Shown here in pieces: positions 1 through 64,000 of a stretch of DNA of 64,000 bases. The notes under the pieces are model-generated. The model saw nothing but the letters and a program-made list of their open reading frames with translations, was not told where the DNA came from and ran no database searches. The position numbers were made by a program, and so were the translations under genes. The DNA lies in contig NZ_CP007174.1 of NCBI RefSeq assembly GCF_000730285.1, positions 558,001 to 622,000 on the forward strand, read 5' to 3'. How positions within the stretch are numbered: the stretch's first letter is position 1; every line of letters starts with the position of its first letter. This stretch comes from Candidatus Nitrososphaera evergladensis SR1 (GTDB taxonomy: Archaea; Thermoproteota; Nitrososphaeria; Nitrososphaerales; Nitrososphaeraceae).

Positions 1-20
1 TTTTCCGTCATTGCCATTTT

Positions 21-560
21 TTAATCGTACACCACCAGCGACTCGACCTTGTAGCCCATCTCGCGCAGCCTGTCGGCTCCCTTTAGCCCTGCCAGTTCAA
101 TGACAAAAGCAAACCCTGCGACCTTGCCTCCAAGCTCCTCTACCAGCTGCGCCGCTGCAACGGCAGTCCCGCCGGTCGCAATCAGGTCGTCAGCTATCAG
201 GACTTTTTGTCCCTTTTTCACCGCGCCTATCTGCAGCTCCATGGTGGCATTTCCGTACTCGATGTCGTACGATTTCTTTATCGTGGGGCCAGGAAGCTTG
301 CCTACTTTTCTTATCATTATCACGCCCTTGCCCGCCTTCATGCCAAGTACCGTTGCGACAACAAAGCCCCTTGACTCGATGCCCGCCGTCATGTCGTACC
401 TCGTCTTTGAAAACCTGCGGGAAAACTCGGTTGCAATGAACTTGAGGGCGTCAGGGTTCCGGAAAACAGGATTGATGTCGCGGAAAAGTATGCCTGGTTT
501 TGGAAAGTCCTGATGCTTGCCGATTATCCTGTTGAGGTTTAGCTTGGCCACCACGGACAC
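21..560 (-). CDS. apt: Adenine phosphoribosyltransferase
   Basis: Cytosolic purine-salvage enzyme joining adenine to PRPP to make AMP. The 179-residue product has the normal family length. It shows the N-terminal pattern FPKPGILFRDI (19-29) and the type I PRT PRPP loop VLIADDLIATGGT (120-132), whose adjacent acidic residues bind the ribose phosphates. The ATG start lies close to the divergent gene at 653, leaving a 92-bp shared upstream region. The family is certain; archaeal members can also accept other purines, so adenine specificity is inferred from homology. Confidence 0.93.
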   Translation of the reverse strand: MSVVAKLNLNRIIGKHQDFPKPGILFRDINPVFRNPDALKFIATEFSRRFSKTRYDMTAGIESRGFVVATVLGMKAGKGVIMIRKVGKLPGPTIKKSYDIEYGNATMELQIGAVKKGQKVLIADDLIATGGTAVAAAQLVEELGGKVAGFAFVIELAGLKGADRLREMGYKVESLVVYD

Positions 561-652
561 TACGCATTGGGTGGCGGTAAAAAAGATTGCGAAGTAAGCC
601 CCGGCTTACTGCCTGCTTTATACGGTCGATTGCCTAATAATAGACAGAAAGA

Positions 653-1153
653 ATGCAGTCATCGCAGGCAGAGTTTCAGGCCAAAGTCGCCGGGCTCAAG
701 GACTTTAATGAAGCGTTTGAGCTGGTCAAGAGCGCCGTCTATGAAAAATTCAAGATGCACCGTGCCGGCCTGAGCCTGATACTGCAGGTCATGCCGACAA
801 ACCTTGGCGCCTACCATATTCTGGGGTCAAACGTGATCGTGATGAACAGCCACGTGCTTGCCGCAATCCGCAGGCTGTCCGGCTCGGAGGCAGAGTACAA
901 CGCGTACGTGTTCATGGTCTTGGCGCACGAATACCTGCACAGCCTTGGCATCATCGACGAAAATTCGGTGCGCCAGATGACGTACGACCTCTGCAAGACA
1001 ATGCTTGGAGAGGACCACAGCTCGACCAAGATGGCCAAGGAAGACCCATCGTCGCTGTTCCCACAGCTGCGCAACATGATGCAGACGCAGTTTGGCCGCG
1101 AGTTTCAGGTGATCAAGAATTTCGACAGGGCAAGCCAGTCCTACATACAATAA
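653..1153 (+). CDS. Putative metal-dependent peptidase-like protein (HExxH)
   Basis: A 166-residue soluble protein that I do not recognise as a named family. The visible feature is HEYLH at residues 92-96 inside a hydrophobic helix (FMVLAHEYLHSLG), the zincin zinc-binding signature. A lone Glu/Asp cluster follows and could supply a third ligand. It has no signal peptide or membrane segment, so it is cytosolic. It is divergent from apt and followed by 154 bp containing the abfD promoter. Peptidase activity is inferred only from HExxH; a minimal or inactive zincin fold is equally possible. Confidence 0.75.
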   Translation: MQSSQAEFQAKVAGLKDFNEAFELVKSAVYEKFKMHRAGLSLILQVMPTNLGAYHILGSNVIVMNSHVLAAIRRLSGSEAEYNAYVFMVLAHEYLHSLGIIDENSVRQMTYDLCKTMLGEDHSSTKMAKEDPSSLFPQLRNMMQTQFGREFQVIKNFDRASQSYIQ

Positions 1154-1273
1154 GAAGAATGGCATGGAATCTGATATCACAAAAAGCACACTGTTCGCTC
1201 ATCTGTGCTAAATTTCCTACAACAACGCAGCAACAATAGCCAACTTTTTCTCTTATAGAACTAAATCTGGAAG

Positions 1274-1281
1274 ATATAAAT
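1274..1281 (+). promoter_or_regulatory. TATA box of the 4-hydroxybutyryl-CoA dehydratase gene
   Basis: The A/T stretch ATATAAAT is centred about 30 bp before the ATG at 1308. This predicts a transcript starting within a few bases of the start codon, consistent with the absence of a Shine-Dalgarno sequence. Confidence 0.6.
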
Positions 1282-1307
1282 AAGAACATGACAAAGTACC
1301 TCATTAT

Positions 1308-2831
1308 ATGCCGATAAAGAACGGGGCCGAGTACGTAGAGAGCCTCAGGGGGAGAAAACTCAAAGTATACCTTTTTGGACAGCTTGTAAAAGAGCCGGTG
1401 GATCACCCGATGATCCGCCCCTCAATTAACGCGGTGGCCGCTACATATGACCTTGCAAACGCCGAGCCAGAGATGGCCGGAGCCAAGTCGTCGATATCTG
1501 GCCTGCAGGTAAATAGGTTCCTCCACATCGCAGAAAGCGCCGAGGACCTTGTGAACCAGAACAAGATGCAAAGGAGGCTGGGCCAGTTGACAGGCACGTG
1601 CTTTCAGCGCTGCGTCGGCATGGACGCCCTGAATTCACTGTATTCCACTACCTACGAAATTGACCAGAAGCACAACACGAAATACCACTCGCGCCTGAAG
1701 GAGTTCATCAAGATGATCCAGCGCGAAAACTATGTCATCGGGGGCGCCATGACGGACGTCAAGGGCGACAGGAGTCTCTCGCCGTCGCAGCAGCCAGACC
1801 CGGACATGTTTGTGCACATTGTCAAGAGGGACAAAAAGGGAGTCTACATCACCGGTGCCAAGGCGCACCAGACCGGCTGCATCAACTCCCACTGGATACT
1901 CGTCATGCCTACCATGCGCTTGAAAGGAGAAGACAAGGACTATGCCATAGTAGGCGCAGTCCCGGTCGACGCCCCTGGCATCACCTACATCTATGGCAGG
2001 CAGTCGTGCGACACGAGGTCGATGGAGGAAGGCGACATTGACGCCGGCAACAGCAAGTTCGGGGGCCAGGAGGCCATGATAATATTTGACAACGTGTTCA
2101 TTCCAAACGAGCTCATCTTCATGGACGGCGAGTACGATTATGCGGCCATGCTCGTCGAGCGCTTTACCTGCTACCACAGGCGCTCGTACGTCTGCAAGAC
2201 GGGCCTTGGCGACGTGCTGATAGGCGCCGCGGCGGCAATAGCAGACTATAACGGGGTCGCAAGCGCCTCGCACATCAAGGACAAGCTTGTAGAAATGACT
2301 CACCTCAACGAGACGATATTCGGCGCGGGAATTGCGTCTTCGTACATGGCTCACCAGACGGCGTCTGGAAACTGGCAGTGCGACGACATGCTGGCCAACG
2401 TTTGCAAGCACAATGTGACGAAATTCCCCTATGAAATCAGCAGGCTGGCGCAGGACATTGCCGGCGGCCTCATGGTCACGCTTCCCTCGGAAAAGGACTT
2501 TCGCGGGCCCGAGACTGGCCCTCTGCTTGAGAAATACCTCAAAGGTCGCAAGGGCGTCTCGACTGAGAGCAGGGTGAGAATGCTCCGCCTCATCGAGAAC
2601 ATGACGCTTGGCAGGAACGCGGTAGGCTACCTGACAGAGTCTATGCACGGCGCCGGCTCTCCGCAGGCGCAGCGCATCCAGATAGCAAGGCAGATGCAGC
2701 TGGAATACAAGAAAAAGCTTGCCAAGAACCTTGCAAGCGTCAAGGAAGGCGAAACGGCCGAGATATCGCAGGAAAACTCGGAATATTTCAACAAGATATT
2801 CGGGGTCAGGAAGAAGGGCAAGCAGCAGTAG
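1308..2831 (+). CDS. abfD: 4-hydroxybutyryl-CoA dehydratase
   Basis: Converts 4-hydroxybutyryl-CoA to crotonyl-CoA, the characteristic step of the autotrophic 3-hydroxypropionate/4-hydroxybutyrate CO2-fixation cycle of ammonia-oxidising archaea. The 507-residue protein belongs to the HpaB/acyl-CoA dehydrogenase-like flavoprotein family. Residues matching the [4Fe-4S] ligands of the clostridial enzyme are visible: C98 and C102 (GTCFQRC), H290 (CYHRRSY) and C296 (YVCKTG). The H-to-C spacing is one residue shorter than I recall for Clostridium. It is monocistronic, with its own TATA box. The enzyme is oxygen-sensitive in Clostridium but works in aerobic archaea. Confidence 0.93.
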   Translation: MPIKNGAEYVESLRGRKLKVYLFGQLVKEPVDHPMIRPSINAVAATYDLANAEPEMAGAKSSISGLQVNRFLHIAESAEDLVNQNKMQRRLGQLTGTCFQRCVGMDALNSLYSTTYEIDQKHNTKYHSRLKEFIKMIQRENYVIGGAMTDVKGDRSLSPSQQPDPDMFVHIVKRDKKGVYITGAKAHQTGCINSHWILVMPTMRLKGEDKDYAIVGAVPVDAPGITYIYGRQSCDTRSMEEGDIDAGNSKFGGQEAMIIFDNVFIPNELIFMDGEYDYAAMLVERFTCYHRRSYVCKTGLGDVLIGAAAAIADYNGVASASHIKDKLVEMTHLNETIFGAGIASSYMAHQTASGNWQCDDMLANVCKHNVTKFPYEISRLAQDIAGGLMVTLPSEKDFRGPETGPLLEKYLKGRKGVSTESRVRMLRLIENMTLGRNAVGYLTESMHGAGSPQAQRIQIARQMQLEYKKKLAKNLASVKEGETAEISQENSEYFNKIFGVRKKGKQQ

Positions 2832-2897
2832 TAACTTTCTTTACTCTGCTTACTTTTGGTAAGCATCCTTAAATATTTCGACGATCTACGCAATGCC

Positions 2898-3266
2898 ATG
2901 CCAAGACCATGTCATTTCGACCTGACGGCAGACAACCCTGAAAGGGCGATAAAGTTCTACAGTAACGTGTTTGGATGGCAATTCGAAAAGTGGGACGGGC
3001 CGATGGAATACTGGATGTGCACCACTGGCGACAAGGATGCGCCGGGCATAAACGGCGGCCTCTCAAAGAGAGGTCAGCAGAGCATGCCCAACATGAATAC
3101 CATAGATGTCCCGGACGTTGACGAATTCTCCAAAAAGATAACCTCAAGTGGCGGCAAGGTGGTAATGCCCAAGATGGCCATACCGGGTGTCGGCTGGTTT
3201 GCCACCTGCCAGGACACCGAGGGCAACCTTTTTGGGATAATCAGGGAAGACAGGAACGCCAAGTAG
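2898..3266 (+). CDS. VOC (glyoxalase/bleomycin-resistance fold) family protein
   Basis: A 122-residue cytosolic protein of the vicinal oxygen chelate superfamily. It begins MPRPCHFDLTADNPERAIKF and has the typical paired beta-alpha-beta-beta-beta layout, ending GWFATCQDTEGNLFGI, where the terminal Glu-containing strand usually donates a metal ligand. An in-frame ATG exists at 2856, but the TATA-like TTAAATATT (2869-2877) lies 25 bp before 2898, so the start at 2898 is preferred as leaderless. Substrate unknown; family members include glyoxalases, epimerases and dioxygenases. Confidence 0.85.
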   Translation: MPRPCHFDLTADNPERAIKFYSNVFGWQFEKWDGPMEYWMCTTGDKDAPGINGGLSKRGQQSMPNMNTIDVPDVDEFSKKITSSGGKVVMPKMAIPGVGWFATCQDTEGNLFGIIREDRNAK

Positions 3267-3356
3267 TAGCTTTTTTGGCCGTGTACGAGAGTGCCCGGCC
3301 GAAAAGGATTATTTATCAGTTATGCGTCAGAAGAAGTATCTTCGGGGTAGCTGTGT

Positions 3357-3803
3357 TTGAAACTGAATGAAGCCCAGATCGAGGATCTGACCGGCAAAGT
3401 CTTTCGTACAATCGTCTCAAATGGCAAGGGCGGCATACTGCAGTCGGAGCTCTGGAAGGAACTTGACCTGACAAGCCGCGACGGCTCGAGAGTAGCCATC
3501 CGTCTGGAGCGCCGTGCCCTGATAAGAAGGGAAAAGATGCTGGAAAACGGCAGGTGGACTTACAAGCTTTTTGCCACCAAACTGCCAATTGACACAAGCA
3601 GCGTTGAAAACGCGCCCTGCCTTACCTGTCCTGTTGAGCACATGTGCTCTATTGACGGCTCGTACAGCCCAATTACCTGCAACCTTATAGAGGACTGGCT
3701 CGTGCTGTCCCTCAACATGGCCAACCAGCAGCAGAGAAGGCCGTCGCAGCAAGATCAACAATCCTCGACATCAAAAACAGAAGAAGTAGATCCGTCCAGA
3801 TGA
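3357..3803 (+). CDS. Transcription factor E beta subunit (TFE-beta / RPC34-like) with Fe-S cluster motif
   Basis: Archaeal counterpart of eukaryotic RPC34/TFIIE-beta, which partners TFE-alpha and helps RNA polymerase open promoters. Residues 1-75 form one winged helix (LTGKVFRTIV, ELWKELDL, RVAIRLERRALI). The next region holds C88, C91, C97 and C108 (CLTCPVEHMC plus a fourth Cys), matching the C-terminal [4Fe-4S] domain known for crenarchaeal TFE-beta and human RPC39. The start is TTG; a TATA-like element lies at 3309-3317. The stop overlaps the next start (ATGA), so it is translationally coupled to rlmE. A low-complexity Gln/Ser tail follows residue 122. Confidence 0.78.
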   Translation: MKLNEAQIEDLTGKVFRTIVSNGKGGILQSELWKELDLTSRDGSRVAIRLERRALIRREKMLENGRWTYKLFATKLPIDTSSVENAPCLTCPVEHMCSIDGSYSPITCNLIEDWLVLSLNMANQQQRRPSQQDQQSSTSKTEEVDPSR

Positions 3804-4402
3804 GGCTTGCAGACGCCCGCAGGGATCACTACAGGCGCCTTGCCAAGGATCAAGGATACAGGAGTAGAGCCGCGTACAAGCTAAAGCAGATCAACGATTC
3901 TTACCGCATTCTCAGGCGCGGAAACAGAATAGTCGACATTGGCTGCGCGCCCGGAGGCTGGGTGCAGGTCGCCACGGAAGAGGTCGGCCCGGGTAACAAC
4001 AAAGTGGTGGGAATCGACCTCAAGGAGGTAGAGCCGGTGGCCGGCGCGACGATACTGCAAGGGAGCATAGACGATCCCGTCGCTGTCAGAAAAATAATCG
4101 AGGCCCTGGGAGAGGAAAAAGCTGACGTCGTGCTGTCAGACCTTGCGCCAAACGTCAGCGGCATGTGGGAGGTGGACCACGCGCGGCAAATAGACCTTAC
4201 GAGGAGCGCCCTTGCCCTTGCAAAACAGGTGCTAAAGGGTGGAGGCAGCGCGGTATTCAAGGTGTTTGAGGGCGAGTTTTTAAATGAGCTGAAGAACGAG
4301 ATGAAGGCAAGCTTTGCCAAGGTGCTCATAAGCAAGCCAACCGCAAGCCGGCAGGAAAGTTCGGAACTGTACCTGGTGTGCATCGGCTTTCGCCACCAGT
4401 GA
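3800..4402 (+). CDS. rlmE: 23S rRNA 2'-O-methyltransferase, RrmJ/FtsJ family
   Basis: A 200-residue SAM-dependent methyltransferase of the RrmJ/FtsJ family, which methylates ribose at U2552 of the large rRNA in bacteria; archaeal homologues are assumed to act on the same A-loop region. Visible motifs are the SAM site VDIGCAPGGWVQVA, the acidic VGIDLKEV, the catalytic DLAPNVSG, the Lys in AVFKVFEG and the Glu in SSELYLV, together giving the K-D-K-E tetrad. It overlaps the upstream TFE-beta gene by 4 bp. No TRAM domain is present. Confidence 0.9.
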   Translation: MRLADARRDHYRRLAKDQGYRSRAAYKLKQINDSYRILRRGNRIVDIGCAPGGWVQVATEEVGPGNNKVVGIDLKEVEPVAGATILQGSIDDPVAVRKIIEALGEEKADVVLSDLAPNVSGMWEVDHARQIDLTRSALALAKQVLKGGGSAVFKVFEGEFLNELKNEMKASFAKVLISKPTASRQESSELYLVCIGFRHQ

Positions 4403-4516
4403 ATGATTGCTATTTTCTCTCATGCTCACCGGACTTTGCCCAATTAAACCAAATAACCTCAGCTAAAGTTGATTAAATTAATTAAGCTGTTTCTGCAACC
4501 TGTAAAATATCCCCGG

Positions 4517-5719
4517 ATGCCAAGCCAGCCCGATTATTACGCCCGCAACCACAAGCTGGAAGTCCCAAAGAGCCAGGACTCCTCACAGAGCAGGCTGCTC
4601 GTCCTCTGCATTGACAGGGATGACGACATTGGCACAAAGGGAGGCATCGAGACGCCCATTGTCGGGCGCGACCAGTGCATAAACGCCGGCACTCGCCTTG
4701 CAATTGAAGACCCCGAGGACGCCGACGGAAACGCCATTTTCGGGGCGGTCAAGACGTACGAAGAGCTTGTGAGCAAGGGCTACAACGTCGAAGTTGCGGT
4801 GGTTGCAGGCAAGTTCAACAGGGGAGTTGAGGCCGACGAAAAGATAAGCCGGGAGGTGCAGGCAATTCTTGAAAAATACAACGCTACCGGCGCAGTGATA
4901 GTTTCTGACGGCGAGGACGACGAGACGGTGCTCCCTGTCATACAGTCGAGGGTGCCCGTGGTGTCGGTCCAGCGCATCATCATCCGCCACAGCAGAAGCG
5001 TGGAATACTCGTACGCTGTGTTTGGACGCTATCTGAAGGCGATGATGTACGACCCGCAGTACAGCAAGTTCTTCCTCGGAGTTCCTGGAACCTTGCTCCT
5101 TGCCGGCGGCCTTGCGGTGGCGTTTGACGCAACCAAGTGGCTGACCGTCATGATACTTGCAATCCTGGGAGGCGCGTTCATGGTGCGCGCCTTTGACGTC
5201 GACAGGGCAATAAGCTCGCTTGGCAAGATGGGGCCAACCGACTTTATCAAAATCTTCTCTATAATCGGGGGAGTGCTGATGATGCTTGCGGCCATCGCAA
5301 ACGGCATCTCTAGCATACCTCATGACATTCCCGTGTCGCAGATGGACGCGCTTCAGATAATCACCAACAAGACTATCGTGGGAAGCTTTACCAAGGGCAT
5401 GATAACGATGATGTGGATAGGGATAGCCACCGTGATGGCCGGCGTGCTTTTGAGCAACTGGCTAAAGGGAAGCTCGCACGCAATGGCCGACATACTGCGC
5501 CTGGTCGTGCTTGGCCTGCTCTACATACCGGTGCTCCAGTTTACCGACGTGCTCACGCTGTCCACGAGCCCGTTCACTCTGGTGTCGTCGCTCTTGATAG
5601 GGCTTGCAGTTTCGCTTGTAGCGGCCGCGTTTCTGTACCAGCACTTCCGGCACAGGCGCGGAGGCGAGCAGGTAAAAGCAAACGGTGGCAGCAGTGGTAG
5701 TAATAATGGCAGCAACTGA
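4517..5719 (+). CDS. DUF373 family integral membrane protein
   Basis: A 400-residue protein of the archaeal DUF373 family, function unknown. The N-terminal 160 residues are soluble with the family pattern LVLCIDRDDDIG and VIVSDGEDDE. The C-terminal half carries about seven hydrophobic helices (from FFLGVPGTLLLAGG onward). The last 20 residues are Gly/Ser/Asn-rich and probably disordered. An in-frame start at 4469 would add a short segment with no family resemblance, so the ATG at 4517 (MPSQPDYY) is preferred. Confidence 0.85.
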   Translation: MPSQPDYYARNHKLEVPKSQDSSQSRLLVLCIDRDDDIGTKGGIETPIVGRDQCINAGTRLAIEDPEDADGNAIFGAVKTYEELVSKGYNVEVAVVAGKFNRGVEADEKISREVQAILEKYNATGAVIVSDGEDDETVLPVIQSRVPVVSVQRIIIRHSRSVEYSYAVFGRYLKAMMYDPQYSKFFLGVPGTLLLAGGLAVAFDATKWLTVMILAILGGAFMVRAFDVDRAISSLGKMGPTDFIKIFSIIGGVLMMLAAIANGISSIPHDIPVSQMDALQIITNKTIVGSFTKGMITMMWIGIATVMAGVLLSNWLKGSSHAMADILRLVVLGLLYIPVLQFTDVLTLSTSPFTLVSSLLIGLAVSLVAAAFLYQHFRHRRGGEQVKANGGSSGSNNGSN

Positions 5720-5773
5720 AACATAAATAACGTGTATCTTTTATTTTCAACCCTAGGGAGAGACATAACAATA

Positions 5774-5950
5774 ATGGCGCCCGAACATGGCGAGTTTGAT
5801 TCGCAGTCGCAAAAGAAATGGTTCTGCGGCTACTGGATGATGCAGGAAGAGTGGGAGGACATACACGACTATGCGCCTCCAAACACAGGAGCCGCGGCAG
5901 CGACGGCAGAAGAGGATGAGGAAGAAGAGCAAGAGGGAGAAGAAGGGTAA
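5774..5950 (+). CDS. Small acidic-tailed protein, unknown function
   Basis: A 58-residue protein starting MAPEHGEFDSQ. It has an aromatic middle (WFCGYWMMQEEWEDIHDY) and a tail made almost entirely of Glu/Asp/Gly. An upstream in-frame ATG at 5732 exists, but the preceding bases (gtgtatcttttatttt) look like promoter, so 5774 is preferred. No signal or membrane segment. The acidic tail suggests a binding role with a basic partner, which is a guess from composition only. Confidence 0.6.
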   Translation: MAPEHGEFDSQSQKKWFCGYWMMQEEWEDIHDYAPPNTGAAAATAEEDEEEEQEGEEG

Positions 5951-6026
5951 AGAGGTAAAAGTCTCTTCCTCTACAGTGTCAATAAGCCTGTTTCAAGCTG
6001 CTAGGAGCGATTTTCGATTGCCTTCT

Positions 6027-6311
6027 TTAGCTCTGCTTGACTGCCATACTTTCCCTAGTATATATCGCCAGAAATATTGCAAAACCTGCTATAGCGATAG
6101 CAATCATGGTAAATACCGCGTACGTTTGCCCTAAATCTGAACTGTATAATGTCTTTGCTTCCGCATTTTTAAAGTGTAATTGGCTGAAAAGTAACACGCC
6201 TAGGATAACGGTTAACGCCGCCACCGCCAGGGACTTCAATGTCTGGAATTGACTGTACGAATAGATAAGATTGACTATGTGTGTGTATATGCAGGTGAAA
6301 AGGTAAAACAT
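6027..6311 (-). CDS. Small two-helix membrane protein, unknown
   Basis: A 94-residue protein with two hydrophobic helices (SLAVAALTVILGVLLF near 30-45 and VFTMIAIAIAGFAIFLAIY near 66-85), separated by a polar loop containing FKNAEAKTLYSSDLGQT. Topology suggests a small inner-membrane hairpin. The first 28 residues are atypical, so the real start may be a later non-ATG codon. It is divergent from the Nudix gene. I do not recognise the family. Confidence 0.5.
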   Translation of the reverse strand: MFYLFTCIYTHIVNLIYSYSQFQTLKSLAVAALTVILGVLLFSQLHFKNAEAKTLYSSDLGQTYAVFTMIAIAIAGFAIFLAIYTRESMAVKQS

Positions 6312-6337
6312 ACAAAGAACCTTGCTGACCTCATTGT

Positions 6338-6781
6338 GTGGTTGACGAGCGGTCCGCCGGCGCAGTGGTCTTTATCATGTCCAGTAACGGCAGCGGCAAG
6401 CCAGAATACCTCCTCTTGCATTATACCGCCGGCCACTGGGATTTCCCAAAGGGCAACATAGAGGCAGGCGAGACCGAAAAAGAGGCCGCGGCGCGGGAGA
6501 TCCGGGAAGAGACCGGCATCGCCGACGTCGAGTTTGTGGAGGGCTTCCGCCAGATAATATCGTACAGGTACAGAAAGGCCAGAAGGCTTGTGAACAAGGA
6601 AGTCGTGCTCTTTTTGGCCCGGACAAAGACCCGAGACGTGACAATATCGCACGAGCACATCGGCTTTGCATGGAAAGATTACGACGAGGCCATGAAGCAG
6701 CTGACCTACAAAAACGCCAAGAGCCTGCTTGAAGCAGCGGCGCAGTTCATGATGAAGAAGGAGAAGCAGCAAGCAGCCTGA
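6338..6781 (+). CDS. Nudix hydrolase (Ap4A hydrolase-like)
   Basis: A 147-residue Nudix protein. The full Nudix box GX5EX7REUXEEXGU is present at residues 39-61 (G39, E45, R53, E54, E57, E58, G60). The beginning (ERSAGAVVF) and WDFPKGNIEAGE resemble asymmetric diadenosine tetraphosphate hydrolases, which remove Ap4A and related signalling or damage nucleotides. The start is GTG. Its 3' end overlaps the convergent pyrF by 35 bp. The exact substrate cannot be read from sequence. Confidence 0.88.
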   Translation: MVDERSAGAVVFIMSSNGSGKPEYLLLHYTAGHWDFPKGNIEAGETEKEAAAREIREETGIADVEFVEGFRQIISYRYRKARRLVNKEVVLFLARTKTRDVTISHEHIGFAWKDYDEAMKQLTYKNAKSLLEAAAQFMMKKEKQQAA

Positions 6782-7502
6782 ACCAGCGCGCCGCCACCGC
6801 CTGGTCCTTTGCCTGCACTATGGACCTTCCGATTATCAGGTAGTCCGAGCCGCTTTCAACTGCCTGCCTTGCGTCGCCTCCCTGCGCGCCGACGCCAGGC
6901 GAGTACACGGGAAGCGAAATCTGGAGCTCTTTCTTTTTTTCAGATACTTCCTCCAGTATGTCTGTCTGCGTTGCCCCGACCACGATGCCGTCGACTTTGG
7001 CCTTGATGGCCCTGTCAAGAAATATCCTGTACATCATGTCGCCGTACGCCTGCAGGCCATACCCGTCCGCCGCATCGGGGTGGCTCATGTACACAAGCGC
7101 TATTACGCCCATGCCAAGTGCGCGCGCCTTATTTGCAAGCAATGCAAGCGTGTTTGCGCCCATGAATGGGTTTGCTATCACGGCGTCAAAGCCCATCCTG
7201 GCAAGGTGCTCAAGCGCCACTTCGTTGGTGTCGCCGATGTCGTTCAGCTTGATGTCTGCAATGCACAGGAGGCGCCGGCTGTGCGCCCTTTTTGTTATTT
7301 CTGAAATTTCCCTTGACGACAGCGGGAGCAGCAGGTGAAAGTTCATCTTGACTGCGCAGGCGTCGCCTGCCACCGCGTCTATGGTCCTTATCGCAAACTG
7401 CTTTAGGCTGCGCTTGTTTGCGGCAGGGTCAAGGGCCACCACTATTCTGCTCTTTTTTTTCCTTGCCAGCTGCGCCATACGCTGCGAAAAAGAGCTAGTC
7501 AT
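6747..7502 (-). CDS. pyrF: Orotidine 5'-phosphate decarboxylase
   Basis: Last step of de novo UMP synthesis: decarboxylation of OMP. The 251-residue TIM-barrel protein shows VVALDPA near the N-terminus and the catalytic D-x-K-x-x-D at 83-88 (ADIKLNDIGDTN). The phosphate-binding end VESGSDYLIIGRSI is present near the C-terminus. It overlaps the upstream gene (7495-8184) by 8 bp, indicating one transcript, and overlaps the Nudix gene tail-to-tail. Confidence 0.92.
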   Translation of the reverse strand: MTSSFSQRMAQLARKKKSRIVVALDPAANKRSLKQFAIRTIDAVAGDACAVKMNFHLLLPLSSREISEITKRAHSRRLLCIADIKLNDIGDTNEVALEHLARMGFDAVIANPFMGANTLALLANKARALGMGVIALVYMSHPDAADGYGLQAYGDMMYRIFLDRAIKAKVDGIVVGATQTDILEEVSEKKKELQISLPVYSPGVGAQGGDARQAVESGSDYLIIGRSIVQAKDQAVAARWFRLLAASPSSS

Positions 7503-8184
7503 AGGTCTTTACCAGCGGGTGGTCCGCCGCAAGCCTTATCACTTTTAGGTAGATGTATCCGTGCTCGTCAAGGCTTGAGCAAAACGCCGGCTGCTCTGGC
7601 CTCTGGCTGGCATAGCGCAAAAAGGGCTCCGCCGGCTCTGACTCTAGGAGGACATAGTAAAAGTACGACAGCGACTCGTTTTCGTTGACGCTCATCATCG
7701 TTCCAATTATTGTCTTGCCGCGCTGCTTTGCAAGGAACAGCGGAAGCGGCGCCTCCTCGTAGATGGTCTTGTACGCGGCGACCTTTGCTAAACTTGCCAT
7801 GTCCTTAAGCTTTATCACGGTGTAGCCTGTCCCCTTTTCCACCTTGCCAAATTTCGCAAGCGCAGGCGGGAACTTTTCCACGTTCAGGATGGGCGAGTAG
7901 ACAAACGTCGGGTTGCCGACAGAGTCGGCGAGCATGACTTCTTCGACGCCGTTTGACGCCCTGTACGCCAGGTACTGCGAGTTTCCTACCTCTGCCTCTG
8001 TAAAGTAGATGACTGGCCTGCCGTTCATGATGTCAAGTTGCGCGGCAAGCACCTGCTTTCCCCCGACTGTGAGTGCAAAGGACGGCATGGGGGCGCGCTC
8101 TAGCGCGCATACGAGCCTGCCAAAATCCTTCAGGCCGGCAAGCGGTATGTACACCGGGGCTTTGAGGCGCAAATCGAATCGCAT
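7495..8184 (-). CDS. Conserved-looking hypothetical protein upstream of pyrF
   Basis: A 229-residue soluble protein beginning MRFDLRLKAPVYIPLAG. I do not recognise it. Its mixed alpha/beta composition has no signal, membrane span or cysteine cluster. An in-frame ATG ten codons upstream (8214) lies on the wrong side of a TATA-like CTTTAATA (8203-8210), so a leaderless start at 8184 is preferred. The 8-bp overlap with pyrF suggests co-transcription with pyrimidine synthesis, though this may be only positional. Confidence 0.72.
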   Translation of the reverse strand: MRFDLRLKAPVYIPLAGLKDFGRLVCALERAPMPSFALTVGGKQVLAAQLDIMNGRPVIYFTEAEVGNSQYLAYRASNGVEEVMLADSVGNPTFVYSPILNVEKFPPALAKFGKVEKGTGYTVIKLKDMASLAKVAAYKTIYEEAPLPLFLAKQRGKTIIGTMMSVNENESLSYFYYVLLESEPAEPFLRYASQRPEQPAFCSSLDEHGYIYLKVIRLAADHPLVKTYD

Positions 8185-8237
8185 TATGGTTAAAGCATAC
8201 AGTATTAAAGTCATCCGCCCTTTTCACAGAGATAGAG

Positions 8238-8570
8238 ATGGCTGCTGCTTCTGCTGCCGATAGCAGGACGCGCGACCTTGTAGGGCAGGCGCAGGGCGTG
8301 CTTGCAAAAGCTGACGACCCTGCATCGCTCTGGCGCGCCTACGTTGCAGTCGAGTACGCAATACTTGACATCAAGCTGCGGCATGGCCTGGAGCATGAGC
8401 AATCGCCTCCTACTGCGCCAAAGAGGACTGCCAAGAGAGACGACCTGCTTGCTTTTGCAAAGGAAAAGCTAGGCCGCCTTGACCTGGAAAAAGGCGACAG
8501 GAAAAAACTGCTTTACGAGCTGCGCGAGTGCCGTGACGCGCTCAAGGCGCTTCTGGCAAAGCCTTCTTAG
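8238..8570 (+). CDS. Hypothetical small helical protein
   Basis: A 110-residue, highly charged, predicted all-helical protein (AYVAVEYAILDIKLRHGLE, LLYELRECRDALKALL). The helix pattern resembles HEPN-like or other small helical bundles, but no RX4-6H catalytic motif is clear. It is divergent from the 7495-8184 gene and its stop overlaps the convergent purA by 4 bp. Function unknown. Confidence 0.65.
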   Translation: MAAASAADSRTRDLVGQAQGVLAKADDPASLWRAYVAVEYAILDIKLRHGLEHEQSPPTAPKRTAKRDDLLAFAKEKLGRLDLEKGDRKKLLYELRECRDALKALLAKPS

Positions 8571-9574
8571 CGCCTTCTTCTGTCAACCACGTCGTCAAGG
8601 TCCGGACCGGTCCCGATGAGCGTCACCTTTACGCCCAGCTCGCCCTCAATTTCTTCGATGAACTTTTTTGCATCGGCCGGCATCTTTTCGTACTGGCGCA
8701 CGCCCGCGCACGAGGGGAACATCACGTCAAGCTTTGTGACTGCTATCTGCGTCGCGCTGTTGATCCTTATCGACTTTTTCGCAAGTTCAAAGTCAAACGG
8801 CGCTGCCCTCCTCTGCCTGCCAGTCACACTGCCAAACTCCATCCAGCCGCGCTTTTTCGCCTCGTCCTCCGACAACTCGTTTGCAAGCGGCCCCCCGCCG
8901 ACCCTTGTCACGTACGCCTTGAATACCACAAGAACGTCGTCCACCTTTTTTGGCCCAATCCCGACGTCAGAGCAGATTCCTGAAGCCGTGACGTCCTTTG
9001 AGGTGACAAAGGGGTAGCCGCCGTGCAACAGTGAAAGGTACGTGCCCTGCGTACCTTCCACCAGCACATTTTCGTTATTCTCAAGCGCATAGTTGACCGA
9101 GTTGCTGACGTCTTCAATGAACAATGAAAGCTCTGGCACGTCACGGGCAAGCTTTAGCGTGCGAAGCGCCCTGTCTGCGTTTGCCGGGCCAGTCCCAGTT
9201 CCTGTCGTGCCGATCTTGCCCTTTAGGTGGTCCTCGCTCTTGTCCCGGTCAATGTGCGACTGCTCGATGATTCCACACTGCGCGTCGACGTAGGTCCTGT
9301 CGTCTGCCTTGAACATTTCAATCTCTTTGAGCAAAACCTGCGGGTTTACAAGCACGCCGGCGCCTATCAAGAGCCTGGTAGCTGGATTGAGCGCTGCGCT
9401 TGGGAGCATGCGCACCTTGTACTCCTTGCCTTCAAACGCAAAAGTGTGGCCGGCGTTTGGGCCAACACCACCGCGAACTGCGATGACCGGGTTGTCCTTC
9501 TTTGCCAGGTATGCTATTATCTTGCCCTTTCCTTCGTCGCCAAAGAATCCGCCTACTGTCACAAGGCACGGCAT
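8567..9574 (-). CDS. purA: Adenylosuccinate synthetase
   Basis: Joins IMP and aspartate with GTP to form adenylosuccinate, the first committed step to AMP. The 335 residues match the shortened archaeal form (bacterial enzymes are about 430). The N-terminal P-loop-like GGFFGDEGKGK and GPNAGHTF are diagnostic, followed by GTQGTYLSLLHG and the late VTGRQRRAAPFD. ATG start, no close same-strand neighbour. Together with apt it gives both the de novo and salvage routes to AMP within 9 kb. Confidence 0.93.
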   Translation of the reverse strand: MPCLVTVGGFFGDEGKGKIIAYLAKKDNPVIAVRGGVGPNAGHTFAFEGKEYKVRMLPSAALNPATRLLIGAGVLVNPQVLLKEIEMFKADDRTYVDAQCGIIEQSHIDRDKSEDHLKGKIGTTGTGTGPANADRALRTLKLARDVPELSLFIEDVSNSVNYALENNENVLVEGTQGTYLSLLHGGYPFVTSKDVTASGICSDVGIGPKKVDDVLVVFKAYVTRVGGGPLANELSEDEAKKRGWMEFGSVTGRQRRAAPFDFELAKKSIRINSATQIAVTKLDVMFPSCAGVRQYEKMPADAKKFIEEIEGELGVKVTLIGTGPDLDDVVDRRRR

Positions 9575-9652
9575 ATGTATGCGGGAGTTTTTGGCATGTC
9601 GTCGTTATTTAATCTCAGCTGCTGTATTTTCTATCACAGCATACGGATTAAA

Positions 9653-10153
9653 TTGAGCCATACCATAAAACACAGGCTGTTGGGCGCAAAGGAGCAGCAG
9701 GACCTTGGCGGAGCGGCTGGAAACATCATCCAGATCCTTGCAAACCTGCCGGAATTTCTGCGCAAGCCAATGCTGCAAAAGAGGCTTTCTGAATTCTTTG
9801 ACATGGCCGAAAAGGAAAGGCAAGAGACAATCGCGCTTGCGCTTGCGGCGGCGCCGACCATAGACCAGCAAAAGCTGTCCGTGCTTGTAAAAACATGGCT
9901 TGAGGTACTTGCAGGGTTTGACGCAGAAAAGCGCACTTCGATTTTTGAAGTCTACTGCAGCCAGATAGCAAAACAGCCGGAGTCGCTCCAGCGCCTTAAC
10001 TTTCGGTCGCTTACAGACACGTTTCTGTCGCTTGGCGAAAAGGAGCGCGAGATCCTTGCAGACTCGTTCAAAGAAGTGCTCTTTGCATTTCCAAAGCGCG
10101 AAAAGGTACTTGCAGCCGTCCCAGATTATTCAAGAAAAGCACTTGGCCTCTAG
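9653..10153 (+). CDS. Hypothetical helical protein
   Basis: A 166-residue protein beginning, from a TTG codon, MSHTIKHRLLGAKEQQDLGG. It is predicted helical with repeated patterns such as EFFDMAEKERQETIALAL and LSLGEKEREILADSFKE, which look like two copies of one helical hairpin. A TATA-like TTATTTAA at 9605-9612 lies downstream of an alternative ATG (9596), which argues against that earlier start. I do not recognise the family. The last base-pairs overlap the convergent 10150-10410 gene. Confidence 0.6.
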   Translation: MSHTIKHRLLGAKEQQDLGGAAGNIIQILANLPEFLRKPMLQKRLSEFFDMAEKERQETIALALAAAPTIDQQKLSVLVKTWLEVLAGFDAEKRTSIFEVYCSQIAKQPESLQRLNFRSLTDTFLSLGEKEREILADSFKEVLFAFPKREKVLAAVPDYSRKALGL

Positions 10154-10410
10154 TGCGACGGCGGCTGCTCTGGCTTTTTCTCTATCTCGCCAATGCCTTT
10201 CTCAAGGCCAAAGAACGCCCTTTCATACTTGCGCAGCGCCTTTCTGTGCTCCGGAAGAGACATGTCGAGCCTGAGCTCGTTCATCACCATGATAGCGTAC
10301 GTGGTCCACTCTTTCCAGCACGCGTTGCACGCTGGGTACTTGTCGGCGGCCGGGTCTTCTGACGGCGCGTCTATTGGCTTGCCGCATTTCAGGCAGGTCT
10401 TGCCGCTCAT
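10150..10410 (-). CDS. Fe(2+)-trafficking (YggX)-like protein with N-terminal zinc/iron ribbon
   Basis: An 86-residue protein. The C-terminal two thirds match the YggX pattern: W-x-E-W, then a helix with MNELRLD, then LPEHRKALRKYERAFF. In bacteria YggX protects Fe-S enzymes and moves ferrous iron. Unlike bacterial YggX, this one begins with CLKCGKP and later CNACW, so four cysteines could bind a metal. ATG start. Assignment is from motif similarity alone; the archaeal role is inferred. Confidence 0.68.
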   Translation of the reverse strand: MSGKTCLKCGKPIDAPSEDPAADKYPACNACWKEWTTYAIMVMNELRLDMSLPEHRKALRKYERAFFGLEKGIGEIEKKPEQPPSH

Positions 10411-10450
10411 ATATTGAGAGAACCTTTTACGCTAGCCATTATTATACGTT

Positions 10451-10813
10451 TTAAAAGAGCGGCTTTTTCATATTCGAACCGCAGCTGGAGCACCTCGTGC
10501 CCTTGACCTCTGCGCCACAGGCCAGACAGACGTACTTTAGCTTCACTCCTTCGCTCATGTGGCCCCTTCCGGCAGTTTCGCTCCCAAAACCAAACGATCC
10601 AAGCGCCTTTGTCTGGCGATAGCGTATGTAAAAGATGGCTCCGACAAATATCGCAATGTTTGCAGCCATGCCTACGAGAAACCCGAAAAAGTAGGTCAAA
10701 ACCAGCCCTACCCCTAGGCTTGCTGCCAGGAACATTATCTGGCGCTTTAACACGGGCTTTAGGCTGCCGTCCATCTTTCTCTTCTTCTCTCTTGGGTATA
10801 ACTTGCCGCCCAT
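10451..10813 (-). CDS. Membrane protein with C-terminal zinc ribbon
   Basis: A 120-residue protein with a basic start (GGKLYPREKKRKMDG), two hydrophobic helices (around 27-45 and 48-66), a short loop, and a C-terminal CLACGAEVKGTRCSSCG zinc ribbon (CxxC-x8-CxxC). It would be anchored in the membrane with the ribbon on one face. It shares an upstream region with the divergent zinc-ribbon micro-gene at 10888. Function unknown. Confidence 0.65.
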   Translation of the reverse strand: MGGKLYPREKKRKMDGSLKPVLKRQIMFLAASLGVGLVLTYFFGFLVGMAANIAIFVGAIFYIRYRQTKALGSFGFGSETAGRGHMSEGVKLKYVCLACGAEVKGTRCSSCGSNMKKPLF

Positions 10814-10887
10814 TGCTTAAGAAGGTTTTTCCAGATCCGGCATGATTTTTCCCAAAGTTATTATAGTTTCGCAACGAAAGTACAATC

Positions 10888-11055
10888 GTGAAAGTGCGCT
10901 GCCCCGACTGCAAGGCAATAGCCGAGCTGGCAGACGATTTTTCGTACGTCAAGTGCACCGAATGCGAGTTTGACATGACCTACGGCGAGTACGTGAAATA
11001 CATCGCGTACAAGGATGCGCGCTACCGCGACATCCTAAGCGACTACAAAAAGTAA
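10888..11055 (+). CDS. 55-residue zinc-ribbon protein
   Basis: A GTG-started 55-codon gene. The protein begins (M)KVRCPDCKAIAELADDF and continues YVKCTECEFDMTYGEYVKY, giving CxxC-x14-CxxC, a compact zinc ribbon. The C-terminal third is Tyr/Lys/Asp rich (IAYKDARYRDILSDYKK). Its stop lies 25 bp before the next gene's TTG. Codon use and composition match neighbouring real genes. Likely a nucleic-acid or protein adaptor; function unknown. Confidence 0.7.
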   Translation: MKVRCPDCKAIAELADDFSYVKCTECEFDMTYGEYVKYIAYKDARYRDILSDYKK

Positions 11056-11080
11056 ATAACTCTGCACGCAAGCCATCATA

Positions 11081-11734
11081 TTGTCGACCGGCCGTTTGGT
11101 GGAGATTGAACTTGCTGCAATAAACCTTGTCGGCCTAGCCATTTCTGCGATGATAGGCCGGTTTGCGTACAGCGGCTATGCGACCATCGGCAGCCCAAAC
11201 CTCCTGCGCCTCACCTTGGCGTTTGTCTCCATAGCCGCCGGCTTTGCTTTGATAATAGGCTCCCTCTTTGCCTCGCCTGACTCCGCCCACGCAATCGACA
11301 CTGCCGGCCTTGCCGCGCAGGCGGTGGGCTACTTTTTCATAGCCATGTCTCATGGGCTCAAGTCGTCGTTTGACTTTGCTCCTCAGAGGAGCGCCGCCCT
11401 TGCCCTGATACCGTTAGCAGCTTCTCCATTTGTAATACCTGGAAATTCAATAGAACATATTATCAGGTCAATTTCTTTTATTCTACTAGTATATGTGTCA
11501 ATTGAAACACTAGCATCATATATGCAGAGCATGAGGACCAATACCCTCATGATTGGTTCTGGACTTGGCACCCTAGCCGTAGCGGAGCTTTTGGCGTGGT
11601 ACGATTTCATATTCCCAGGCACATTCATCTATCCTGCCATGGCGGCCAAGGTAGCCGGCTTTGGCCTCATGTTCATACCGTTCTCAAAATTCGGCCTGAC
11701 AAGCGGCCTTGGGAGGCTAAAAGAAAATGCCTAA
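11081..11734 (+). CDS. Polytopic membrane protein, unknown
   Basis: A 217-residue protein with about seven hydrophobic segments (for example LAAINLVGLAISAMIG, LTLAFVSIAAGFALIIG, SISFILLVYVSIETLA). The start is TTG. It overlaps the following winged-helix gene by 8 bp, so the pair is one operon. No transporter motif is visible. A membrane protein coupled to a small winged-helix regulator suggests a sensing pair, as an inference from context only. Confidence 0.75.
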   Translation: MSTGRLVEIELAAINLVGLAISAMIGRFAYSGYATIGSPNLLRLTLAFVSIAAGFALIIGSLFASPDSAHAIDTAGLAAQAVGYFFIAMSHGLKSSFDFAPQRSAALALIPLAASPFVIPGNSIEHIIRSISFILLVYVSIETLASYMQSMRTNTLMIGSGLGTLAVAELLAWYDFIFPGTFIYPAMAAKVAGFGLMFIPFSKFGLTSGLGRLKENA

Positions 11735-12020
11735 CAACAACAGGACCCACATCAGCATCATAGCCGACATACTGGACACTGCAAGGCAGTACAGCTACGA
11801 GGGTTATGACAATGGCAGTGGAGCGCCCGTCACCCACCTCATTCGCAAGGCAAACGTGCCCCACCGGCGCCTCTCGTCCATAGTTTCAGACCTAAAGGCG
11901 TACGGCCTTCTCGATGAGGCGCCGGACTCGAAATACCGCATCAGCGAGAAGGGCATGGAGTTTCTAAAGTCGTACAACCAGTTCAAGGGCTTTGCCGAGA
12001 ACTTTGGGCTGAAGATATAG
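11727..12020 (+). CDS. Winged helix-turn-helix DNA-binding protein
   Basis: A 97-residue archaeal wHTH regulator. The recognition helix region reads THLIRKANVPHRRLSSIVSDL, followed by the wing (YGLLDEAPDSKYRISEKGMEFL). This layout is common in small archaeal repressors of the ArnR1/PadR-like class. It is coupled to the upstream membrane protein by an 8-bp overlap, so it may regulate its own operon. Target unknown. Confidence 0.83.
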   Translation: MPNNNRTHISIIADILDTARQYSYEGYDNGSGAPVTHLIRKANVPHRRLSSIVSDLKAYGLLDEAPDSKYRISEKGMEFLKSYNQFKGFAENFGLKI

Positions 12021-12158
12021 AGAGAAACGTACCACAGGCCTCTTGAGGCTTAAACCTGCCTGCAATCAAATCGATGCCAAGTAAATGAGCTATAGTTCTT
12101 GGGACTTGGCTGTGCAAGCTTCTTCTTTTTTGCAAGATGCATGTATGTGAAAAACATC

Positions 12159-13361
12159 TCAGGTCTTGGTCTCTGCGCTTGCCCTAAAAGAAGGAGGATG
12201 TTTTTCTCTATTGCTGCGGCTATCATTGCCGTCGCTACTGCTGCCGTCCTTGCGGATCGTTACAATAATTGTATTGTGGTGCTTTGCAATATGCTCGATT
12301 GCAAGTACAGCTAAATAGTATACCGCTGGCGTAAGCTGGATGGTAAACCTGTAGTCAAAATTGCTCGTGTTGGCGCTCCAAAATGCAAGAGATGCCAGAA
12401 ACCACGCAATGAAAAGATAGTTAAACTTGTCCGTGTAGGTCTTCCTAAAAATAAATGCAACAGGGACAAGCAGGAAAACCAGGCCCCAGATGTTGATCGA
12501 ATTTGCTATGTAGAACGGCGAGAGAAGGAGGCTGAGATTTGTATCCTTTGCTAGTGCCGTCTCAAACGTGCCTGTCCGAAGGTACACTGCCAACACTATC
12601 AAAGCGAAGGTTGGTACGGCGCCGATGATGGTTCTGGCTGCAAGCCTTATGTCCTTTCGAAGGATTGACGCTACGATAAAGATGGCAACTGCGGGAACGA
12701 TTATCGGGTATCTTGATGCAAAAGTAAGGGCTATGGCTATGCCTGCAAAAAACCACCGCCATCCTTCTCCAAAAGCAATAATCTTTTGTCCACTCTCTTT
12801 TTCTTCTGATGCGCCTCTTTTGCCTGCCAGCAGGTACAGCGTTGTGACTAGAAAGAAGAGGGATAATCCTTCTGTGAGGATCTGGCTGCTGTTAAAAAAC
12901 AGGGTCGCATTTAGCATAGTGAGGGCGACTACGCCAAACGCAAAGAGCTTGCCCTTGTGCCTCCCAAGCAGCGCGTACAGGACAAACCCTGCGCCGACTG
13001 TAAAAAGGGGCTGGATATACTTGATAATCTCAAAATTTTCTGTTCCGGCTATTGTCCAGATCCCTGCGATAATCCATGAGAGCAGCGGCGGCCTGAAACC
13101 CTCGTAGAGCGGCACGTTGTCGCCGGACAGCCAGCCTCTTGCGTTTAAAAGATATACTGCACCATCCCATATTGGCGTAGCTATTACTGTAGACGCATAA
13201 AAGAAATAGTAAGCCACAAGCAACCCCATGAGAGCTATGCATGCAATATCGATTTTGCTCATAGCCGGCAATTTTCCAAAATGTCTGCCGCCTGCGCCCT
13301 TCCCTGAGATGGAGGTAAAGCTATTGTCGTTTCTGCTGCCGTCATCATTATTTACGGCCAT
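12159..13361 (-). CDS. GT39/PMT-type membrane glycosyltransferase
   Basis: A 400-residue integral membrane protein with about nine hydrophobic segments. It carries the early acidic loop typical of GT-C enzymes (TPIWDGAVYLLNARGWLSGD), where the Asp binds the dolichyl-phosphate sugar or metal. GT-C enzymes transfer sugars from lipid carriers to proteins or glycans on the outer face of the membrane. The tail is Ser/Asn-rich and soluble. Seventy-four bp upstream on the same strand is an Ig-like membrane protein (13436-14392), which looks like a separate extracytoplasmic partner. The sugar is unknown. Confidence 0.8.
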   Translation of the reverse strand: MAVNNDDGSRNDNSFTSISGKGAGGRHFGKLPAMSKIDIACIALMGLLVAYYFFYASTVIATPIWDGAVYLLNARGWLSGDNVPLYEGFRPPLLSWIIAGIWTIAGTENFEIIKYIQPLFTVGAGFVLYALLGRHKGKLFAFGVVALTMLNATLFFNSSQILTEGLSLFFLVTTLYLLAGKRGASEEKESGQKIIAFGEGWRWFFAGIAIALTFASRYPIIVPAVAIFIVASILRKDIRLAARTIIGAVPTFALIVLAVYLRTGTFETALAKDTNLSLLLSPFYIANSINIWGLVFLLVPVAFIFRKTYTDKFNYLFIAWFLASLAFWSANTSNFDYRFTIQLTPAVYYLAVLAIEHIAKHHNTIIVTIRKDGSSSDGNDSRSNREKHPPSFRASAETKT

Positions 13362-13435
13362 ACAAAGATACCCTCCTCATCCTTTCTGTGATGCTCGTTA
13401 GACTTCCTCTACCTCGGCAGTTCCTGTTATTATTA

Positions 13436-14392
13436 CTATTTGCCTGTCCCATCATTGTCCGTGAATACCACCTTTACCGATTGTCCAACCCAGCGTTGGT
13501 TTCCCGCACTGTCTGTCGAGCGCACCACAATCTGATGTGTGCCCTCAGACGTGATCAGGATTTGATACGACCATGACGACCAGTCATCCGGTTCGGTCGA
13601 ACCAGGCTTGGCTAGCTGATATGGATACAGATTGTCTACAACTACCTCGACCTTTGTAATCTTGGCAAAAGACTCGTCGCCATCTTTAGCAAATGAAGGA
13701 GACAACAATCGCCCCTTTACGCTGACAAGAACTCCTGTCGAGGGTCCTGATATTGTATCTCCTGCCAACGGCGAAACAATTTCAATCGATTGGGAGTTTG
13801 CCAATCGATAGAGGTGAAACGTAAATTGGTCCGATTTGTAGCTGGACATCTTTTGAAAGTCCCCGTTCAGCAGCTTTAGTCCCTGCGAGCTAAAGAGCGG
13901 CCTTAGTTTCGGTTCGTCGGCCTTGTTTTCAATTACGATAAGATACTCCGACTTTTTTGACTTCATAAAATCTACCAGTGAAGGCTCTGACGAGACTCCG
14001 TAAGGTGATACTGCCCGAAGGCCGGTAAAGTATGTGATGTGCGGTCCATTGGAAGAAACCGTGACGACTGTGCCCTTGTCGTGCGGGATCGTGGCGGAAA
14101 TCTCTTTTACAGTAGGGATAAATTTTGCATCATTGAGAATAGATTCCCTAGTTTCCTCGCGTATTATGTTAAACTGAAAATTCACTACGCTAATAACTGC
14201 CAGTGCTACGGCGAATATGGCCAACAGCGAGCCTACCTTCTTGCTCGTGGACCCTTTTCTGAACATTGCCAGGCCCGCTGCAATAGTCCCCTTTGTTGCT
14301 CCTATTGGAGCCTGATTAATCCTACCTGCCCCAAAGATGGGATTTTTCTTATTATTATCTAAAGTCAAGCCCGTAGCCGCAGCGAGGTTCAT
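13436..14392 (-). CDS. Membrane-anchored extracytoplasmic protein with Ig-like domain
   Basis: A 318-residue protein with one hydrophobic helix (VGSLLAIFAVALAVISVVNF, about 52-71) and a large outer part. Residues 90-195 look alpha/beta (HDKGTVVTVSSNGPHITYF, SEYLIVIENKADEP). Residues 205-310 form an Ig-like beta-sandwich (IEIVSPLAGDTISGP, KVEVVVDN, HQIVVRSTDSAGN). This resembles the C-terminal soluble module of some GT39-type enzymes. With the downstream membrane glycosyltransferase it probably forms a two-gene unit in surface glycosylation; this is inference from order and topology. Confidence 0.65.
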   Translation of the reverse strand: MNLAAATGLTLDNNKKNPIFGAGRINQAPIGATKGTIAAGLAMFRKGSTSKKVGSLLAIFAVALAVISVVNFQFNIIREETRESILNDAKFIPTVKEISATIPHDKGTVVTVSSNGPHITYFTGLRAVSPYGVSSEPSLVDFMKSKKSEYLIVIENKADEPKLRPLFSSQGLKLLNGDFQKMSSYKSDQFTFHLYRLANSQSIEIVSPLAGDTISGPSTGVLVSVKGRLLSPSFAKDGDESFAKITKVEVVVDNLYPYQLAKPGSTEPDDWSSWSYQILITSEGTHQIVVRSTDSAGNQRWVGQSVKVVFTDNDGTGK

Positions 14393-14657
14393 CGTGCGTA
14401 TGTATTTTAATAATTATGCAGTCTGCGTCCATAATTCTTAATTATCTGGTGAGCGATTTTTTCGCCAGAAAATGCGAGAAACCATTTTGATATCAATTAT
14501 TGGCGTTTTGCATTATACTACACCCTATTCAGGAATATCTGTTATGAATAGCGCTGTTACGCATTCTCCAGGCGCTAAATCCATGGCATCAAAGGAAAAA
14601 GCAGCAGTAATGGCAAGACGCACTCGCAGCAACAACGACTGCTGGTGTTAATAATAA

Positions 14658-15827
14658 ATGACACTTCAAAAGCCACTGTTAAAGCTCTCATTAATCCTTC
14701 CCACATATAACGAAGCTGAGAACATTATCAAAATTCTAGAATCTATAGAGGATGCTCTTCCTGAGACCATGACCTCCGAGGTTATAATAGTTGATGACAA
14801 CTCTCCTGACGACACTGGTAAGATAGCCGAGCAATATGCAAGTCAGAAAAGAGGCAACAACAGGGCACTCTCCCTTAAGGTCATACATAGGGCCACCAAG
14901 GGCGGGCTGAGTTCTGCGATAGTAAGGGGGATACATTCTGCCCAAGGTGAAATTGTTGTCGTTATGGATAGCGACTTTTCACATCCTCCACAGATTATTC
15001 CGGAAATGATAAAGAAGCTGGAGGGCAGTCCCCCGGTCGATATCGTGGTCGCTTCCCGGTATGTGCGCGGAGGTTCTATAATTGGGTGGCCTTTTAAGCG
15101 CCGGTTGCTAAGCAGGGGCGCGACCAAAATCGCCCAGTATGGGCTTGGCGTAAAAAAGGTCAAAGACCCGATGTCTGGTTATTTTGCCTTTAGGCGGCAA
15201 ATCGTCGAAGGCATAGAATTTGACGCAATAGGGTACAAAATACTGCTAGAGATCCTTGTCAAAGCAAAAAACCCCCACGTCAAAGAAGTTCCTTACACTT
15301 TTACCAACCGCACATCTGGCGCAAGCAAGCTCAACCTCCCCGTCATCTTTGACTACGTCAAATCAGTGTGGAGGCTTTACAGATACGGGAGATCCATCTC
15401 GGCAAAGGAAAAACGGGCTTCTGTCAAGTTTCTTTCAAAAGCTGCAAGGTTCTACAGCGTTGGCGCCACCGGCCTGCTCGTAAATTATGCGTCATCATTT
15501 ATCCTGAGCAGCCTGTTTCCAAACCTGTGGTATCTGCATGCAAGTGCAGTCGGCATTCTGCTCTCCATCACTTCCAACTTTTTCCTGAACAAGGTGTGGA
15601 CCTTTGAGGATCGGGGGTTTGAAATTCGCAAAACAGCCAAGCAGTATGGTTTATTCCTGGGCTTTAGCACGTTTGGAGCGTTAATCCAGATCGGCGCATT
15701 GTATTTGTTGGTAGAAACCTACCACATCAGTTACCCATTGTCACTGGTTCTGGCGGTCCTTGCAGCATCAAGCAGCAACTTTCTGCTGAACAAGAAATGG
15801 ACGTTTAATGAGCGGCTTTTGGATTGA
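14658..15827 (+). CDS. Dolichol-phosphate mannosyltransferase-like GT2 fused to GtrA membrane domain
   Basis: A 389-residue two-domain enzyme. Residues 8-230 form a GT-A fold GT2 domain with LSLILPTYNEAENI, VIIVDDNSPDDTG and VVMDSDFSHPP (the metal-binding acidic motif), like archaeal DPMS that loads mannose or glucose onto dolichol phosphate. Residues 265-385 carry four hydrophobic helices of the GtrA family, with two SNFFLNKVWTF/SNFLLNKKWTF motifs. The GT2-GtrA fusion supplies lipid-linked sugars, which would feed the neighbouring GT39 enzyme. Confidence 0.9.
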   Translation: MTLQKPLLKLSLILPTYNEAENIIKILESIEDALPETMTSEVIIVDDNSPDDTGKIAEQYASQKRGNNRALSLKVIHRATKGGLSSAIVRGIHSAQGEIVVVMDSDFSHPPQIIPEMIKKLEGSPPVDIVVASRYVRGGSIIGWPFKRRLLSRGATKIAQYGLGVKKVKDPMSGYFAFRRQIVEGIEFDAIGYKILLEILVKAKNPHVKEVPYTFTNRTSGASKLNLPVIFDYVKSVWRLYRYGRSISAKEKRASVKFLSKAARFYSVGATGLLVNYASSFILSSLFPNLWYLHASAVGILLSITSNFFLNKVWTFEDRGFEIRKTAKQYGLFLGFSTFGALIQIGALYLLVETYHISYPLSLVLAVLAASSSNFLLNKKWTFNERLLD

Positions 15828-15988
15828 ACACTTGCAGGAGTGCAAAAAAAGAATCAAGAATTGTAAATCAGTTTTTTAATGGCTTTTTGGGAGAGGGCGA
15901 CCCGAGCTAGATGATGCGATGCTACTACTACTGCTTGCCAAGCAGTCATTTGTACCATGCTTAAATCTCTATGCCGCCATAGTACACC

Positions 15989-16327
15989 ATGATGGCAAAC
16001 GCACTAGAGAGGGTGAAAAGCGAGCTTCTCTCGTGGCCTGGAGTGGAAACCAAGACCCACAGGTTTGGCGGGACCGAGTTTGACTTGAACGGCCGCGAAA
16101 TGGGCCACATGCATGGCTCTAGCTGGGCCGACCTGCCGTTTCCGATGGATGTAAGAAAAGAGCTGGTTGAAAAGGGAAAGGTATCTCCGCACCACATCCT
16201 GCCAGAGTCCGGCTGGGTGACGTTTTACGTCAAAAGCGACGAGGACGTGCAGGAACTCATCAAACTATTCAGGATGCAGTACGAGAGGCTAAACAGCAAT
16301 AACAAAAAATTACAACAACCGCAATAA
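15989..16327 (+). CDS. DUF5519 (luciferase-like small domain) protein
   Basis: A 112-residue cytosolic protein. It shows WPGVETKTHRFGGTEFDLNGREMGHMHG, then ADLPFPMDVRKELVEKG and HHILPESGWVTFYV, the pattern of the small DUF5519 family whose fold resembles a nucleic-acid binding or YdhR-like domain. Function unknown. A TATA-like GCTTAAATC at 15959-15967 supports a near leaderless start at the double ATG. The tail is Asn/Lys/Gln rich. Confidence 0.75.
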   Translation: MMANALERVKSELLSWPGVETKTHRFGGTEFDLNGREMGHMHGSSWADLPFPMDVRKELVEKGKVSPHHILPESGWVTFYVKSDEDVQELIKLFRMQYERLNSNNKKLQQPQ

Positions 16328-16346
16328 AAGCCGCGGGGACACCCGT

Positions 16347-16430
16347 CTATTCGTCCCCGTCGTCATCGTCGGAAGTATCTTCGTCTTCTTCGTCTTCAAA
16401 GTCATCCTCAAAGTCATCGTCTTCTGACAT
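16347..16430 (-). CDS. 27-residue acidic micro-protein (candidate)
   Basis: From the ATG at 16430 the product is 27 residues, almost all Asp and Glu (MSEDDDFEDDFEDEEDED then TSDDDDGDE). A TATA-like sequence (CCTTATAATAA on the minus strand, about 16455-16465) sits about 30 bp before it, favouring this start. A longer frame from 16538 would add a basic and hydrophobic segment lying upstream of that promoter. Similar acid tails occur in the 5774-5950 product. No function can be assigned, and it could be chance. Confidence 0.38.
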   Translation of the reverse strand: MSEDDDFEDDFEDEEDEDTSDDDDGDE

Positions 16431-16612
16431 AGCCACCAAAATAACCGAATAGAGGATTATTATAAGGATTACTTTACTTGACACAAGTTGCCGGTTGTTG
16501 CCTGCTGCTGTCGAATTTCTTGAACGACAAGACGACATCGCGCTGACTTCTTCACTATCACATTATCAACACTGTTTTAAGAAATGTTGAAGAAATCATA
16601 CAGGATACAGGA

Positions 16613-17740
16613 ATGAGGGCAGTAGTTTATCATGGACCAAAGGATGTGCAGATTGACGATGACAGGCCCAAGCCACGGATAGAGCATTCAGAAGACATTA
16701 TCTTGAAAATAACCAAGACCGCGATATGTGGTTCAGACCTGCACCTTTACCACGGCAACATAAAAGGCATGGAGCCGGGCCAAGTGCTCGGCCACGAGTT
16801 TGCTGGGATTGTCGAGCAAGTCGGCGACAGGGTGGAGGAAGTCAAGCAAGGCGACAGAGTAGTTGTCCCGTTTAACATCAATTGTGGCCGCTGCTGGTAC
16901 TGCCGCCATGGACTGTGGTCCCAGTGCGACCGGTCAAACCCCCAAGGGGAGCTTGGGGCTGTATTTGGGTACGGCCAGAACATGGGAGGCTATGACGGCG
17001 GGCAGGCAGAGTATGTCAGGGTACCTTACGCCAACACCGTCCCTCTGAAAATCCCGGAGAACCTGAGCGAAGAGCAGGCACTTTTTCTAAGCGACGTGTT
17101 TTGCACGGGATATTTTGGAGCCGACATGGCAAACGTGCAGCCAGGGGACGACGTTGCGGTGTTTGGCGCCGGCCCTGTCGGCTATTTTGCAGTAGTGAGC
17201 GCGTTTTTGCGCGGTGCAGCAAGAGTTTTTGCCATCGACCACTGGCCTGCAAGGCTTGACAAGGCAAAAAAAGCAGGAGCCGAGCCGATAAACTTTGACC
17301 AAGAAGACCCAATCAGCAAAATCAAGCAAGAGACCAAGTGCAGGGGCGCAATATGCATAGACGCCGTCGGTTACGAGGCTGTGGGACACCACCTGCACGA
17401 CAACAGCGCCAACCCTGCGTACATACCGCAAGACTCGCTGCAGGTGATAAACTGGATAGTGCAGGCCGCAAAAAAGTTCACCACGGTTGGCATACCCGGG
17501 GTATACCTGACAGAATATGCCGACTTTCCTTTAGGTCAGTTCTTCCAGAGGGAGCTTCAGATCAAGATGGGCCAGTGCCCGGTGAAAAAGTACAACGAGC
17601 AGTTGCTTCACCTCATTGAAGTCGGAAGAGTGGACCCGACACAGCTAATAAGCCACAGGATGAAGCTTGACGAGGCGCCAAAAGCCTATGACATGTTTGA
17701 CAAAAAAGAAGACGTGACAAAGGTCGTCATGACGCCATAG
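16613..17740 (+). CDS. Zinc-dependent alcohol dehydrogenase (MDR family)
   Basis: A 375-residue medium-chain dehydrogenase. Catalytic zinc ligands are visible in CGSDLH and GHEFAG. The structural-zinc lobe is NCGRCWYCRHGLWSQCD. The Rossmann motif is VAVFGAGPVGYFAV followed by an acidic IDHW, suggesting NAD preference. The insert and late section resemble glutathione-independent formaldehyde dehydrogenase-like members. Its last bases overlap the convergent YciE-like gene by 14 bp. Physiological substrate unknown; aldehyde or alcohol detoxification is likely. Confidence 0.9.
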   Translation: MRAVVYHGPKDVQIDDDRPKPRIEHSEDIILKITKTAICGSDLHLYHGNIKGMEPGQVLGHEFAGIVEQVGDRVEEVKQGDRVVVPFNINCGRCWYCRHGLWSQCDRSNPQGELGAVFGYGQNMGGYDGGQAEYVRVPYANTVPLKIPENLSEEQALFLSDVFCTGYFGADMANVQPGDDVAVFGAGPVGYFAVVSAFLRGAARVFAIDHWPARLDKAKKAGAEPINFDQEDPISKIKQETKCRGAICIDAVGYEAVGHHLHDNSANPAYIPQDSLQVINWIVQAAKKFTTVGIPGVYLTEYADFPLGQFFQRELQIKMGQCPVKKYNEQLLHLIEVGRVDPTQLISHRMKLDEAPKAYDMFDKKEDVTKVVMTP

Positions 17741-18305
17741 ACACGCTGCTGTCTTGGGATTTTTGTTGTTGCTGCTTGTATGAAGGAAAAGAAGCGCCAG
17801 CAGCGTCATACATTCCAAGCTCTTGCCATAGTTTGGTCAATACAAGCGGAGCATTTGCCGAGATGAAATTTACCATCGCTACCTCTTCTTGCAGGCTCTC
17901 CTGAAGGGCAGGAACGATCTCTTTCAATCCTGCCTTTTCTGCCATCTGCATGAGCATCTTGTACGACGTGACCTCTGCATTCTCTATTATTGCGTCTTCT
18001 TTAGTCCTGACAAGTTCCTGCTCTGCAACAGACATTGGCGCGTTCATTGGCTGAAACGCTGGCAGGGTGGCCTTTGAGCTGGTAGGCTGACCGCCCATTT
18101 TGGAAATGGCACCCTTGAGCCTGTTTTGCTGCTGGATGGTCTGCTCCAGATGGTATTGCAATTGCTGCTTGGCTTGTTCTATTGGCGTTTCATCCGCTCT
18201 TGAGCGGATCCTCTCTGCGGCTGCGTTTTCCATGGCTAGCGCCTCGTTGAGGTACTGGACAAACTTTTCATTGTTATTGTTGTTAATAGCCGGTGGACTT
18301 GACAT
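17727..18305 (-). CDS. YciE-like ferritin-fold protein (DUF892)
   Basis: A 192-residue four-helix protein beginning MSSPPAINNNNNEKFVQYLNE. Helix patterns ALAMENAAAERIRSR, QQLQYHLEQTIQQQNRL, ENAEVTSYKMLMQMAEKAG and ESLQEEVAMVNFI place Glu/His pairs as in the ferritin-like DUF892 (YciE) family. Many members are stress-induced; metal binding is inferred. An earlier in-frame start at 18332 would add nine residues. C-terminal Gln/Ser tail. Convergent with the alcohol dehydrogenase. Confidence 0.82.
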   Translation of the reverse strand: MSSPPAINNNNNEKFVQYLNEALAMENAAAERIRSRADETPIEQAKQQLQYHLEQTIQQQNRLKGAISKMGGQPTSSKATLPAFQPMNAPMSVAEQELVRTKEDAIIENAEVTSYKMLMQMAEKAGLKEIVPALQESLQEEVAMVNFISANAPLVLTKLWQELGMYDAAGASFPSYKQQQQKSQDSSVSMAS

Positions 18306-18483
18306 ATTTCTCTCTCTGGTTATTTTAACCAAGGCAAATCGTTAAAGAGTTGTGCACACTCATTGAATAATATAACCTGAAATAAAATTTGCTTTTTTCC
18401 AAAAAATATCACGGCTCTGGTACTAAGTTCAAGAAGCTTGACACTATATTAAATAAAAGAACGCTATGCCGTCAGAAATTTAG

Positions 18484-18624
18484 GTGAAATGTAACATCGC
18501 CAACTCGATTTACCTCCATAATACATTTTGCAGTACATGCGCCGAACGGCGGCCGCTAGGAACGGTTTACTGTCCTGTCTGTGGTAGAAAGGTGCGAACC
18601 AGAAGCTTCCATAGCAAAAAATAG
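18484..18624 (+). CDS. 46-residue zinc-ribbon micro-protein
   Basis: From GTG at 18484 the product includes FCSTCAERRPLGTVYCPVCG followed by RKVRTRSFHSKK, a CxxC-x11-CxxC ribbon with a basic tail. A TATA-like TATATTAAATAAAAG lies about 30 bp upstream. The core is nearly identical to the 45921-46091 product (YCSSCAKRRPLGILYCPECG), so the two are paralogues and this reading frame is real. The basic tail suggests RNA or DNA contact. Function unknown. Confidence 0.7.
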   Translation: MKCNIANSIYLHNTFCSTCAERRPLGTVYCPVCGRKVRTRSFHSKK

Positions 18625-18810
18625 CGAATTAAAAAAGAAGCTACCGCGTTTGTTTATTTTTTTGTTTGATTGTATTCCCAAAATGCTGGTTGTATCATTT
18701 TTCCAGCATCGCGACATATCGTAAGCTTTTGTGCATGTGTACCTGTCTGTTAAAACAAAAGGAAAGGCCAGCAGAGTGGCCTTGGTTAAACTGGCACTTT
18801 AGACGTTACA

Positions 18811-19779
18811 TTATGCTGCCGCAGAGTACGATGTCGATGATGGTCCTTCTCCTCCTCTTTCCATTACTCTTTCCTGCGTCTCTGGTGTCGGGCCTGACTC
18901 TACGATTATCTCTTCATCCACAAGGTTCTTTGTCGGGATCACCACTGTTCTTCCCTCTTCATCCTTTATTATTACGCTAAAGGCACCGACTTCCTGTACA
19001 ACGCCTCTGTGCTGGTTAACGGATATCCTCTGTCCCTGCTTTATGGCCGGCTGTATGAGCGTGTTGCCCTTTATGAGCGAGGGGATTGCTTCTCTTAGTC
19101 CGTATGCAAGGCCCACTCCAAATCCGATGGCAATTGCAGCTGCCAGACTCCAGATGAGCGCGCTAATCACTGAATTCAATATTTGCTGTCCAATGCCCAG
19201 CTGCGTGACTGCCACTGTCAGGACTATGGCATAGAGTATTCCGGTTATGGCAAGGCCAATTGTCTTTCCTGCCATGATTCCTCTCCTTGGTAGCTCCCTC
19301 TGGACCCAGCTTCCGACGAAATCTGCGAGAAGCGAGCCTATCACCAGCACAAGCAGGAATGCCACCACGTTTGGAACCCATAACCATACACTGTTGATCG
19401 CCTGTGATATCTGCGGGAACTGCAGTGCATTTACCGCCGCGGCTATGAAGAAGAGGTAAATGAACCACTTGGTGGCCGTTCCAAAGATCCTCGACATGCT
19501 CCAGCCAGAGCTTACCGTCGCCTGTCCTATGCCGCTTTTGCTCCAGTGCTTATCTAGGTTGAGTGCCTTTATGACCCTGCTAACCACCCATCCTGCAATC
19601 TTGCCTACCAAGTATCCAATTCCAAGGAGAATTAGAGCTGCTATGATCCTTGGCAGGGCAGCTCCTAGTGTAGTCCCGAATTGGTTTAGCGAATTTACGA
19701 TGGGAGTCGTCAGATCATTTGCTCCTGCTGCCTGAAAAGTAGTCAGGAGCGTGAGGATGCCCGAGATTTCGAAACTCAT
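18811..19779 (-). CDS. MscS-family mechanosensitive channel-like protein
   Basis: A 322-residue membrane protein. Four to five hydrophobic helices occupy residues 30-230 (IIAALILLGIGYLVGKIAG, VVAFLLVLVIGSLLADFVG, AIVLTVAVTQLGIG, AAAIAIGFGVGLAYGL). The soluble part has the MscS beta-domain pattern GQRISVNQHRGVVQEVG and VVIPTKNLVDEEI. The tail is Gly/Ser/Thr-rich. Such proteins release solutes on hypo-osmotic shock. It lies near an aquaporin and PRC-barrel genes, consistent with an osmotic/stress group. The N-terminal TM repeats are of the small-conductance MscS-like type. Confidence 0.8.
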   Translation of the reverse strand: MSFEISGILTLLTTFQAAGANDLTTPIVNSLNQFGTTLGAALPRIIAALILLGIGYLVGKIAGWVVSRVIKALNLDKHWSKSGIGQATVSSGWSMSRIFGTATKWFIYLFFIAAAVNALQFPQISQAINSVWLWVPNVVAFLLVLVIGSLLADFVGSWVQRELPRRGIMAGKTIGLAITGILYAIVLTVAVTQLGIGQQILNSVISALIWSLAAAIAIGFGVGLAYGLREAIPSLIKGNTLIQPAIKQGQRISVNQHRGVVQEVGAFSVIIKDEEGRTVVIPTKNLVDEEIIVESGPTPETQERVMERGGEGPSSTSYSAAA

Positions 19780-20000
19780 TGTTAATGTTTTATGGTTCCA
19801 AAGATATTAAGGAGTTTTTGGAAAATCAAAAATTTATATTTATATCACAGTAACACTTGGCAATTTCTAGGTAATTTTAAGTAATACTTCATATATCTTA
19901 TATATTTATTATGATCAGCAAATGATGTCAGAGTTTGGCCGGATAGGAGAAGAAACGGGTTTTCATCGCCGGCCAGTCCGGACTAAGAAAAAAGAGAGAA

Positions 20001-20705
20001 TCAAGACGTTTCTGACGTTGTTGTCTTTTTAAATTCTCCTCTCCCTCTGACGTTCTTCGTGTCTACCTTTTCGCTTCTGACCGTGTCACTTACTGTCTCT
20101 GTTTCAGTGACAGGCTCTTTTGTTACTACCACTTCTTCCTTGACATACGGTCGCTTGGTTACTTCCACTTCCTCGCTGGTTACAGGGACATTAACCTCTG
20201 TCCTTGATTCAACAGGCCTATCTGTAGTTTCAGCCATTGCTGTCTCGGCACCTGTTGTTGGCCTTCTCTCTACTCTGACCTCCTCATGCGTCACTGGAAC
20301 CTCTAGTGTCTTGGTCTCTGTGACCGGTTCTTTTGCTATGGTCACTTCGCCTGTCTTGAGCCTCTTTGTAACGTCCAGTCTTTCTTCTATGAGTGGTATC
20401 CTTGTTTCAATGTCTGCAGGCATGCCCTCTCTCTTGTATCGACCATATTCTTCGTACTGCGGCGGAGAGTCTCGTTTAAATTCTGTCATGTCTACATTAC
20501 CTGCATCAAACCACAGAGTGTGGCCGTCGTAGCCGTTGACAAGGTACTTTGGAATGTAGAATCTTTCTTTCTCAAGCGTGCCTCTTTGTGTCAGAACATA
20601 ATTTTGTCCTACTTCTTGTACCTCTCCAAAATCACTATCATCTGTTCCTCTTGCTTCTTTCTTTATGACGTCGCTCCAGTCTATTGAGGATATTCTGTGT
20701 TCCAT
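20001..20705 (-). CDS. PRC-barrel protein with DUF2382 stress domain
   Basis: A 234-residue cytosolic protein. Residues 1-105 are PRC-barrel-like (IDWSDVIKKEARGTDDSDFG, FYIPKYLVNGYDGHTLWF) and are closely similar to the first half of the 21917-22504 product. Residues 110-225 are DUF2382 (YsnF/AvaK-type), with repeated charged beta-strands TGEVTIAKEPVTETKTLEVP, VEVTKRP and EEVVVTKEPVTETETV. DUF2382 proteins are linked with stress response in bacteria and cyanobacteria. It is divergent from the aquaporin, 406 bp away. Confidence 0.82.
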   Translation of the reverse strand: MEHRISSIDWSDVIKKEARGTDDSDFGEVQEVGQNYVLTQRGTLEKERFYIPKYLVNGYDGHTLWFDAGNVDMTEFKRDSPPQYEEYGRYKREGMPADIETRIPLIEERLDVTKRLKTGEVTIAKEPVTETKTLEVPVTHEEVRVERRPTTGAETAMAETTDRPVESRTEVNVPVTSEEVEVTKRPYVKEEVVVTKEPVTETETVSDTVRSEKVDTKNVRGRGEFKKTTTSETS

Positions 20706-21111
20706 TATGTAGTTTCTTCCTTATTCTATTAATGACTATCGTCGATTCTATTGACTTTGACTATTGTTATTGCTTTATGCGCTATATGCAATGTACATCA
20801 ATAGCTCAAAATTCATAAATGGCGCTCCAAGTGACATAAAAACTCATCAAGCATGTCCTAGTTTATTCTCGCTGTAAGAAACACCGACAGCGTGCGTATG
20901 ATGCCTGCCCTCTATTACAATAGCATCATATTCAATAATCATGCCTGCCAATCATTACTCTGTAGGCATATGAGCGCAGAAAAGGAGCGGGAGAGGGATA
21001 ACATTGCCGTTAGTGAAGCCTCAAAGCATCACTATTCATTAAAATCAATTCCAGACAATAGTGGCGATAGTAGGTAGTTGGTTAGTTTCCCTTTCATACA
21101 TCAGATCAAAA
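20706..21111. other. Intergenic region between the PRC/DUF2382 and aquaporin genes
   Basis: About 400 bp serving two divergent genes. It contains A/T-rich promoter-like stretches and a 35-codon open frame at 20970-21077 (starting MSAEKERERDNIAV). I have no further support for that frame. Confidence 0.4.
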
Positions 21112-21819
21112 ATGAAGCGAAAAGATCCTAGTGATGCTGAAAAGGTAATCCCGCTCTCAAAACGCATCGTGGCCGAGTTCATTGGAACTTTTACGCTGGT
21201 GTTTGCCGCGGCAGGGGCTAGCGTGGCAGACACGCTCAGCGGGCATGAACTGGGCGCGCTGGCCGTAGTCGCCGCCCCCGGCCTTGCCATTGCCGCAATG
21301 ATTTATGCCGTTGACAAGATATCCGGCGCGTACTTTAACCCCGCAATATCTATTGGCTTTGCCCTTACAGGGCATCTCCGAAAACGCGATCTGCCGTTTT
21401 ACATTGCAGTGCAGGTAGCCGCCGCGATAGTTGCAAGCCTTGTAGTCGCATTTGCAATTGCTCCCTACGGCCATTCGGATGCAACGGGGCTCACAGTACC
21501 TCACACAGGCTGGCTAGCATCGTTTGTCATAGAGATCGTGTTTACGTTCATTCTGATGTTTGTCGCAATCTCGCTCAAGGAGGATGTAGGGTACAAGGCG
21601 TTTGGCGGCATAGCCATAGGCGCAGCGATAACTGCGCTTGGAATAATGGGGATGCCTGTTTCCGGGGCGTCCATGAACCCTGCAAGGTCGTTTGGCCCCG
21701 CCCTGGTGGCAGGAAATTTTTCAGACCAGTGGGTTTACTGGGTAGCGCCAATCATCGGAGCAGTGGTAGCAGTGCTTGCCTTTGAAATGGCAAAGGACAA
21801 CAAAAAGAAGGCAGGCTGA
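21112..21819 (+). CDS. Aquaporin / MIP family channel
   Basis: A 235-residue channel starting MKRKDPSDAEK with six hydrophobic segments and both half-helix NPA motifs: YFNPAIS in loop B and SMNPARSFGPA in loop E. The Arg after the second NPA is the selectivity-filter residue. Size fits the water-channel (AqpM-like) class; glycerol or other small solutes cannot be excluded. An alternative upstream start at 21061 (GTG) would add 17 residues. It lies between two PRC-barrel paralogues. Confidence 0.9.
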   Translation: MKRKDPSDAEKVIPLSKRIVAEFIGTFTLVFAAAGASVADTLSGHELGALAVVAAPGLAIAAMIYAVDKISGAYFNPAISIGFALTGHLRKRDLPFYIAVQVAAAIVASLVVAFAIAPYGHSDATGLTVPHTGWLASFVIEIVFTFILMFVAISLKEDVGYKAFGGIAIGAAITALGIMGMPVSGASMNPARSFGPALVAGNFSDQWVYWVAPIIGAVVAVLAFEMAKDNKKKAG

Positions 21820-21916
21820 TGCGCAAGATGTAATGCGATATGATGTACAATATTGGCAAGTGTGCGAAAAAAAGAAGAAGCGTACCTCATTAAAATAATG
21901 ACTGTGAAGCTACTGC

Positions 21917-22504
21917 ATGACAGACGACGTAACCAGCTACGTAGATTGGAGCGAACTGAAAGGAAAGGAAGCAAGAGGAACGCAGGGTGATGTCGATCTG
22001 GGAGAAGTTCGGGAACTAGGCAGGAACTATATCGTGACGCAAAAGGGCAGGGTGAGCAGGGAAAAGTTCTACATCCCCAAGTACCTGGCAGTAGGATACG
22101 ACGGGCACACCGTCTACTTTAACGTCACAGAGGCCCAAACGCAAAGATTCAGCCGGGAAGCCCCGCCCTCGTATGAAGAGTATGCCCAGTACAGGGTTGC
22201 CCATGTTCCTCCAGACATTGAAACCAGGGTTCACGTGATAAAGTCAAGGAGGACGGTTGATCCGACTAGGGAATCTCCTGTGCTTGACTGGGACAGCATC
22301 GTGCACAAGAACGTCCGCGCTGCTGACGGGGAGCCTGTAGGCAGCGTCGTGGCAGTCCTTGGAGACGCAATACACGTCGAAACGCAAGGGTCCAGATCCC
22401 AGTTCCTGATTCCAAAGGAAAGGGTGCAGGGGTTTGACGGTGCAGAAGTGCGTCTGGACGCTCCAGTAAGCGATCTCGGACAGTACGCGCGTCCTGGTCC
22501 TTAA
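21917..22504 (+). CDS. Double PRC-barrel domain protein
   Basis: A 195-residue protein with two PRC-barrel-like repeats. The first (VDWSELKGKEARGTQGDVDLG, FYIPKYLAVGYDGHTVYF) is very similar to the start of the 20001-20705 product. The second (LDWDSIVHKNVRAADGEPVG, FLIPKERVQGFDG) is more diverged. PRC-barrels bind proteins or RNA in photosynthetic reaction centres and RimM, and are common in archaeal stress proteins. There is no DUF2382 tail. It follows the aquaporin by 97 bp on the same strand. Confidence 0.83.
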   Translation: MTDDVTSYVDWSELKGKEARGTQGDVDLGEVRELGRNYIVTQKGRVSREKFYIPKYLAVGYDGHTVYFNVTEAQTQRFSREAPPSYEEYAQYRVAHVPPDIETRVHVIKSRRTVDPTRESPVLDWDSIVHKNVRAADGEPVGSVVAVLGDAIHVETQGSRSQFLIPKERVQGFDGAEVRLDAPVSDLGQYARPGP

Positions 22505-22668
22505 TTAGCGGCAAAGGAACTCGCCGTTTTTTATCATCATATTTGTTTTCTCTTTTTTTGAGATTGCGCTAAAAATTCAGATAAAAAAGTCAGGGCTATA
22601 CCCGATTTCATCCCTGAACAAAGCTAAACAAACTTGAAATATTTGACTTCCAAAAGGCGAATATACAA

Positions 22669-23326
22669 ATGAACCGGAAAATAGTAATAATAGCAGCAAT
22701 CGAGTCGTGGCAGCTGCTGTTGCCGCTTCGCTTGTTCTACCATTGTCTGCTTTCACTTATGCAGACAATGGGATGATGAAGGATAAGGCTGGCCTTCAAA
22801 ATAATAATACATCGTCGTTTCCCGCCATAGAACGTACATATGTGAAGGTAAACCCTTGGACAGTCCATGAGGTAAAAGACGGGAAAGCGCCGGCCCGGGT
22901 ACGATGGCCGAACCTCCCGGTTCACTTGTCATCAACGAAAGCTACTCCGGGCTTGATTCTGAGCAAGGGATGGCTGTGCTGGATAACAATCAAAGCTTTT
23001 ACATGACCACTCTGGATGGCAACCTTAAATCGGCATTTTTCAGCGAGCCGGACGGCACTGCAGTAAAATTTGCCGGCGTGACATTCACGTTTGCCCGACC
23101 TCTAAACATTCCGCTTCCCTCCAATCCCATGATGCCAGTAGTAGTCCAGTTCCAAGACGGTACTAGCGAAACTTTGTTCGTTCAGGTTCAGCGCGACCAT
23201 CCAATGACCGTCTTGGCCTCGCACGGCGGGACAATAGCTGGGATAACGATAACGCAAGGAAACCCGCTAATGGCAGGCTTGGCAGGCGATCAGGGAAAAG
23301 TAAAGTTGTTGGTGAGTGCCAGTTAA
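22669..23326 (+). pseudogene. Frameshifted exported protein gene
   Basis: Coding signal moves through all three frames. The ATG at 22669 gives MNRKIVIIAAIES, then the signal peptide core VAAAVAASLVLPLSAFTYAD continues in the frame of 22707. Near 22880-22904 it jumps again to the frame reading EPPGSLVINESYSGLDSEQG through to QGKVKLLVSAS. The joined product would be an exported protein of about 215 residues with a signal peptide and beta-rich body. Two single-base shifts in 200 bp indicate a decayed gene or sequencing errors. The next gene starts right after its stop. Confidence 0.65.
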
Positions 23327-24688
23327 ATGCTGCAAAACAAAATGAGGTGCGCATTCTGCATCCTCCTCCTCAAAGGTGGGTCAAATTCTTCAGGCCAGCA
23401 AACTCTGACTTCAAGACCTCTGCACTCTTGTCTTGATAGAACCAAGACATTATTTTTACTGTCCGCAACGATCCTGATGACCTCGGTTATTGCAGTAGCG
23501 CCACTTCACTTGCAACAACAATTAGCATTTGCAAGTAGCAGCGATGCCGCCGCCACCGATAGCGACAATAATAGTACGTTCGTTGGTTCCAATTCTCAAA
23601 TTATTGCCGCAACTACGAGCGTGCGCCCGGAATCGATAGCAGTGAATCCAAATACTGGCATCGTGTATGTTGCCAATTGGATAGATTACCTGGCCAATAC
23701 TACCGGAGCATTTGGCGCAAGTGGATCAATTTCTGTGATAAACGGTTCTAGCACCGAGCTTATGTCTTACATAGCACTGGATGGTGCCCCGCTCAAGATG
23801 GCTGTTAACCCAAATACTGGCATGGTGTATGTAACCGAATCTCGCAACAATCTGGTGGCAGTGATAGATGGAACTGCCAACAAGGTAATTGACACAATAA
23901 GGGTTGGCAACAGGCCGGCCGGCGTGGCAGTCAACCCCAATACAAACATGGTATACGTCGCAAATTGGAACTACCCTGACGGGTTTGTATCTGTGATAAA
24001 TGGCTCGACAAACAGCATAGTGGCTAATGTCACGTTGGGAACGGGCGCTTCGTACGGAATAGCCGTTAACCCGAACACCAACAAGGTGTACGTGGACAGT
24101 TTTGCCTATAGCAGGAACGGCTCAAATATTGTCTCTGTGATTGATGGAAGTACGAACAAGGTAGTGGCCAACGTCACGGTTGGCGCACTCAACTATGTTG
24201 TGAGGACAGGGGTATCCACATTTCCAGATGCTTTTAGATACGGTGTCGATATAGCTGTTAATCCCAAGACCAACATGATATACACGGACAACAATTACGT
24301 TTCAGTAATAGATGGCGCGGTAAACAAGGTAGTGGCCAATGTTACTCTTGATAGCCTTCCTCTTAGGGCAATATCCGTAAATCCAGAAACAAACCTAGTT
24401 TATGTGCCAAATTCTGAAGGGAATATTCAGGTGATTGATGGTTCTACAAATGAAGTGATGGGTATGATGAAACTAGGCGGGGTGATATCCGACGTTGTCT
24501 TTAATCCAAATACGGACAAGCTTTTTGTTGCCAGCGAAACATCTGTAAATAAAGCTTCAGTCATCATAACTGACGACAGCAATATTCAAAGGGTGCCTGA
24601 ATTTCCAGCGTATTTCTTGACAATAATTTCATTGGCGATTCCGTTGGCGATATCGGTTGGATATGCGCGCTACAGAAAACTTTGTTGA
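23327..24688 (+). CDS. Exported seven-bladed YVTN beta-propeller with VPEFP C-terminal anchor
   Basis: A 453-residue surface protein. A hydrophobic leader lies around residues 40-65 (the first 35 residues may be spurious, so a later start is possible). The body repeats AVNPNTGIVYVAN-type units seven times, with VSVINGSTNSIVA-type linkers, indicating a seven-bladed YVTN propeller. The end reads VPEFPAYFLTIISLAIPLAIS followed by a short basic tail, resembling PEF-CTERM-like sorting/anchor tails of archaea. Many NGS/NGT-type sites suit N-glycosylation. Adhesion or binding function is inferred from the fold. Confidence 0.82.
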   Translation: MLQNKMRCAFCILLLKGGSNSSGQQTLTSRPLHSCLDRTKTLFLLSATILMTSVIAVAPLHLQQQLAFASSSDAAATDSDNNSTFVGSNSQIIAATTSVRPESIAVNPNTGIVYVANWIDYLANTTGAFGASGSISVINGSSTELMSYIALDGAPLKMAVNPNTGMVYVTESRNNLVAVIDGTANKVIDTIRVGNRPAGVAVNPNTNMVYVANWNYPDGFVSVINGSTNSIVANVTLGTGASYGIAVNPNTNKVYVDSFAYSRNGSNIVSVIDGSTNKVVANVTVGALNYVVRTGVSTFPDAFRYGVDIAVNPKTNMIYTDNNYVSVIDGAVNKVVANVTLDSLPLRAISVNPETNLVYVPNSEGNIQVIDGSTNEVMGMMKLGGVISDVVFNPNTDKLFVASETSVNKASVIITDDSNIQRVPEFPAYFLTIISLAIPLAISVGYARYRKLC

Positions 24689-25021
24689 ACCTGCAGTATA
24701 CGCGTTGTCATTATGGTAATATTATGGCTGCAGCATACGCTTGCAATTTTGGCTGGCTTGCAGCATCTGGATGAAATGCATGAAGGGCCTATCCGTGCTA
24801 CAGCCAGGATAGGAACCCCTCGTGCTTGTACATGCGACGACGATGACAACGGCAGACTATGCCGTTCTCTGACAACATGTGGGTCTGCATCGAATAAAAG
24901 AATCGCTTAACTTTGTTCTTGGAGAAGTTTTCAAGCCAGTCCTACTCTAAATTTCTAGAGTGAAATTATCGCGTCCAAATGTTTCCCAAATAATTAAAAC
25001 CAGTATTGCGACGATTGTGTG
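24689..25021. other. Intergenic region with promoter of the His-rich gene
   Basis: A 65-codon open frame at 24713 has poor protein-like character. An A/T stretch AATAATTAAAACC (near 24986-24998) is a plausible TATA box for the following gene, and a short inverted repeat CTCTA-6 nt-TAGAG is seen near 24945-24961. Confidence 0.4.
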
Positions 25022-25267
25022 ATGACCAAAACAACCATAACAGCAAACAAGAAAGTGTTGACGTTCGTGCTGTTGGCGTTGGGCGTCGCAATGATAGGAT
25101 CAGTAATGGCAGCGCCGACTGCTGCATTTGCTGTTGGCGGCGACCACTACGACCATCACGACCACCATGACGATGGGCATCATCACCATCATCATCACCA
25201 CGACGGCGACCACGACCATCGCCATCACCACAAGCACCACGACCACGACGATGATTATGACTGGTAA
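25022..25267 (+). CDS. Exported histidine/aspartate-rich putative metal-binding protein
   Basis: An 81-residue protein with a signal peptide (VLTFVLLALGVAMIGSVMAAPTAAFA) and a 43-residue mature part containing 21 His and 13 Asp, including a run of eight His. Such composition is a high-capacity divalent-metal chelator (Ni, Zn, Cu or Co). It is outside the cytoplasm by prediction. The codon-repetitive DNA (cac/cat/gac) is consistent with repeat slippage. No neighbour is a transporter, so the metal cannot be inferred. It might buffer copper, which these ammonia oxidisers need in quantity; that is speculation. Confidence 0.75.
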   Translation: MTKTTITANKKVLTFVLLALGVAMIGSVMAAPTAAFAVGGDHYDHHDHHDDGHHHHHHHHDGDHDHRHHHKHHDHDDDYDW

Positions 25268-25527
25268 GACAGCAACAAAAGCGTGATGCGGAAAAACCCA
25301 GAGAGTGATAATTGTAAGAAGAATTATCACTCTGCATCTTTTTCAAGTTGTAAGGACGGCAGCAACCTCTCACAAAATAATCTGATTCTTAAAAATCGGC
25401 TGGGCAGGGGACAACAGAAAAATTTGTGGCTGTCTTTTTTTTGCCTAAAATCGACTTTATCGCTTCAAAAGAATGCGGATAATAATTATAATTACATCCG
25501 CAACCGAAGAGTCACAATAGCTACTCT
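25268..25527. other. Intergenic region without a supported gene
   Basis: About 260 bp after the His-rich gene. It begins with an inverted repeat: GTGATAATT (25309-25317) is repeated in reverse complement as AATTATCAC (25323-25331) with 5 nt between, a 9-bp hairpin that could terminate the upstream transcript. I see no convincing protein. Confidence 0.45.
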
Positions 25528-25662
25528 TTACTTTGTCATTATGACGCAGGTGCACACCCCTATCTCGCAGCGCCTTACTTCTTTTCCATCCAGCTTGGTG
25601 AGCACATAGCCGTGGCGCTCAAGAGGGTGGAGGCACTTTTCGCACAGGGGACCGTACATCAT
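25528..25662 (-). CDS. 44-residue cysteine-rich micro-protein
   Basis: Minus-strand product begins MMYGPLCEKCLHPLERHGY, continues VLTKLDGKEVRRCEIGVCTC and ends VIMTK. Five Cys plus two His in the pattern CxxC...CEIGVCTC are consistent with a small metal-binding fold. It is divergent from the zinc-finger gene at 25753, with about 90 bp in between carrying a TATA-like TTTATATA. It is short, so confidence is moderate; function unknown. Confidence 0.5.
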   Translation of the reverse strand: MMYGPLCEKCLHPLERHGYVLTKLDGKEVRRCEIGVCTCVIMTK

Positions 25663-25752
25663 ATCGGTCTAGCTTCACATCGCCCGTCCATAAGTATTCC
25701 AGTCAGCTTTTTATATACACGTGGTGGTTTCTGGATAACAGTAGAATTAGTT

Positions 25753-25959
25753 ATGGGCCGAGTCGAAAAGGGAGTCTCTTGCAGCGTCAGCGGCTGCGAA
25801 AACAAAGCGGAACGTTCGATAAGCGGAAGCAAGGCCGCAATGGCCCCGGACATGGGCCTCAACAGTTCAAAGCACGTCTACCTTTGCCACGAGCACTACA
25901 AGGAATGGAAAAAGGCCAGCAAGGAAGAGAGGGAAAACGAGAGGGCCAGATGGGGCTAA
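25753..25959 (+). CDS. Small zinc-finger protein, unknown
   Basis: A 68-residue protein starting MGRVEKGVSCSVSGCENKAER and ending with a charged helix (EWKKASKEERENERARWG). Metal ligands are CSVSGC early and YLCHEHY later, so a C-C-C-H-type zinc site. A TATA-like TTTTATATAC (25709-25718) is about 40 bp upstream of this ATG and lies inside a longer in-frame extension, excluding the earlier start. It precedes thrS by about 40 bp and could share its transcript. Confidence 0.7.
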   Translation: MGRVEKGVSCSVSGCENKAERSISGSKAAMAPDMGLNSSKHVYLCHEHYKEWKKASKEERENERARWG

Positions 25960-25998
25960 TACACTATAAATTAGCATAAATCCGTGATCAAAAGCGAT

Positions 25999-27894
25999 AT
26001 GCGTCTGCTGCAACTTCATTCTGATTTTATCGAGTACGAGCCCATCGAGAAGGAGATCAAAAGCGCCGAAGAGATACAGTCAAAGGCCAAGGTGAGGCTG
26101 GAAGACCTCGTAGTCGCGTTTGTTGCAGTGGAGACCGGCGACGACGAAAGCGTAGCCAAGGCGGCGGCCGGGGAGATAAAAAAATACATGGACACTGTCA
26201 AGGCGTCAAGGCTTCTTGTCTACCCGTACGCGCACCTGAGCTCCGACCTTGCGGCACCTGATGTAGCGGCAGGCGTTGTCAGGGCGGTTGAAAGCTACGC
26301 CAGAGAATCAGCAAGTGAAGTGCACAGGTCGCCCTTTGGATGGACCAAGTCGTTTAACATAAAGGTCAAGGGCCACCCGCTGGCTGAAAACGCCAAGGCA
26401 ATTTCAAAGCAGGCAGGCGCTGCAGAGGAAGTCCACCTGCACGAGCACGACGAGGGAAAAGAGTCGACGGCGCTAAAGAACGAGGAGAAGCTGAAATCAT
26501 TCTGGTACATACTGCAGCCAGGCGGCACGCTGACCCCTGTAGGCGAATACAAGTTCAAAAAGCAGGATGCAAGCCTCCAGACGCTTGCAAACTATGAAAT
26601 TTCAAAGAACCGCGCGGTGAACCAGCAGCCCGAGCACGTGCGCCTGATGAAAAAGATGGCCATTGCCGACTACGAGCCGGCGTCCGACGTTGGCAACATG
26701 CGCTTTTACCCAAAGGGCCGGCTGATGAAGTCGCTCATCGAGCAGTACGTGACGCGCAGGGTGATGGAGTACGGCGGCATCGAGGTTGAAACGCCAATCA
26801 TGTACGATTCAAAGCATCCGTCGATGGAGAGCTACTTTAACCGCTTTCCTGCAAGGCAGTACAACATCCAGTCTGACAACAAGCAGCTGTTCCTGCGCTT
26901 TGCGGCGTGCTTTGGGCAATTCCTGATAGCAAAGGACATGAACGTATCGTACAAGCACATGCCCTTCAAGCTCTATGAACTGACGCGCTACTCCTTCAGG
27001 CGGGAAAAGTCCGGCGAGCTAGTCGGCCTGCGCCGGCTGCGCGCCTTTACGATGCCGGACTGCCACGCGTTCTGCAAGGACCTTGCGCAGGCAAAGGAAG
27101 AGTTCCGCAAGCGGTTTGAGCTTTCGATAAGCGTGCTCAACGCGCTCGGCCTCCAGAACGAGGATGTCGAGATGGCAATCAGGTTCACGGAGGATTTCTG
27201 GAACGAGAACAAGGACTTCATCACAGAGCTGATAAACAGGTTTGGCAGGCCGGTGCTTGCAGAGGTGTGGAAGGAGCGCTTTTTCTATTTCACGCTAAAG
27301 TGGGAGTTCAACTACGTCGACGGCCTCGGCAAGGCGTCCGCGCTTTCAACCGACCAGATAGACGTCGAAAACGGCAAGCGCTACGGAATAGAGTACGTCG
27401 ACGAGGACGGCACGAAAAAGAACCCGATAATACTGCACAACTCGCCTTCGGGCGCGGTCGAGCGCGTGATGTACGCGCTTATGGAAAAGGCGGCCAAGGT
27501 TTCAAAGACGGGCGGCATACCGTCATTTCCGCTGTGGCTTGCGCACACACAGGTGCGCATCATTTCAGTGGCAAAGGAGCACCTGCAATTCTGCGACAAC
27601 CTTCTTGCGCAGCTGTCTGCAAACCAGATTCGCGCCGACGTTGACGACAGGGACGAGTCTGTGGGGAAAAAGATCCGCGAGTCTGAAACAGAGTGGATAC
27701 GCTACACCATTGTCATCGGCGACAAGGAAGTAGCCTCTGGCAAGCTGGTTGTGCGCGACAGAAATGAGGGCAAGCAGCGTGAAATGACCGTGCAGGAACT
27801 GATAGACGAGGTAAAGGCGCAGACAAAGGACAAGCCCTATCTGCCGCTGAACCTGCCCAGGTACGTTTCGGTCAGGCCGCAGATAATGGCCTAG
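25999..27894 (+). CDS. thrS: Threonyl-tRNA synthetase, archaeal type
   Basis: A 631-residue class II synthetase. The N-terminal 140 residues (RLLQLHSDFIEYEP) are the archaeal editing domain related to D-amino-acid deacylase, which removes mischarged serine. The catalytic core has MRFYPKGRLMKSLIE, the motif 2 loop YSFRREKSGELVGLRR, and the late VERVMYALME. The anticodon-binding domain starts at HTQVRIISV. A GTG at 25984 is in frame, but archaeal ThrRS starts at the MRLLQLH equivalent, so 25999 is chosen. Confidence 0.95.
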   Translation: MRLLQLHSDFIEYEPIEKEIKSAEEIQSKAKVRLEDLVVAFVAVETGDDESVAKAAAGEIKKYMDTVKASRLLVYPYAHLSSDLAAPDVAAGVVRAVESYARESASEVHRSPFGWTKSFNIKVKGHPLAENAKAISKQAGAAEEVHLHEHDEGKESTALKNEEKLKSFWYILQPGGTLTPVGEYKFKKQDASLQTLANYEISKNRAVNQQPEHVRLMKKMAIADYEPASDVGNMRFYPKGRLMKSLIEQYVTRRVMEYGGIEVETPIMYDSKHPSMESYFNRFPARQYNIQSDNKQLFLRFAACFGQFLIAKDMNVSYKHMPFKLYELTRYSFRREKSGELVGLRRLRAFTMPDCHAFCKDLAQAKEEFRKRFELSISVLNALGLQNEDVEMAIRFTEDFWNENKDFITELINRFGRPVLAEVWKERFFYFTLKWEFNYVDGLGKASALSTDQIDVENGKRYGIEYVDEDGTKKNPIILHNSPSGAVERVMYALMEKAAKVSKTGGIPSFPLWLAHTQVRIISVAKEHLQFCDNLLAQLSANQIRADVDDRDESVGKKIRESETEWIRYTIVIGDKEVASGKLVVRDRNEGKQREMTVQELIDEVKAQTKDKPYLPLNLPRYVSVRPQIMA

Positions 27895-27987
27895 ATAACG
27901 GCCAAACCAGTATGTCACTCTGCCGCATCATAAAAGAAGTAAGTGTTGTTTGACGTGTTCCACTGGAAGTACGCCCCTCACCCCCTG

Positions 27988-28923
27988 CTAGCGTGCATAC
28001 TTGCGCGCTAGTATCCGCAAAAGCGTTTGGGTGGCAAGCGCGCCTTCCCGGTAGTCATCATTCTTCAGGCCGACTTCGACCATGTCCATACCTATCAGCC
28101 TGGCCGATGGATGTACTGCCTTAATCAAGCGCAACACTTGGAACGGGTCGAGGCCGTACGGCTCGGGTGTTCCTGTACAGGGCACGTACGGAAGATCATA
28201 GGCGTCAATGTCAAACGAGATGTAGATGTTCCTGCCTGCCGTCTTTTTGGCAAGGAAATCCGCGACTTTGTCAAGGTCGTCATGCACCTGCCATGCATCA
28301 AACGTTGTCACGCCATTCTTGATAGCAGTATCGTTTTCCTCTCTATCTGTCTGGCGGATGCCTATCTGCACGAGATCCTTGCCCGGTATGTATTCTAGCA
28401 AATGGTAAAAGGGCGTCGTATGGCACATTTTCATACCTTCGTACTCGGCCTTCATGTCGCGGTGTGCGTCAAAGTGTATGACAAACGGCTCTTCGCCTGC
28501 AAGCACCTTTAATTGATAGTATGAGAGCGTGTGCTCGCCTCCAAGCATAACTGGGATCTTGCCATTTTCCCGCAGAGTCGATACAACCTGCGGAATCGTC
28601 CTATCAAGGTACGCAAACATAGTTTTTGCGCCCTTGTTCTTTGGTGGCATTTTCAGATCGCCAAGGTCAAATATAGAGCTCAACTCGTAAACGTCGGCCT
28701 TTTCGTCCAACACAAACGTTTCTATCTGCCGGGCAGACGTGAGCCTGATTGCTTCCGGGCCCCTTGCTGTGCCCCTGCCAAACGACGTAGTCGCGTCAAG
28801 AGGAACGCCGTAAACTGCAACTTTTGCTTCCTGAAATGAGATCCTGACCGGCGTATCGGCAAAACTATAGCCTGCCTTCGTCTTTTCCGGCACAACGAAC
28901 AGGTCGAAAAAGCCTTTATCCAA
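27988..28923 (-). CDS. Agmatinase/arginase (ureohydrolase) family protein
   Basis: A 311-residue manganese ureohydrolase. Metal-binding motifs are GGEHTLS, HFDAHRDM and SFDIDAYD, and the fold-typical GVPLDATTSFGRGTARGPEAIR is present. Agmatinase would give putrescine plus urea for polyamine synthesis, and arginase would give ornithine. Archaeal family members are most often agmatinases, but specificity is not readable here. The start is TTG. It lies 43 bp downstream of polB on the same strand. Confidence 0.85.
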   Translation of the reverse strand: MDKGFFDLFVVPEKTKAGYSFADTPVRISFQEAKVAVYGVPLDATTSFGRGTARGPEAIRLTSARQIETFVLDEKADVYELSSIFDLGDLKMPPKNKGAKTMFAYLDRTIPQVVSTLRENGKIPVMLGGEHTLSYYQLKVLAGEEPFVIHFDAHRDMKAEYEGMKMCHTTPFYHLLEYIPGKDLVQIGIRQTDREENDTAIKNGVTTFDAWQVHDDLDKVADFLAKKTAGRNIYISFDIDAYDLPYVPCTGTPEPYGLDPFQVLRLIKAVHPSARLIGMDMVEVGLKNDDYREGALATQTLLRILARKYAR

Positions 28924-28966
28924 ATCCTCTTTTTCTCAAAAAGCGCGGATAATAAACCTACTACTA

Positions 28967-31657
28967 CTATACTGAAGGCTTGCTCCAAAAGAGCTCGTCA
29001 AGGCTCTGCTGGCGGGGCTTGCCCAACACCGACTTGAAGTCAAAGCTGAGCGCTCCAAGCACCTGATCGAACGTTGACTCCATAGCCTCCAGGTATTTCT
29101 CTGTGTCAATCTCTTCGGGCTTGGCAAGCTCTACCGGCTTGACCCCGTCGCCGTTCTTTGTCTTGACGTACGAGATGATGTCGCCGGCCTTGATCTCCTT
29201 GCCCCTGTCTGCAAGCAGTTTTGCCGCCTTGATGTGCTGCGGCAGGCCCTTGTAGGTCTCTATCTGAGAGGCTTTGCCGTCCATCGTCTTGACAGAGTTT
29301 ACTTTTTTGCCATAGCTTGCAAGCGACTTGTTTATCATGACGTTGAAGCTAAGGTCCGGCGTCGGGATCTTGTGCGCCTCCAGGTTCTTGGCGTCGCGCT
29401 GGATGATGTTCTTGATGCTCTCCTTTGCGCTTTCAAAGTCCTTCTGGGAGCCGACCCTGCCAAGTATGTTGAGGATCTCGTAGAATGCGTTGCGTATGAA
29501 GGGAGGCGTGTGCGACTTTTTGCCTGTCAATCCTTTGACGTCTACCGTGCCGTCCGGCAAGACGCCGAGGTAGTTCTTTTTCAGGTCGCTGAAAACGACG
29601 TAGCGATACTGCTTGTCTATTTCCAGGTCGACTCCAAGCTGGTCCTTAGCCCACCCGACTACCTTATTTATTGACTCTTGCGAAGGCTCTTTGAGAAAGA
29701 GCGAGTCGGTGTCGCCGTACACTACTTCGATGCCAAGCTCCTTGCACTTGTCTATAGTAGCATTGATGGTGTTCCTGCCGATTGCGGCAGTCGCGTCGGC
29801 GACAGGCAGGCAATACAATGGAAATATCTCGGCGCCCATGACTCCATAGCTTGCGTTCAAAATGACCTTGATAGCCTGGCTTACCACGTTGTAGAGCTGG
29901 CGCTCTTGTGCAGGGAGCGTCTTGTCCTTTGAGAGGAACTTGTAATAGTTGACCCGCAGGTCACGGAGCGAGCCGATAAGAAGCGACGAAAGCCCTTTTC
30001 TCTGCTGGCAGACCCAGTGGGTTGTGCCCTCTATCTTGCCTGTTTCTCTGCACCGCGGGTGCACGCAGTTTATCGTCTCGTACGAGAGGTTGTGCACCTT
30101 GATGATGCTTGGGTATAGCGACGCAAAGTCAAGGACGACGACATTAAAGTGGATGCCCGGAGTCGGCTCGACTACCTCCCCGCCGCGATACTTTTTCTCC
30201 TTGATGACGGCAGCGGTGGACGCAGTGCCTTTCTCATGCAGCTCGTCTGTCCGGGGTATCAACTCGTTTCTCTGCCTGTGCTCGTAGTACAGTATGCCCC
30301 TGATCCACTGGTTGACTCCAAAGCGGGCAATGTCGTCGACTGACAGGCGCCCTATTCTCGCAATGACGACCAACAGCTTCATGAGCAGGTTGTCGCCAAA
30401 GCTGGTTAGGCGGAACGTCAGCTCGGCGTCTTTCATGCAGTATTCCGCAAGCGTCTGCATCGGAAGGTCGCTTATGTCGCCTTCAAATTCCAGCTTGCTG
30501 TCTTCTAAAAGCGCCTCGCAGATGGCATTGAGCGTGAATTCCGTGTATTTCCGGCTAAACGCGTAGATCTGTATAGAGCGGTTCTGGAACGTGCGGAAAA
30601 GGTCGATGTGGATGCCGTGGCGTATCCCCACCGGCTCGGCCTGCATTCCGTGCTTGATGAACGACTCTTTCTTGATTATTATCGGAACGGCGTCCCTTGG
30701 GATTGCCTTGCCGTCGCTACTGATGCGCGCGTCCTGCGAGCGCGCATAAAGGTACGGAAGGTCAAAGTCGTCGCCGTTGAACGTCAGGATTATGGGATAA
30801 GAGTTGATTATCGCAAAGGCTTTTTCCAAGAGCTCTTTTTCATTCTTGCACACCTCGGCTTCCTTGACGAGGGGCTTGCCGTTGTCGACCATGTTCTCGC
30901 CAAGCACCAAGACCTTGCGCAGACCGTCGCTTCCCGCAAAGCCCACTGCGGTGACGCGCCTGTCGTGGTCGCGGGGCGTAGGCATCCTGCCTTCTTCTGA
31001 CTCAACTTCAATGTCTACTGCAACCCTCTTGAGCTCAGGTATGGGCTGGTTGAGCAGGTTGGCCCACGTAGTCACGTACTGCCTGTATTCCTTGCCGCCC
31101 TCTCCTTCCTCCTTTATCTTGTCCCACAACAGGTTTTTGAGCTCAAACTCGACCTTGTCAGAGATCTTGTACATGTGCTGTTCTATCTTGTCGCCGTGCC
31201 TGACGTAATAGGTGCCCGGTATCAGGCCCCTGTCGTAAAGGTAGTTTTCATGATACTTGATGTCGGCCTCCCAGCAGCGCACCTTTTCGCGCAGGCTGTT
31301 GTCGGTGCCGCCTATTGAAAGCGGGTCCGGCGCAGTTATTTTTAGCACGTCAATTTCTTGGTCGGCGATTACGTCCTTTTTCTTCATGCGCTCGACCTTG
31401 TACTTTGTCTCCTTTGCTACTATCTGGTCAACCGTGTCGGCGTACTGGATCTTGCTATAGGCATACGGCACATGGCCTGTCCTGTCGCGCCAGTGGTAGA
31501 TGACGTTGTCACGTGGGTCATAGAACTTTAGGTATACCTTTCTTTCCTCGCCAGAGTAAACTGCAGAAAGCAAAAGGGCCGGCCTGTCCTCCGGCATCTC
31601 GGGGAGATCGTCAAAGCGCTTTCTCCTTTCCTGTGTAAAAACTTCTTGCTGCGCCAA
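28967..31657 (-). CDS. polB: Family B DNA polymerase
   Basis: An 896-residue replicative-type polymerase. The 3'-5' exonuclease motifs are VAVDIEVESE (ExoI), FNGDDFDLPYLYAR (ExoII) and YCMKDAELTF (ExoIII). Polymerase motifs are DFASLYPSIIKVHNLSYETI (motif A), ILNASYGVMGAE (motif B) and VYGDTDSLF (motif C). The C-terminus LDELFW resembles a PIP box for PCNA binding. The start is TTG and there is no intein. It is divergent from the FAD oxidoreductase gene, 110 bp away. Confidence 0.96.
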   Translation of the reverse strand: MAQQEVFTQERRKRFDDLPEMPEDRPALLLSAVYSGEERKVYLKFYDPRDNVIYHWRDRTGHVPYAYSKIQYADTVDQIVAKETKYKVERMKKKDVIADQEIDVLKITAPDPLSIGGTDNSLREKVRCWEADIKYHENYLYDRGLIPGTYYVRHGDKIEQHMYKISDKVEFELKNLLWDKIKEEGEGGKEYRQYVTTWANLLNQPIPELKRVAVDIEVESEEGRMPTPRDHDRRVTAVGFAGSDGLRKVLVLGENMVDNGKPLVKEAEVCKNEKELLEKAFAIINSYPIILTFNGDDFDLPYLYARSQDARISSDGKAIPRDAVPIIIKKESFIKHGMQAEPVGIRHGIHIDLFRTFQNRSIQIYAFSRKYTEFTLNAICEALLEDSKLEFEGDISDLPMQTLAEYCMKDAELTFRLTSFGDNLLMKLLVVIARIGRLSVDDIARFGVNQWIRGILYYEHRQRNELIPRTDELHEKGTASTAAVIKEKKYRGGEVVEPTPGIHFNVVVLDFASLYPSIIKVHNLSYETINCVHPRCRETGKIEGTTHWVCQQRKGLSSLLIGSLRDLRVNYYKFLSKDKTLPAQERQLYNVVSQAIKVILNASYGVMGAEIFPLYCLPVADATAAIGRNTINATIDKCKELGIEVVYGDTDSLFLKEPSQESINKVVGWAKDQLGVDLEIDKQYRYVVFSDLKKNYLGVLPDGTVDVKGLTGKKSHTPPFIRNAFYEILNILGRVGSQKDFESAKESIKNIIQRDAKNLEAHKIPTPDLSFNVMINKSLASYGKKVNSVKTMDGKASQIETYKGLPQHIKAAKLLADRGKEIKAGDIISYVKTKNGDGVKPVELAKPEEIDTEKYLEAMESTFDQVLGALSFDFKSVLGKPRQQSLDELFWSKPSV

Positions 31658-31766
31658 TCCTCAATGACTCTCGCAACATATATCATATTAAACGTTTTAC
31701 AGCCATCGTCATCATCATCATCATCGTTGTTCCAAGAACAAATATAGTCACGAGTGCGATCTTGTC

Positions 31767-33083
31767 TTGCGCTTGCACTACTCTGTCGCCGTGATAGGAG
31801 GCGGAATCCTCGGCACCTCGATTGCGTATTTCCTCTCCGGGCAGGCAAGGGACCCGGGCTCTGTAGCTCTGGTAGAACAAGAGCTTGACATAGCCCGGCA
31901 TACTAGCAGCCGAAACACCGGCAAGGTGCACGCGCCCTTTCTCTACGACCCTGCAAAGAAAAAGCTGTTTGCCAAGGCCGCGTCGCTTGGCTTTGAAATG
32001 TGGGAAAAGTTCGCGCAGGCCCGGGGCCTTCCGTTCAAGCGCGACGGCGTACTTGAAGTGGCGACCGACGAGCGAGGCATGGACCGCCTGCACAAGTACA
32101 TGTCATGGGGCGAGGCAAACGGCCTTGCCAAGGACGACTTGATGCTTCTGGACAAGGCCGCTGTCAAAAAGATGGAGCCAAGTGTGCAGTGCGAGGCGGC
32201 CATATACTGCGGCAAGGACGGCTCTGTTGACTATGGCTCGTTCTCACGCGCCCTCTTGCAGGACCTCCGGTCGTTTGGATGCGCAGTGCTCCTTGGCCAC
32301 TGCGTCACGCGGATAGAAAATAACAGCAAGGCCGGCGCATACGTCATATCGACCCGGCAGGGCCGCAAGATTGAAGCAGAGTTTATCGTAAACGCCGCAG
32401 GTGGGAACGCGGTGGATATTGCGCACTCGATGAGCATCGCCCGGGAATACACCGACCTGCACTTCCGGGGCGAGTACTGGCAGGCGCCAGAACAGTACCG
32501 TGATTTGACTAGGCTGTCCGTGTATTCTGTTCCGCGGCATTCAGAGTATCCGTTCCTTGACCCGCACTGGATAGTGAGGGCGGATGGCAGGCGCGAGGTG
32601 GGGCCAAACGCCGTGCCCGTCTTTGGGCCGTACGCCTATTCTCTTGGCAGAAACATTGCAGACATGCTCCCCAAGATAATCGAGTCGTCGGCGACAGGCG
32701 CCCGCAAGGTGTTCTTTGACAGGCAGTTCCTGTCGCTTGCAAGCACAGAGCTGAAAAGCTCACTTTCAAAAACTGCGATGATAAACAGGGTCAGGGAATT
32801 TCTGCCCGCACTAAAGCCTTCTGCCTTTACCGAGCGGGGAACGGCAGGCATACGCTCGTCTGTCATTGACAGCGAAGGCAAGTTCGTCCCTGACACGCTC
32901 ATCCTAAAACGCGATTCGTCTGTGCACGTGCTGAACTACAATTCGCCGGGCGCAACTGGCGCGCTCCCGATGGCCGCAAAGGTGGCTATGCAGGTGATAG
33001 AGGCAGGCGTGCTTGCAACAACCTCAACAGGCAAAGCCCTGACAATGTGGGACCCTGCGGAAATAGCACTTAGGATGTCCTGA
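31767..33083 (+). CDS. FAD-dependent oxidoreductase, L-2-hydroxyglutarate oxidase-like
   Basis: A 438-residue DAO-family flavoprotein. The Rossmann FAD motif is VAVIGGGILGTSIAYFLSG with the acidic VEQE following. RHTSSRNTGKVHAPFLYDP and FLDPHWIVRADGRREVGPNAVPVFG are features of the LhgO group that oxidises L-2-hydroxyglutarate to 2-oxoglutarate. The C-terminal GKALTMWDP tail is not part of the core. TTG start. Substrate is inferred by family resemblance; related 2-hydroxyacid or amine oxidation is possible. Confidence 0.82.
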   Translation: MRLHYSVAVIGGGILGTSIAYFLSGQARDPGSVALVEQELDIARHTSSRNTGKVHAPFLYDPAKKKLFAKAASLGFEMWEKFAQARGLPFKRDGVLEVATDERGMDRLHKYMSWGEANGLAKDDLMLLDKAAVKKMEPSVQCEAAIYCGKDGSVDYGSFSRALLQDLRSFGCAVLLGHCVTRIENNSKAGAYVISTRQGRKIEAEFIVNAAGGNAVDIAHSMSIAREYTDLHFRGEYWQAPEQYRDLTRLSVYSVPRHSEYPFLDPHWIVRADGRREVGPNAVPVFGPYAYSLGRNIADMLPKIIESSATGARKVFFDRQFLSLASTELKSSLSKTAMINRVREFLPALKPSAFTERGTAGIRSSVIDSEGKFVPDTLILKRDSSVHVLNYNSPGATGALPMAAKVAMQVIEAGVLATTSTGKALTMWDPAEIALRMS

Positions 33084-33176
33084 TGCGCATATGCGAACAA
33101 ACTATGGTCTTGGTAGGCGAGGGACTGTAGATATGTCATGCAAGAACAATAATGAAAAAGATAAGCAACTCGTGTA

Positions 33177-33632
33177 TTAGCTAGATGTTGTTGTCCATCT
33201 ATCTGCATCCATTGCATCAATGGAATTCCTGATAGCAGCGGCTGCCAGCTGCTTATCTTCTGTTACAAAAGAAAGGTTATGAATCAGACAGTAGTGAAGG
33301 TAGCTTGCGTCATAGAAGGTTAGGTTTTCTTTCTTTGCGAGTTCAAATATGTCTAGTAGTAACGCTGGATTGCACTGATAAGTTAGAATGGTTATTTGCT
33401 CTGCAATCTTTTCATATGCGTGTAATAAGAGCTTTGTACCCTCTTCTGCTGATGGTCGAGGAGAAGAATCCTTTACATTTCTCTTTCCAAGAATATTCAA
33501 AACTGCATTACCGTATTCGTAGAATGTAAGGTCCAATATGTGGCATTTTTTGCTTAGTCTCTGGTATTGCTTGGCCTTTAAAATGTACAATAACGAACTA
33601 GTATCGAACAGAAAGCTATCTTTCTTTGTCAT
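33177..33632 (-). CDS. vapC: PIN-domain toxin (VapC-like)
   Basis: A 151-residue PIN ribonuclease-type protein. The N-terminal FLFDTSSLLYIL supplies the first catalytic Asp, LTFYEYGNAVLN a conserved Glu, and LTFYDASYLHYCL the central Asp with the following motif, then FVTEDKQL. PIN toxins cleave RNA, often tRNA or rRNA. The antitoxin gene (33654-33884) lies 21 bp upstream on the same strand, forming a standard VapBC operon. Confidence 0.85.
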   Translation of the reverse strand: MTKKDSFLFDTSSLLYILKAKQYQRLSKKCHILDLTFYEYGNAVLNILGKRNVKDSSPRPSAEEGTKLLLHAYEKIAEQITILTYQCNPALLLDIFELAKKENLTFYDASYLHYCLIHNLSFVTEDKQLAAAAIRNSIDAMDADRWTTTSS

Positions 33633-33653
33633 ATGCCTGTTATCCCGTCGTTA

Positions 33654-33884
33654 TTATCTTGCTTCTCTGCTTTTTCGAACTGCCGTTACAATATCTTGTT
33701 TGGTTACATCTTCTAGGACATCTGCAGCCTTCTCAAGCATCTTCTTGCGCTCTTCTTTTTGTAACTTTTCCAGTTCTTCTTCGACCTTTTCCTTTGCAAT
33801 CTTTGAAACGTTCAATCCGTACTTTTTTGCTAAATCTTTTAGCTCCTTGCTTAGCCTAAAGCTTACCGTCTCTGTGGCCAACAA
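33654..33884 (-). CDS. vapB: VapB-like antitoxin
   Basis: A 76-residue protein with an N-terminal DNA-binding ribbon-helix-helix (TETVSFRLSKELKDLAKKYG then NVSKIAKEKVEEEL), a charged helix and a C-terminal toxin-binding part (VLEDVTKQDIVTAVRKS). It would neutralise the VapC encoded 21 bp downstream and repress the operon. The divergent promoter region toward nurA contains TGTTTTCAACAAACA-like and TTGTTGAACA-like repeats, which may be its operators. Confidence 0.82.
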   Translation of the reverse strand: MLATETVSFRLSKELKDLAKKYGLNVSKIAKEKVEEELEKLQKEERKKMLEKAADVLEDVTKQDIVTAVRKSREAR

Positions 33885-34073
33885 TTCACTTTGTGTTGTT
33901 TACAATATAATGTTTACGCATGCAGTATACAAGTGTATGTTTTCAACAAACATCCCAACTATCCCAAGTATTTGTGTACCTGTGCTTTGGAGTTTTGATA
34001 TATTGTTGAACATATGCCTGTGTATATGCTTGATCATTTTTAATTAGGGGTGTTAACGCTAGCAGTTGCGGTT

Positions 34074-34931
34074 GTGTTCAACGAGCTAATACTTGACGCC
34101 ATTAAGAATAGGGAAGCCAAACTGGCACGTTTGAAAGACGCAAATCATAATCACATAATTGCAGAAGCAAAATCTCGCTGGGTAGCTCATGATGCCAAGC
34201 CACAAGTTTGCATGTCCGCAGGAGTAGATTCTAGCTGGAATAAGCGGGCACTACAGGGCTTTGACCTGTATGCGATAGCGGCAGTGGCAGTCACGAGCAC
34301 AAACGAGATCATCGCAAAAGAGTGGGACAACGACATAGGTGGTTCCATCCGCGCCGAGCAGCTAGAATCAAGGGCGATGGAAATGGAGTCTTTAGTGGCA
34401 CAAAAGGCTCACGCAAGCGGAATGGTGAAAATCGTGTGCGTAGATGGCTCGCTGATTTCGAGATTGCTAAAGAGCACGCCTAGTGTGGCAGTAGAGACTG
34501 TCAGAAAATATGGTGACGCCATATTCATCTCCAAGACATCTGAAAGCAGGTCGCAATTTGGCGCTCTGGGCTCAAGGGCAGGCGACATCTACTACTACCG
34601 GCAAGCGACCATGCAAGCAGGGTTTAGTGTGCCTGCGCAGGTTCAATCCAGAGGTGGATCTGTGTACGAAATCTACATGCGCCTTCGAGCTGGTATGCCT
34701 GTCCTTCGCGTAGAGCTAATAAAGGGATCCTCGTCTTCGTTTGCCAGTGCATCGGAGCAGGAAATAAGGAACATGATGGATCTGTTACGGTACCATTCTG
34801 TCTCTGGATATCCATACTGCTTGAAACTAGCGCACAAAAACTGCAAGATAAGCAATGATGATATAGACAGACTCGCAAGCATATACGGCTTGCAAAATGA
34901 ACCCGGGGCGAGGGATGCGTTAAATGAATGA
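34074..34931 (+). CDS. nurA: NurA 5'-3' nuclease domain protein
   Basis: A 285-residue nuclease that works with HerA to resect DNA ends for recombination repair. The catalytic pattern is AGVDSSWNKRALQGFDLYAI near residue 48, then IVCVDGSLISRL. A GTG at 34050 would add eight residues, but the TATA-like TTTTTAATTAG (34036-34046) lies about 30 bp before 34074, so the GTG at 34074 is preferred. It overlaps herA by 8 bp, indicating co-translation. Confidence 0.87.
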   Translation: MFNELILDAIKNREAKLARLKDANHNHIIAEAKSRWVAHDAKPQVCMSAGVDSSWNKRALQGFDLYAIAAVAVTSTNEIIAKEWDNDIGGSIRAEQLESRAMEMESLVAQKAHASGMVKIVCVDGSLISRLLKSTPSVAVETVRKYGDAIFISKTSESRSQFGALGSRAGDIYYYRQATMQAGFSVPAQVQSRGGSVYEIYMRLRAGMPVLRVELIKGSSSSFASASEQEIRNMMDLLRYHSVSGYPYCLKLAHKNCKISNDDIDRLASIYGLQNEPGARDALNE

Positions 34932-36516
34932 TAATGATGATAATAAAAATAATTATGAACGGGCCGTAATCGAAGAGCTTGGGATACTCGTTGGAGTGGC
35001 GAAGCCCGACCAAGTTACAGTCGAGGCCAAGCGTCCGATAAGTATTGGTGAGTATGTTATTTTAAAATATGGAAGGGGAAAGGTCCTTGGTCTTGTTGAG
35101 CGCTCTTCTATAGCAAGCGACGCGCTTGGCTCCCACATCCGCAACTATGAAGAAGCATCAGAGAGCAGGTTGGTCGCACAGGCAAACCGTCATGACAAAA
35201 GCTACAAGGCCAATGTGCGCGTCCTTGGGTATCTCGATGAGTTGAAAAAATGCAAGGCCATAATTCCTGCGCTGCCGCCTGAACCTGGCACGCAGGTCTT
35301 TGAAGCCTCACCGGACGATCTACGTACTATATTTGCACCAGAAGGTCCTCAATGGTTGAGAATAGGGACTCTTTTACGTAACACCGAGGTCGAGGCTCGG
35401 ATAAACATAGACAAGGTTGTCTCTAGGCATTTGGCAGTGCTTGCCATGACTGGGATGGGCAAGAGCAACCTTGTGTCGATGCTTGCAAAGGAGGTGGCCA
35501 AGGTCAACGGAACGATGGTGATTTTCGACTATCACGACGACTATTCTACGCTTGAAATGGGCAGGTGCATCAACTTGATGCCTGCCAAGATAAATCCAAG
35601 GATGCTTCCGGCAGACAAGCTGGCAGAGGTAATTGAGATTCAGGAAAATGCCACAAACCAGATTCATGTTGTAAGGCAGGCTCTGACAGAGGGCGTGCGC
35701 CAGAGAAAGGGAGATGATTTCTGGGATTCGCTTTCAGCAGGAGTTCGTGATGTCGGAGCGGAGGACAAGATCTACCGTGAGGCGGCCGCAAAAGTGGAGG
35801 ACAAGATAGATTATGTGCGCAAGAAATTTGGCGGCATTTTAGATCCGGGCATGGCCGACCCACTTGCCCTGATAAAAAACGGCAAGATAAACATCATCAA
35901 TCTCGTAGAACTGACAGAGAAGCAGGCCAACGTTTCTGTTTCGTATTACTTAGAAGAGCTGTTAGACGACCGCAAACGCGCCACTAGGCAGGCCAAAAAC
36001 AAGTCGCCTTCGCAACAGGACATAAAGTCTCCGCCAAGGTTCACGGCGCCAGTGCTTGTAGTCATCGAAGAAGCGCACATATTCATCCCAAAGGACGAAA
36101 AGACGGAAACAAAGCACTTTGCATCCAAGGTTGCAAGAGAGGGGCGCAAGTTCGGATTGGGCCTTGTCATCGTATCGCAGAGGCCAAGGAGCATTGACGC
36201 CAACATCCTAAGCCAGATGGGGTCGCTTGCGGTAATGCGCATGATCCAGCAAGATGACCAGATGCAGGTGTCAGCAGCAAGTGAGGCCCTCAGCAGGGAC
36301 CTGATAGACCAGCTTCCATCCTTGAATCCTGGCGAGGCGGTATTTGCAGGACAGTGGGTCAACCTGCCGGCCTTTGTCAAGGCAGACGAAGTAAGGGAGC
36401 GTAAGATAGGTGGAGACCAAAAGGCGGTCGAGCAGTGGGGTATGCTTGCGGAGGCAAAGGAGATGGCAAAAGAGTCGTCTGATTCGTACGTGCCCTCTGG
36501 CTACATACAGGAATAG
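34924..36516 (+). CDS. herA: HerA DNA translocase/helicase ATPase
   Basis: A 530-residue hexameric ATPase partner of NurA. Residues 1-115 form the HAS-barrel. Walker A is MTGMGKSNL (175-183) and Walker B is LVVIEEAHIFIP, with VSQRPRSIDANILSQ as the arginine-finger region. It pumps DNA through the NurA ring during end resection with Mre11-Rad50. The mre11 start is 1.45 kb further on, an unusual separation filled with toxin-antitoxin genes. Confidence 0.93.
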   Translation: MNDNDDNKNNYERAVIEELGILVGVAKPDQVTVEAKRPISIGEYVILKYGRGKVLGLVERSSIASDALGSHIRNYEEASESRLVAQANRHDKSYKANVRVLGYLDELKKCKAIIPALPPEPGTQVFEASPDDLRTIFAPEGPQWLRIGTLLRNTEVEARINIDKVVSRHLAVLAMTGMGKSNLVSMLAKEVAKVNGTMVIFDYHDDYSTLEMGRCINLMPAKINPRMLPADKLAEVIEIQENATNQIHVVRQALTEGVRQRKGDDFWDSLSAGVRDVGAEDKIYREAAAKVEDKIDYVRKKFGGILDPGMADPLALIKNGKINIINLVELTEKQANVSVSYYLEELLDDRKRATRQAKNKSPSQQDIKSPPRFTAPVLVVIEEAHIFIPKDEKTETKHFASKVAREGRKFGLGLVIVSQRPRSIDANILSQMGSLAVMRMIQQDDQMQVSAASEALSRDLIDQLPSLNPGEAVFAGQWVNLPAFVKADEVRERKIGGDQKAVEQWGMLAEAKEMAKESSDSYVPSGYIQE

Positions 36517-36608
36517 GACAACGTGCATTGGAATGAAGTGGTGACTATGACAGTATCCCTTATTGTGATCTGTAAATAGCTGTAAGTGTATGTAACAAGT
36601 GCGCATAT

Positions 36609-36855
36609 TTGGACACTACAACAATACAACTCGACAAAAGCGTCAGCGACAAATTAAAGGAACTCAAGCTATATCCTGGTGAATCTGCAACAAGGTTGTG
36701 GAGCGAATATAATGTCCACAAAGCCCGACGAGGGTAAATTGAGCGAAGGGACGATAATGGATATAGAGCAAAGTCTTGAGGATGCCAAGGCCGACAGAAC
36801 ACTGTCAATGAAGGAAGTCAAGGAAAGATTCAAGCTAAATGACGACTTCTTTTGA
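36609..36855 (+). pseudogene. Decayed RHH antitoxin, split by a frameshift
   Basis: A TTG at 36609 starts (M)DTTTIQLDKSVSDKLKELKL, then YPGES, a classic archaeal ribbon-helix-helix antitoxin beginning. After about residue 26 this frame loses similarity (ATRLWSEYNV) and soon stops. Another frame from 36712 reads KLSEGTIMDIEQSLEDAKAD then RTLSMKEVKERF, the usual toxin-binding end of the same antitoxin class. So one gene is broken in two. A following stretch (VETETIFKQLQKLTLRQN, 36862 onward) may be a remnant of its RelE-like toxin. Confidence 0.6.
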
Positions 36856-37125
36856 CATAAGGTAGAAACGGAAACCATATTCAAACAGCTGCAAAAGCTT
36901 ACTCTGAGGCAAAATATTTGTTGTAGTCATCAGATGCTGCTGCACGTTGAGGATGATCTGCTATTGTACGAGTGTTGACAGAGCTGAGTATGGCTTTGTT
37001 TAAAAGTTACTCGGCCATGTTCGATTAGACAACAAGTTCAGAATTCTGGCGCTAAACCTCTGGTTTTTTATACAACGCCTTAATCTTGGAAATGGTTAAA
37101 AATAGTTTAAAAGTTTACATTCGTA

Positions 37126-37407
37126 ACGAAGAAGAAAATTCACTTCACTGCACACGCAAGAGACCAAGCAATAGCTCGCGGCATAGATCAATCAGAAGTA
37201 AGACGAATACTTGAAAAACCGGATGGAATTATATCTGATGCCCACGAGGGAACACGCCATTGTTATGGTAGAGCTATTGATCCGTACACGAAGCAGGAAA
37301 GGTATCTCATAGTCATCTACACAAATCTTAATAACTTTATTAAGGTCATTACTGTCATGTGGACTGATAAGGGAGGATTGCGGGCTCATGGCTTTGGTAA
37401 CATTTGA
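37126..37407 (+). CDS. DUF4258 toxin-like protein (candidate non-canonical start)
   Basis: A frame coding KKKIHFTAHARDQAIARGI, VRRILEKPDGIISD and KVITVMWTD is a DUF4258-type fold, a family proposed as a RelE-like toxin partner of DUF2283. There is no ATG, GTG or TTG between the stop at 37108-37110 and the conserved start; the expected position is ACG (37126). A/T-rich GTTAAAAATAG is about 27 bp upstream, so a leaderless start at ACG is plausible, as is a start-codon mutation. It overlaps the DUF2283 gene by 20 bp. Confidence 0.6.
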   Translation, partial: TKKKIHFTAHARDQAIARGIDQSEVRRILEKPDGIISDAHEGTRHCYGRAIDPYTKQERYLIVIYTNLNNFIKVITVMWTDKGGLRAHGFGNI

Positions 37408-37615
37408 TCCTGACGCAAAGACGATGTATGTTTCACTTGAAAAGAAAAAAGTACGCATTGCCAAAACAATTCCTATGGGAGAGGGAAAATATCTCGACGT
37501 CACAGAGAATAACGAACCAGTAGGACTGGAAATTATTCTCCCAAGGAACGTCTCAGAAGAAGTGGTTGATGCAATTGTCAACCGTGGAAAATCCAAGATA
37601 GAAGTCAAACATTAA
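37388..37615 (+). CDS. DUF2283 family protein (predicted antitoxin)
   Basis: A 75-residue protein with DUF2283 pattern: VTFDPDAKTMYVSLEKKKV, then KYLDVTENNEPVGLEIILP. In many archaea and bacteria this gene is paired with a DUF4258 gene, and the pair is regarded as a toxin-antitoxin candidate. Here it follows with a 20-bp overlap. It starts with ATG and appears intact even though the partner lacks a standard start codon. Confidence 0.8.
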   Translation: MALVTFDPDAKTMYVSLEKKKVRIAKTIPMGEGKYLDVTENNEPVGLEIILPRNVSEEVVDAIVNRGKSKIEVKH

Positions 37616-37970
37616 ACTTGACTTCCAACATCTTTTTCAAGTCATAGAACCCAGATTTTTCGATGTTGCAATTACGACTGCGCACGAAGAAACTGAACCG
37701 CATAAAATATCATTACAGGATTAAAGGGCTGGTAACTACAGTACATTCAGTTTGTGCTGGAAGCAAAAATACAACATGCTTTTGTCTATGATGTTTCGCA
37801 TGGGCAATATGTCTATATGACTAATGGGTGTCGGTGACTTTGCACCGGATGCTCTGCTGATGAACGTCGTGTATGGTTTGCCATCAGCCGAATAGTAGGT
37901 GAAGCTGAAAAGCACAGCAAGAATTCAAAACCTTTAGTTTAGAGAATATTGGATACAGAGCCGATCCTGA
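37616..37970. other. Intergenic region before mre11
   Basis: About 350 bp without a supportable gene. Short coding-like pieces (for example VAITTAHEETEPHKISLQD near 37670-37730) have no start and soon stop. It may hold decayed toxin-antitoxin DNA and the mre11 promoter. Confidence 0.4.
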
Positions 37971-39227
37971 ATGCTGGTCGCTCATGTTTCCGACCTTCAC
38001 CTTGGATATTCGCAGTTTGGGCTTGAGGAGCGAGAGGAAGACGTTTACGCCACGTTTAATGAAGCTGTCGACATCTCGATAAGGGAAGGGGTGGAACTAG
38101 TTATCCTTGGTGGTGACATTTTTCATACTCCTCGGCCTAATGGCAAGGCCATAATCACGCTGGCAAACGCGCTTAAAAAACTCAAAGAAAAGCAAATCCC
38201 TGTGGCATACGTGCTTGGCGAGCACGACATCAGCAGGATGCGTGATGTACCACTGGCGCATGTATTTAGCAATCTCGGGCTTGCTAAAAAATTACGGCTA
38301 GACGAGCCTTTTGTTGTGGGCGACTGCGCGGTTTATGGTGCCGACAAGGAAAGACGCAGCAACATCGATGCGCTGCTCGAACGCCTGCATAATATCGAGA
38401 AGATGACAGGTAATCGAGAAAAGCGGAAGAGGATCCTTGTACTCCATCAAGGGCTTACCGACATGAACAAGTTTGCTGGCGAAATAAACTCCACAGACTT
38501 GCCTGCAGGATTTGATTATTATGCAATGGGTCACTACCACGACCATATCGAAAAGAGGTATCAGAACCTCGGCGGGGCGCTCTTGGTGTATCCCGGCTCT
38601 ATAGAACTGACGCCTAGTGAGGGCATTAAAGAGGTGGACAAGGGTTTTGTACTGGTCGATATGTCCGGCCAGGAAGCCACCACCAACTGGGTTACACTCT
38701 CCTCCCGTCGACCGCAATTCTCCATGAATATTGATTATGATAGGCTTACCGAAGGTATTGATGACATCATTTCCAAGGCATCTTCGTTTGCAAAGAAGCC
38801 TGTGGTAAAGGTGCTTGTAGACGGCAAGAATCTTGATCCCAAGGTCATCGCAGCAAATTTGAGGCGACTGAACGAATCATGCCTCCACTATGTGTGGCAG
38901 CCTGCCGATGAGCAGCTATCGTCATCCTCCCTTGCATTTGATGAGCGGCCTGCAGACCTTGACGCAGAACTTCTAAGACTGGCTAAAGACGCGCTGGGAT
39001 CAGAAGAAGCTGCCAACTTGGCAGTCAGAGACCTTTTGCCACCTGCAGCAGGCGGAAATGCCGGAGCCGTGCTTGACATTGTCTGGGATATTTTCAAGAA
39101 GAAAAGGTTGAGTGGAGATAATGATAATTCTGATGCTGCTTTAGCAGCGGCTGATGATAATAACAATAACAGTACCCCGCAGAATAATGAAGGAAAAGAA
39201 GAAGGAGGCGTCGTAAAAGGCCCATGA
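37971..39227 (+). CDS. mre11: Mre11 nuclease
   Basis: A 418-residue DNA double-strand-break nuclease that forms a complex with Rad50. Phosphoesterase motifs are visible: HVSDLHLG (metal), LGGDIFH (metal), VLGEHD (where most homologues have GNHD), VLHQG and MGHYHDHIEK. The C-terminus is Asp/Asn-rich with a low-complexity end. Start ATG; the stop overlaps rad50 by 4 bp, so the two are coupled. It processes ends before HerA-NurA resection. Confidence 0.93.
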   Translation: MLVAHVSDLHLGYSQFGLEEREEDVYATFNEAVDISIREGVELVILGGDIFHTPRPNGKAIITLANALKKLKEKQIPVAYVLGEHDISRMRDVPLAHVFSNLGLAKKLRLDEPFVVGDCAVYGADKERRSNIDALLERLHNIEKMTGNREKRKRILVLHQGLTDMNKFAGEINSTDLPAGFDYYAMGHYHDHIEKRYQNLGGALLVYPGSIELTPSEGIKEVDKGFVLVDMSGQEATTNWVTLSSRRPQFSMNIDYDRLTEGIDDIISKASSFAKKPVVKVLVDGKNLDPKVIAANLRRLNESCLHYVWQPADEQLSSSSLAFDERPADLDAELLRLAKDALGSEEAANLAVRDLLPPAAGGNAGAVLDIVWDIFKKKRLSGDNDNSDAALAAADDNNNNSTPQNNEGKEEGGVVKGP

Positions 39228-41341
39228 TAAAAGATCTAGAGATGAAGGATTTCATCTCCCACAAAGACACCCGCTTGGAATTTGGCAAGGGGATCACGAT
39301 ATTTGTCGGCCACAATGGTGCAGGCAAATCTTCTGTAATTGATGCCATAACGTTTGCGCTCTTTGCAGAGCATATGAGAAGGACGAACAAGAACCTTGTA
39401 AGAAGAGGCTCTGGCACCGGCTCTGCAATGGTGAGGATGCGCTTTTCTCTCAACTCAAAGGAGTTTCAGGCTACACGGTCAGTATCTGCGGCAGGGTCGG
39501 CTTCTTTTTCCCAGCTAGAGCTTGTGTCAGAGGGCGGCAAGTCGGTCAGCAAAAAGCTGGCCGGGGGCGAACGCCGGCAGTTTGGCGAGTCAATGAGCGT
39601 CGAAGTTGCCAAAGTGCTGGGGCTAGACTACAAGAAGCTACAGGTGGCAGCAGTCGTCCAGCAGGGTGAGCTGGCAAGGATAGTGGAGGCGCAGCCCAAA
39701 GAGTTCAAGGAGCTTTTGAATGGGCTCATTGGCATCGACAGGCTTGACCTTGCCTTTGCCACGATGAAGGACGTCATCTCAGGATTTCGACTGCGCCTTA
39801 AAAGCGAGATTGCCCCGGACAGGGGCGGTTATACAGATGAGGACCTTCCCCGCGTGAAATCGCAAATATCAGAGGCAGAAAAAAAACTCGCTGAATCAGA
39901 GAGGCTTGCCGGAGAATACTTGGATGAAAAAGTACGCCAGGACAAGATGCTTCAGGAGATAGACAGAGAAATCGAGGCGATGGAGCCCCTTAGGGAGAAG
40001 GCAGCCGAGGTGCAGGCAAAAGAAAAGCGTCTTGTGCGATACATAGCTGAAAAGCGAGACCAGGTGGGCGCAGAACTTGCAAGGATGGAAAGGGTTGTCC
40101 GGGAGGCCAGAGGTGCTCTTGCCCTTCTGGAGAGAAAGGAAGAAGCCTGCATGAGGCTTCAGATGGTAAAGTACGAGCTCGAAGAGGTGCAAAAGCAGAT
40201 CGAGGTAAAGGAAAGGCAGGCAGGCAAGCTCCGGGGATTTGTGGAATGTGCAAGCAAGATAAAGATAGTCGACGGGAGGTGCCCTGTCTGCAACTCTGTA
40301 GTTGTCTCCAAGATAAACGAGATGTTTGACGGCGAGCACATTCAAAGCGACATTCGCAAGATAGAAAATGACAAGTCAGCTCTGCAGGCAGAGCGAATAA
40401 GCCTAAAGAAGGAGGAGCAAAAGCTCACCGAAGAGGCCAAGGCCATCGCGGGGGCAGAGTCATTTCTCTCTGCCAATTCGATAAAGACCGTCGATGACGT
40501 TGTCAGAATAGAGTCGGAGCTTGGCCCAAAAAAGAAGGCGATTTTGCGTCTGCCAAAAAGTGTGGCAAGCGTTGGAAGCGACCCGTTGCAACTTGCAATC
40601 GATGAGGTATCCCGGTCGTTTGCCGACGAGATAGTGTCGCTTAGAGCGCTGACTAGGAGCTTTAGCATGGCCAGATATACAGCGGCAAAGGATGATAGAT
40701 GGAACACCGTCCAAAAGCTGCAAAGCATAAGCTCCAAGCTTGGTGCATACCAAAACGCTGTGCAGGAACTAAAGCAGGCCATTGATTCTGACAGAAAATC
40801 GCTTCAAGAGCTAGAGCACGCATCAGAGATTGTGAGAATGCTAGAGCGCATTCGCTCTACGGTGTACAATCGCGACGGGTCGGTGGGAATGAGCCTTCGG
40901 TCGTGGGCGCTTGCAGTCATTTCAAGAAAGGCGTCAGAATACGCTGCACTGTTTAACATTGGAATCTCTAGGATAGAGCTAACAGAAAAAGCCCGTGAAA
41001 TAGCAATTACATGCTACGGCAAGAACGGGGAGGTGGACATGGACTCGCTCTCTGGCGGAGAAAAGGTGGCAGTGGCCCTTGCGCTCAGGCTTGGAATAGC
41101 ACAGATGATGGGCTCAAACAAACTAGATTTTGTAATACTTGACGAGCCAACGACCCATCTGGACGACGAGCGCAGAAAAGCCCTTGTCAAAATAATTTCA
41201 GAGGCCTTCAGAGAAGGCTCAGGTCCGCTGTCACAGATGATAATAATCACACACGACGCAGAGATATTTGAGGATTCGGAAGTTGATGCAGTGTTTAGAT
41301 TCACTATGACTACAGAAGGATCTAGGGTAGTACAGGAATAA
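39224..41341 (+). CDS. rad50: Rad50 SMC-like ATPase
   Basis: A 705-residue ABC-type ATPase partner of Mre11. Walker A is VGHNGAGKSS (28-37), the zinc hook is CPVC at C353/C356 exactly at mid-protein, the signature is SLSGGEKVAVALALRLG and Walker B is LDFVILDEPTTHLDDE. The coiled-coil arms are about 150-160 residues each, noticeably shorter than in Pyrococcus Rad50 (about 880 residues in total). The gene ends the operon. Confidence 0.94.
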   Translation: MIKDLEMKDFISHKDTRLEFGKGITIFVGHNGAGKSSVIDAITFALFAEHMRRTNKNLVRRGSGTGSAMVRMRFSLNSKEFQATRSVSAAGSASFSQLELVSEGGKSVSKKLAGGERRQFGESMSVEVAKVLGLDYKKLQVAAVVQQGELARIVEAQPKEFKELLNGLIGIDRLDLAFATMKDVISGFRLRLKSEIAPDRGGYTDEDLPRVKSQISEAEKKLAESERLAGEYLDEKVRQDKMLQEIDREIEAMEPLREKAAEVQAKEKRLVRYIAEKRDQVGAELARMERVVREARGALALLERKEEACMRLQMVKYELEEVQKQIEVKERQAGKLRGFVECASKIKIVDGRCPVCNSVVVSKINEMFDGEHIQSDIRKIENDKSALQAERISLKKEEQKLTEEAKAIAGAESFLSANSIKTVDDVVRIESELGPKKKAILRLPKSVASVGSDPLQLAIDEVSRSFADEIVSLRALTRSFSMARYTAAKDDRWNTVQKLQSISSKLGAYQNAVQELKQAIDSDRKSLQELEHASEIVRMLERIRSTVYNRDGSVGMSLRSWALAVISRKASEYAALFNIGISRIELTEKAREIAITCYGKNGEVDMDSLSGGEKVAVALALRLGIAQMMGSNKLDFVILDEPTTHLDDERRKALVKIISEAFREGSGPLSQMIIITHDAEIFEDSEVDAVFRFTMTTEGSRVVQE

Positions 41342-41458
41342 TTTGGCTTGTACGTGCGGAGAGGTGTGTGTGCTTCTAGCGGAATGTTCATCTCTTGTTT
41401 CCTTAAAAGAATTGATGATTTTATTAGAAAATAACTAATCGTGTTGTTTTGATGATCT

Positions 41459-41650
41459 TTATTGGATATCGTCATTATCTGTCAGAATTTTAGAACATTG
41501 GATTCCAGCAATAATTCCAAATTTGTGCTCGCCATGTGAAACATTCAATATAGTTTCATAACGTGTTACAAGATAATATTTTTCTAAATTATCTGTTCGG
41601 TCTGGACTCCGTTTTGGTGGTGGCTCGGGTATATTGACTACTTTTTGCAA
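41459..41650 (-). CDS. Hypothetical small protein (weak)
   Basis: A 63-residue product starting MQKVVNIPEPPPKRSPDRTD, then LEKYYLVTRYETILNVSHGE and KFGIIAGIQC. A TATA-like ATATATAC lies about 40 bp upstream on the minus strand (near 41686-41693). The A/T-rich codon use differs from neighbouring repair genes. I do not recognise it, and the ORF could be chance. Confidence 0.35.
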   Translation of the reverse strand: MQKVVNIPEPPPKRSPDRTDNLEKYYLVTRYETILNVSHGEHKFGIIAGIQCSKILTDNDDIQ

Positions 41651-41950
41651 TCTCTAGCCAAGCAACTCCTATAACATTTAGTGGAAGTATATATTGTGAC
41701 GCGGATTTTTTCAAAGTTACAATCCAGACAAGCCCGCCTCCTCATGGACTCTGAACCTAAGAAAAATATGTACTATCGGATAAGAACATCATCTTTAACG
41801 GTCTAGCATTGGAGCGAGAGAGAGGCGCCCGCCCAACTCCTGCTTCCTGCAGTTGACCCTTGTGTCTTCTCTAAACAGTTAGAGTCGCCGGTAATGCTAG
41901 TTGTATGAAGTAAGGAAAGTGTCGGCTGGATCGGATTGTTGAATCTATGA
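41651..41950. other. Intergenic region without a supported gene
   Basis: About 300 bp between the weak ORF at 41459 and the Lrp-like regulator. Nothing stands out beyond A/T-rich patches. Confidence 0.4.
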
Positions 41951-42634
41951 TTATGCCGATTCTACTATAGCCTGATCTAACTCCTTCTTCCTTCCCAGTA
42001 TTTCAAGTGATTCAAACCAGCATACTTTTTGAATACCCTGGATGGCCTTTATCTTCTCAGACGTCTCCATAAATTCCTGATTACTTTCTAGTATAGCTTC
42101 AATTTTCAGGTCTGCACCATCTCCAAATGTACGTGCAACGGCAATCACTTTTTCAAGACCAAGAATCTCATTTGCAATCGCATTCTTATCTACAGCTCCA
42201 AGCGAAACAATGAACGTAACCTGTCTCTTGCCAAACTTTTCATATTGAAGGGAGTAGAATTCATTTACAAACTCGTCTTCTAACCTCTTGCGTCTACGCT
42301 GGACAGTGGTAATTGGTATATCGAGTTCTCTTGACAATTGCAATGACGATGGGCTGCCATTTGACTCCAATAATGCCTTCAATATCTTTTTGTCGATTGA
42401 AGATAGACCAGAACTGACTTTTTTTGCAATTTTATTGGCTGCTGCCGAGCCAGCATTTGCATTCATTGCTCTATTAAGCCCAAAGAGCAAATCAGCGAGT
42501 TGGTCTACTGTGAGCGTTTTGAAAAATTCTGGATTGATCTCTAACTTTGACAATTCCTCTTCTAATGCCTGTCGCGAACTGTTGTAAGTTTGAGCTTTGT
42601 ATTCGACAACTGCAGCGGATTCCGCGTCTGACAT
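41951..42634 (-). CDS. Lrp/AsnC-type HTH transcriptional regulator
   Basis: A 227-residue archaeal regulator. Residues 1-75 are a helical extension with unknown role. Residues 76-135 are the winged helix (LSSIDKKILKALLESNGSPS, LQLSRELDIPITTVQRRRKR). Residues 140-225 resemble an Lrp-like ligand/ACT domain (RQVTFIVSLGAVDKNAIAN, KVIAVARTFGDGADLKIEAI). Thaumarchaeal genomes carry many such regulators. Target and ligand are unknown. Confidence 0.82.
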   Translation of the reverse strand: MSDAESAAVVEYKAQTYNSSRQALEEELSKLEINPEFFKTLTVDQLADLLFGLNRAMNANAGSAAANKIAKKVSSGLSSIDKKILKALLESNGSPSSLQLSRELDIPITTVQRRRKRLEDEFVNEFYSLQYEKFGKRQVTFIVSLGAVDKNAIANEILGLEKVIAVARTFGDGADLKIEAILESNQEFMETSEKIKAIQGIQKVCWFESLEILGRKKELDQAIVESA

Positions 42635-42924
42635 TCGTTAGGCTATAATAATAGAGACATTTAAATCTTTCTTTAAATCTACCTTTAAACGATAGACAAT
42701 GCCAACAGTTCTTTCGCTTTTGGTGCTAGTCTTTTCAAGTCTGCCTGCTTTAGACTGATGTACAAGAACAAAGGAAATCCAATCCAAATAGTTGGTGGCA
42801 AAATTATGAGGGTTCAAGGACGAGCGTAAACCTAGACTTGGGTTAACTGGCATCATTTACCTGCATTCCACCCAAATTTTTCTATCGGCAGGCCAAAATA
42901 ACTCTGCCATTTTCCTGTTAGCTT

Positions 42925-43095
42925 ATGGAAAAAGAAAAGTGTCAAAATTGTAATGGTCCTGAACATATCTTGCTTCGTACGACTGCCGCAAGATGCAAAA
43001 AATGTGAAGGCAATGGAAAGATTAACATCAGTACATTGAGCAACTACTCTTGGATGATTATAAAGCGCGCGCACAGCTTTATTTGCGCTTGGTGA
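42925..43095 (+). CDS. 56-residue zinc-ribbon micro-protein
   Basis: Begins MEKEKCQNCNGPEHILLR and continues TTAARCKKCEGNGKINISTL, giving CxxC...CxxC with a Gly-rich loop similar to DnaJ-like ribbons. The tail is Trp/Ile/Lys with a terminal Cys. An ATG start and good internal codon pattern support it. No neighbour suggests a role. Confidence 0.5.
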   Translation: MEKEKCQNCNGPEHILLRTTAARCKKCEGNGKINISTLSNYSWMIIKRAHSFICAW

Positions 43096-43326
43096 CCCAT
43101 TTATCACCGAAGCTAGTTAGCCAGCTATAACTACCGTACAAACCAAAGAACAAGTTTGGTTGCACACAGCGTGCGACGCTTCTTTTGACTCTTACGATTC
43201 CTTGGCCGCGGCACAGACGACATGCATAGTGCTTACGCGGGCTCAAAGGGAACAGAGGGCGAGAAAACCCCGAAAGACATGGCGCAGAACTAGCTACCGT
43301 TCTACAAAGACCGCCCTGCCGGTAAA

Positions 43327-43659
43327 ATGGCTCTGCAATTGGCAGCTCCTCTATGTATGTATGAGCGACAGCAGAGACAGAATGAACATAGTACAATTGT
43401 CAGCCTGCTTGTGGCCGCTGCCACTGACTTTGCCGTTCTCCGCAAAAATGGCTTAAACGAGTATCGAAATTATGCGCTCCGACTGGAGACGGTGTCGGGG
43501 AGGGAAAAGTTAGACATAATGGATTGTATGTATATGATGATGTATGCAGGTCGCAGAAGATGTGATATATCCAGTGCAAATTCTCCAAACTTGGAAGTAT
43601 CATTTTACCTCCACGTCGCAGGATCATTCATATCCGTTCCTGGCGGATGGTCCTTGTGA
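43327..43659 (+). CDS. Hypothetical protein (weak)
   Basis: A 110-residue open frame with plausible composition (VSLLVAAATDFAVLRKNGLN then EYRNYALRLETVSGREKLD). The last 55 bp overlap the 3' end of the minus-strand exported zincin-like gene. No motif is recognised. It could be a real convergent gene or a chance ORF. Other plus-strand and minus-strand frames around 43079-43456 look even weaker. Confidence 0.3.
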   Translation: MALQLAAPLCMYERQQRQNEHSTIVSLLVAAATDFAVLRKNGLNEYRNYALRLETVSGREKLDIMDCMYMMMYAGRRRCDISSANSPNLEVSFYLHVAGSFISVPGGWSL

Positions 43660-44141
43660 GTAGTCAAGTGTGCTAATTCATGTGCTGCAACTTCGCCGCT
43701 AAAGGCAGAAACGGCCCATCCTTCAGAGATAAAGGCCTTGCCAAGTGAATTCTTGTGGTTGAATGAATCCACGGTTCCTAAAAACAGCTTGAAGTCCCTA
43801 TCCTTTGCAGGGTTGCGCAAATCATATGTAAATACCATTTTGTCATCCGGGTATAATGTGCGAATCAGTTCTACGTTGTCTCTTACGTTCATAACGTCGC
43901 CGGCAGATGGAAAACAGACGATGTCATGCCTGCCAATGTAGGCTAGGTATGCAGTAGCACTAGAGATATAATCTGACAGAACCTGCGTATTTTCATCGCA
44001 ATATTTCGCAGGTCCGGTGACAAAGATCCAAGTGTGCGTTTGCTGCGGCTCTTCTTGACCAAAGGCCAATGACGTAATAGCCGAGTTTGAAACCAATCCA
44101 AGAACTACGGCAAGCGTAATGTACGAAATAGTTCTCTTCAT
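43605..44141 (-). CDS. Exported zincin-like protein (HExxH)
   Basis: A 178-residue protein starting MKRTISYITLAVVLGLVSNS, with a clear signal peptide and mature region from about residue 29. The HELAH at 154-158 (GEVAAHELAHLTTHKDHP) is a zinc-binding HExxH, followed by two more His. Residues 48 and 76 are Cys and may form a disulphide outside the cell. Peptidase activity is inferred. It is near the gene-poor region and has no co-directional close partner. Confidence 0.65.
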   Translation of the reverse strand: MKRTISYITLAVVLGLVSNSAITSLAFGQEEPQQTHTWIFVTGPAKYCDENTQVLSDYISSATAYLAYIGRHDIVCFPSAGDVMNVRDNVELIRTLYPDDKMVFTYDLRNPAKDRDFKLFLGTVDSFNHKNSLGKAFISEGWAVSAFSGEVAAHELAHLTTHKDHPPGTDMNDPATWR

Positions 44142-44326
44142 ACCTAGCACCATTCTCTTCTGAAATTAGCCTCATGAGCCTCACAACATTCCTGGCAGGT
44201 GCACCAGTGTTTTCTGCCAACGGTAACAAGTGGTGCTTTTTCGCCACGCTTTTCATCGGAATATGCTGTTATCATTTTTGATTTGATCACCAGGAAAAAA
44301 GAGAGAAGAGAAGAGAGGGAGGAGAG

Positions 44327-45256
44327 TTAGCTGCCCCTCAACAGCTCGTCAAAGTGCTCAAGCAGCCATACCATCTGTCCGTCTGTCAGGTCGCCGCTAT
44401 GAATGCCTTTGAGGTCAAACGACATCAAGAGGTCAACAAAGTTCACTCCAAGCGGACCTCGTACTGCGTTGTAGAGTGTTACACCTGTTGTGCTCTCTGG
44501 AACTTGCGTAAAGTCCATATCTGCTGTCTTGTCTGCAAACTGGATTGCTACGCTCCAACTGTGCGAGTTGCCTACATGAGACTCCTGCTGATTATCGTCA
44601 TTACCGCCGCTATTGTTGGTGTTATCGTTATCATTATCATCTTGTACACCTTGGTTGTCGTTATCATTTCCGCCGTCACTGCCATTATCTCCGGTTCCTT
44701 GATCGTCATCGCCTGAACCACTTCCGTTATCTCCGATACTGTTGTTATTGTCGTCATCGTCTTCATCGTCGGATGGTGGAGTAACTACTACAACAACTTC
44801 GTTGACTGTGATGCTTACAGTTGCATCTGGCGAGTCATTTCCGCCCTTGTGTGTGTGGAAGGTAAACGAGTCTGTACCAAAGTAGTCTGTATCGGGCGTA
44901 TACATCATGTTGGGAGCCGTTCCTGTCAGTGTTCCGTGTGTTGGATTCGTTCCGATTTCATAGGTGAAGCCACTTGGCCCAGAGCCTGTCAGAGTAATTT
45001 CCACAGATGTATTCTCATCGATTACTACGCTCTGACTATCGGCAGAAAGGTTGCCATTGTTTCCATTGCCATTGTTTCCATTGCCATTGTTTCCATTGCC
45101 ATTGTTTCCATTGCCATTGTTTCCATTGCCATTGTTTCCATTGCCATTATTTGCTGCAAGTGCAGGCTGGCTTATAACAAAACCAAATGCCAACACCGCT
45201 ACGAGTGCGAATATGGCTATTCTCGACTTGTCCTCGGACTTACGGTATGTAGTCAT
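44327..45256 (-). CDS. Exported Ig-like protein with NGNNG repeats and C-terminal DLTDGQ motif
   Basis: A 309-residue surface protein. The signal peptide (IAIFALVAVLAFGFVISQPALA) is followed by about 35 residues of NGNNG-type repeats encoded by a 15-bp tandem repeat. An Ig-like/cadherin-type domain follows (TSVEITLTGSGPSGFTYEIG, TDYFGTDSFTFHTHKG). A long Asp/Asn/Gly-rich linker precedes a C-terminal module ending DLTDGQMVWLLEHFDELLRG. The last motif recurs in the 56579-57991 deacetylase. Likely surface-located; function unknown. Confidence 0.75.
   Translation of the reverse strand: MTTYRKSEDKSRIAIFALVAVLAFGFVISQPALAANNGNGNNGNGNNGNGNNGNGNNGNGNNGNGNNGNLSADSQSVVIDENTSVEITLTGSGPSGFTYEIGTNPTHGTLTGTAPNMMYTPDTDYFGTDSFTFHTHKGGNDSPDATVSITVNEVVVVVTPPSDDEDDDDNNNSIGDNGSGSGDDDQGTGDNGSDGGNDNDNQGVQDDNDNDNTNNSGGNDDNQQESHVGNSHSWSVAIQFADKTADMDFTQVPESTTGVTLYNAVRGPLGVNFVDLLMSFDLKGIHSGDLTDGQMVWLLEHFDELLRGS
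45051..45150. repeat. 15-bp tandem repeat inside the Ig-like surface gene
   Basis: Six perfect head-to-tail copies of ttgccattgtttcca (45051-45140), then a diverged seventh. On the coding (minus) strand they give NGNNG-type pentapeptide repeats after the signal peptide. Copy number is likely variable by slippage. Confidence 0.85.
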
Positions 45257-45920
45257 TTTAAGTCATGTACTACTAGTAGAAGCTTCTAGAACAGCAACAG
45301 ACCCGTTTGAACTAACTTCGTTGAATAAAAATAACCAGAAAACTGCTTTCCTGTGAAAAGGATCCTTAGAAAAATGTCAATGCTACTTTATATATGAGTA
45401 TGATTTTTTACCCCGAACTAGCCGTTGGAGAACACCTCACAATCTGGCATGGCGGGGTAGAACACACGCACACAGAGAGATTTTTCTTGTTTACTTTTGT
45501 TTGCAGACCTGCTCGGCTAATCCTGTCATTTGAGATGTTAGAATGGCACTAGTATAACAGAAAATAGGGTAAAACATTAAATAAAATCGCTATTTTATCA
45601 AGTAAGGCCGTTGACAAAGATAAAAAATCTCATTGATTATGAATTGAGCTCAATAACTTGTTTTGTGAATTAAGCTGTGAAGCATGCGCAACTTGTACGC
45701 CCTCTATAGACGGTCCGGCGATCAGGTCGGAAAGGCCAAATGTAACTATATGATGCATAGCGCAACACTTGTGTCACTCTAGCGAGATTTTTTTCGCACA
45801 TTGTTGAATATCTTCAATATTTCTGCTCTTGTACTCTCTTCGAGAATCTCTGCGCTATATCAGTTAAATCTTGATGATGAAGTGCTTTTCTTGGGAAAGA
45901 GGGAGGGAGAAAGAAGTAGT
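45257..45920. other. Intergenic region, gene-poor
   Basis: About 660 bp. A/T-rich promoter-like stretches (for example CTTTATATATGAG near 45390) are seen. A 32-codon frame at about 45684 (MRNLYALYRRSGDQVG) has no other support. Confidence 0.45.
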
Positions 45921-46091
45921 ATGGGCAATCCAATCTACTCTAAATACACGTACTGTTCTTCATGTGCAAAAAGACGGCCACTAGGAATACTTTACTGTCC
46001 AGAATGTGGCAGGCGGGTAAGAACGCACAGCTCTCACCGCAAGAACCGTCGTACCAAAGTAAGCGAAAACATTCAGTTTCACATTCGCTAA
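45921..46091 (+). CDS. 56-residue zinc-ribbon micro-protein, paralogue of 18484-18624
   Basis: From ATG at 45921 the product starts MGNPIYSKYTYCSSCAKRRP, then LGILYCPECGRRVRTHSSHR and a basic end KNRRTKVSENIQFHIR. The CxxC-x11-CxxC ribbon is nearly identical to the 18484 product. An in-frame extension to 45801 is less likely because it lacks family resemblance. The basic tail suggests nucleic-acid contact. Function unknown. Confidence 0.7.
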   Translation: MGNPIYSKYTYCSSCAKRRPLGILYCPECGRRVRTHSSHRKNRRTKVSENIQFHIR

Positions 46092-46929
46092 TTTGCTGGT
46101 GGCTAATGCTTTGTGAGGTAGACACAAAGGGGTAAGAGATGAAAGTCTCTTTGCATTTGACAATGACAAGAGCATCAGTGTTCCAAAGCACATACGTGCG
46201 TATTTTATAGAACTTTGTGACATGTTGGATATCCACTAATTATATTAGTGATCGGTAGAAACAATGATTGACGTAAGGACCAACAACTGCCCGCGACCTT
46301 TCAAAGGTTTGCTCAAAACGTGTGTTGATTACATGAAAGGGCGCGGGCTCCTCTTTGAAAATAAAACATGCTGTGCTGTGGTCGCCGTTCTCCCCTCCCC
46401 TCTACCTCATCTTTTCTGCGCCAAAAAGGCATGAATGTGAGAGTGCCTAAACAAGGATCAAAACATGCACCTTGTCTTGGAAACTTATAGAATTATTTGC
46501 GGTATCACGCTTGCAGTAATGATATTAGTAGTTTTGAATGCTTTGATGCTACAGAAACCATGAGCATAAGGTAGATGCTCTGCGTCTCGCCTAACCAAAG
46601 TAAGTCTGGAACTGGCATCGTTACTACGGGGCGCAGACATCTACTATCCATTTTTCACATGCTGATGGTGGTGGTGGTGCTGAAGCACATACGCGCGCTA
46701 TATCAGATAAAAGAAACATAGTCGTCGAGCAAGCAAAAGGCACGAAAACGCGTTTTCGCACTCACAAAAAGAAACATGTGCGCATAGAGATGCAGAGAAC
46801 TAGACCCAGCTGAACTTCTTTCGTTCCTTCACCCCCCTCCGTAGATCTGCAGGAGAAAGAGGCAGAAAGAAGCAGAAAGAGCGAAGTTATTTCCTAATTA
46901 CCTTGGGGCAATCGACAGTATTGCTCTTG
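46092..46929. other. Gene-poor accessory stretch
   Basis: About 840 bp without a convincing gene. Small candidates are a 56-codon frame at 46264-46434 (MIDVRTNNCPRP) and a 32-codon single-helix frame at 46465-46563 (MHLVLETYRIICGITLAV). Neither has more support than length or hydrophobicity. Confidence 0.4.
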
Positions 46930-46943
46930 TAATAACGTTATTA
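46930..46943. promoter_or_regulatory. 14-bp perfect palindrome (operator-like)
   Basis: TAATAACGTTATTA is fully self-complementary. It lies next to A/T-rich TTAATCTTTTAAG and 50 bp before a strongly structured segment. It may be an operator for a dimeric regulator or part of a promoter. A second perfect palindrome, GACCTAGGTC, is at 46966-46975. Confidence 0.5.
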
Positions 46944-46979
46944 ATCTTTTAAGAAAGTTACAACCGACCTAGGTCAGGT

Positions 46980-47075
46980 TAATCCATGACTGCGTTCGCG
47001 CCTCTCTGCCTTGTGGCAGCTGGATTCGCATGGCCTTGCCCCTAAACAGAAGGTATGAGAGGCGACGCGGGCGTT
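46980..47075. ncRNA. Candidate structured non-coding RNA
   Basis: The outer stem CGCCTCTC (46999-47006) pairs with GAGAGGCG (47057-47064). It extends outward by GCGT (46992-46995) with ACGC (47065-47068) across a 3-nt bulge. Inside sits the hairpin CTGCC-TTGT-GGCAG (47006-47019), which shares position 47006 with the outer stem. No protein, tRNA or rRNA match is evident. Strand is uncertain. An alternative is a 3' structure of the minus-strand gene at 47093-47287. Confidence 0.45.
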
Positions 47076-47092
47076 AGCTGTTATTGTTATTG

Positions 47093-47287
47093 TTATTGCT
47101 GTTGCTTACTATTGCCGCTCTTGATATTATCGAATTGGCCATGATTCCAAGGTAGGCGGCGCCACTCTCCTCGTCTTCTGCAGTAGATGCAGAGTTTCTG
47201 ATTCATCAACTGTTCAAGAGTCTGCCCTCTTGCTGGCCTTACAAAATCCTTTTTTCCACACCTGCACTTTACGTAACTGTACGACAT
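47093..47287 (-). CDS. Small zinc-ribbon protein
   Basis: A 64-residue product starting MSYSYVKCRCGKKDFVRPAR, then LMNQKLCIYCRRRGEWRRLP, giving CxC and CxxC pairs, with a low-complexity Gln tail. Longer in-frame starts exist at 47320 and 47356, but a TATA-like region at about 47357-47374 is too close for the 47356 start. Function unknown. Confidence 0.55.
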   Translation of the reverse strand: MSYSYVKCRCGKKDFVRPARGQTLEQLMNQKLCIYCRRRGEWRRLPWNHGQFDNIKSGNSKQQQ

Positions 47288-47379
47288 CAGGAGACAAAGC
47301 GCGCTTTGTACTATATGCATAGTAATATCGAAGGCGCTATGTAAGCTGACATGCAATTAATAAATTATATAAAAAAATG

Positions 47380-48001
47380 ATATAATTTAAGCACACTAAT
47401 CTTATTAGCATAAAAATAGAATTGCTTCTACCCACGTTAGGCCGAATGCAACCAGCGTCTGCCCCGCGCCCCTCTGTTCTCAGTCTTGCTAGGGATAGAC
47501 TTGTCTGAGCTAGTGTGATTCGAACCCAAAAAAGGTTGTGGGGTTAGAGGTCTTGAAGTATAAAGGAACTATGAAAAATAATAAAAAATTCACATTAGGA
47601 TAACTTGGCTTGACCAGTAGACTCCACAGTGTCTACAATTCTTACTCAAGCTCGGAAGTTTACGTGCAGAAACAGAGAGACCCTCTGATGTCGACAATTA
47701 TGAAATATCAAATTCTGTAGAAATACCCAGAAGAGGCAGAACGATAGGGAACCAAGAATTCTTTTTGTCTGTATCGTCCCTCCGACGGCATCACGCTTGT
47801 AATCGATAATCTTTCATTGCTTGGTTGTCTATCAACGCCTATAGTTCTGACTCGCCGATATTCTCGAGTACCTTGTTAGTCAGTGACAAGCTTTTTTGAA
47901 ATTAAGGGAGGAGGTATAAAATAGCTCCTCCAAAGCAATCTCTCGTATTTGCCGTTCTTAATCGATTGAGAGCCTATCCAGAAGCTACAATTGTAGGCTT
48001 C
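47380..48001. other. Intergenic region with no supported gene
   Basis: About 620 bp. At 47907-47931 GGAGGAG and CTCCTCC form a 7-bp inverted repeat around a TATA-like TATAAAAT, which may be an operator. A tRNA-like fragment GATTCGAACCC (near 47518) does not fold into a tRNA. Confidence 0.45.
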
Positions 48002-48220
48002 TCATATTATCGCATTTTGTCTATGGCTCATTTCCATAATCTCCTCCGCATAAATCATGGTCAGAGTCATAAACCCTAATCCAGTTTCCATCAGCATTTG
48101 TATAGCTAGCTGCATATCTGTCTCCTGTCCAGCCGTTGCTTCTCTGCCCCCTGCATAGCTGTATCGGAAGAGCTGTTCGATGGACTTTGGGGTCTCTATG
48201 ACATAGTTAGGTGCGGGCAA
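48002..48220 (-). CDS. Hypothetical ORF, possibly degraded
   Basis: A 72-residue TTG-started frame (MPAPNYVIETPKSIEQLFRY) ending MEMSHRQNAII. It follows, in another frame, the fragment at 48225-48314, so it may belong to a decayed locus. No motif is recognised. Confidence 0.3.
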   Translation of the reverse strand: MPAPNYVIETPKSIEQLFRYSYAGGREATAGQETDMQLAIQMLMETGLGFMTLTMIYAEEIMEMSHRQNAII

Positions 48221-48224
48221 TTCT

Positions 48225-48314
48225 TCAAGATCTTACATCTGCATTGCGCTCATTCCAATGTTTTATCAATTCATAATATAACGAATGAATCTCGCTTGCA
48301 TCAAGGAATCCAAG
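48225..48314 (-). pseudogene. SgcJ/EcaC (NTF2-like) protein fragment
   Basis: A start-less frame codes LDASEIHSLYYELIKHWNER then NADVRS and stops. The pattern of a helix with W-N-x-R-x-A-D is the usual beginning of SgcJ/EcaC/DUF4440 NTF2-like proteins. The downstream sequence no longer fits, so only a remnant remains. This is resemblance by eye. Confidence 0.4.
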
Positions 48315-48615
48315 CTATCTCCAAGAGTTGAATGATTCATGGCATTCTATACTTGGTTTGGTATTTTTGTCCTATCATCGTAATTGTCTAGTCACAAAGT
48401 ATATTCTAAATTGCAGCTAGGAGCAGCTTTTTCTCATTGAGACATCTTGTGCAGTTTCTGATCAACACAAGAAAAAATCCAAAGACGTTTCTCACGCTCG
48501 ACGCTTATTTTCTATAGGCCGAGGTATAACTAAGACTCAGCTACAGTAAAAGACTATAGAAAACTGTAGCCAATATCACAGAACTTTAATAGTAGAACAT
48601 TCGTTTTAGGGAACA

Positions 48616-50289
48616 ATGATGCCTTATTGGCTGAAAAACGCCACAGAAAGGATTCAGGACCAAGCGACAAATGGGAGCATGGGCAAAATAAGATGGACCT
48701 CTTTCTTTATGGCTAGCATACTTGTGTTCTCCATAGCGCTGGTAACACTACACAAAGTGCAAGCCGACTCCATCATTGATTTCAATGGAGATGGCTACGC
48801 CGACATGGCCATCGGAGTTCCTAACGAATCTATCAGTGGGATCAGAGGAGGAGAAGTCAACGTGATTTATGGCTCTTCTTCAGGTCTTGATGCCGCTGCA
48901 GCACAGGCAGACCAAGTTTGGAATCAGGATCTAGGAACAATAGCAGATAGCGTAGAAGCAGGAGATAACTATGGATGGTCGCTTGCAGTAGGCGACTTCA
49001 ATGGTGATGGCTACAGCGATTTGGCCATCGGAATTCCCGATGAAGACGTTGGAAACGCCACTGACGCAGGGGCTGTAAATGTCATCTATGGCTCTGCCTC
49101 CGGCTTGAGTGATACATCACCAATAGCTAACCAATTCTGGACTCAGGACTCTACGAGTATAGCAGATACCGCAGAATCGGGCGATGCATTTGGCTTCAGT
49201 TTGGCTGGAGGCGACTTTAACGGTGATGGCTACAGCGATTTGGCGATAGGCGTTCGTACTGAGGATGTTGGTGCCGTCAACAATGCTGGTGCAGTCAATG
49301 TTATCTACGGCTCTGCCTCCGGCTTGAGCACTTCGGCTCGAGTTGCCAACCAATTCTGGAGTCAAGGCTCTGGTAGCATAGCAGATAGTGCAGAAGACGG
49401 CGACGTATTTGGAGAAGCAGTAACTACAGGAGACTTTAACGGTGATGGCTACAGCGATTTGGCAATTGGAGTTCCAAGCGAAGATATTGGCGCAGTCTCT
49501 AATGGAGGTGCAGTCAACGTCATCTATGGGTCTGAGGACGGCTTGAGCGCTACCTCTCCCGTATCCAACCAATTCTGGAACCAAGATTCTACTAGCATCG
49601 CTGACACGGCTGAAACACAAGATAGTTTTGGGACATCAGTCACTGCTGGTGACTTTAACGGTGATGGGTACAACGATTTGGCAGTCTCGGCGTCGGGTGA
49701 AGGCGCAGTCAATGTTATCTATGGTTCCTCCTCCGGCTTGAGTGCCACAACTCCCATCGCTAACCAATTCTGGCATCATGACTCGGGCGGAATTCTGGGA
49801 ATAGGAAGTGAAGGAAGCTTGGGTGCGCCTTCAACAACAGGTGACTTCAATGGTGATGGCTACAGCGATTTGGCGCTTGCCGCCCAAGGCGAATTCATAA
49901 ACTTCCTCACGTCCTCTGGCGCAGTTAACATACTCTATGGGTCTCCAACTGGTTTGGGCGTGCTTCATAACCAATTCTGGAGTCAGAACTCGCCAGGAAT
50001 AGAAGAGACAAGTGAATCAGGCGATGTTTTCGGTAGCGGCATAGCCGCAGGCGACTTTAACGGTGATGGGTACAACGATTTGGCGATAGGAATACAGTTT
50101 GAAGACTTTGGAACTGTCACCAACGCGGGTGCGGTAGAGGTCATTTACGGATCACCGTTGGGACTTTCTGCAACTATCAAGGCAGACCAATTCTGGACTC
50201 AGGATTCAACAAACGTGGAGGATGTGTCCGAAACTGACGACCACTTTGGTTTCAGCCTGGCCTCAGGTTCAACGGGACCAGGATTGTGA
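48616..50289 (+). CDS. Exported seven-repeat FG-GAP (integrin-alpha-like) beta-propeller
   Basis: A 557-residue surface protein with a leader helix (FFMASILVFSIALVTLHKV) and seven repeats of DFNGDGYSDLAIG, each with a DxNxDGxxD calcium-binding loop, followed by AVNVIYGS-type strands. Seven repeats equal a complete seven-bladed propeller. The last residues (FGFSLASGSTGPGL) end without a membrane anchor. Roles in adhesion or ligand binding are inferred from the fold. Repeats are nearly identical at DNA level, suggesting recent duplication or gene conversion. Confidence 0.88.
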   Translation: MMPYWLKNATERIQDQATNGSMGKIRWTSFFMASILVFSIALVTLHKVQADSIIDFNGDGYADMAIGVPNESISGIRGGEVNVIYGSSSGLDAAAAQADQVWNQDLGTIADSVEAGDNYGWSLAVGDFNGDGYSDLAIGIPDEDVGNATDAGAVNVIYGSASGLSDTSPIANQFWTQDSTSIADTAESGDAFGFSLAGGDFNGDGYSDLAIGVRTEDVGAVNNAGAVNVIYGSASGLSTSARVANQFWSQGSGSIADSAEDGDVFGEAVTTGDFNGDGYSDLAIGVPSEDIGAVSNGGAVNVIYGSEDGLSATSPVSNQFWNQDSTSIADTAETQDSFGTSVTAGDFNGDGYNDLAVSASGEGAVNVIYGSSSGLSATTPIANQFWHHDSGGILGIGSEGSLGAPSTTGDFNGDGYSDLALAAQGEFINFLTSSGAVNILYGSPTGLGVLHNQFWSQNSPGIEETSESGDVFGSGIAAGDFNGDGYNDLAIGIQFEDFGTVTNAGAVEVIYGSPLGLSATIKADQFWTQDSTNVEDVSETDDHFGFSLASGSTGPGL

Positions 50290-50377
50290 CACAAGACAGA
50301 GAGAACAAGATTAGTGCCAGCCATTAATGCAGAACTATCTGCATCCCCCTCTCTCCTTTTTTCTTATCCTGATCTTA

Positions 50378-50734
50378 TCATAGACTTTTAGACGCGATGA
50401 AGGCAGGACAGCCCCATCTTGTAAGCCTAAAGTGTCTGATGTCAAAGTGCCATCCCTTGCAGGCATGGACCTCGCCGGAGGGCTTTTCGTGTCTCCTAAA
50501 GCTGTCTTTGCAATGGCTGCAGCGAAGCTCGACAAAGAGAGAGTTTGCTGTAAAGCTAACCACTGTGCCGACGCCCCAGGGAAGCAAAGCCCAAAACGCA
50601 TTGATTACTAGCGGCAGGAGAACAATAGGATCATCATATGCAATCAGCAGCGGCAGGTCGTTTGTAATCCATCCTACGCAAAGGAATGCTGAAAGTATCT
50701 TTAGTCTCATGACCGCGTATGCGAAATATCTCAT
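50378..50734 (-). CDS. Membrane protein with CxxC (weak)
   Basis: A 118-residue frame with two hydrophobic regions (LKILSAFLCVGWITN and PIVLLPLVINAFWALLPWGV), then LRCSHCKDSF and a charged end. An overlapping plus-strand frame of equal length is polar and less convincing. The location is gene-poor, so confidence is modest. Confidence 0.4.
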   Translation of the reverse strand: MRYFAYAVMRLKILSAFLCVGWITNDLPLLIAYDDPIVLLPLVINAFWALLPWGVGTVVSFTANSLFVELRCSHCKDSFRRHEKPSGEVHACKGWHFDIRHFRLTRWGCPAFIASKSL

Positions 50735-50758
50735 GCGCTTGACATACTTCTAATACAT

Positions 50759-51295
50759 TTGTTTTGCAAAGGCGTCCATTTCAGGAATAGAGAGCCTTGC
50801 TCCTCCGCCTTAGACCTTTACCTCCTTTCACTAGTTGACCTTGTGATCTACTACGATCGTCGCAGATCAAAAGGCGATCAAAAACGCGATCTGCCGGAGA
50901 TCTGTGGTGTTTTGAAATGGGAACTAAATTCTAGGATCCTTTTGAGATGGCTTTGTTATTCCGACCTGCATATGCTGGCTAAGAAGGCCAGCCTAAGACG
51001 GCCGAAATTCTTTCTCTTTATAAGAGAGTTCCTTACAAGACGGACCTTTACCTTTGGAATGGATGGTATGGCACGAAATTCCTCATATCCTATCATGCTA
51101 TCCGCCATATATCCGGCTTTGACATTGTACACGGTAATACATGGTATGCTCAAATGTCTACGCTTCATGTTACCTTTACCTTTTAATCGCCACGGCCGCG
51201 GTTACAACAACTATCCTCTCATAACGGCATTAAAGGCGTTCTTTATTTGGTATTTTTGCAGGAGCGCTTTATGGCCGTCTTCTGTGTATGTATGA
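50759..51295 (+). CDS. Unidentified ORF (weak)
   Basis: A 178-residue frame rich in Arg, Leu and aromatic residues, with atypical composition. Another plus frame (51000-51180) also reads like a protein but lacks a start. The pattern suits a degraded gene, perhaps a transposase, but I cannot identify one. Confidence 0.22.
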   Translation: MFCKGVHFRNREPCSSALDLYLLSLVDLVIYYDRRRSKGDQKRDLPEICGVLKWELNSRILLRWLCYSDLHMLAKKASLRRPKFFLFIREFLTRRTFTFGMDGMARNSSYPIMLSAIYPALTLYTVIHGMLKCLRFMLPLPFNRHGRGYNNYPLITALKAFFIWYFCRSALWPSSVYV

Positions 51296-51365
51296 ACTTG
51301 GATAATAGTAGAGAATTCTGGCGCGCTATTTTTCAGAATAAGGATGCACTACTATCTAGGAAGTG

Positions 51366-51596
51366 TCAAGCATCGGCTAGTAGGCGCCGGAAATGAAATT
51401 CCTGGCCTAGCAGAGCGATACCGTCATACAAATGATCTGTAATGGTCGATCTCGCTTCCTTTCTACCTCTTGCTGCTGATGCAAAAGTCATAGTATCGAC
51501 AATTGCAAAAGAATTCGCCGTCTTCGTTTCATATGGTTGCCAATACATATTCAGGTACACGTCGAGATCAAAAGAAAATGCGTGCAATTCTGTCAT
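51366..51596 (-). CDS. Unidentified small ORF (weak)
   Basis: A 76-residue frame (MTELHAFSFDLDVYLNMYWQ then YETKTANSFAIVDTMTF) with a reasonable start and no recognised motif. It could be a real small gene or a remnant in the decayed stretch upstream of the S-layer gene. Confidence 0.3.
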   Translation of the reverse strand: MTELHAFSFDLDVYLNMYWQPYETKTANSFAIVDTMTFASAARGRKEARSTITDHLYDGIALLGQEFHFRRLLADA

Positions 51597-51847
51597 CTTG
51601 TGACTGGTCTACTGTTATTTTGTGCATGATGACATGGCCGTATAAGTTGAATTTCTCGTATGATTGCAATATATGAATATTATATTTTTATTTGAATAAT
51701 TGACGTTCATAACTAAAATACCTGAATTGCACTAGCAAAGTCTTTATTAGTAAATGAATATCTTATATTGTTATTTCCAATTTCTGAACATATATGCGCG
51801 CTCACTGCCGAATTAGTGAGGCAGAATGAACAAATTGTTCATTAGCC

Positions 51848-51855
51848 TTATATAG
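51848..51855 (+). promoter_or_regulatory. TATA box of the S-layer gene
   Basis: TTATATAG lies about 43 bp before the ATG at 51895, giving a leader of about 17 nt. The preceding 150 bp are very A/T-rich, as expected for a highly expressed gene. Confidence 0.6.
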
Positions 51856-51894
51856 TCTGGTTAGTTTAACCGGCTTACAATCGGTGCGTATAGC

Positions 51895-54800
51895 ATGGAT
51901 TATTCATACGGAAAGAAGAAGTACGCGGGAACTGCATTAGCAGCGCTCATTATTTTTGGCGCAGTAACTGCTGCTCTTGTAGTAGTACCGCACGCTGCTT
52001 ATGCGGCGACTTCAATAACCACAAGCGCAGACAAATTCTATGGACCTAACCTGTTAAGGGTGGTCATCACAGACACAGCAAAGAACACTGCAACAGACAC
52101 AGCTCTAGTACACGTAGATTTTAACCACCTTGGAAGCCCTCTTGGTTCCGCTGACTACACTATAAAGAACATTGGTACCTCTGGTACATTCGAGTTCTTT
52201 ATCACAACCTCAAACACTTTGAACCCAACAGCTCCTACATTTACCGGTACAGGTGGTGCATTCGTTCTCAGAGCTAACACAGTCCCGACTACAGTGAATA
52301 CCAATGATCAGGGAGTGACTCTTGCGTCCCAACTACAAGATCAAGATTCTATAGTCATTACCTACGGTGATTTGCCTCAAAAGACCGTCAGCTTTGCCAA
52401 GAGCAATGCTGTTGCAAACGTTGACAGGAATACTGCAGGCAGTGGTGACAATGTGGTTCTTACCCTTGTAGACAGTGACGCGAACATAGACCCAACAAAA
52501 GCTGACATCTTCAATGCAACAAATCTGGTCTCTGCATCAACAGGCACGCTTACTCTGTCAGGTGCCAAGTTCAGGGAAACCGGACAAAACACCGGTCAGT
52601 TTGAGCTAACTGTTGCCGTCGCTGGACCAGCTCCTCTAAATGGTGCATCACTAACAGCAACTTTCCCATCATCTACCACACTGACAATTAATGACAAAGA
52701 TGTCTACGTAGCAGGAAACGGCCCCGCTCCGTTCGATGTCGTGGGTCCAAACCCAAGCACCATCACCTCGTCAAAATCAGTGACCCTTCAGAACGTTGAT
52801 GGTGTTCTTACAACATTGAAGCCGATTACTCTCGGAAACGGTATCATGCTTCAAGTCACCGACTCTGACAGAAACGTCGACACTAAGTCAAAAGACACCA
52901 TCGGAGTAGGAAATGTTACTGTTCAAGTTGACGGTGTTACGATGCCCTCTCCAATGGTAAATGCAATACCTCTGCAGGAAACAGCTTCTGGTTCCGGCAT
53001 ATTCGTACCAAACACAACAGATAACAAGATTTCAATCAAAGTGGGACCAACCGATAATGTTACCACAACGAGCATACAGTTGACACCTGCTACCATTGCA
53101 TCGGACCCGGACATCACTATCACCTACAATGATCCCGCGGCTGATCCATCAGGTGCAAAAGCCTTCAAGCTGATCACAAAACTAACTCATAGTGCCGGTA
53201 CACTCGCAGGCCCAACACAGGCAGGAGTGACTGACAAGTTCGGCCTCACCATAACCGACCCAGATCTGAACACCAACAGCAAGTCTGTCGATTCATTCAT
53301 CGTCACCTTCCCAGTAAGTCCTGCAAACACTGCTAACGGCGTGAGCTTTGCAAACGGCATGGGTACGATGACTCTGAAGGCAAAGGGCAGCGGTCTTACA
53401 CTTGGCAGCGCATTGACCATGACTTTCATAGAGACAGACATCGATAGCGGTATATTCACTGCAAGCAACATCGACATGTCTATCATCAACGCTGCTGTAT
53501 CAGGCGGCCTGTCAGACGGCGACCAGATTGAGTTCAAATACACAGACAACACAGAATCCCCAACACAATCAAGCACCATAACATTCAACATTGGCAAGCC
53601 AACCGCTTCGATATCCATCAATAGAGGCACAATCCCGATTCCAACAGCAGGAACTGGATCCAAGTTCACAGTGACAATCGTTGACTCGACTAAGAACGTC
53701 AATTCCAACAGCGTCGACACATTCTCAACTGGTGTTACCATTGCAGGGACAAAGAAGGATGGCTCATCAAACCTCGACACAACTATAATGACCGGGCTTG
53801 GTGCCGGCAAGACTTTCACTGAAACGGGTGCAAACACAGGTGTATTCACAGCAGACTATACTGTGGGTTCAGGAACACAAATCGCAGCCAACATGGATAG
53901 CGCCAAGATCAAATTTACATACACAACAGGCGGAACAACGACATCTGCATCTGTCACACTGAGATCCTACGACGGCACAGTATTGTCAAATGTCTCTTCA
54001 GTCCAGAACGGAGGTAACATAACCATAACCGTAAACGACCCCGACATGAACAAGGATTCTGGCACTGCCGAGCAAGTCAGCGTGACAATTCAAGGCAAAA
54101 GCGATGATATAGGCTCAGCAATCACTCTGAGCGATCTCAAGGAAACAGGATCAGACACAGGTGTATTCACAAAGACAATCACGGTAGGAAAGGATTTCAA
54201 GATCTCTGACCTTACCAACAACAAGTTCTCTACCGCATTCGAAATCCACTATGTCGACCTCCTTGCAAGCGACCTTAGCACGAGTGTTGACAGAGAATTT
54301 GACGGAACAGTGAAGACGAGTTCCGGCACAATTGGAATCACTCCAACGATCGTTGGTCCGGGAACAAAGATCTTCATCGAGGTGAAGGATCCAGACCTTA
54401 ACGCCAACCCTGCAGGCATCGACACAACTGCAAGCGGAGTCGAATACATCAGAATAACTTCTGATAGAAGCGGCGCCAATACTCTCACCACTGCACTCGG
54501 CGAGGAAACAGGTTCCAACACTGGAATATTCAGAACCAAGTTGACGCTGAACCCAATCACTGGAGCCACACCATCACCACTCTTCCCGCCAAATACTACA
54601 AAGGAAGTAACTGGATTTGTACTGCCTGGAGATATCCTCTCCATCAGATACACTGACCAGAAAGATGCATCAGGCAGCAAGGCAACTGTGTCCCAAGTGA
54701 TCAAGGTGATCAGCCAAGACCCAGTCATGAACTCCAGCAAGGTGACCATTGACGCAAACGGCTCGGTTCAGGTAACTGTCACCGATGCAGATGCAAATAC

Positions 54801-55440
54801 CGATGGAGATGCAGTCGATTCGATTACGTTGAAGGTCACTTCAACCACTGATCCAGTCGGAATCTCTGTAACTGCGCTCGAGACAGGTGCCAACACCGGA
54901 GTGTTCCGTGGAACCGTTACGACAACAACTGGTGTGACCACAGGTTCGGTCTCTGCTAAGGTTGGAGATAACGTCAACGTGAAGTACACGGACAAGTACC
55001 CGGCTGACTATGCTGACAGGGTAAAGCAGGTGGTAGACCCAAGCAAGGACTTCACCTTTGTTATTCCGGTCGGCACTTCAAGTGGAAGCGGAAACGTGGA
55101 TGCGACATCCGCAGCAAAGCCGGTACTAAAGGACTTTAGCGGCAACGAGTTGACTGAGGTCACGGCAGGCCAGCAGATAGTCTTGTCGTCAACTGTCACC
55201 AACAACCAGAACACGGTGCAGCCATTCGCTGCAATCGTTGAGGTGAGAGACGCTAATGGATTCACCGTCTACCTACAGTGGCAGACAGGCTCTCTGAACC
55301 CGAATGGCTCGACCAACGTTGGGCTGTCATGGACTCCTGATGTATCTGGCACATACACGGCCAGAACATTCGTAGTAACCGACATCGCCCATCCATCGGC
55401 ACTGTCCCAGATATCCGAGTCGACCATAACCGTGAGTTAA
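51895..55440 (+). CDS. Candidate S-layer glycoprotein (giant exported beta-rich protein)
   Basis: A 1181-residue protein with signal peptide (TALAALIIFGAVTAALVVVP then HAAYA) and repeated beta-sandwich/Ig-like modules. Each module carries an acidic loop such as DSDANID, DSDRNVD, DPDLNTNS, DPDMNKD, DPDLNAN or DADANTD, next to ETGSNTGIF/ETGANTGVF-type motifs. This matches thaumarchaeal S-layer proteins such as Nmar_1547. The Asp-rich loops probably bind calcium. No C-terminal membrane helix is present, so it needs an anchor, for which the next gene is a candidate. Assignment is by pattern. Confidence 0.83.
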   Translation: MDYSYGKKKYAGTALAALIIFGAVTAALVVVPHAAYAATSITTSADKFYGPNLLRVVITDTAKNTATDTALVHVDFNHLGSPLGSADYTIKNIGTSGTFEFFITTSNTLNPTAPTFTGTGGAFVLRANTVPTTVNTNDQGVTLASQLQDQDSIVITYGDLPQKTVSFAKSNAVANVDRNTAGSGDNVVLTLVDSDANIDPTKADIFNATNLVSASTGTLTLSGAKFRETGQNTGQFELTVAVAGPAPLNGASLTATFPSSTTLTINDKDVYVAGNGPAPFDVVGPNPSTITSSKSVTLQNVDGVLTTLKPITLGNGIMLQVTDSDRNVDTKSKDTIGVGNVTVQVDGVTMPSPMVNAIPLQETASGSGIFVPNTTDNKISIKVGPTDNVTTTSIQLTPATIASDPDITITYNDPAADPSGAKAFKLITKLTHSAGTLAGPTQAGVTDKFGLTITDPDLNTNSKSVDSFIVTFPVSPANTANGVSFANGMGTMTLKAKGSGLTLGSALTMTFIETDIDSGIFTASNIDMSIINAAVSGGLSDGDQIEFKYTDNTESPTQSSTITFNIGKPTASISINRGTIPIPTAGTGSKFTVTIVDSTKNVNSNSVDTFSTGVTIAGTKKDGSSNLDTTIMTGLGAGKTFTETGANTGVFTADYTVGSGTQIAANMDSAKIKFTYTTGGTTTSASVTLRSYDGTVLSNVSSVQNGGNITITVNDPDMNKDSGTAEQVSVTIQGKSDDIGSAITLSDLKETGSDTGVFTKTITVGKDFKISDLTNNKFSTAFEIHYVDLLASDLSTSVDREFDGTVKTSSGTIGITPTIVGPGTKIFIEVKDPDLNANPAGIDTTASGVEYIRITSDRSGANTLTTALGEETGSNTGIFRTKLTLNPITGATPSPLFPPNTTKEVTGFVLPGDILSIRYTDQKDASGSKATVSQVIKVISQDPVMNSSKVTIDANGSVQVTVTDADANTDGDAVDSITLKVTSTTDPVGISVTALETGANTGVFRGTVTTTTGVTTGSVSAKVGDNVNVKYTDKYPADYADRVKQVVDPSKDFTFVIPVGTSSGSGNVDATSAAKPVLKDFSGNELTEVTAGQQIVLSSTVTNNQNTVQPFAAIVEVRDANGFTVYLQWQTGSLNPNGSTNVGLSWTPDVSGTYTARTFVVTDIAHPSALSQISESTITVS

Positions 55441-55481
55441 GTAGGCTGGAGTAGCCTACTTACTCCCTCCTTTTTGTTTTT
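55438..55481 (+). terminator. Stem-loop plus T-tract between the S-layer and stalk genes
   Basis: TAAGTAGGCT (55438-55447, including the stop codon) pairs perfectly with AGCCTACTTA (55453-55462) over a 5-nt loop (ggagt). A C/T-rich tract and TTTTTGTTTTTG follow (55471-55482). The next gene starts at 55485. It looks like a terminator or attenuator lowering downstream expression. Confidence 0.7.
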
Positions 55482-55484
55482 GAA

Positions 55485-56489
55485 ATGAAAAATTACGTTT
55501 TAACGTCAAGTCTTATGATGATGACTCTAATAATTGCCGCGAACTTTACCGCGCCAGCGCAAGCCCAGACCGTAGTCCAAGCTCCACGCATTATATTTCT
55601 GGTAAATCAGGATAACTTTTTACCTGGCGACATTCTGATCGCGTATGGCAAGAGCTTTGCAAATGATACCATTGTTATCAGGATATTTGATCCCGCCGGC
55701 AAGGCTGTTAGAATAGAATCAATAAAGGCAGATGCTAATGGCTCGTTTACTGAGCAGATCTTTTTGTGGCCGCAGCCGTCAAAGAACTTTGTATTTGGCC
55801 GCTACATGATCGAGGCGGCCTCGACCATTGTTCCCACCTACAAGGAAAGCCGCACGGTATCCTTCTCTGACATACCGTCTGCCGGCTCGCCGCAATTTCA
55901 ATCCAACATACTATCCATAAAGCTCGACTCGCCTACAGAGATCTCTGTGGGCAAAACATTTAGGATATTCGTGCAGGTGACCTTTGACGGGGCACTTGTA
56001 AACGTAGATGATCCAAACCAGCTACTGTCATCTTCGCATATCCATTCTGGCAACGACACGATAAACCTCTTCGGCAAGTTTGTCAAACTCCATGAGGGCA
56101 TCTATTACGCTGACGTCAAGTTGGACAAAGAAGGCTCATATATCATACACGCAATAGCCTTCCACAGAGGTTTTCTCGCCCATGACTCCAAGGTGGTGTC
56201 AAGTGGAAGCAGCATTGGCGAGATACAGGAATCCGTCAACTCGCTCAAGGCCGAGCTCGACAGGACGAGCCATGAGCTGAATGCTACACGTAATGACTTA
56301 ACTCAATCGGTGAATGATGCAAGAGCGGCTATTAAGGGCGATATTGAACAGGCAGGATCGGCTGTGAACCAGCTGAGCCAGGCCTCTGGCCAGATAAACT
56401 CTATCATCTTGCCCATCCTGGCGCTCATTTCAGTGATAATCGCGCTCCAGATCTCGCTTTTCGCCCGTATCAGGGCATCCTTCAAATAA
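55485..56489 (+). CDS. Stalk-like membrane-anchored protein next to the S-layer gene
   Basis: A 334-residue protein. Layout: signal peptide (SSLMMMTLIIAANFTAPAQA), beta-sandwich region about 30-230 (PRIIFLVNQDNFLPGDILIA, SFTEQIFLWPQ, GIYYADVKLDKEGSYIIHAI), a heptad coiled coil about 245-300 (LKAELDRTSHELNATRNDL) and a C-terminal helix (SIILPILALISVIIALQISL) with a basic end (ARIRASFK). This is the architecture of Sulfolobus SlaB, the anchor that lifts the S-layer. It lies 44 bp after the S-layer gene. Homology to SlaB is not shown; the role is inferred from architecture and location. Confidence 0.72.
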   Translation: MKNYVLTSSLMMMTLIIAANFTAPAQAQTVVQAPRIIFLVNQDNFLPGDILIAYGKSFANDTIVIRIFDPAGKAVRIESIKADANGSFTEQIFLWPQPSKNFVFGRYMIEAASTIVPTYKESRTVSFSDIPSAGSPQFQSNILSIKLDSPTEISVGKTFRIFVQVTFDGALVNVDDPNQLLSSSHIHSGNDTINLFGKFVKLHEGIYYADVKLDKEGSYIIHAIAFHRGFLAHDSKVVSSGSSIGEIQESVNSLKAELDRTSHELNATRNDLTQSVNDARAAIKGDIEQAGSAVNQLSQASGQINSIILPILALISVIIALQISLFARIRASFK

Positions 56490-56578
56490 ACTCCTAAGAA
56501 GCCTTGCTCCTAGTAAATCGTCATTTAAAACTGGCGTACTGAAGAAAAAGAGAAAGTGGAGAAGGGAGGGGATGTTTT

Positions 56579-57991
56579 TTATTCTCCTTCACTTGCTTTC
56601 GTCATCAGGCCTGCAATCAGCTTGTCTACATCTGCTGTGCTGTAGATGTGATCAAATGTCTGGATCAGCCATACCTTCTGACCGTCTGTGAGATCATGCC
56701 AGTGCATTATGGGCCCGTCGTCAATCTTGACAACTTTGTACTGATTGTTCCATTGCAAAATATTCTCATCATGTGTCTTGTATGTTGCCTCGATAGTGAA
56801 GAGGTAATCGATCGGGTATGCTCTCATTAGAAAGTTGTTGTTGTAGTTGGCTTCATTATCGTGTGCTGGAAGATTGGCTGTGCCGTTTCCTGCGACATAT
56901 GTTGTGATAAAGTACGCCAAATAGTCATTATACACTGGCCTGCGACCTATTCCGTTCTGCGAAGAGTTGCTGCCATTACTATTGCTGTCATTGTCTCCAC
57001 TCCAGCCATCTGAGCCTGGCGTAACTGCTTGTGAGAATGTCTTCGTTGTGTATCCTCTGTCCGTTATGTCGCTAAACAGCTGGTCAAGGTCACCAAGCTC
57101 GCTGGTAGAAACCTCTTCAGTGGCATTGCCATCATTATCTTTGACAGCAAAATCCTGTGGATGCAGAGTCACTACTGCGTATCCGTATGATGAAATTGCT
57201 TCGTCAATGCTCGCCATTATGTTTTCTATTTCGACTTTTTCGTGTGGGAATGTTCCGTGGTCATAGTAGCCTATAGTTTGTGGCAGGTGGTAGATGCCAA
57301 AGTCATCTTTAATGTCCGAGCCCTCAAATGCCCTGTAGATTTTGTTGTCGGGGCTGTCTGGGTTGCCTGGGTTGTAAATTTCTGGTAGCTCCAAGTTAAA
57401 CTGCGCACTGATGACTTTCATGTCGAGATCTTGGAGTGCGGCAAGTGTGTCTTCGTTGTATTCATGGAAGGGTGGGATAAATGCACCGACGGGGCTGATT
57501 CCAAAAAGCGAAGTGATGTTTCCGTTTGCATTTGATAGGTCGTTGTACTGCTCTTCTGCGGACATGTCTGCGTATGATTCATGGTTCTGGCTGTGATTGA
57601 CTACCTCAAAGTTGCCGGAATCAAGTCCGTGCTTTACTGCATTGACTACGTTATCGTCTTCTCCGATGTAGTTCGTTATTATTCCGAGGGTGAGTTTTTC
57701 ATGCTCGCTGATGAACTTCTCCATCACCGCAACCTGTACGTCACTTAGCCAGTAATCCTGCACGTCGTCTAGCCTAAAAATGACGCAATTGCAGGCCTCT
57801 GGATTATTGTTGCTGTTGTTGCTGCTTTCGTCGTCTGCATACGCCGACCGAGGGACAGAAACTAGGATGCCTAGAACAAGCACCAATGCTGCAGATACCG
57901 CCAAGAGCGTTCTGGCAGTTATCTTTACCTTGGCGCCGACTCTTTTCCTCCTATCCTTACTATCGTCGATCGGTCGGTAAGATGTATACAT
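56579..57991 (-). CDS. Exported polysaccharide deacetylase with C-terminal DLTDGQ motif
   Basis: A 470-residue protein. A membrane/signal helix (ARTLLAVSAALVLVLGILVS) and linker precede a NodB-type deacetylase domain: IFRLDDVQDYW (metal Asp), VVNHSQNHESYADM (metal His pair), AFIPPFHEYNEDTL and VVTLHPQDF. A Gly/Ser/Asn-rich linker leads to a C-terminal region ending DLTDGQKVWLIQTFDHIYS, shared with the 44327-45256 product. The enzyme would remove acetyl groups from surface polysaccharide outside the membrane. Substrate unknown. Confidence 0.83.
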   Translation of the reverse strand: MYTSYRPIDDSKDRRKRVGAKVKITARTLLAVSAALVLVLGILVSVPRSAYADDESSNNSNNNPEACNCVIFRLDDVQDYWLSDVQVAVMEKFISEHEKLTLGIITNYIGEDDNVVNAVKHGLDSGNFEVVNHSQNHESYADMSAEEQYNDLSNANGNITSLFGISPVGAFIPPFHEYNEDTLAALQDLDMKVISAQFNLELPEIYNPGNPDSPDNKIYRAFEGSDIKDDFGIYHLPQTIGYYDHGTFPHEKVEIENIMASIDEAISSYGYAVVTLHPQDFAVKDNDGNATEEVSTSELGDLDQLFSDITDRGYTTKTFSQAVTPGSDGWSGDNDSNSNGSNSSQNGIGRRPVYNDYLAYFITTYVAGNGTANLPAHDNEANYNNNFLMRAYPIDYLFTIEATYKTHDENILQWNNQYKVVKIDDGPIMHWHDLTDGQKVWLIQTFDHIYSTADVDKLIAGLMTKASEGE

Positions 57992-58440
57992 GTAACAATT
58001 AGCTGAAGAATTTATATATAGGAAGCCAGCTCGTACATTTAGTATTTTCTAGTGCTTTTTCCTCATACTTCTAGAACAATCCATGACGATATTTCTCAGA
58101 TAATAATAATTAGTTAACATCATCTATGTTCTATTTAAGGTAACTAATTTAGTTTAAGGCTAAAGCTCCTTAGAACGAAATGGATGCCGGTGTGTGGTTG
58201 TATACAAAAGGATCGAGGTCAAGTTGAAGAGAAGATAACTAAAAGTTTCATGTATAAGCTTATTATATAATCAAGTTAGAAAAGGCTAAATCTTACCTAG
58301 TTCTAGAACGAACTAAGCGAATAATGATTGAGCCAAACTAGTCGCTGTCTACTATGCAAACGAAATAATTTACCAGCACATACCGTCCAAATGGGAAAAA
58401 ATCTGCAAATAGCTCTGCCGGTTGAAGTGGTTCCTGAATC
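57992..58440. other. A/T-rich intergenic region before the glycan genes
   Basis: About 450 bp, strongly A/T-rich, with several TATA-like stretches serving the divergent deacetylase (minus) and the 58450 gene (plus). No gene is supported. Confidence 0.5.
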
Positions 58441-58449
58441 GTGATAAGA

Positions 58450-59136
58450 ATGCCATGTGAGTTCTCTTTAACCCATTATGAGGAAATATTGGAGAAAGTA
58501 AAGGATAGAGCAGGAACGGCGACAGAACGTAAAGACATCATCTTGGCGCATGACATTGACATATTTCCTAACTATGCCTTGCAGATGGCGAGTCTAGAGC
58601 ACAAGTACGGCATAAAGGCTACTTATTACATCTTGCTCCATTCTGAATGGTATAATGCGCTATCTCCAGAGAACATGGCCGTATGGAAGCAGATTGGTGA
58701 ACTAGGACACGAGCTGGCATTGCACTATGATGGCAACTATGATTCTGAACTTCAAACAATTCATGCTGCATTTTGTGCAATGATCAAGACCGAAAGCATA
58801 AACATTTCACAGCATCTTGTAGGTATAACGCCTGACATCCACATACCCCCGACGTTACAGGACCGCGCGGCTCTCGTCAAGCAATATAGCTACAAATACA
58901 TCGCTGATAGTGGAGGGTGGTGGAGAAATGGTTGCATCTGCACACATGCTGATGAGCGCCTCCTCTTTGTTTGTCACCCCGTGTGGTGGGTCAAGTCCGA
59001 AAACCCATTTGATAAGGTCAAGGTTGACGCTTATGCAGTAATTGACAGAGCGAGAAACTTTTGGGTGGAAATGGTAAATGAGCATAGAAAACAACAATAT
59101 CAGCAAAAAGTTCCAGTCGCAACAAGAAGCGCATAG
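58450..59136 (+). CDS. Intracellular polysaccharide deacetylase-like protein
   Basis: A 228-residue protein with no signal peptide. It begins MPCEFSLTHYEEILEKVKD and has IILAHDIDIFPNYAL (Asp motif), LGHELALHYDGNYD (His-bearing motif) and GGWWRNGCICTH. Family resemblance is to NodB-like carbohydrate deacetylases acting on sugar precursors. A GTG at 58441 is in frame and possible. Its 3' end overlaps the next gene by 59 bp, so the run of genes to 60509 is one operon. Confidence 0.62.
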   Translation: MPCEFSLTHYEEILEKVKDRAGTATERKDIILAHDIDIFPNYALQMASLEHKYGIKATYYILLHSEWYNALSPENMAVWKQIGELGHELALHYDGNYDSELQTIHAAFCAMIKTESINISQHLVGITPDIHIPPTLQDRAALVKQYSYKYIADSGGWWRNGCICTHADERLLFVCHPVWWVKSENPFDKVKVDAYAVIDRARNFWVEMVNEHRKQQYQQKVPVATRSA

Positions 59137-59617
59137 CTACCTCCGGACACTGCCAATGCCCAGGCCCTACATTCATCCTACCGCTATTGTTGAGAATGCC
59201 ATCCTTGGCAAAGACGTGACAATAGCTGCCTATGCTGTGATAGGCAAGGAAGGCTTTGGCTTTGATCCGCAAAGCAACTATACAAAGCGATGGCCTCACA
59301 TAGGAAACGTCATTATCGGTGACAATGCAGAGATCGGCGCAAACACCTGCATTGACCGCGGGACATTGGGAAGCACAATAATTGGCGAGAACACAAAAAT
59401 CGACAACCTTGTGCACATAGGTCATAATGCCACTATAGGAAAGAAATGCGTTATCGTGGCTGGTTCTGTAATAGGCGGCTCTTCTGTAATAGGCGACGGT
59501 GTCTTTATTGGCATGGGTGTAAAAATCCGAGACCATGTGACCATAGGGGACAAGGCTTTTCTCTGCATGGGAGCTGTGGTGACAAAAGATGTATCAACAG
59601 GAGCAAAGATCAGATAG
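59078..59617 (+). CDS. LpxD-like left-handed beta-helix acyltransferase
   Basis: A 179-residue hexapeptide-repeat enzyme. Repeats such as IVENAILGKDVTIAAYAVIG, NVIIGDNAEIGANTCIDRGT and VHIGHNATIGKKCVIVAGSV form the left-handed beta-helix; the DRGT and GHN motifs are typical of LpxD/UDP-sugar N-acyltransferases. Archaea lack lipid A, so the likely job is acylating a nucleotide sugar for surface glycan. Start at 59078 overlaps the previous gene by 59 bp; an alternative ATG is at 59156. Confidence 0.85.
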   Translation: MSIENNNISKKFQSQQEAHSYLRTLPMPRPYIHPTAIVENAILGKDVTIAAYAVIGKEGFGFDPQSNYTKRWPHIGNVIIGDNAEIGANTCIDRGTLGSTIIGENTKIDNLVHIGHNATIGKKCVIVAGSVIGGSSVIGDGVFIGMGVKIRDHVTIGDKAFLCMGAVVTKDVSTGAKIR

Positions 59618-60509
59618 CGGAAGCCAATCTCAATCGTATTATGCGATTGTTTTTGGGAGAGACGGCAACAAGTCGATAAGAAAAGTCCTGGATAGCTTGT
59701 TGGCGCAGACGGTTATGCCTGCCAGGATAATGATAATAGACGACGGCTCGACTGACGGGATGTATCAAACGGTTCTTGAATACGAACAGAAATTCCCTCA
59801 CATAGTTCATGTCCGGCAAACAAGCAACAAGACGCGTGACTATACTCGCTTGCCACTGCTTTGGAACATGGGCATCTTGCCAGACTATGATTATCATGTT
59901 ATAGTTCCAAGCGATGCATCTTTCGTTCCAAATTATGCAGAACGAATATTACTCGAGTTTACAAGGAACCCTGACCTTGTGGTATGCTCTGGAGACTGGG
60001 GGCCAATGAATGCAAAGGCTCCACATGGCGGCGGCCGGTTTGTAAAGCAATCCTTCTTTTTCAAGCACTATCCTCAAGGCTATCCTCACATTTTGGGCTA
60101 TGAAAGCGAGATCTTGGAAAGAGCGTTAATGGGAAAGCCGGGTAGCATCAAGGTACTGAACGATCTCGAGATATTCCATCATGATGCATTGGGACATAGT
60201 CACAATTTCAAAGAGTTTGGTTATGGCATGAAATGCCTTGGGTATTATCCGCCTTATGCAATATTTCGAATAGGATGGGATTTTCTTACAAACAAGACTG
60301 TTGGTAAGCGTGGAGCACTAAAGATCTTGCGCTATTATGTCCTTTTTAGGCCGGCAGACACGGGCTACTATTCGAAATTTCCTGAAGATATCCGCAGGCA
60401 GGTCCGCGCGCGCCAAAAAAAGATGCTGAAAAAAATGCTACGACAAGCGGTACAGAAAATCTGGCGACAGATCAACAAGGATCGGACGGGAGTGGAGACT
60501 GAAAAATGA
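59589..60509 (+). CDS. GT2 glycosyltransferase
   Basis: A 306-residue GT-A fold enzyme. It contains QSYYAIVFGRDGNKSIRKVL, IMIIDDGSTDGMYQTV and YHVIVPSDASFVPN, where the acidic DxD region is replaced by PSDAS. A basic C-terminal tail (RQVRARQKKMLKKMLRQAVQ) may sit at the membrane. It overlaps the acyltransferase gene by 29 bp, and its stop is 79 bp before the methyltransferase start. It probably adds a sugar to the same surface glycan. Confidence 0.8.
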   Translation: MYQQEQRSDSGSQSQSYYAIVFGRDGNKSIRKVLDSLLAQTVMPARIMIIDDGSTDGMYQTVLEYEQKFPHIVHVRQTSNKTRDYTRLPLLWNMGILPDYDYHVIVPSDASFVPNYAERILLEFTRNPDLVVCSGDWGPMNAKAPHGGGRFVKQSFFFKHYPQGYPHILGYESEILERALMGKPGSIKVLNDLEIFHHDALGHSHNFKEFGYGMKCLGYYPPYAIFRIGWDFLTNKTVGKRGALKILRYYVLFRPADTGYYSKFPEDIRRQVRARQKKMLKKMLRQAVQKIWRQINKDRTGVETEK

Positions 60510-60588
60510 TGATGATGATTATGTCTGCATCTTATGCAAGAAGGGTCAACGTGAATCCGTCGATGAATAAGCATAAATTCACCAATCT

Positions 60589-61146
60589 GTGTTCGCTAAA
60601 GGAGGAGAAAATGATAAACTAATGTTCCTTTTTGGACCAAAGGCATTCTACAAAAAATATGTGGCAGACGGGAACGTTTACCCACTAAATCATGAGTTAG
60701 TAAATACGATCATGTCGTTTGAACCCTCAAGTGTATTTGAGTTTGGTTGTGGAGTGGGCAAGAACTTGGTCCTTTTGCGTGATAAAGGAGTAAAGTCAAT
60801 TTTTGGAATTGACATAAGTGAAGCAGCAATAAAAAAAGCAAAAGAAAAGGGGATCAATGCCTTGAGGGCTGATGAGAGGCACTTGTCAAAGGTTCAGCCT
60901 TGCGATGTTGCTTTCACATGTTCCGTTTTAGATCATGTTGAAAATATTGACAAGATTATGGAGCAACTAAAGCGCATCGCTCAAAAAGCCGTAGTCCTCA
61001 TGGAAACCAACGATACTCCCGCCAAATTCTATTACCCTCATGATTATGAGAGTTATGGATTTGTAAAGACTGGATACGCTTACCAGTCAAGGCTTCCAGA
61101 AGGTGATGGTGCACTTTATAACTTGTACGTCTTCAAGGCCGGATAA
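60589..61146 (+). CDS. SAM-dependent class I methyltransferase
   Basis: A 185-residue protein with the SAM motifs VFEFGCGVGKNLVLL, IFGIDISEAAIKKA, CDVAFTCSVLDHVENIDKI and a C-terminal beta-strand region. The start is GTG at 60589; an ATG at 60622 is an alternative because a GGAGG lies just before it. Base composition is A/T-rich compared with neighbours, hinting at transfer. A glycan or lipid methylation role is suggested by neighbouring genes only. Confidence 0.78.
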   Translation: MFAKGGENDKLMFLFGPKAFYKKYVADGNVYPLNHELVNTIMSFEPSSVFEFGCGVGKNLVLLRDKGVKSIFGIDISEAAIKKAKEKGINALRADERHLSKVQPCDVAFTCSVLDHVENIDKIMEQLKRIAQKAVVLMETNDTPAKFYYPHDYESYGFVKTGYAYQSRLPEGDGALYNLYVFKAG

Positions 61147-61301
61147 CTTACAGATCCTTATCACGACAACAATCGGCTTTGCGGCATTTAAGTTCTATGA
61201 GGTAAGAATGGCTAATGTATATGAAGTAAGGGCGATACCTGAGCAATTGATAACCCTAAAGATTAAAAGTGGCTTGTAATGCTCTGAGCGTGTACGTAAA
61301 C
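61147..61301. promoter_or_regulatory. Leader region of the L1-P0 operon, with small upstream ORF
   Basis: A 23-codon frame (61208-61279, MANVYEVRAIPEQLITLKIK then SGL) ends 22 bp before the L1 start at 61302. A TATA-like CCTAAAGATTAAAAG lies about 61254-61268. In archaea L1 often regulates its own mRNA. The uORF may be a chance frame. Confidence 0.35.
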
Positions 61302-62000
61302 ATGGTGAGCGACAGCCAAATCAAGGAGCTGGTCAAGAGGGCGCGAGAAGGAGCAGGCAAGCGCAACTTTAGCCAGTCTGCCGAATTAACACTAGTATTG
61401 AAGGATATCGACGTAAAGAAGGGTTTTAACCTTAACGAGACAGTAGCCCTACCGCACAAGCCGAGCAGACAGCCAACAATATGCGTAATTGCCGCCGGCG
61501 AGATGGGCATGAGGGCCAAAAAAGCCGGCGTAGAGCATGTGATGGAGCCTGAAGAGCTCAGCAGGCTTGGCACAAACAAGCGCGAGGCAAGAAAACTTGT
61601 CCGGGCACACGACTTTTTCCTGTCTGACACCACACAAATGGCGGCGGTAGGTCGTTCTCTGGGTCAGTTCTTGGGTCCAAAAGGCAAGATGCCAACTCCG
61701 CTTCCATACGGTGCGCCCGTGGAGGCAATTGCAAATCGCTTCCGCGGCTCTGTTCGCGTAAAGGCCAAAAATCAGCTTAATGCATCAACTAAGATAGGCG
61801 ATGAGACTCTATCTGATGATCAGCTCGTCGAAAACGCAAACGCAGTCATTGCAGCAGTGGAAAAGAAGCTTCCGCAGGGTGACAAGAACATAAAGAACGT
61901 GATGGTCAAGTTCACAATGGGCAAGGGTGCCCGGTTATCAGCGCTCAAAGCCGCAGATAAGAAGAAAGAAGCAACAGCAGGGGAGAAGGAGGAGCAGTAG
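61302..62000 (+). CDS. rpl1: 50S ribosomal protein L1
   Basis: A 232-residue protein starting MVSDSQIKELVKRAREGAG. Domain I (FSQSAELTLVLKDIDVKKGF) and the conserved LSDTTQMAAVGRSLGQFLGP, then KGKMPTPLPYGAP are diagnostic. It binds 23S rRNA near the E site. The C-terminal 25 residues are Lys/Glu-rich. An in-frame start at 61269 lies just upstream and is not favoured. The stop is 5 bp before the P0 gene, indicating an operon. Confidence 0.93.
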   Translation: MVSDSQIKELVKRAREGAGKRNFSQSAELTLVLKDIDVKKGFNLNETVALPHKPSRQPTICVIAAGEMGMRAKKAGVEHVMEPEELSRLGTNKREARKLVRAHDFFLSDTTQMAAVGRSLGQFLGPKGKMPTPLPYGAPVEAIANRFRGSVRVKAKNQLNASTKIGDETLSDDQLVENANAVIAAVEKKLPQGDKNIKNVMVKFTMGKGARLSALKAADKKKEATAGEKEEQ

Positions 62001-62005
62001 GAAAA

Positions 62006-62893
62006 ATGTCCACAACACAAGTAGTCCAACGCAAGAGTTATCCAAAGAAAAAGCGTGTCATGTACCAGGAGCTTCAAGAGCTGCCCAAGTCTTACAACGT
62101 GATAGCGTTGTCAAAGATGAACAAGGTACGTGCGTCGCAGCTGATGCTCATCCGCAAAAAGTTCCGAAACGACATCAAGATAAGGATAATCAAGAACAAG
62201 GTTGCCCAACGAGCCTTTGAAAAAGTTCAAGGCGTAGCGGGCCTTGAGAACCTGAGCAAAGAGCTTGAAGGCCAGTGCGCGCTCATGTTTACAAACATCA
62301 GCCCGTTCAAGCTCAACCTAGCATTTTCGCAGAACAAGATCTTCCTTCCTGCCAAGGGAGGCGACATTGCCACAAAAGAGATAGTGGTCCCAGCCGGCAA
62401 CACTGGGATCGCGCCAGGTCCCGTTCTGTCAGAGTTCAAGGTTGCAAACGTCCAGACAAAGATAGACCAAGGCACCATCTGGGTGAACAAGGACACCGTA
62501 GTTGCCAAGCCTGGTGATGTCATTTCACAGCAGCTCGCCTCGCTTTTGAGCAAGCTCAACATCAAGCCTATAGAGGCAGGAATAACTGTCAACTTTGCAA
62601 TAGCTGAGGGACTGCTGTTCAAGGAAGCTGATCTGCGCATCAACCTCGCTGAATACAAGGATGAGCTCGTCAGGTCATTCCAGCAGGCGCTGGCGCTTGC
62701 GACAGAGGCCGGCTACATGACGCCAGAGACGGTCAAGCCGCTCCTGGTCAAGGCACAGCAGCACGCAAGGTCACTTGCAGCCGAGTCGGGCTACCTCACC
62801 AAGGACACTGCAGACATTGTGCTCCCAAGGGCACAGTCCAAGGCACAGGCAGTGGCAAGCGAGGCCAAGAAAAAGGGCTATACTGCGCAATAA
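62006..62893 (+). CDS. rplP0: 50S ribosomal protein L10 / acidic P0
   Basis: A 295-residue archaeal P0. The N-terminal body (YNVIALSKMNKVRASQLMLI, KKFRNDIKIRIIKNKVA) binds rRNA. The middle (KGGDIATKEIVVPAGNTGIA) is the domain II insertion. The C-terminal helices (SFQQALALATEAGYMTPETV) bind L12/P1 dimers. The Ala/Lys end lacks a typical P-protein acidic tail; the acidic tail is present on the separate L12 gene. Together with L1 it forms a two-gene operon. Confidence 0.92.
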   Translation: MSTTQVVQRKSYPKKKRVMYQELQELPKSYNVIALSKMNKVRASQLMLIRKKFRNDIKIRIIKNKVAQRAFEKVQGVAGLENLSKELEGQCALMFTNISPFKLNLAFSQNKIFLPAKGGDIATKEIVVPAGNTGIAPGPVLSEFKVANVQTKIDQGTIWVNKDTVVAKPGDVISQQLASLLSKLNIKPIEAGITVNFAIAEGLLFKEADLRINLAEYKDELVRSFQQALALATEAGYMTPETVKPLLVKAQQHARSLAAESGYLTKDTADIVLPRAQSKAQAVASEAKKKGYTAQ

Positions 62894-63052
62894 CAGTACT
62901 TCCGGGCCGGTTTTTGCGCCCGCCAATTTCTTTATCTTTTTGCTATCGTTATTTGATAATTTCTACATCGTAATTGTTGCAATAGATATTTTGTGCAAAA
63001 AGCTCGCTAAAAATGTATTATCATTAATACCAAGCGGGTTATAGGGGTAGTA

Positions 63053-63071
63053 ATGCCCTGCTACAGGGCAT
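63053..63071. other. 8-bp hairpin downstream of the P0 gene
   Basis: ATGCCCTG (63053-63060) and CAGGGCAT (63064-63071) form a perfect stem with a 3-nt loop. It is about 160 bp after the P0 stop and about 100 bp before the zinc-ribbon gene. It has no T-tract, so a terminator is uncertain. Confidence 0.5.
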
Positions 63072-63174
63072 AGGTGCATTAGATCTGGACAAAACGGCTT
63101 TTACCAATGGATTTGAGCCGCGCAGGCGCACTACATGGTAAATGTCGTTACACAGACTTGGTGGTGATGGAAAT

Positions 63175-63510
63175 ATGTCAAGATCGTTTCGATATGACTT
63201 GGAACCGGCGTACGAGCCAATGCTGACTCCAATGGAAAGGCTCCTTGAGCAAAAGGTGAGCATCCTCTGCGTTGCAGAAGGTATCAGCCGCGTAGAAATG
63301 TCGCCGATACAGAGGCTGTTTCTTACACACTATCGCTGTTCAACGTGCAAGCTATTGCCGCTGTATCGGCTGGACCTGTCGCACATAAAGAGGGCGCGCT
63401 GCGGCAGATGCGGGCACCTGGTCTCCTTTACGAGCGCAGGCAAGTACGGCAAGATGCGCAAAAAGCTTGCCTTGATGCTGTGGCAGGCAAGGTGCGAGGG
63501 GGGCATATAG
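63175..63510 (+). CDS. Zinc-ribbon protein, unknown
   Basis: A 111-residue protein from the ATG at 63175 (MSRSFRYDLEPAYEPMLTPM). The middle is helical (ERLLEQKVSILCVAEGISRV). The C-terminal half has YRCSTCKLLPLYRLDLSHIK and RARCGRCGHLVSF, a CxxC-x17-CxxC ribbon, then a basic helix. A start at 63142 adds an unlikely leader. A nucleic-acid-binding role is likely but unproved. It is followed 6 bp later by the 63517 gene. Confidence 0.75.
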   Translation: MSRSFRYDLEPAYEPMLTPMERLLEQKVSILCVAEGISRVEMSPIQRLFLTHYRCSTCKLLPLYRLDLSHIKRARCGRCGHLVSFTSAGKYGKMRKKLALMLWQARCEGGI

Positions 63511-63516
63511 ACAAAG

Positions 63517-63747
63517 ATGTTTGCCAGCAGTGTTGACGCGCTGCTGTATGCTATTAGGAATGGACGCGGCATAACAGACGTGCAGGCAAATCTTGGATAC
63601 TTGAGGAACGGGATCAAGCGCTGCTGCGTTCAGGTAGTGTGCAAGGACGGCGCCGAGTTTCACATAGAGGCATACGGTGAAGAGGCAGACGCCTTGTTCC
63701 ATGAAGCAAAAAAGCACAGAAAAAGAGAGTACCTTGCATTGGCATAG
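63517..63747 (+). CDS. Hypothetical small alpha/beta protein
   Basis: A 76-residue product starting MFASSVDALLYAIRNGRGIT, then VQVVCKDGAEFHIEAYGEEA and a basic helix (HEAKKHRKREYLALA). It lies six bases after the zinc-ribbon gene, so probably co-transcribed. No family recognised. Confidence 0.6.
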   Translation: MFASSVDALLYAIRNGRGITDVQANLGYLRNGIKRCCVQVVCKDGAEFHIEAYGEEADALFHEAKKHRKREYLALA

Positions 63748-63862
63748 CGAGAGCTTTTTGCCTTGATGCGCAGAAGGGGGAGAGGGTAAGTAAATAGAAA
63801 TTGGGAATAGTTAGTAAAGAGCGAGAAAGTAAAAAGAGAGAGAGGAAAAGAAAGTATATCTT

Positions 63863-64000
63863 TTAACCAAAGAGGGAAGACAGGCCTTCTAGGGCTTCTT
63901 CCTCTTTCTTTTCGTCCTTCTTTTCTTCCTTGGCCGGGGCCGCTCCGCCTGCTGGCGCAGCTGCTGCGCCGCCTGCCGGTGCCGCCGCTGCCACTGCGAC
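63863..64000 (-). CDS. rpl12: 50S ribosomal protein L12/P1, C-terminal part (cut by window edge)
   Basis: Minus-strand frame reading Ala/Gly/Pro-rich sequence (APAGGAAAAPAGGAAPAKEE), a Lys/Glu hinge and EALEGLSSLFG, the P-stalk acidic end that binds elongation factors. Forty-five codons are visible, with the rest beyond the window. It faces the L1/P0 operon and lies about 970 bp away, so it is not in that operon. Confidence 0.85.
   Translation of the reverse strand, partial: VAVAAAAPAGGAAAAPAGGAAPAKEEKKDEKKEEEALEGLSSLFG

Follow-up and report, generated by a model that had tools for sequence, protein, structure and literature searches.

The window analyzed here, a stretch of 64,000 nucleotides spanning positions 558001–622000 of the single contig of Candidatus Nitrososphaera evergladensis SR1, contains two adjacent genes that very probably encode an S-layer canopy protein and its SlaB-type membrane stalk, co-transcribed with partial termination between them, with the C-terminal domain of the canopy protein as the best docking candidate. 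The evidence is computational, and comprises homology of both proteins to known S-layer components, the adjacency of their genes, a predicted coiled coil and membrane helix in the stalk, a conserved C-terminal domain in the canopy protein, and a hairpin and pyrimidine tract in the spacer. A first-pass annotation of this DNA had read the pair as an S-layer candidate followed by a SlaB-like stalk protein, and the canopy identity, stalk homology and adjacency that we computed support that reading. Of the refuting outcomes that it listed, none of those open to computation was observed.

In the arrangement we propose, the upstream gene would supply an exported canopy protein, made in abundance and tiling the cell surface, and the downstream gene a SlaB-type anchor whose two beta-sandwiches would face the canopy. 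The coiled-coil rod of the stalk is probably a trimer, as in Sulfolobus, and its one membrane helix would leave the basic end in the cytoplasm. A single promoter probably drives transcription of both genes, and a hairpin and T tract past the canopy stop codon would cause partial termination, letting a fraction of transcription reach slaB, so that canopy would outnumber stalk. Within the canopy protein, our best candidate for reaching toward the stalk or the membrane is the C-terminal Ig-like domain, through which we infer that the canopy docks on SlaB.

The canopy protein

The upstream gene (51895–55440; all features of the pair lie on the + strand) encodes a protein of 1181 aa, residues 746–1181 of which matched the S-layer protein of N. 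maritimus (NmSLP, 8c8k_A) in a phmmer search (E 6.6e-28). Hydropathy gave a single N-terminal segment at residues 13–31, read as a signal peptide, and no second membrane segment was seen across the 1181 residues. By inspection of the cleavage site, the signal peptide comprises residues 1–37 (51895–52005) and ends in AYA. The C-terminal domain (residues 1067–1181; 55093–55437), supported by the profile A4 described below, hhalign and a predicted model, was modelled as an Ig-like sandwich. The protein thus resembles NmSLP both in sequence, including the C-terminal domain, and in being exported, beta-rich and without a membrane helix, the last of which the first-pass annotation had already recognized from this open reading frame.

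The counterpart in N. viennensis (L075, genome G015) is 54% identical to the window protein. Counted from its fourth codon it has 1199 residues with a sequon at N1181, and because these values fit the reported protein (PMC12153357), it is probably NVIE_016740, the abundant glycosylated S-layer protein of N. viennensis identified by mass spectrometry (PMC12153357). The N. viennensis S-layer protein cross-links to ammonia monooxygenase (PMC10030591). Homology to NmSLP, the protein for which lattice formation has been shown, together with this counterpart, identifies the 1181-aa product as an S-layer canopy protein. A TATA-box-like element, TTATATAG, was read from the sequence at 51848–51855, about 40 nt 5' of the canopy start codon, and is the probable promoter of the canopy and stalk pair.

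The stalk protein

The downstream gene (55485–56489) encodes a protein of 334 aa. When a profile of 31 of its relatives (A2) was compared with the PDB, SlaB of S. acidocaldarius (8qox_B) was the top sequence (E 2.7e-17), with two matching stretches that together cover the protein from close to its N-terminus as far as the membrane helix. The first beta-sandwich (residues 34–131; 55584–55877) matched SlaB by itself with an i-E of 3.9e-9, and the match is therefore not a coiled-coil artefact. The 31-sequence profile was needed for this result. A phmmer search of the 334-aa protein directly against the PDB returned coiled-coil matches only, Pfam scans of single proteins were uninformative, giving weak matches dominated by the coiled coil for the stalk, and a scan of the genome collection with the single protein returned one locus. 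The NCBIfam equivalog model of Metallosphaera SlaB (NF040788) matched the stalk with 39.3 bits (E 3.6e-10), short of the curated cut-off of 700. Because only 5 of 349 genomes pass this cut-off, and the S. acidocaldarius control also fails it, we take it to define a subgroup and not all SlaB.

An AlphaFold2 model of the stalk (mean pLDDT 73.8), built on a shallow alignment of two sequences, the window protein and one related locus, consists mainly of strands up to residue 240, including a second beta-sandwich at residues 141–240 (55905–56204), followed by a single 90-residue helix at 244–333. Foldseek placed 8qox_B at rank 9 for this model (E 5.3e-7), with low TM-scores, amid generic Ig-like folds. 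Residues 244–306 of the helix (56214–56402) form the predicted coiled coil: the helical region has a periodicity of 3.5 residues (p = 0.0004 against shuffles), with up to 72% apolar residues at the a and d positions. Hydropathy marked an N-terminal segment and a transmembrane helix at residues 307–325, which together with the basic tail FARIRASFK that follows it occupies 56403–56486, and the membrane helix is among the best-conserved stretches in the 31-sequence alignment of the family. That relatives keep these features indicates that they exceed chance. Hydropathy, structure prediction and periodicity agree on the signal peptide, beta-sandwich region, heptad coiled coil, C-terminal membrane helix and basic end listed in the first-pass annotation, and the structure prediction that it had recommended returned the helix that holds both coiled coil and membrane segment. 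Its comparison with SlaB had rested on order and architecture, to which homology is now added. By sequence comparison with the characterized SlaB, by this architecture, with two beta domains in place of three, and by the position of its gene directly 3' of the canopy gene, the 334-aa protein is a SlaB homologue.

In two SlaB homologues, L067 (G106) and L073 (G113), the coiled coil is replaced by a stalk that is rich in Thr and Ser and possibly O-glycosylated.

Gene order and co-occurrence in relatives

The first-pass annotation had suggested looking for the same adjacency in related genomes, and the pair was found to be well kept. Of the 32 loci that we retrieved around SlaB homologues of the GTDB order, a contig end truncates two (L069 and L070) immediately 5' of the gene, and in 28 of the other 30 the canopy gene lies directly 5' of the stalk gene. 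In 27 of these loci the product of the same-strand gene 5' of slaB matches the window canopy protein, and in the 28th (L074) it bears the canopy C-terminal domain (E 2.5e-11). The two exceptions are G108 and L066, the latter an additional slaB-like copy, from a genome with a normal pair as well. Among the 21 class members of a second sample, which overlaps partly with the first locus set, the top match to the C-terminal domain was directly upstream of the top SlaB match in 19, the exceptions being G108 and G204. Since slaB is unlinked from the canopy gene in these two genomes, adjacency is not essential. Raw counts, uncorrected for shared ancestry, in genomes at least 90% complete gave 24 with both genes, two with the stalk only, one with the canopy only and 44 with neither. 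Nitrosocosmicus is reported to lack both slp and slaB (PMC11559005).

The unlinked slaB genes, both from Nitrosopumilaceae-like genomes (L086 in G108 and L157 in G204), are followed within about 6 nt by a gene for another large exported protein.

The canopy C-terminal domain across Thermoproteota

Profile A4, made from the last 115 residues of the canopy proteins of the class, matched residues 1621–1734 of 8c8k_A (E 1.1e-43) and gave zero matches in reversed and shuffled controls; whole genomes were searched with it in six frames. In other families of Thermoproteota, the upstream neighbor of the SlaB homologue is usually an exported protein of 1000–1430 aa. Outside the class, the best A4 match was the gene directly upstream of slaB in all 12 genomes with a match (G137, G138, G139, G146, G152, G276, G316, G322, G344, G378, G399 and G437); seven of the 12 had been picked for slaB hits, which favours slaB-bearing genomes, and the position of the best match within each genome was unselected. 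Among these upstream genes are those of Metallosphaera-type SlaA, at E 3.6e-7 to 8.0e-10, and of a further Sulfolobales SlaA (5e-14). Six-frame searches of four other Sulfolobales genomes yielded no match, and in the PDB the profile did not detect the S. acidocaldarius SlaA chain. Profile-profile comparison by hhalign gave a probability of 97.8 for Metallosphaera-type SlaA, at its C-terminus only, 99.9% for family f20 and 96.6% for family f32, and detected no similarity to Sulfolobus-type SlaA. On these sequence matches the canopy C-terminal domain is homologous to that of Metallosphaera-type SlaA, and the claim of shared ancestry directly covers part of the Sulfolobales only. SlaA has been described as having no homologue outside Sulfolobales (PMC5744192), and virtually no homology to other structurally characterized proteins (PMC10903991); for the C-terminal domain, both statements look too strong.

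The domain was predicted as an Ig-like sandwich (pLDDT 81, from a shallow alignment). Foldseek matched the model to generic Ig-like folds led by the carbohydrate-binding domain of Wzt, with CARDB domains near and SlaA absent from the top 50, and a search of a viral library with the domain also returned generic Ig-like matches. With so generic a fold, Ig-like or of the CARDB type, the argument for ancestry depends in large part on position and gene pairing.

A model of the Sulfolobus S-layer proposes that SlaA contacts SlaB through its C-terminal D6 dimerizing domains (PMC10903991), and the N. maritimus authors suggested that the unresolved last domain of the canopy protein, NmSLP domain 10, may anchor to other envelope molecules (PMC11153153). 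The shared C-terminal domain links these two proposals. We suggest tentatively, and with less than even confidence, that the canopy-stalk pair is an inheritance of much of Thermoproteota, in which the C-terminal Ig-like domain (SlaA D6, NmSLP domain 10) serves as a conserved docking module for SlaB. If so, SlaA and the S-layer proteins of thaumarchaea would have common ancestry in this domain at the least, and other proteins of this genome that bear it could dock to the coat likewise.

The canopy might instead be anchored mainly by its own C-terminal domain, through binding of envelope glycans or glycolipids, with the SlaB homologue a minor accessory or an organizer of other membrane proteins. 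The domain 10 suggestion and the low SlaB abundance reported with it (PMC11153153) fit this explanation, as do the likeness of the domain model to Wzt and CARDB and the recurrence of the domain in 13 other open reading frames of this genome. We nevertheless regard it as unlikely, since the gene with the C-terminal domain and slaB keep together as neighbours, slp and slaB are jointly present or absent in most complete genomes, and the Sulfolobus model has the D6 domains meeting SlaB. Docking of the canopy on the SlaB-type stalk is the reading that we prefer.

The 13 other domain-bearing open reading frames (L111–L123) lie on contig C1 of this genome (G000) at 21431, 59252, 73704, 142917, 1425221, 1839485, 2156873, 2177692, 2233066, 2239822, 2496498, 2503774 and 2809487, and many consist of a signal peptide and a single domain. 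The domain is apparently fused to a nuclease-like domain in L118, and to a polysaccharide deacetylase-like region in L119.

The spacer between the genes

The intergenic gap is 44 nt, with the slaB start at 55485. A 10-bp hairpin, TAAGTAGGCT-GGAGT-AGCCTACTTA (55438–55462), includes the canopy stop codon; its minimum free energy is -14 kcal/mol (z -2.2), and its stem was matched in none of 400 shuffles. It is followed by a terminator-like pyrimidine/T tract, CTCCCTCCTTTTTGTTTTT (55463–55481). A terminator-like match was found at 55448–55466, and such matches overall were not above shuffled expectation. Pairing was read from each sequence separately, since MAFFT placed the hairpins out of register when the spacers were aligned. 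Among 10 close relatives, 5 have a strong hairpin (0–3 of 400 shuffles match it), and it shows paired changes, such as GGCT/AGCC in the window to GGTT/AACC in L075; stem length across the class was not enriched. The pyrimidine tract follows the canopy stop codon in most relatives, and is commoner there than at control stops (p 4.9e-6).

The hairpin and tract may hold expression of the stalk below that of the canopy. In Sulfolobales, slaA and slaB are bicistronic and the slaA transcript is far above that of slaB (PMC5744192), and the SlaB homologue of N. maritimus is far scarcer than the canopy protein (PMC11153153); both observations make partial termination between the genes plausible. A different reading draws on the terminator-like tract and the spacing of just 44 nt: the hairpin and T tract would end a transcript of the canopy gene alone, and a separate promoter within that gene would serve the stalk. 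This reading is quite improbable: no TATA-like element was visible by inspection just before the stalk gene, and in many distant relatives the gap is shorter than 20 nt or the genes overlap, which favours a single transcript. Co-transcription with partial termination accordingly remains our preferred explanation of the spacer.

The region around the canopy stop codon (55438–55467) can form two overlapping, mutually exclusive hairpins. The alternative hairpin, read from the sequence, pairs GGAGT/ACTCC in the window, AGAGT/ACTCT in the N. viennensis-like L075 and GAGGTA/TACCTC in the N. gargensis-like L079, and both hairpins keep their pairing through base changes in these two loci.

Comparison with known S-layers

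The first-pass annotation had regarded a dedicated stalk protein as not established for thaumarchaeal S-layers. This is out of date as far as prediction goes: most Nitrososphaerota were reported in 2024 to have, as a minor protein, a SlaB homologue with a membrane domain at its C-terminus (PMC11153153, Nature), and slp and slaB were mapped across cultured ammonia-oxidising archaea in the same year (PMC11559005, mBio). The papers searched yielded no biochemical demonstration of the stalk. That Nitrososphaerota have SlaB homologues is already published, and what we did not meet in those papers, which included few subscription papers and so are a weak guide, is the pair as conserved across much of Thermoproteota, the link of the C-terminal domain to SlaA, or the spacer element.

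The closest likeness is to N. viennensis, the closest studied relative of the window genome, where NVIE_016740 and the next gene are 54% (canopy) and 83–85% (stalk) identical to the window pair, with the same order and the same 44-nt spacer with hairpin; we found no important difference. Homology of the canopy protein to N. maritimus NmSLP (Nmar_1547, PDB 8c8k) is strongest at the C-terminus, and the reported SlaB homologue of that species also has a C-terminal membrane helix (PMC11153153). However, NmSLP has 1734 aa compared with 1181 aa for the window protein, and forms a p6 lattice, whereas that of N. viennensis is p3 with a spacing of about 21 nm (PMC4129164), like the p3 lattice of about 21 nm in Sulfolobales. 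Sulfolobales SlaB is homologous to the window stalk along its length, and the gene order is the same, but S. acidocaldarius SlaB has three beta domains and a helix of 132 residues, compared with two domains and 90 residues here, and similarity of the window canopy protein to Sulfolobus-type SlaA is not detectable. It is scarcely credible that the 334-aa protein only resembles SlaB, being a membrane-anchored coiled-coil protein of unrelated origin such as one processed by an archaeosortase, since its weak, coiled-coil-dominated Pfam matches and missed NCBIfam cut-off are outweighed by a beta domain that matches SlaB without the coiled coil and by a gene order that agrees with slaA-slaB across lineages. 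Archaeosortase processing was set aside because the stalk sequence preceding the membrane helix lacks a PEFG-type motif.

In ammonia-oxidising archaea the S-layer forms the outermost barrier and is believed to concentrate ammonium, and how it is held off the membrane therefore bears on nitrification. The pair described here is a concrete, genetically linked candidate for the anchor, and the analysis points to the domain that most probably contacts it. The phylum-wide arrangement suggests an evolutionary explanation of why N. viennensis has an unexpected p3 lattice, and it calls into question the view (PMC5744192) that relatives of SlaA are confined to Sulfolobales.

Two other genes for exported proteins flank the pair in the window. 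An FG-GAP beta-propeller protein (Pfam PF01839, E 5e-64) is encoded upstream on the same strand at 48616–50289, and a polysaccharide deacetylase (PF01522, E 3.6e-11) on the opposite strand at 56579–57991, just past the stalk gene.
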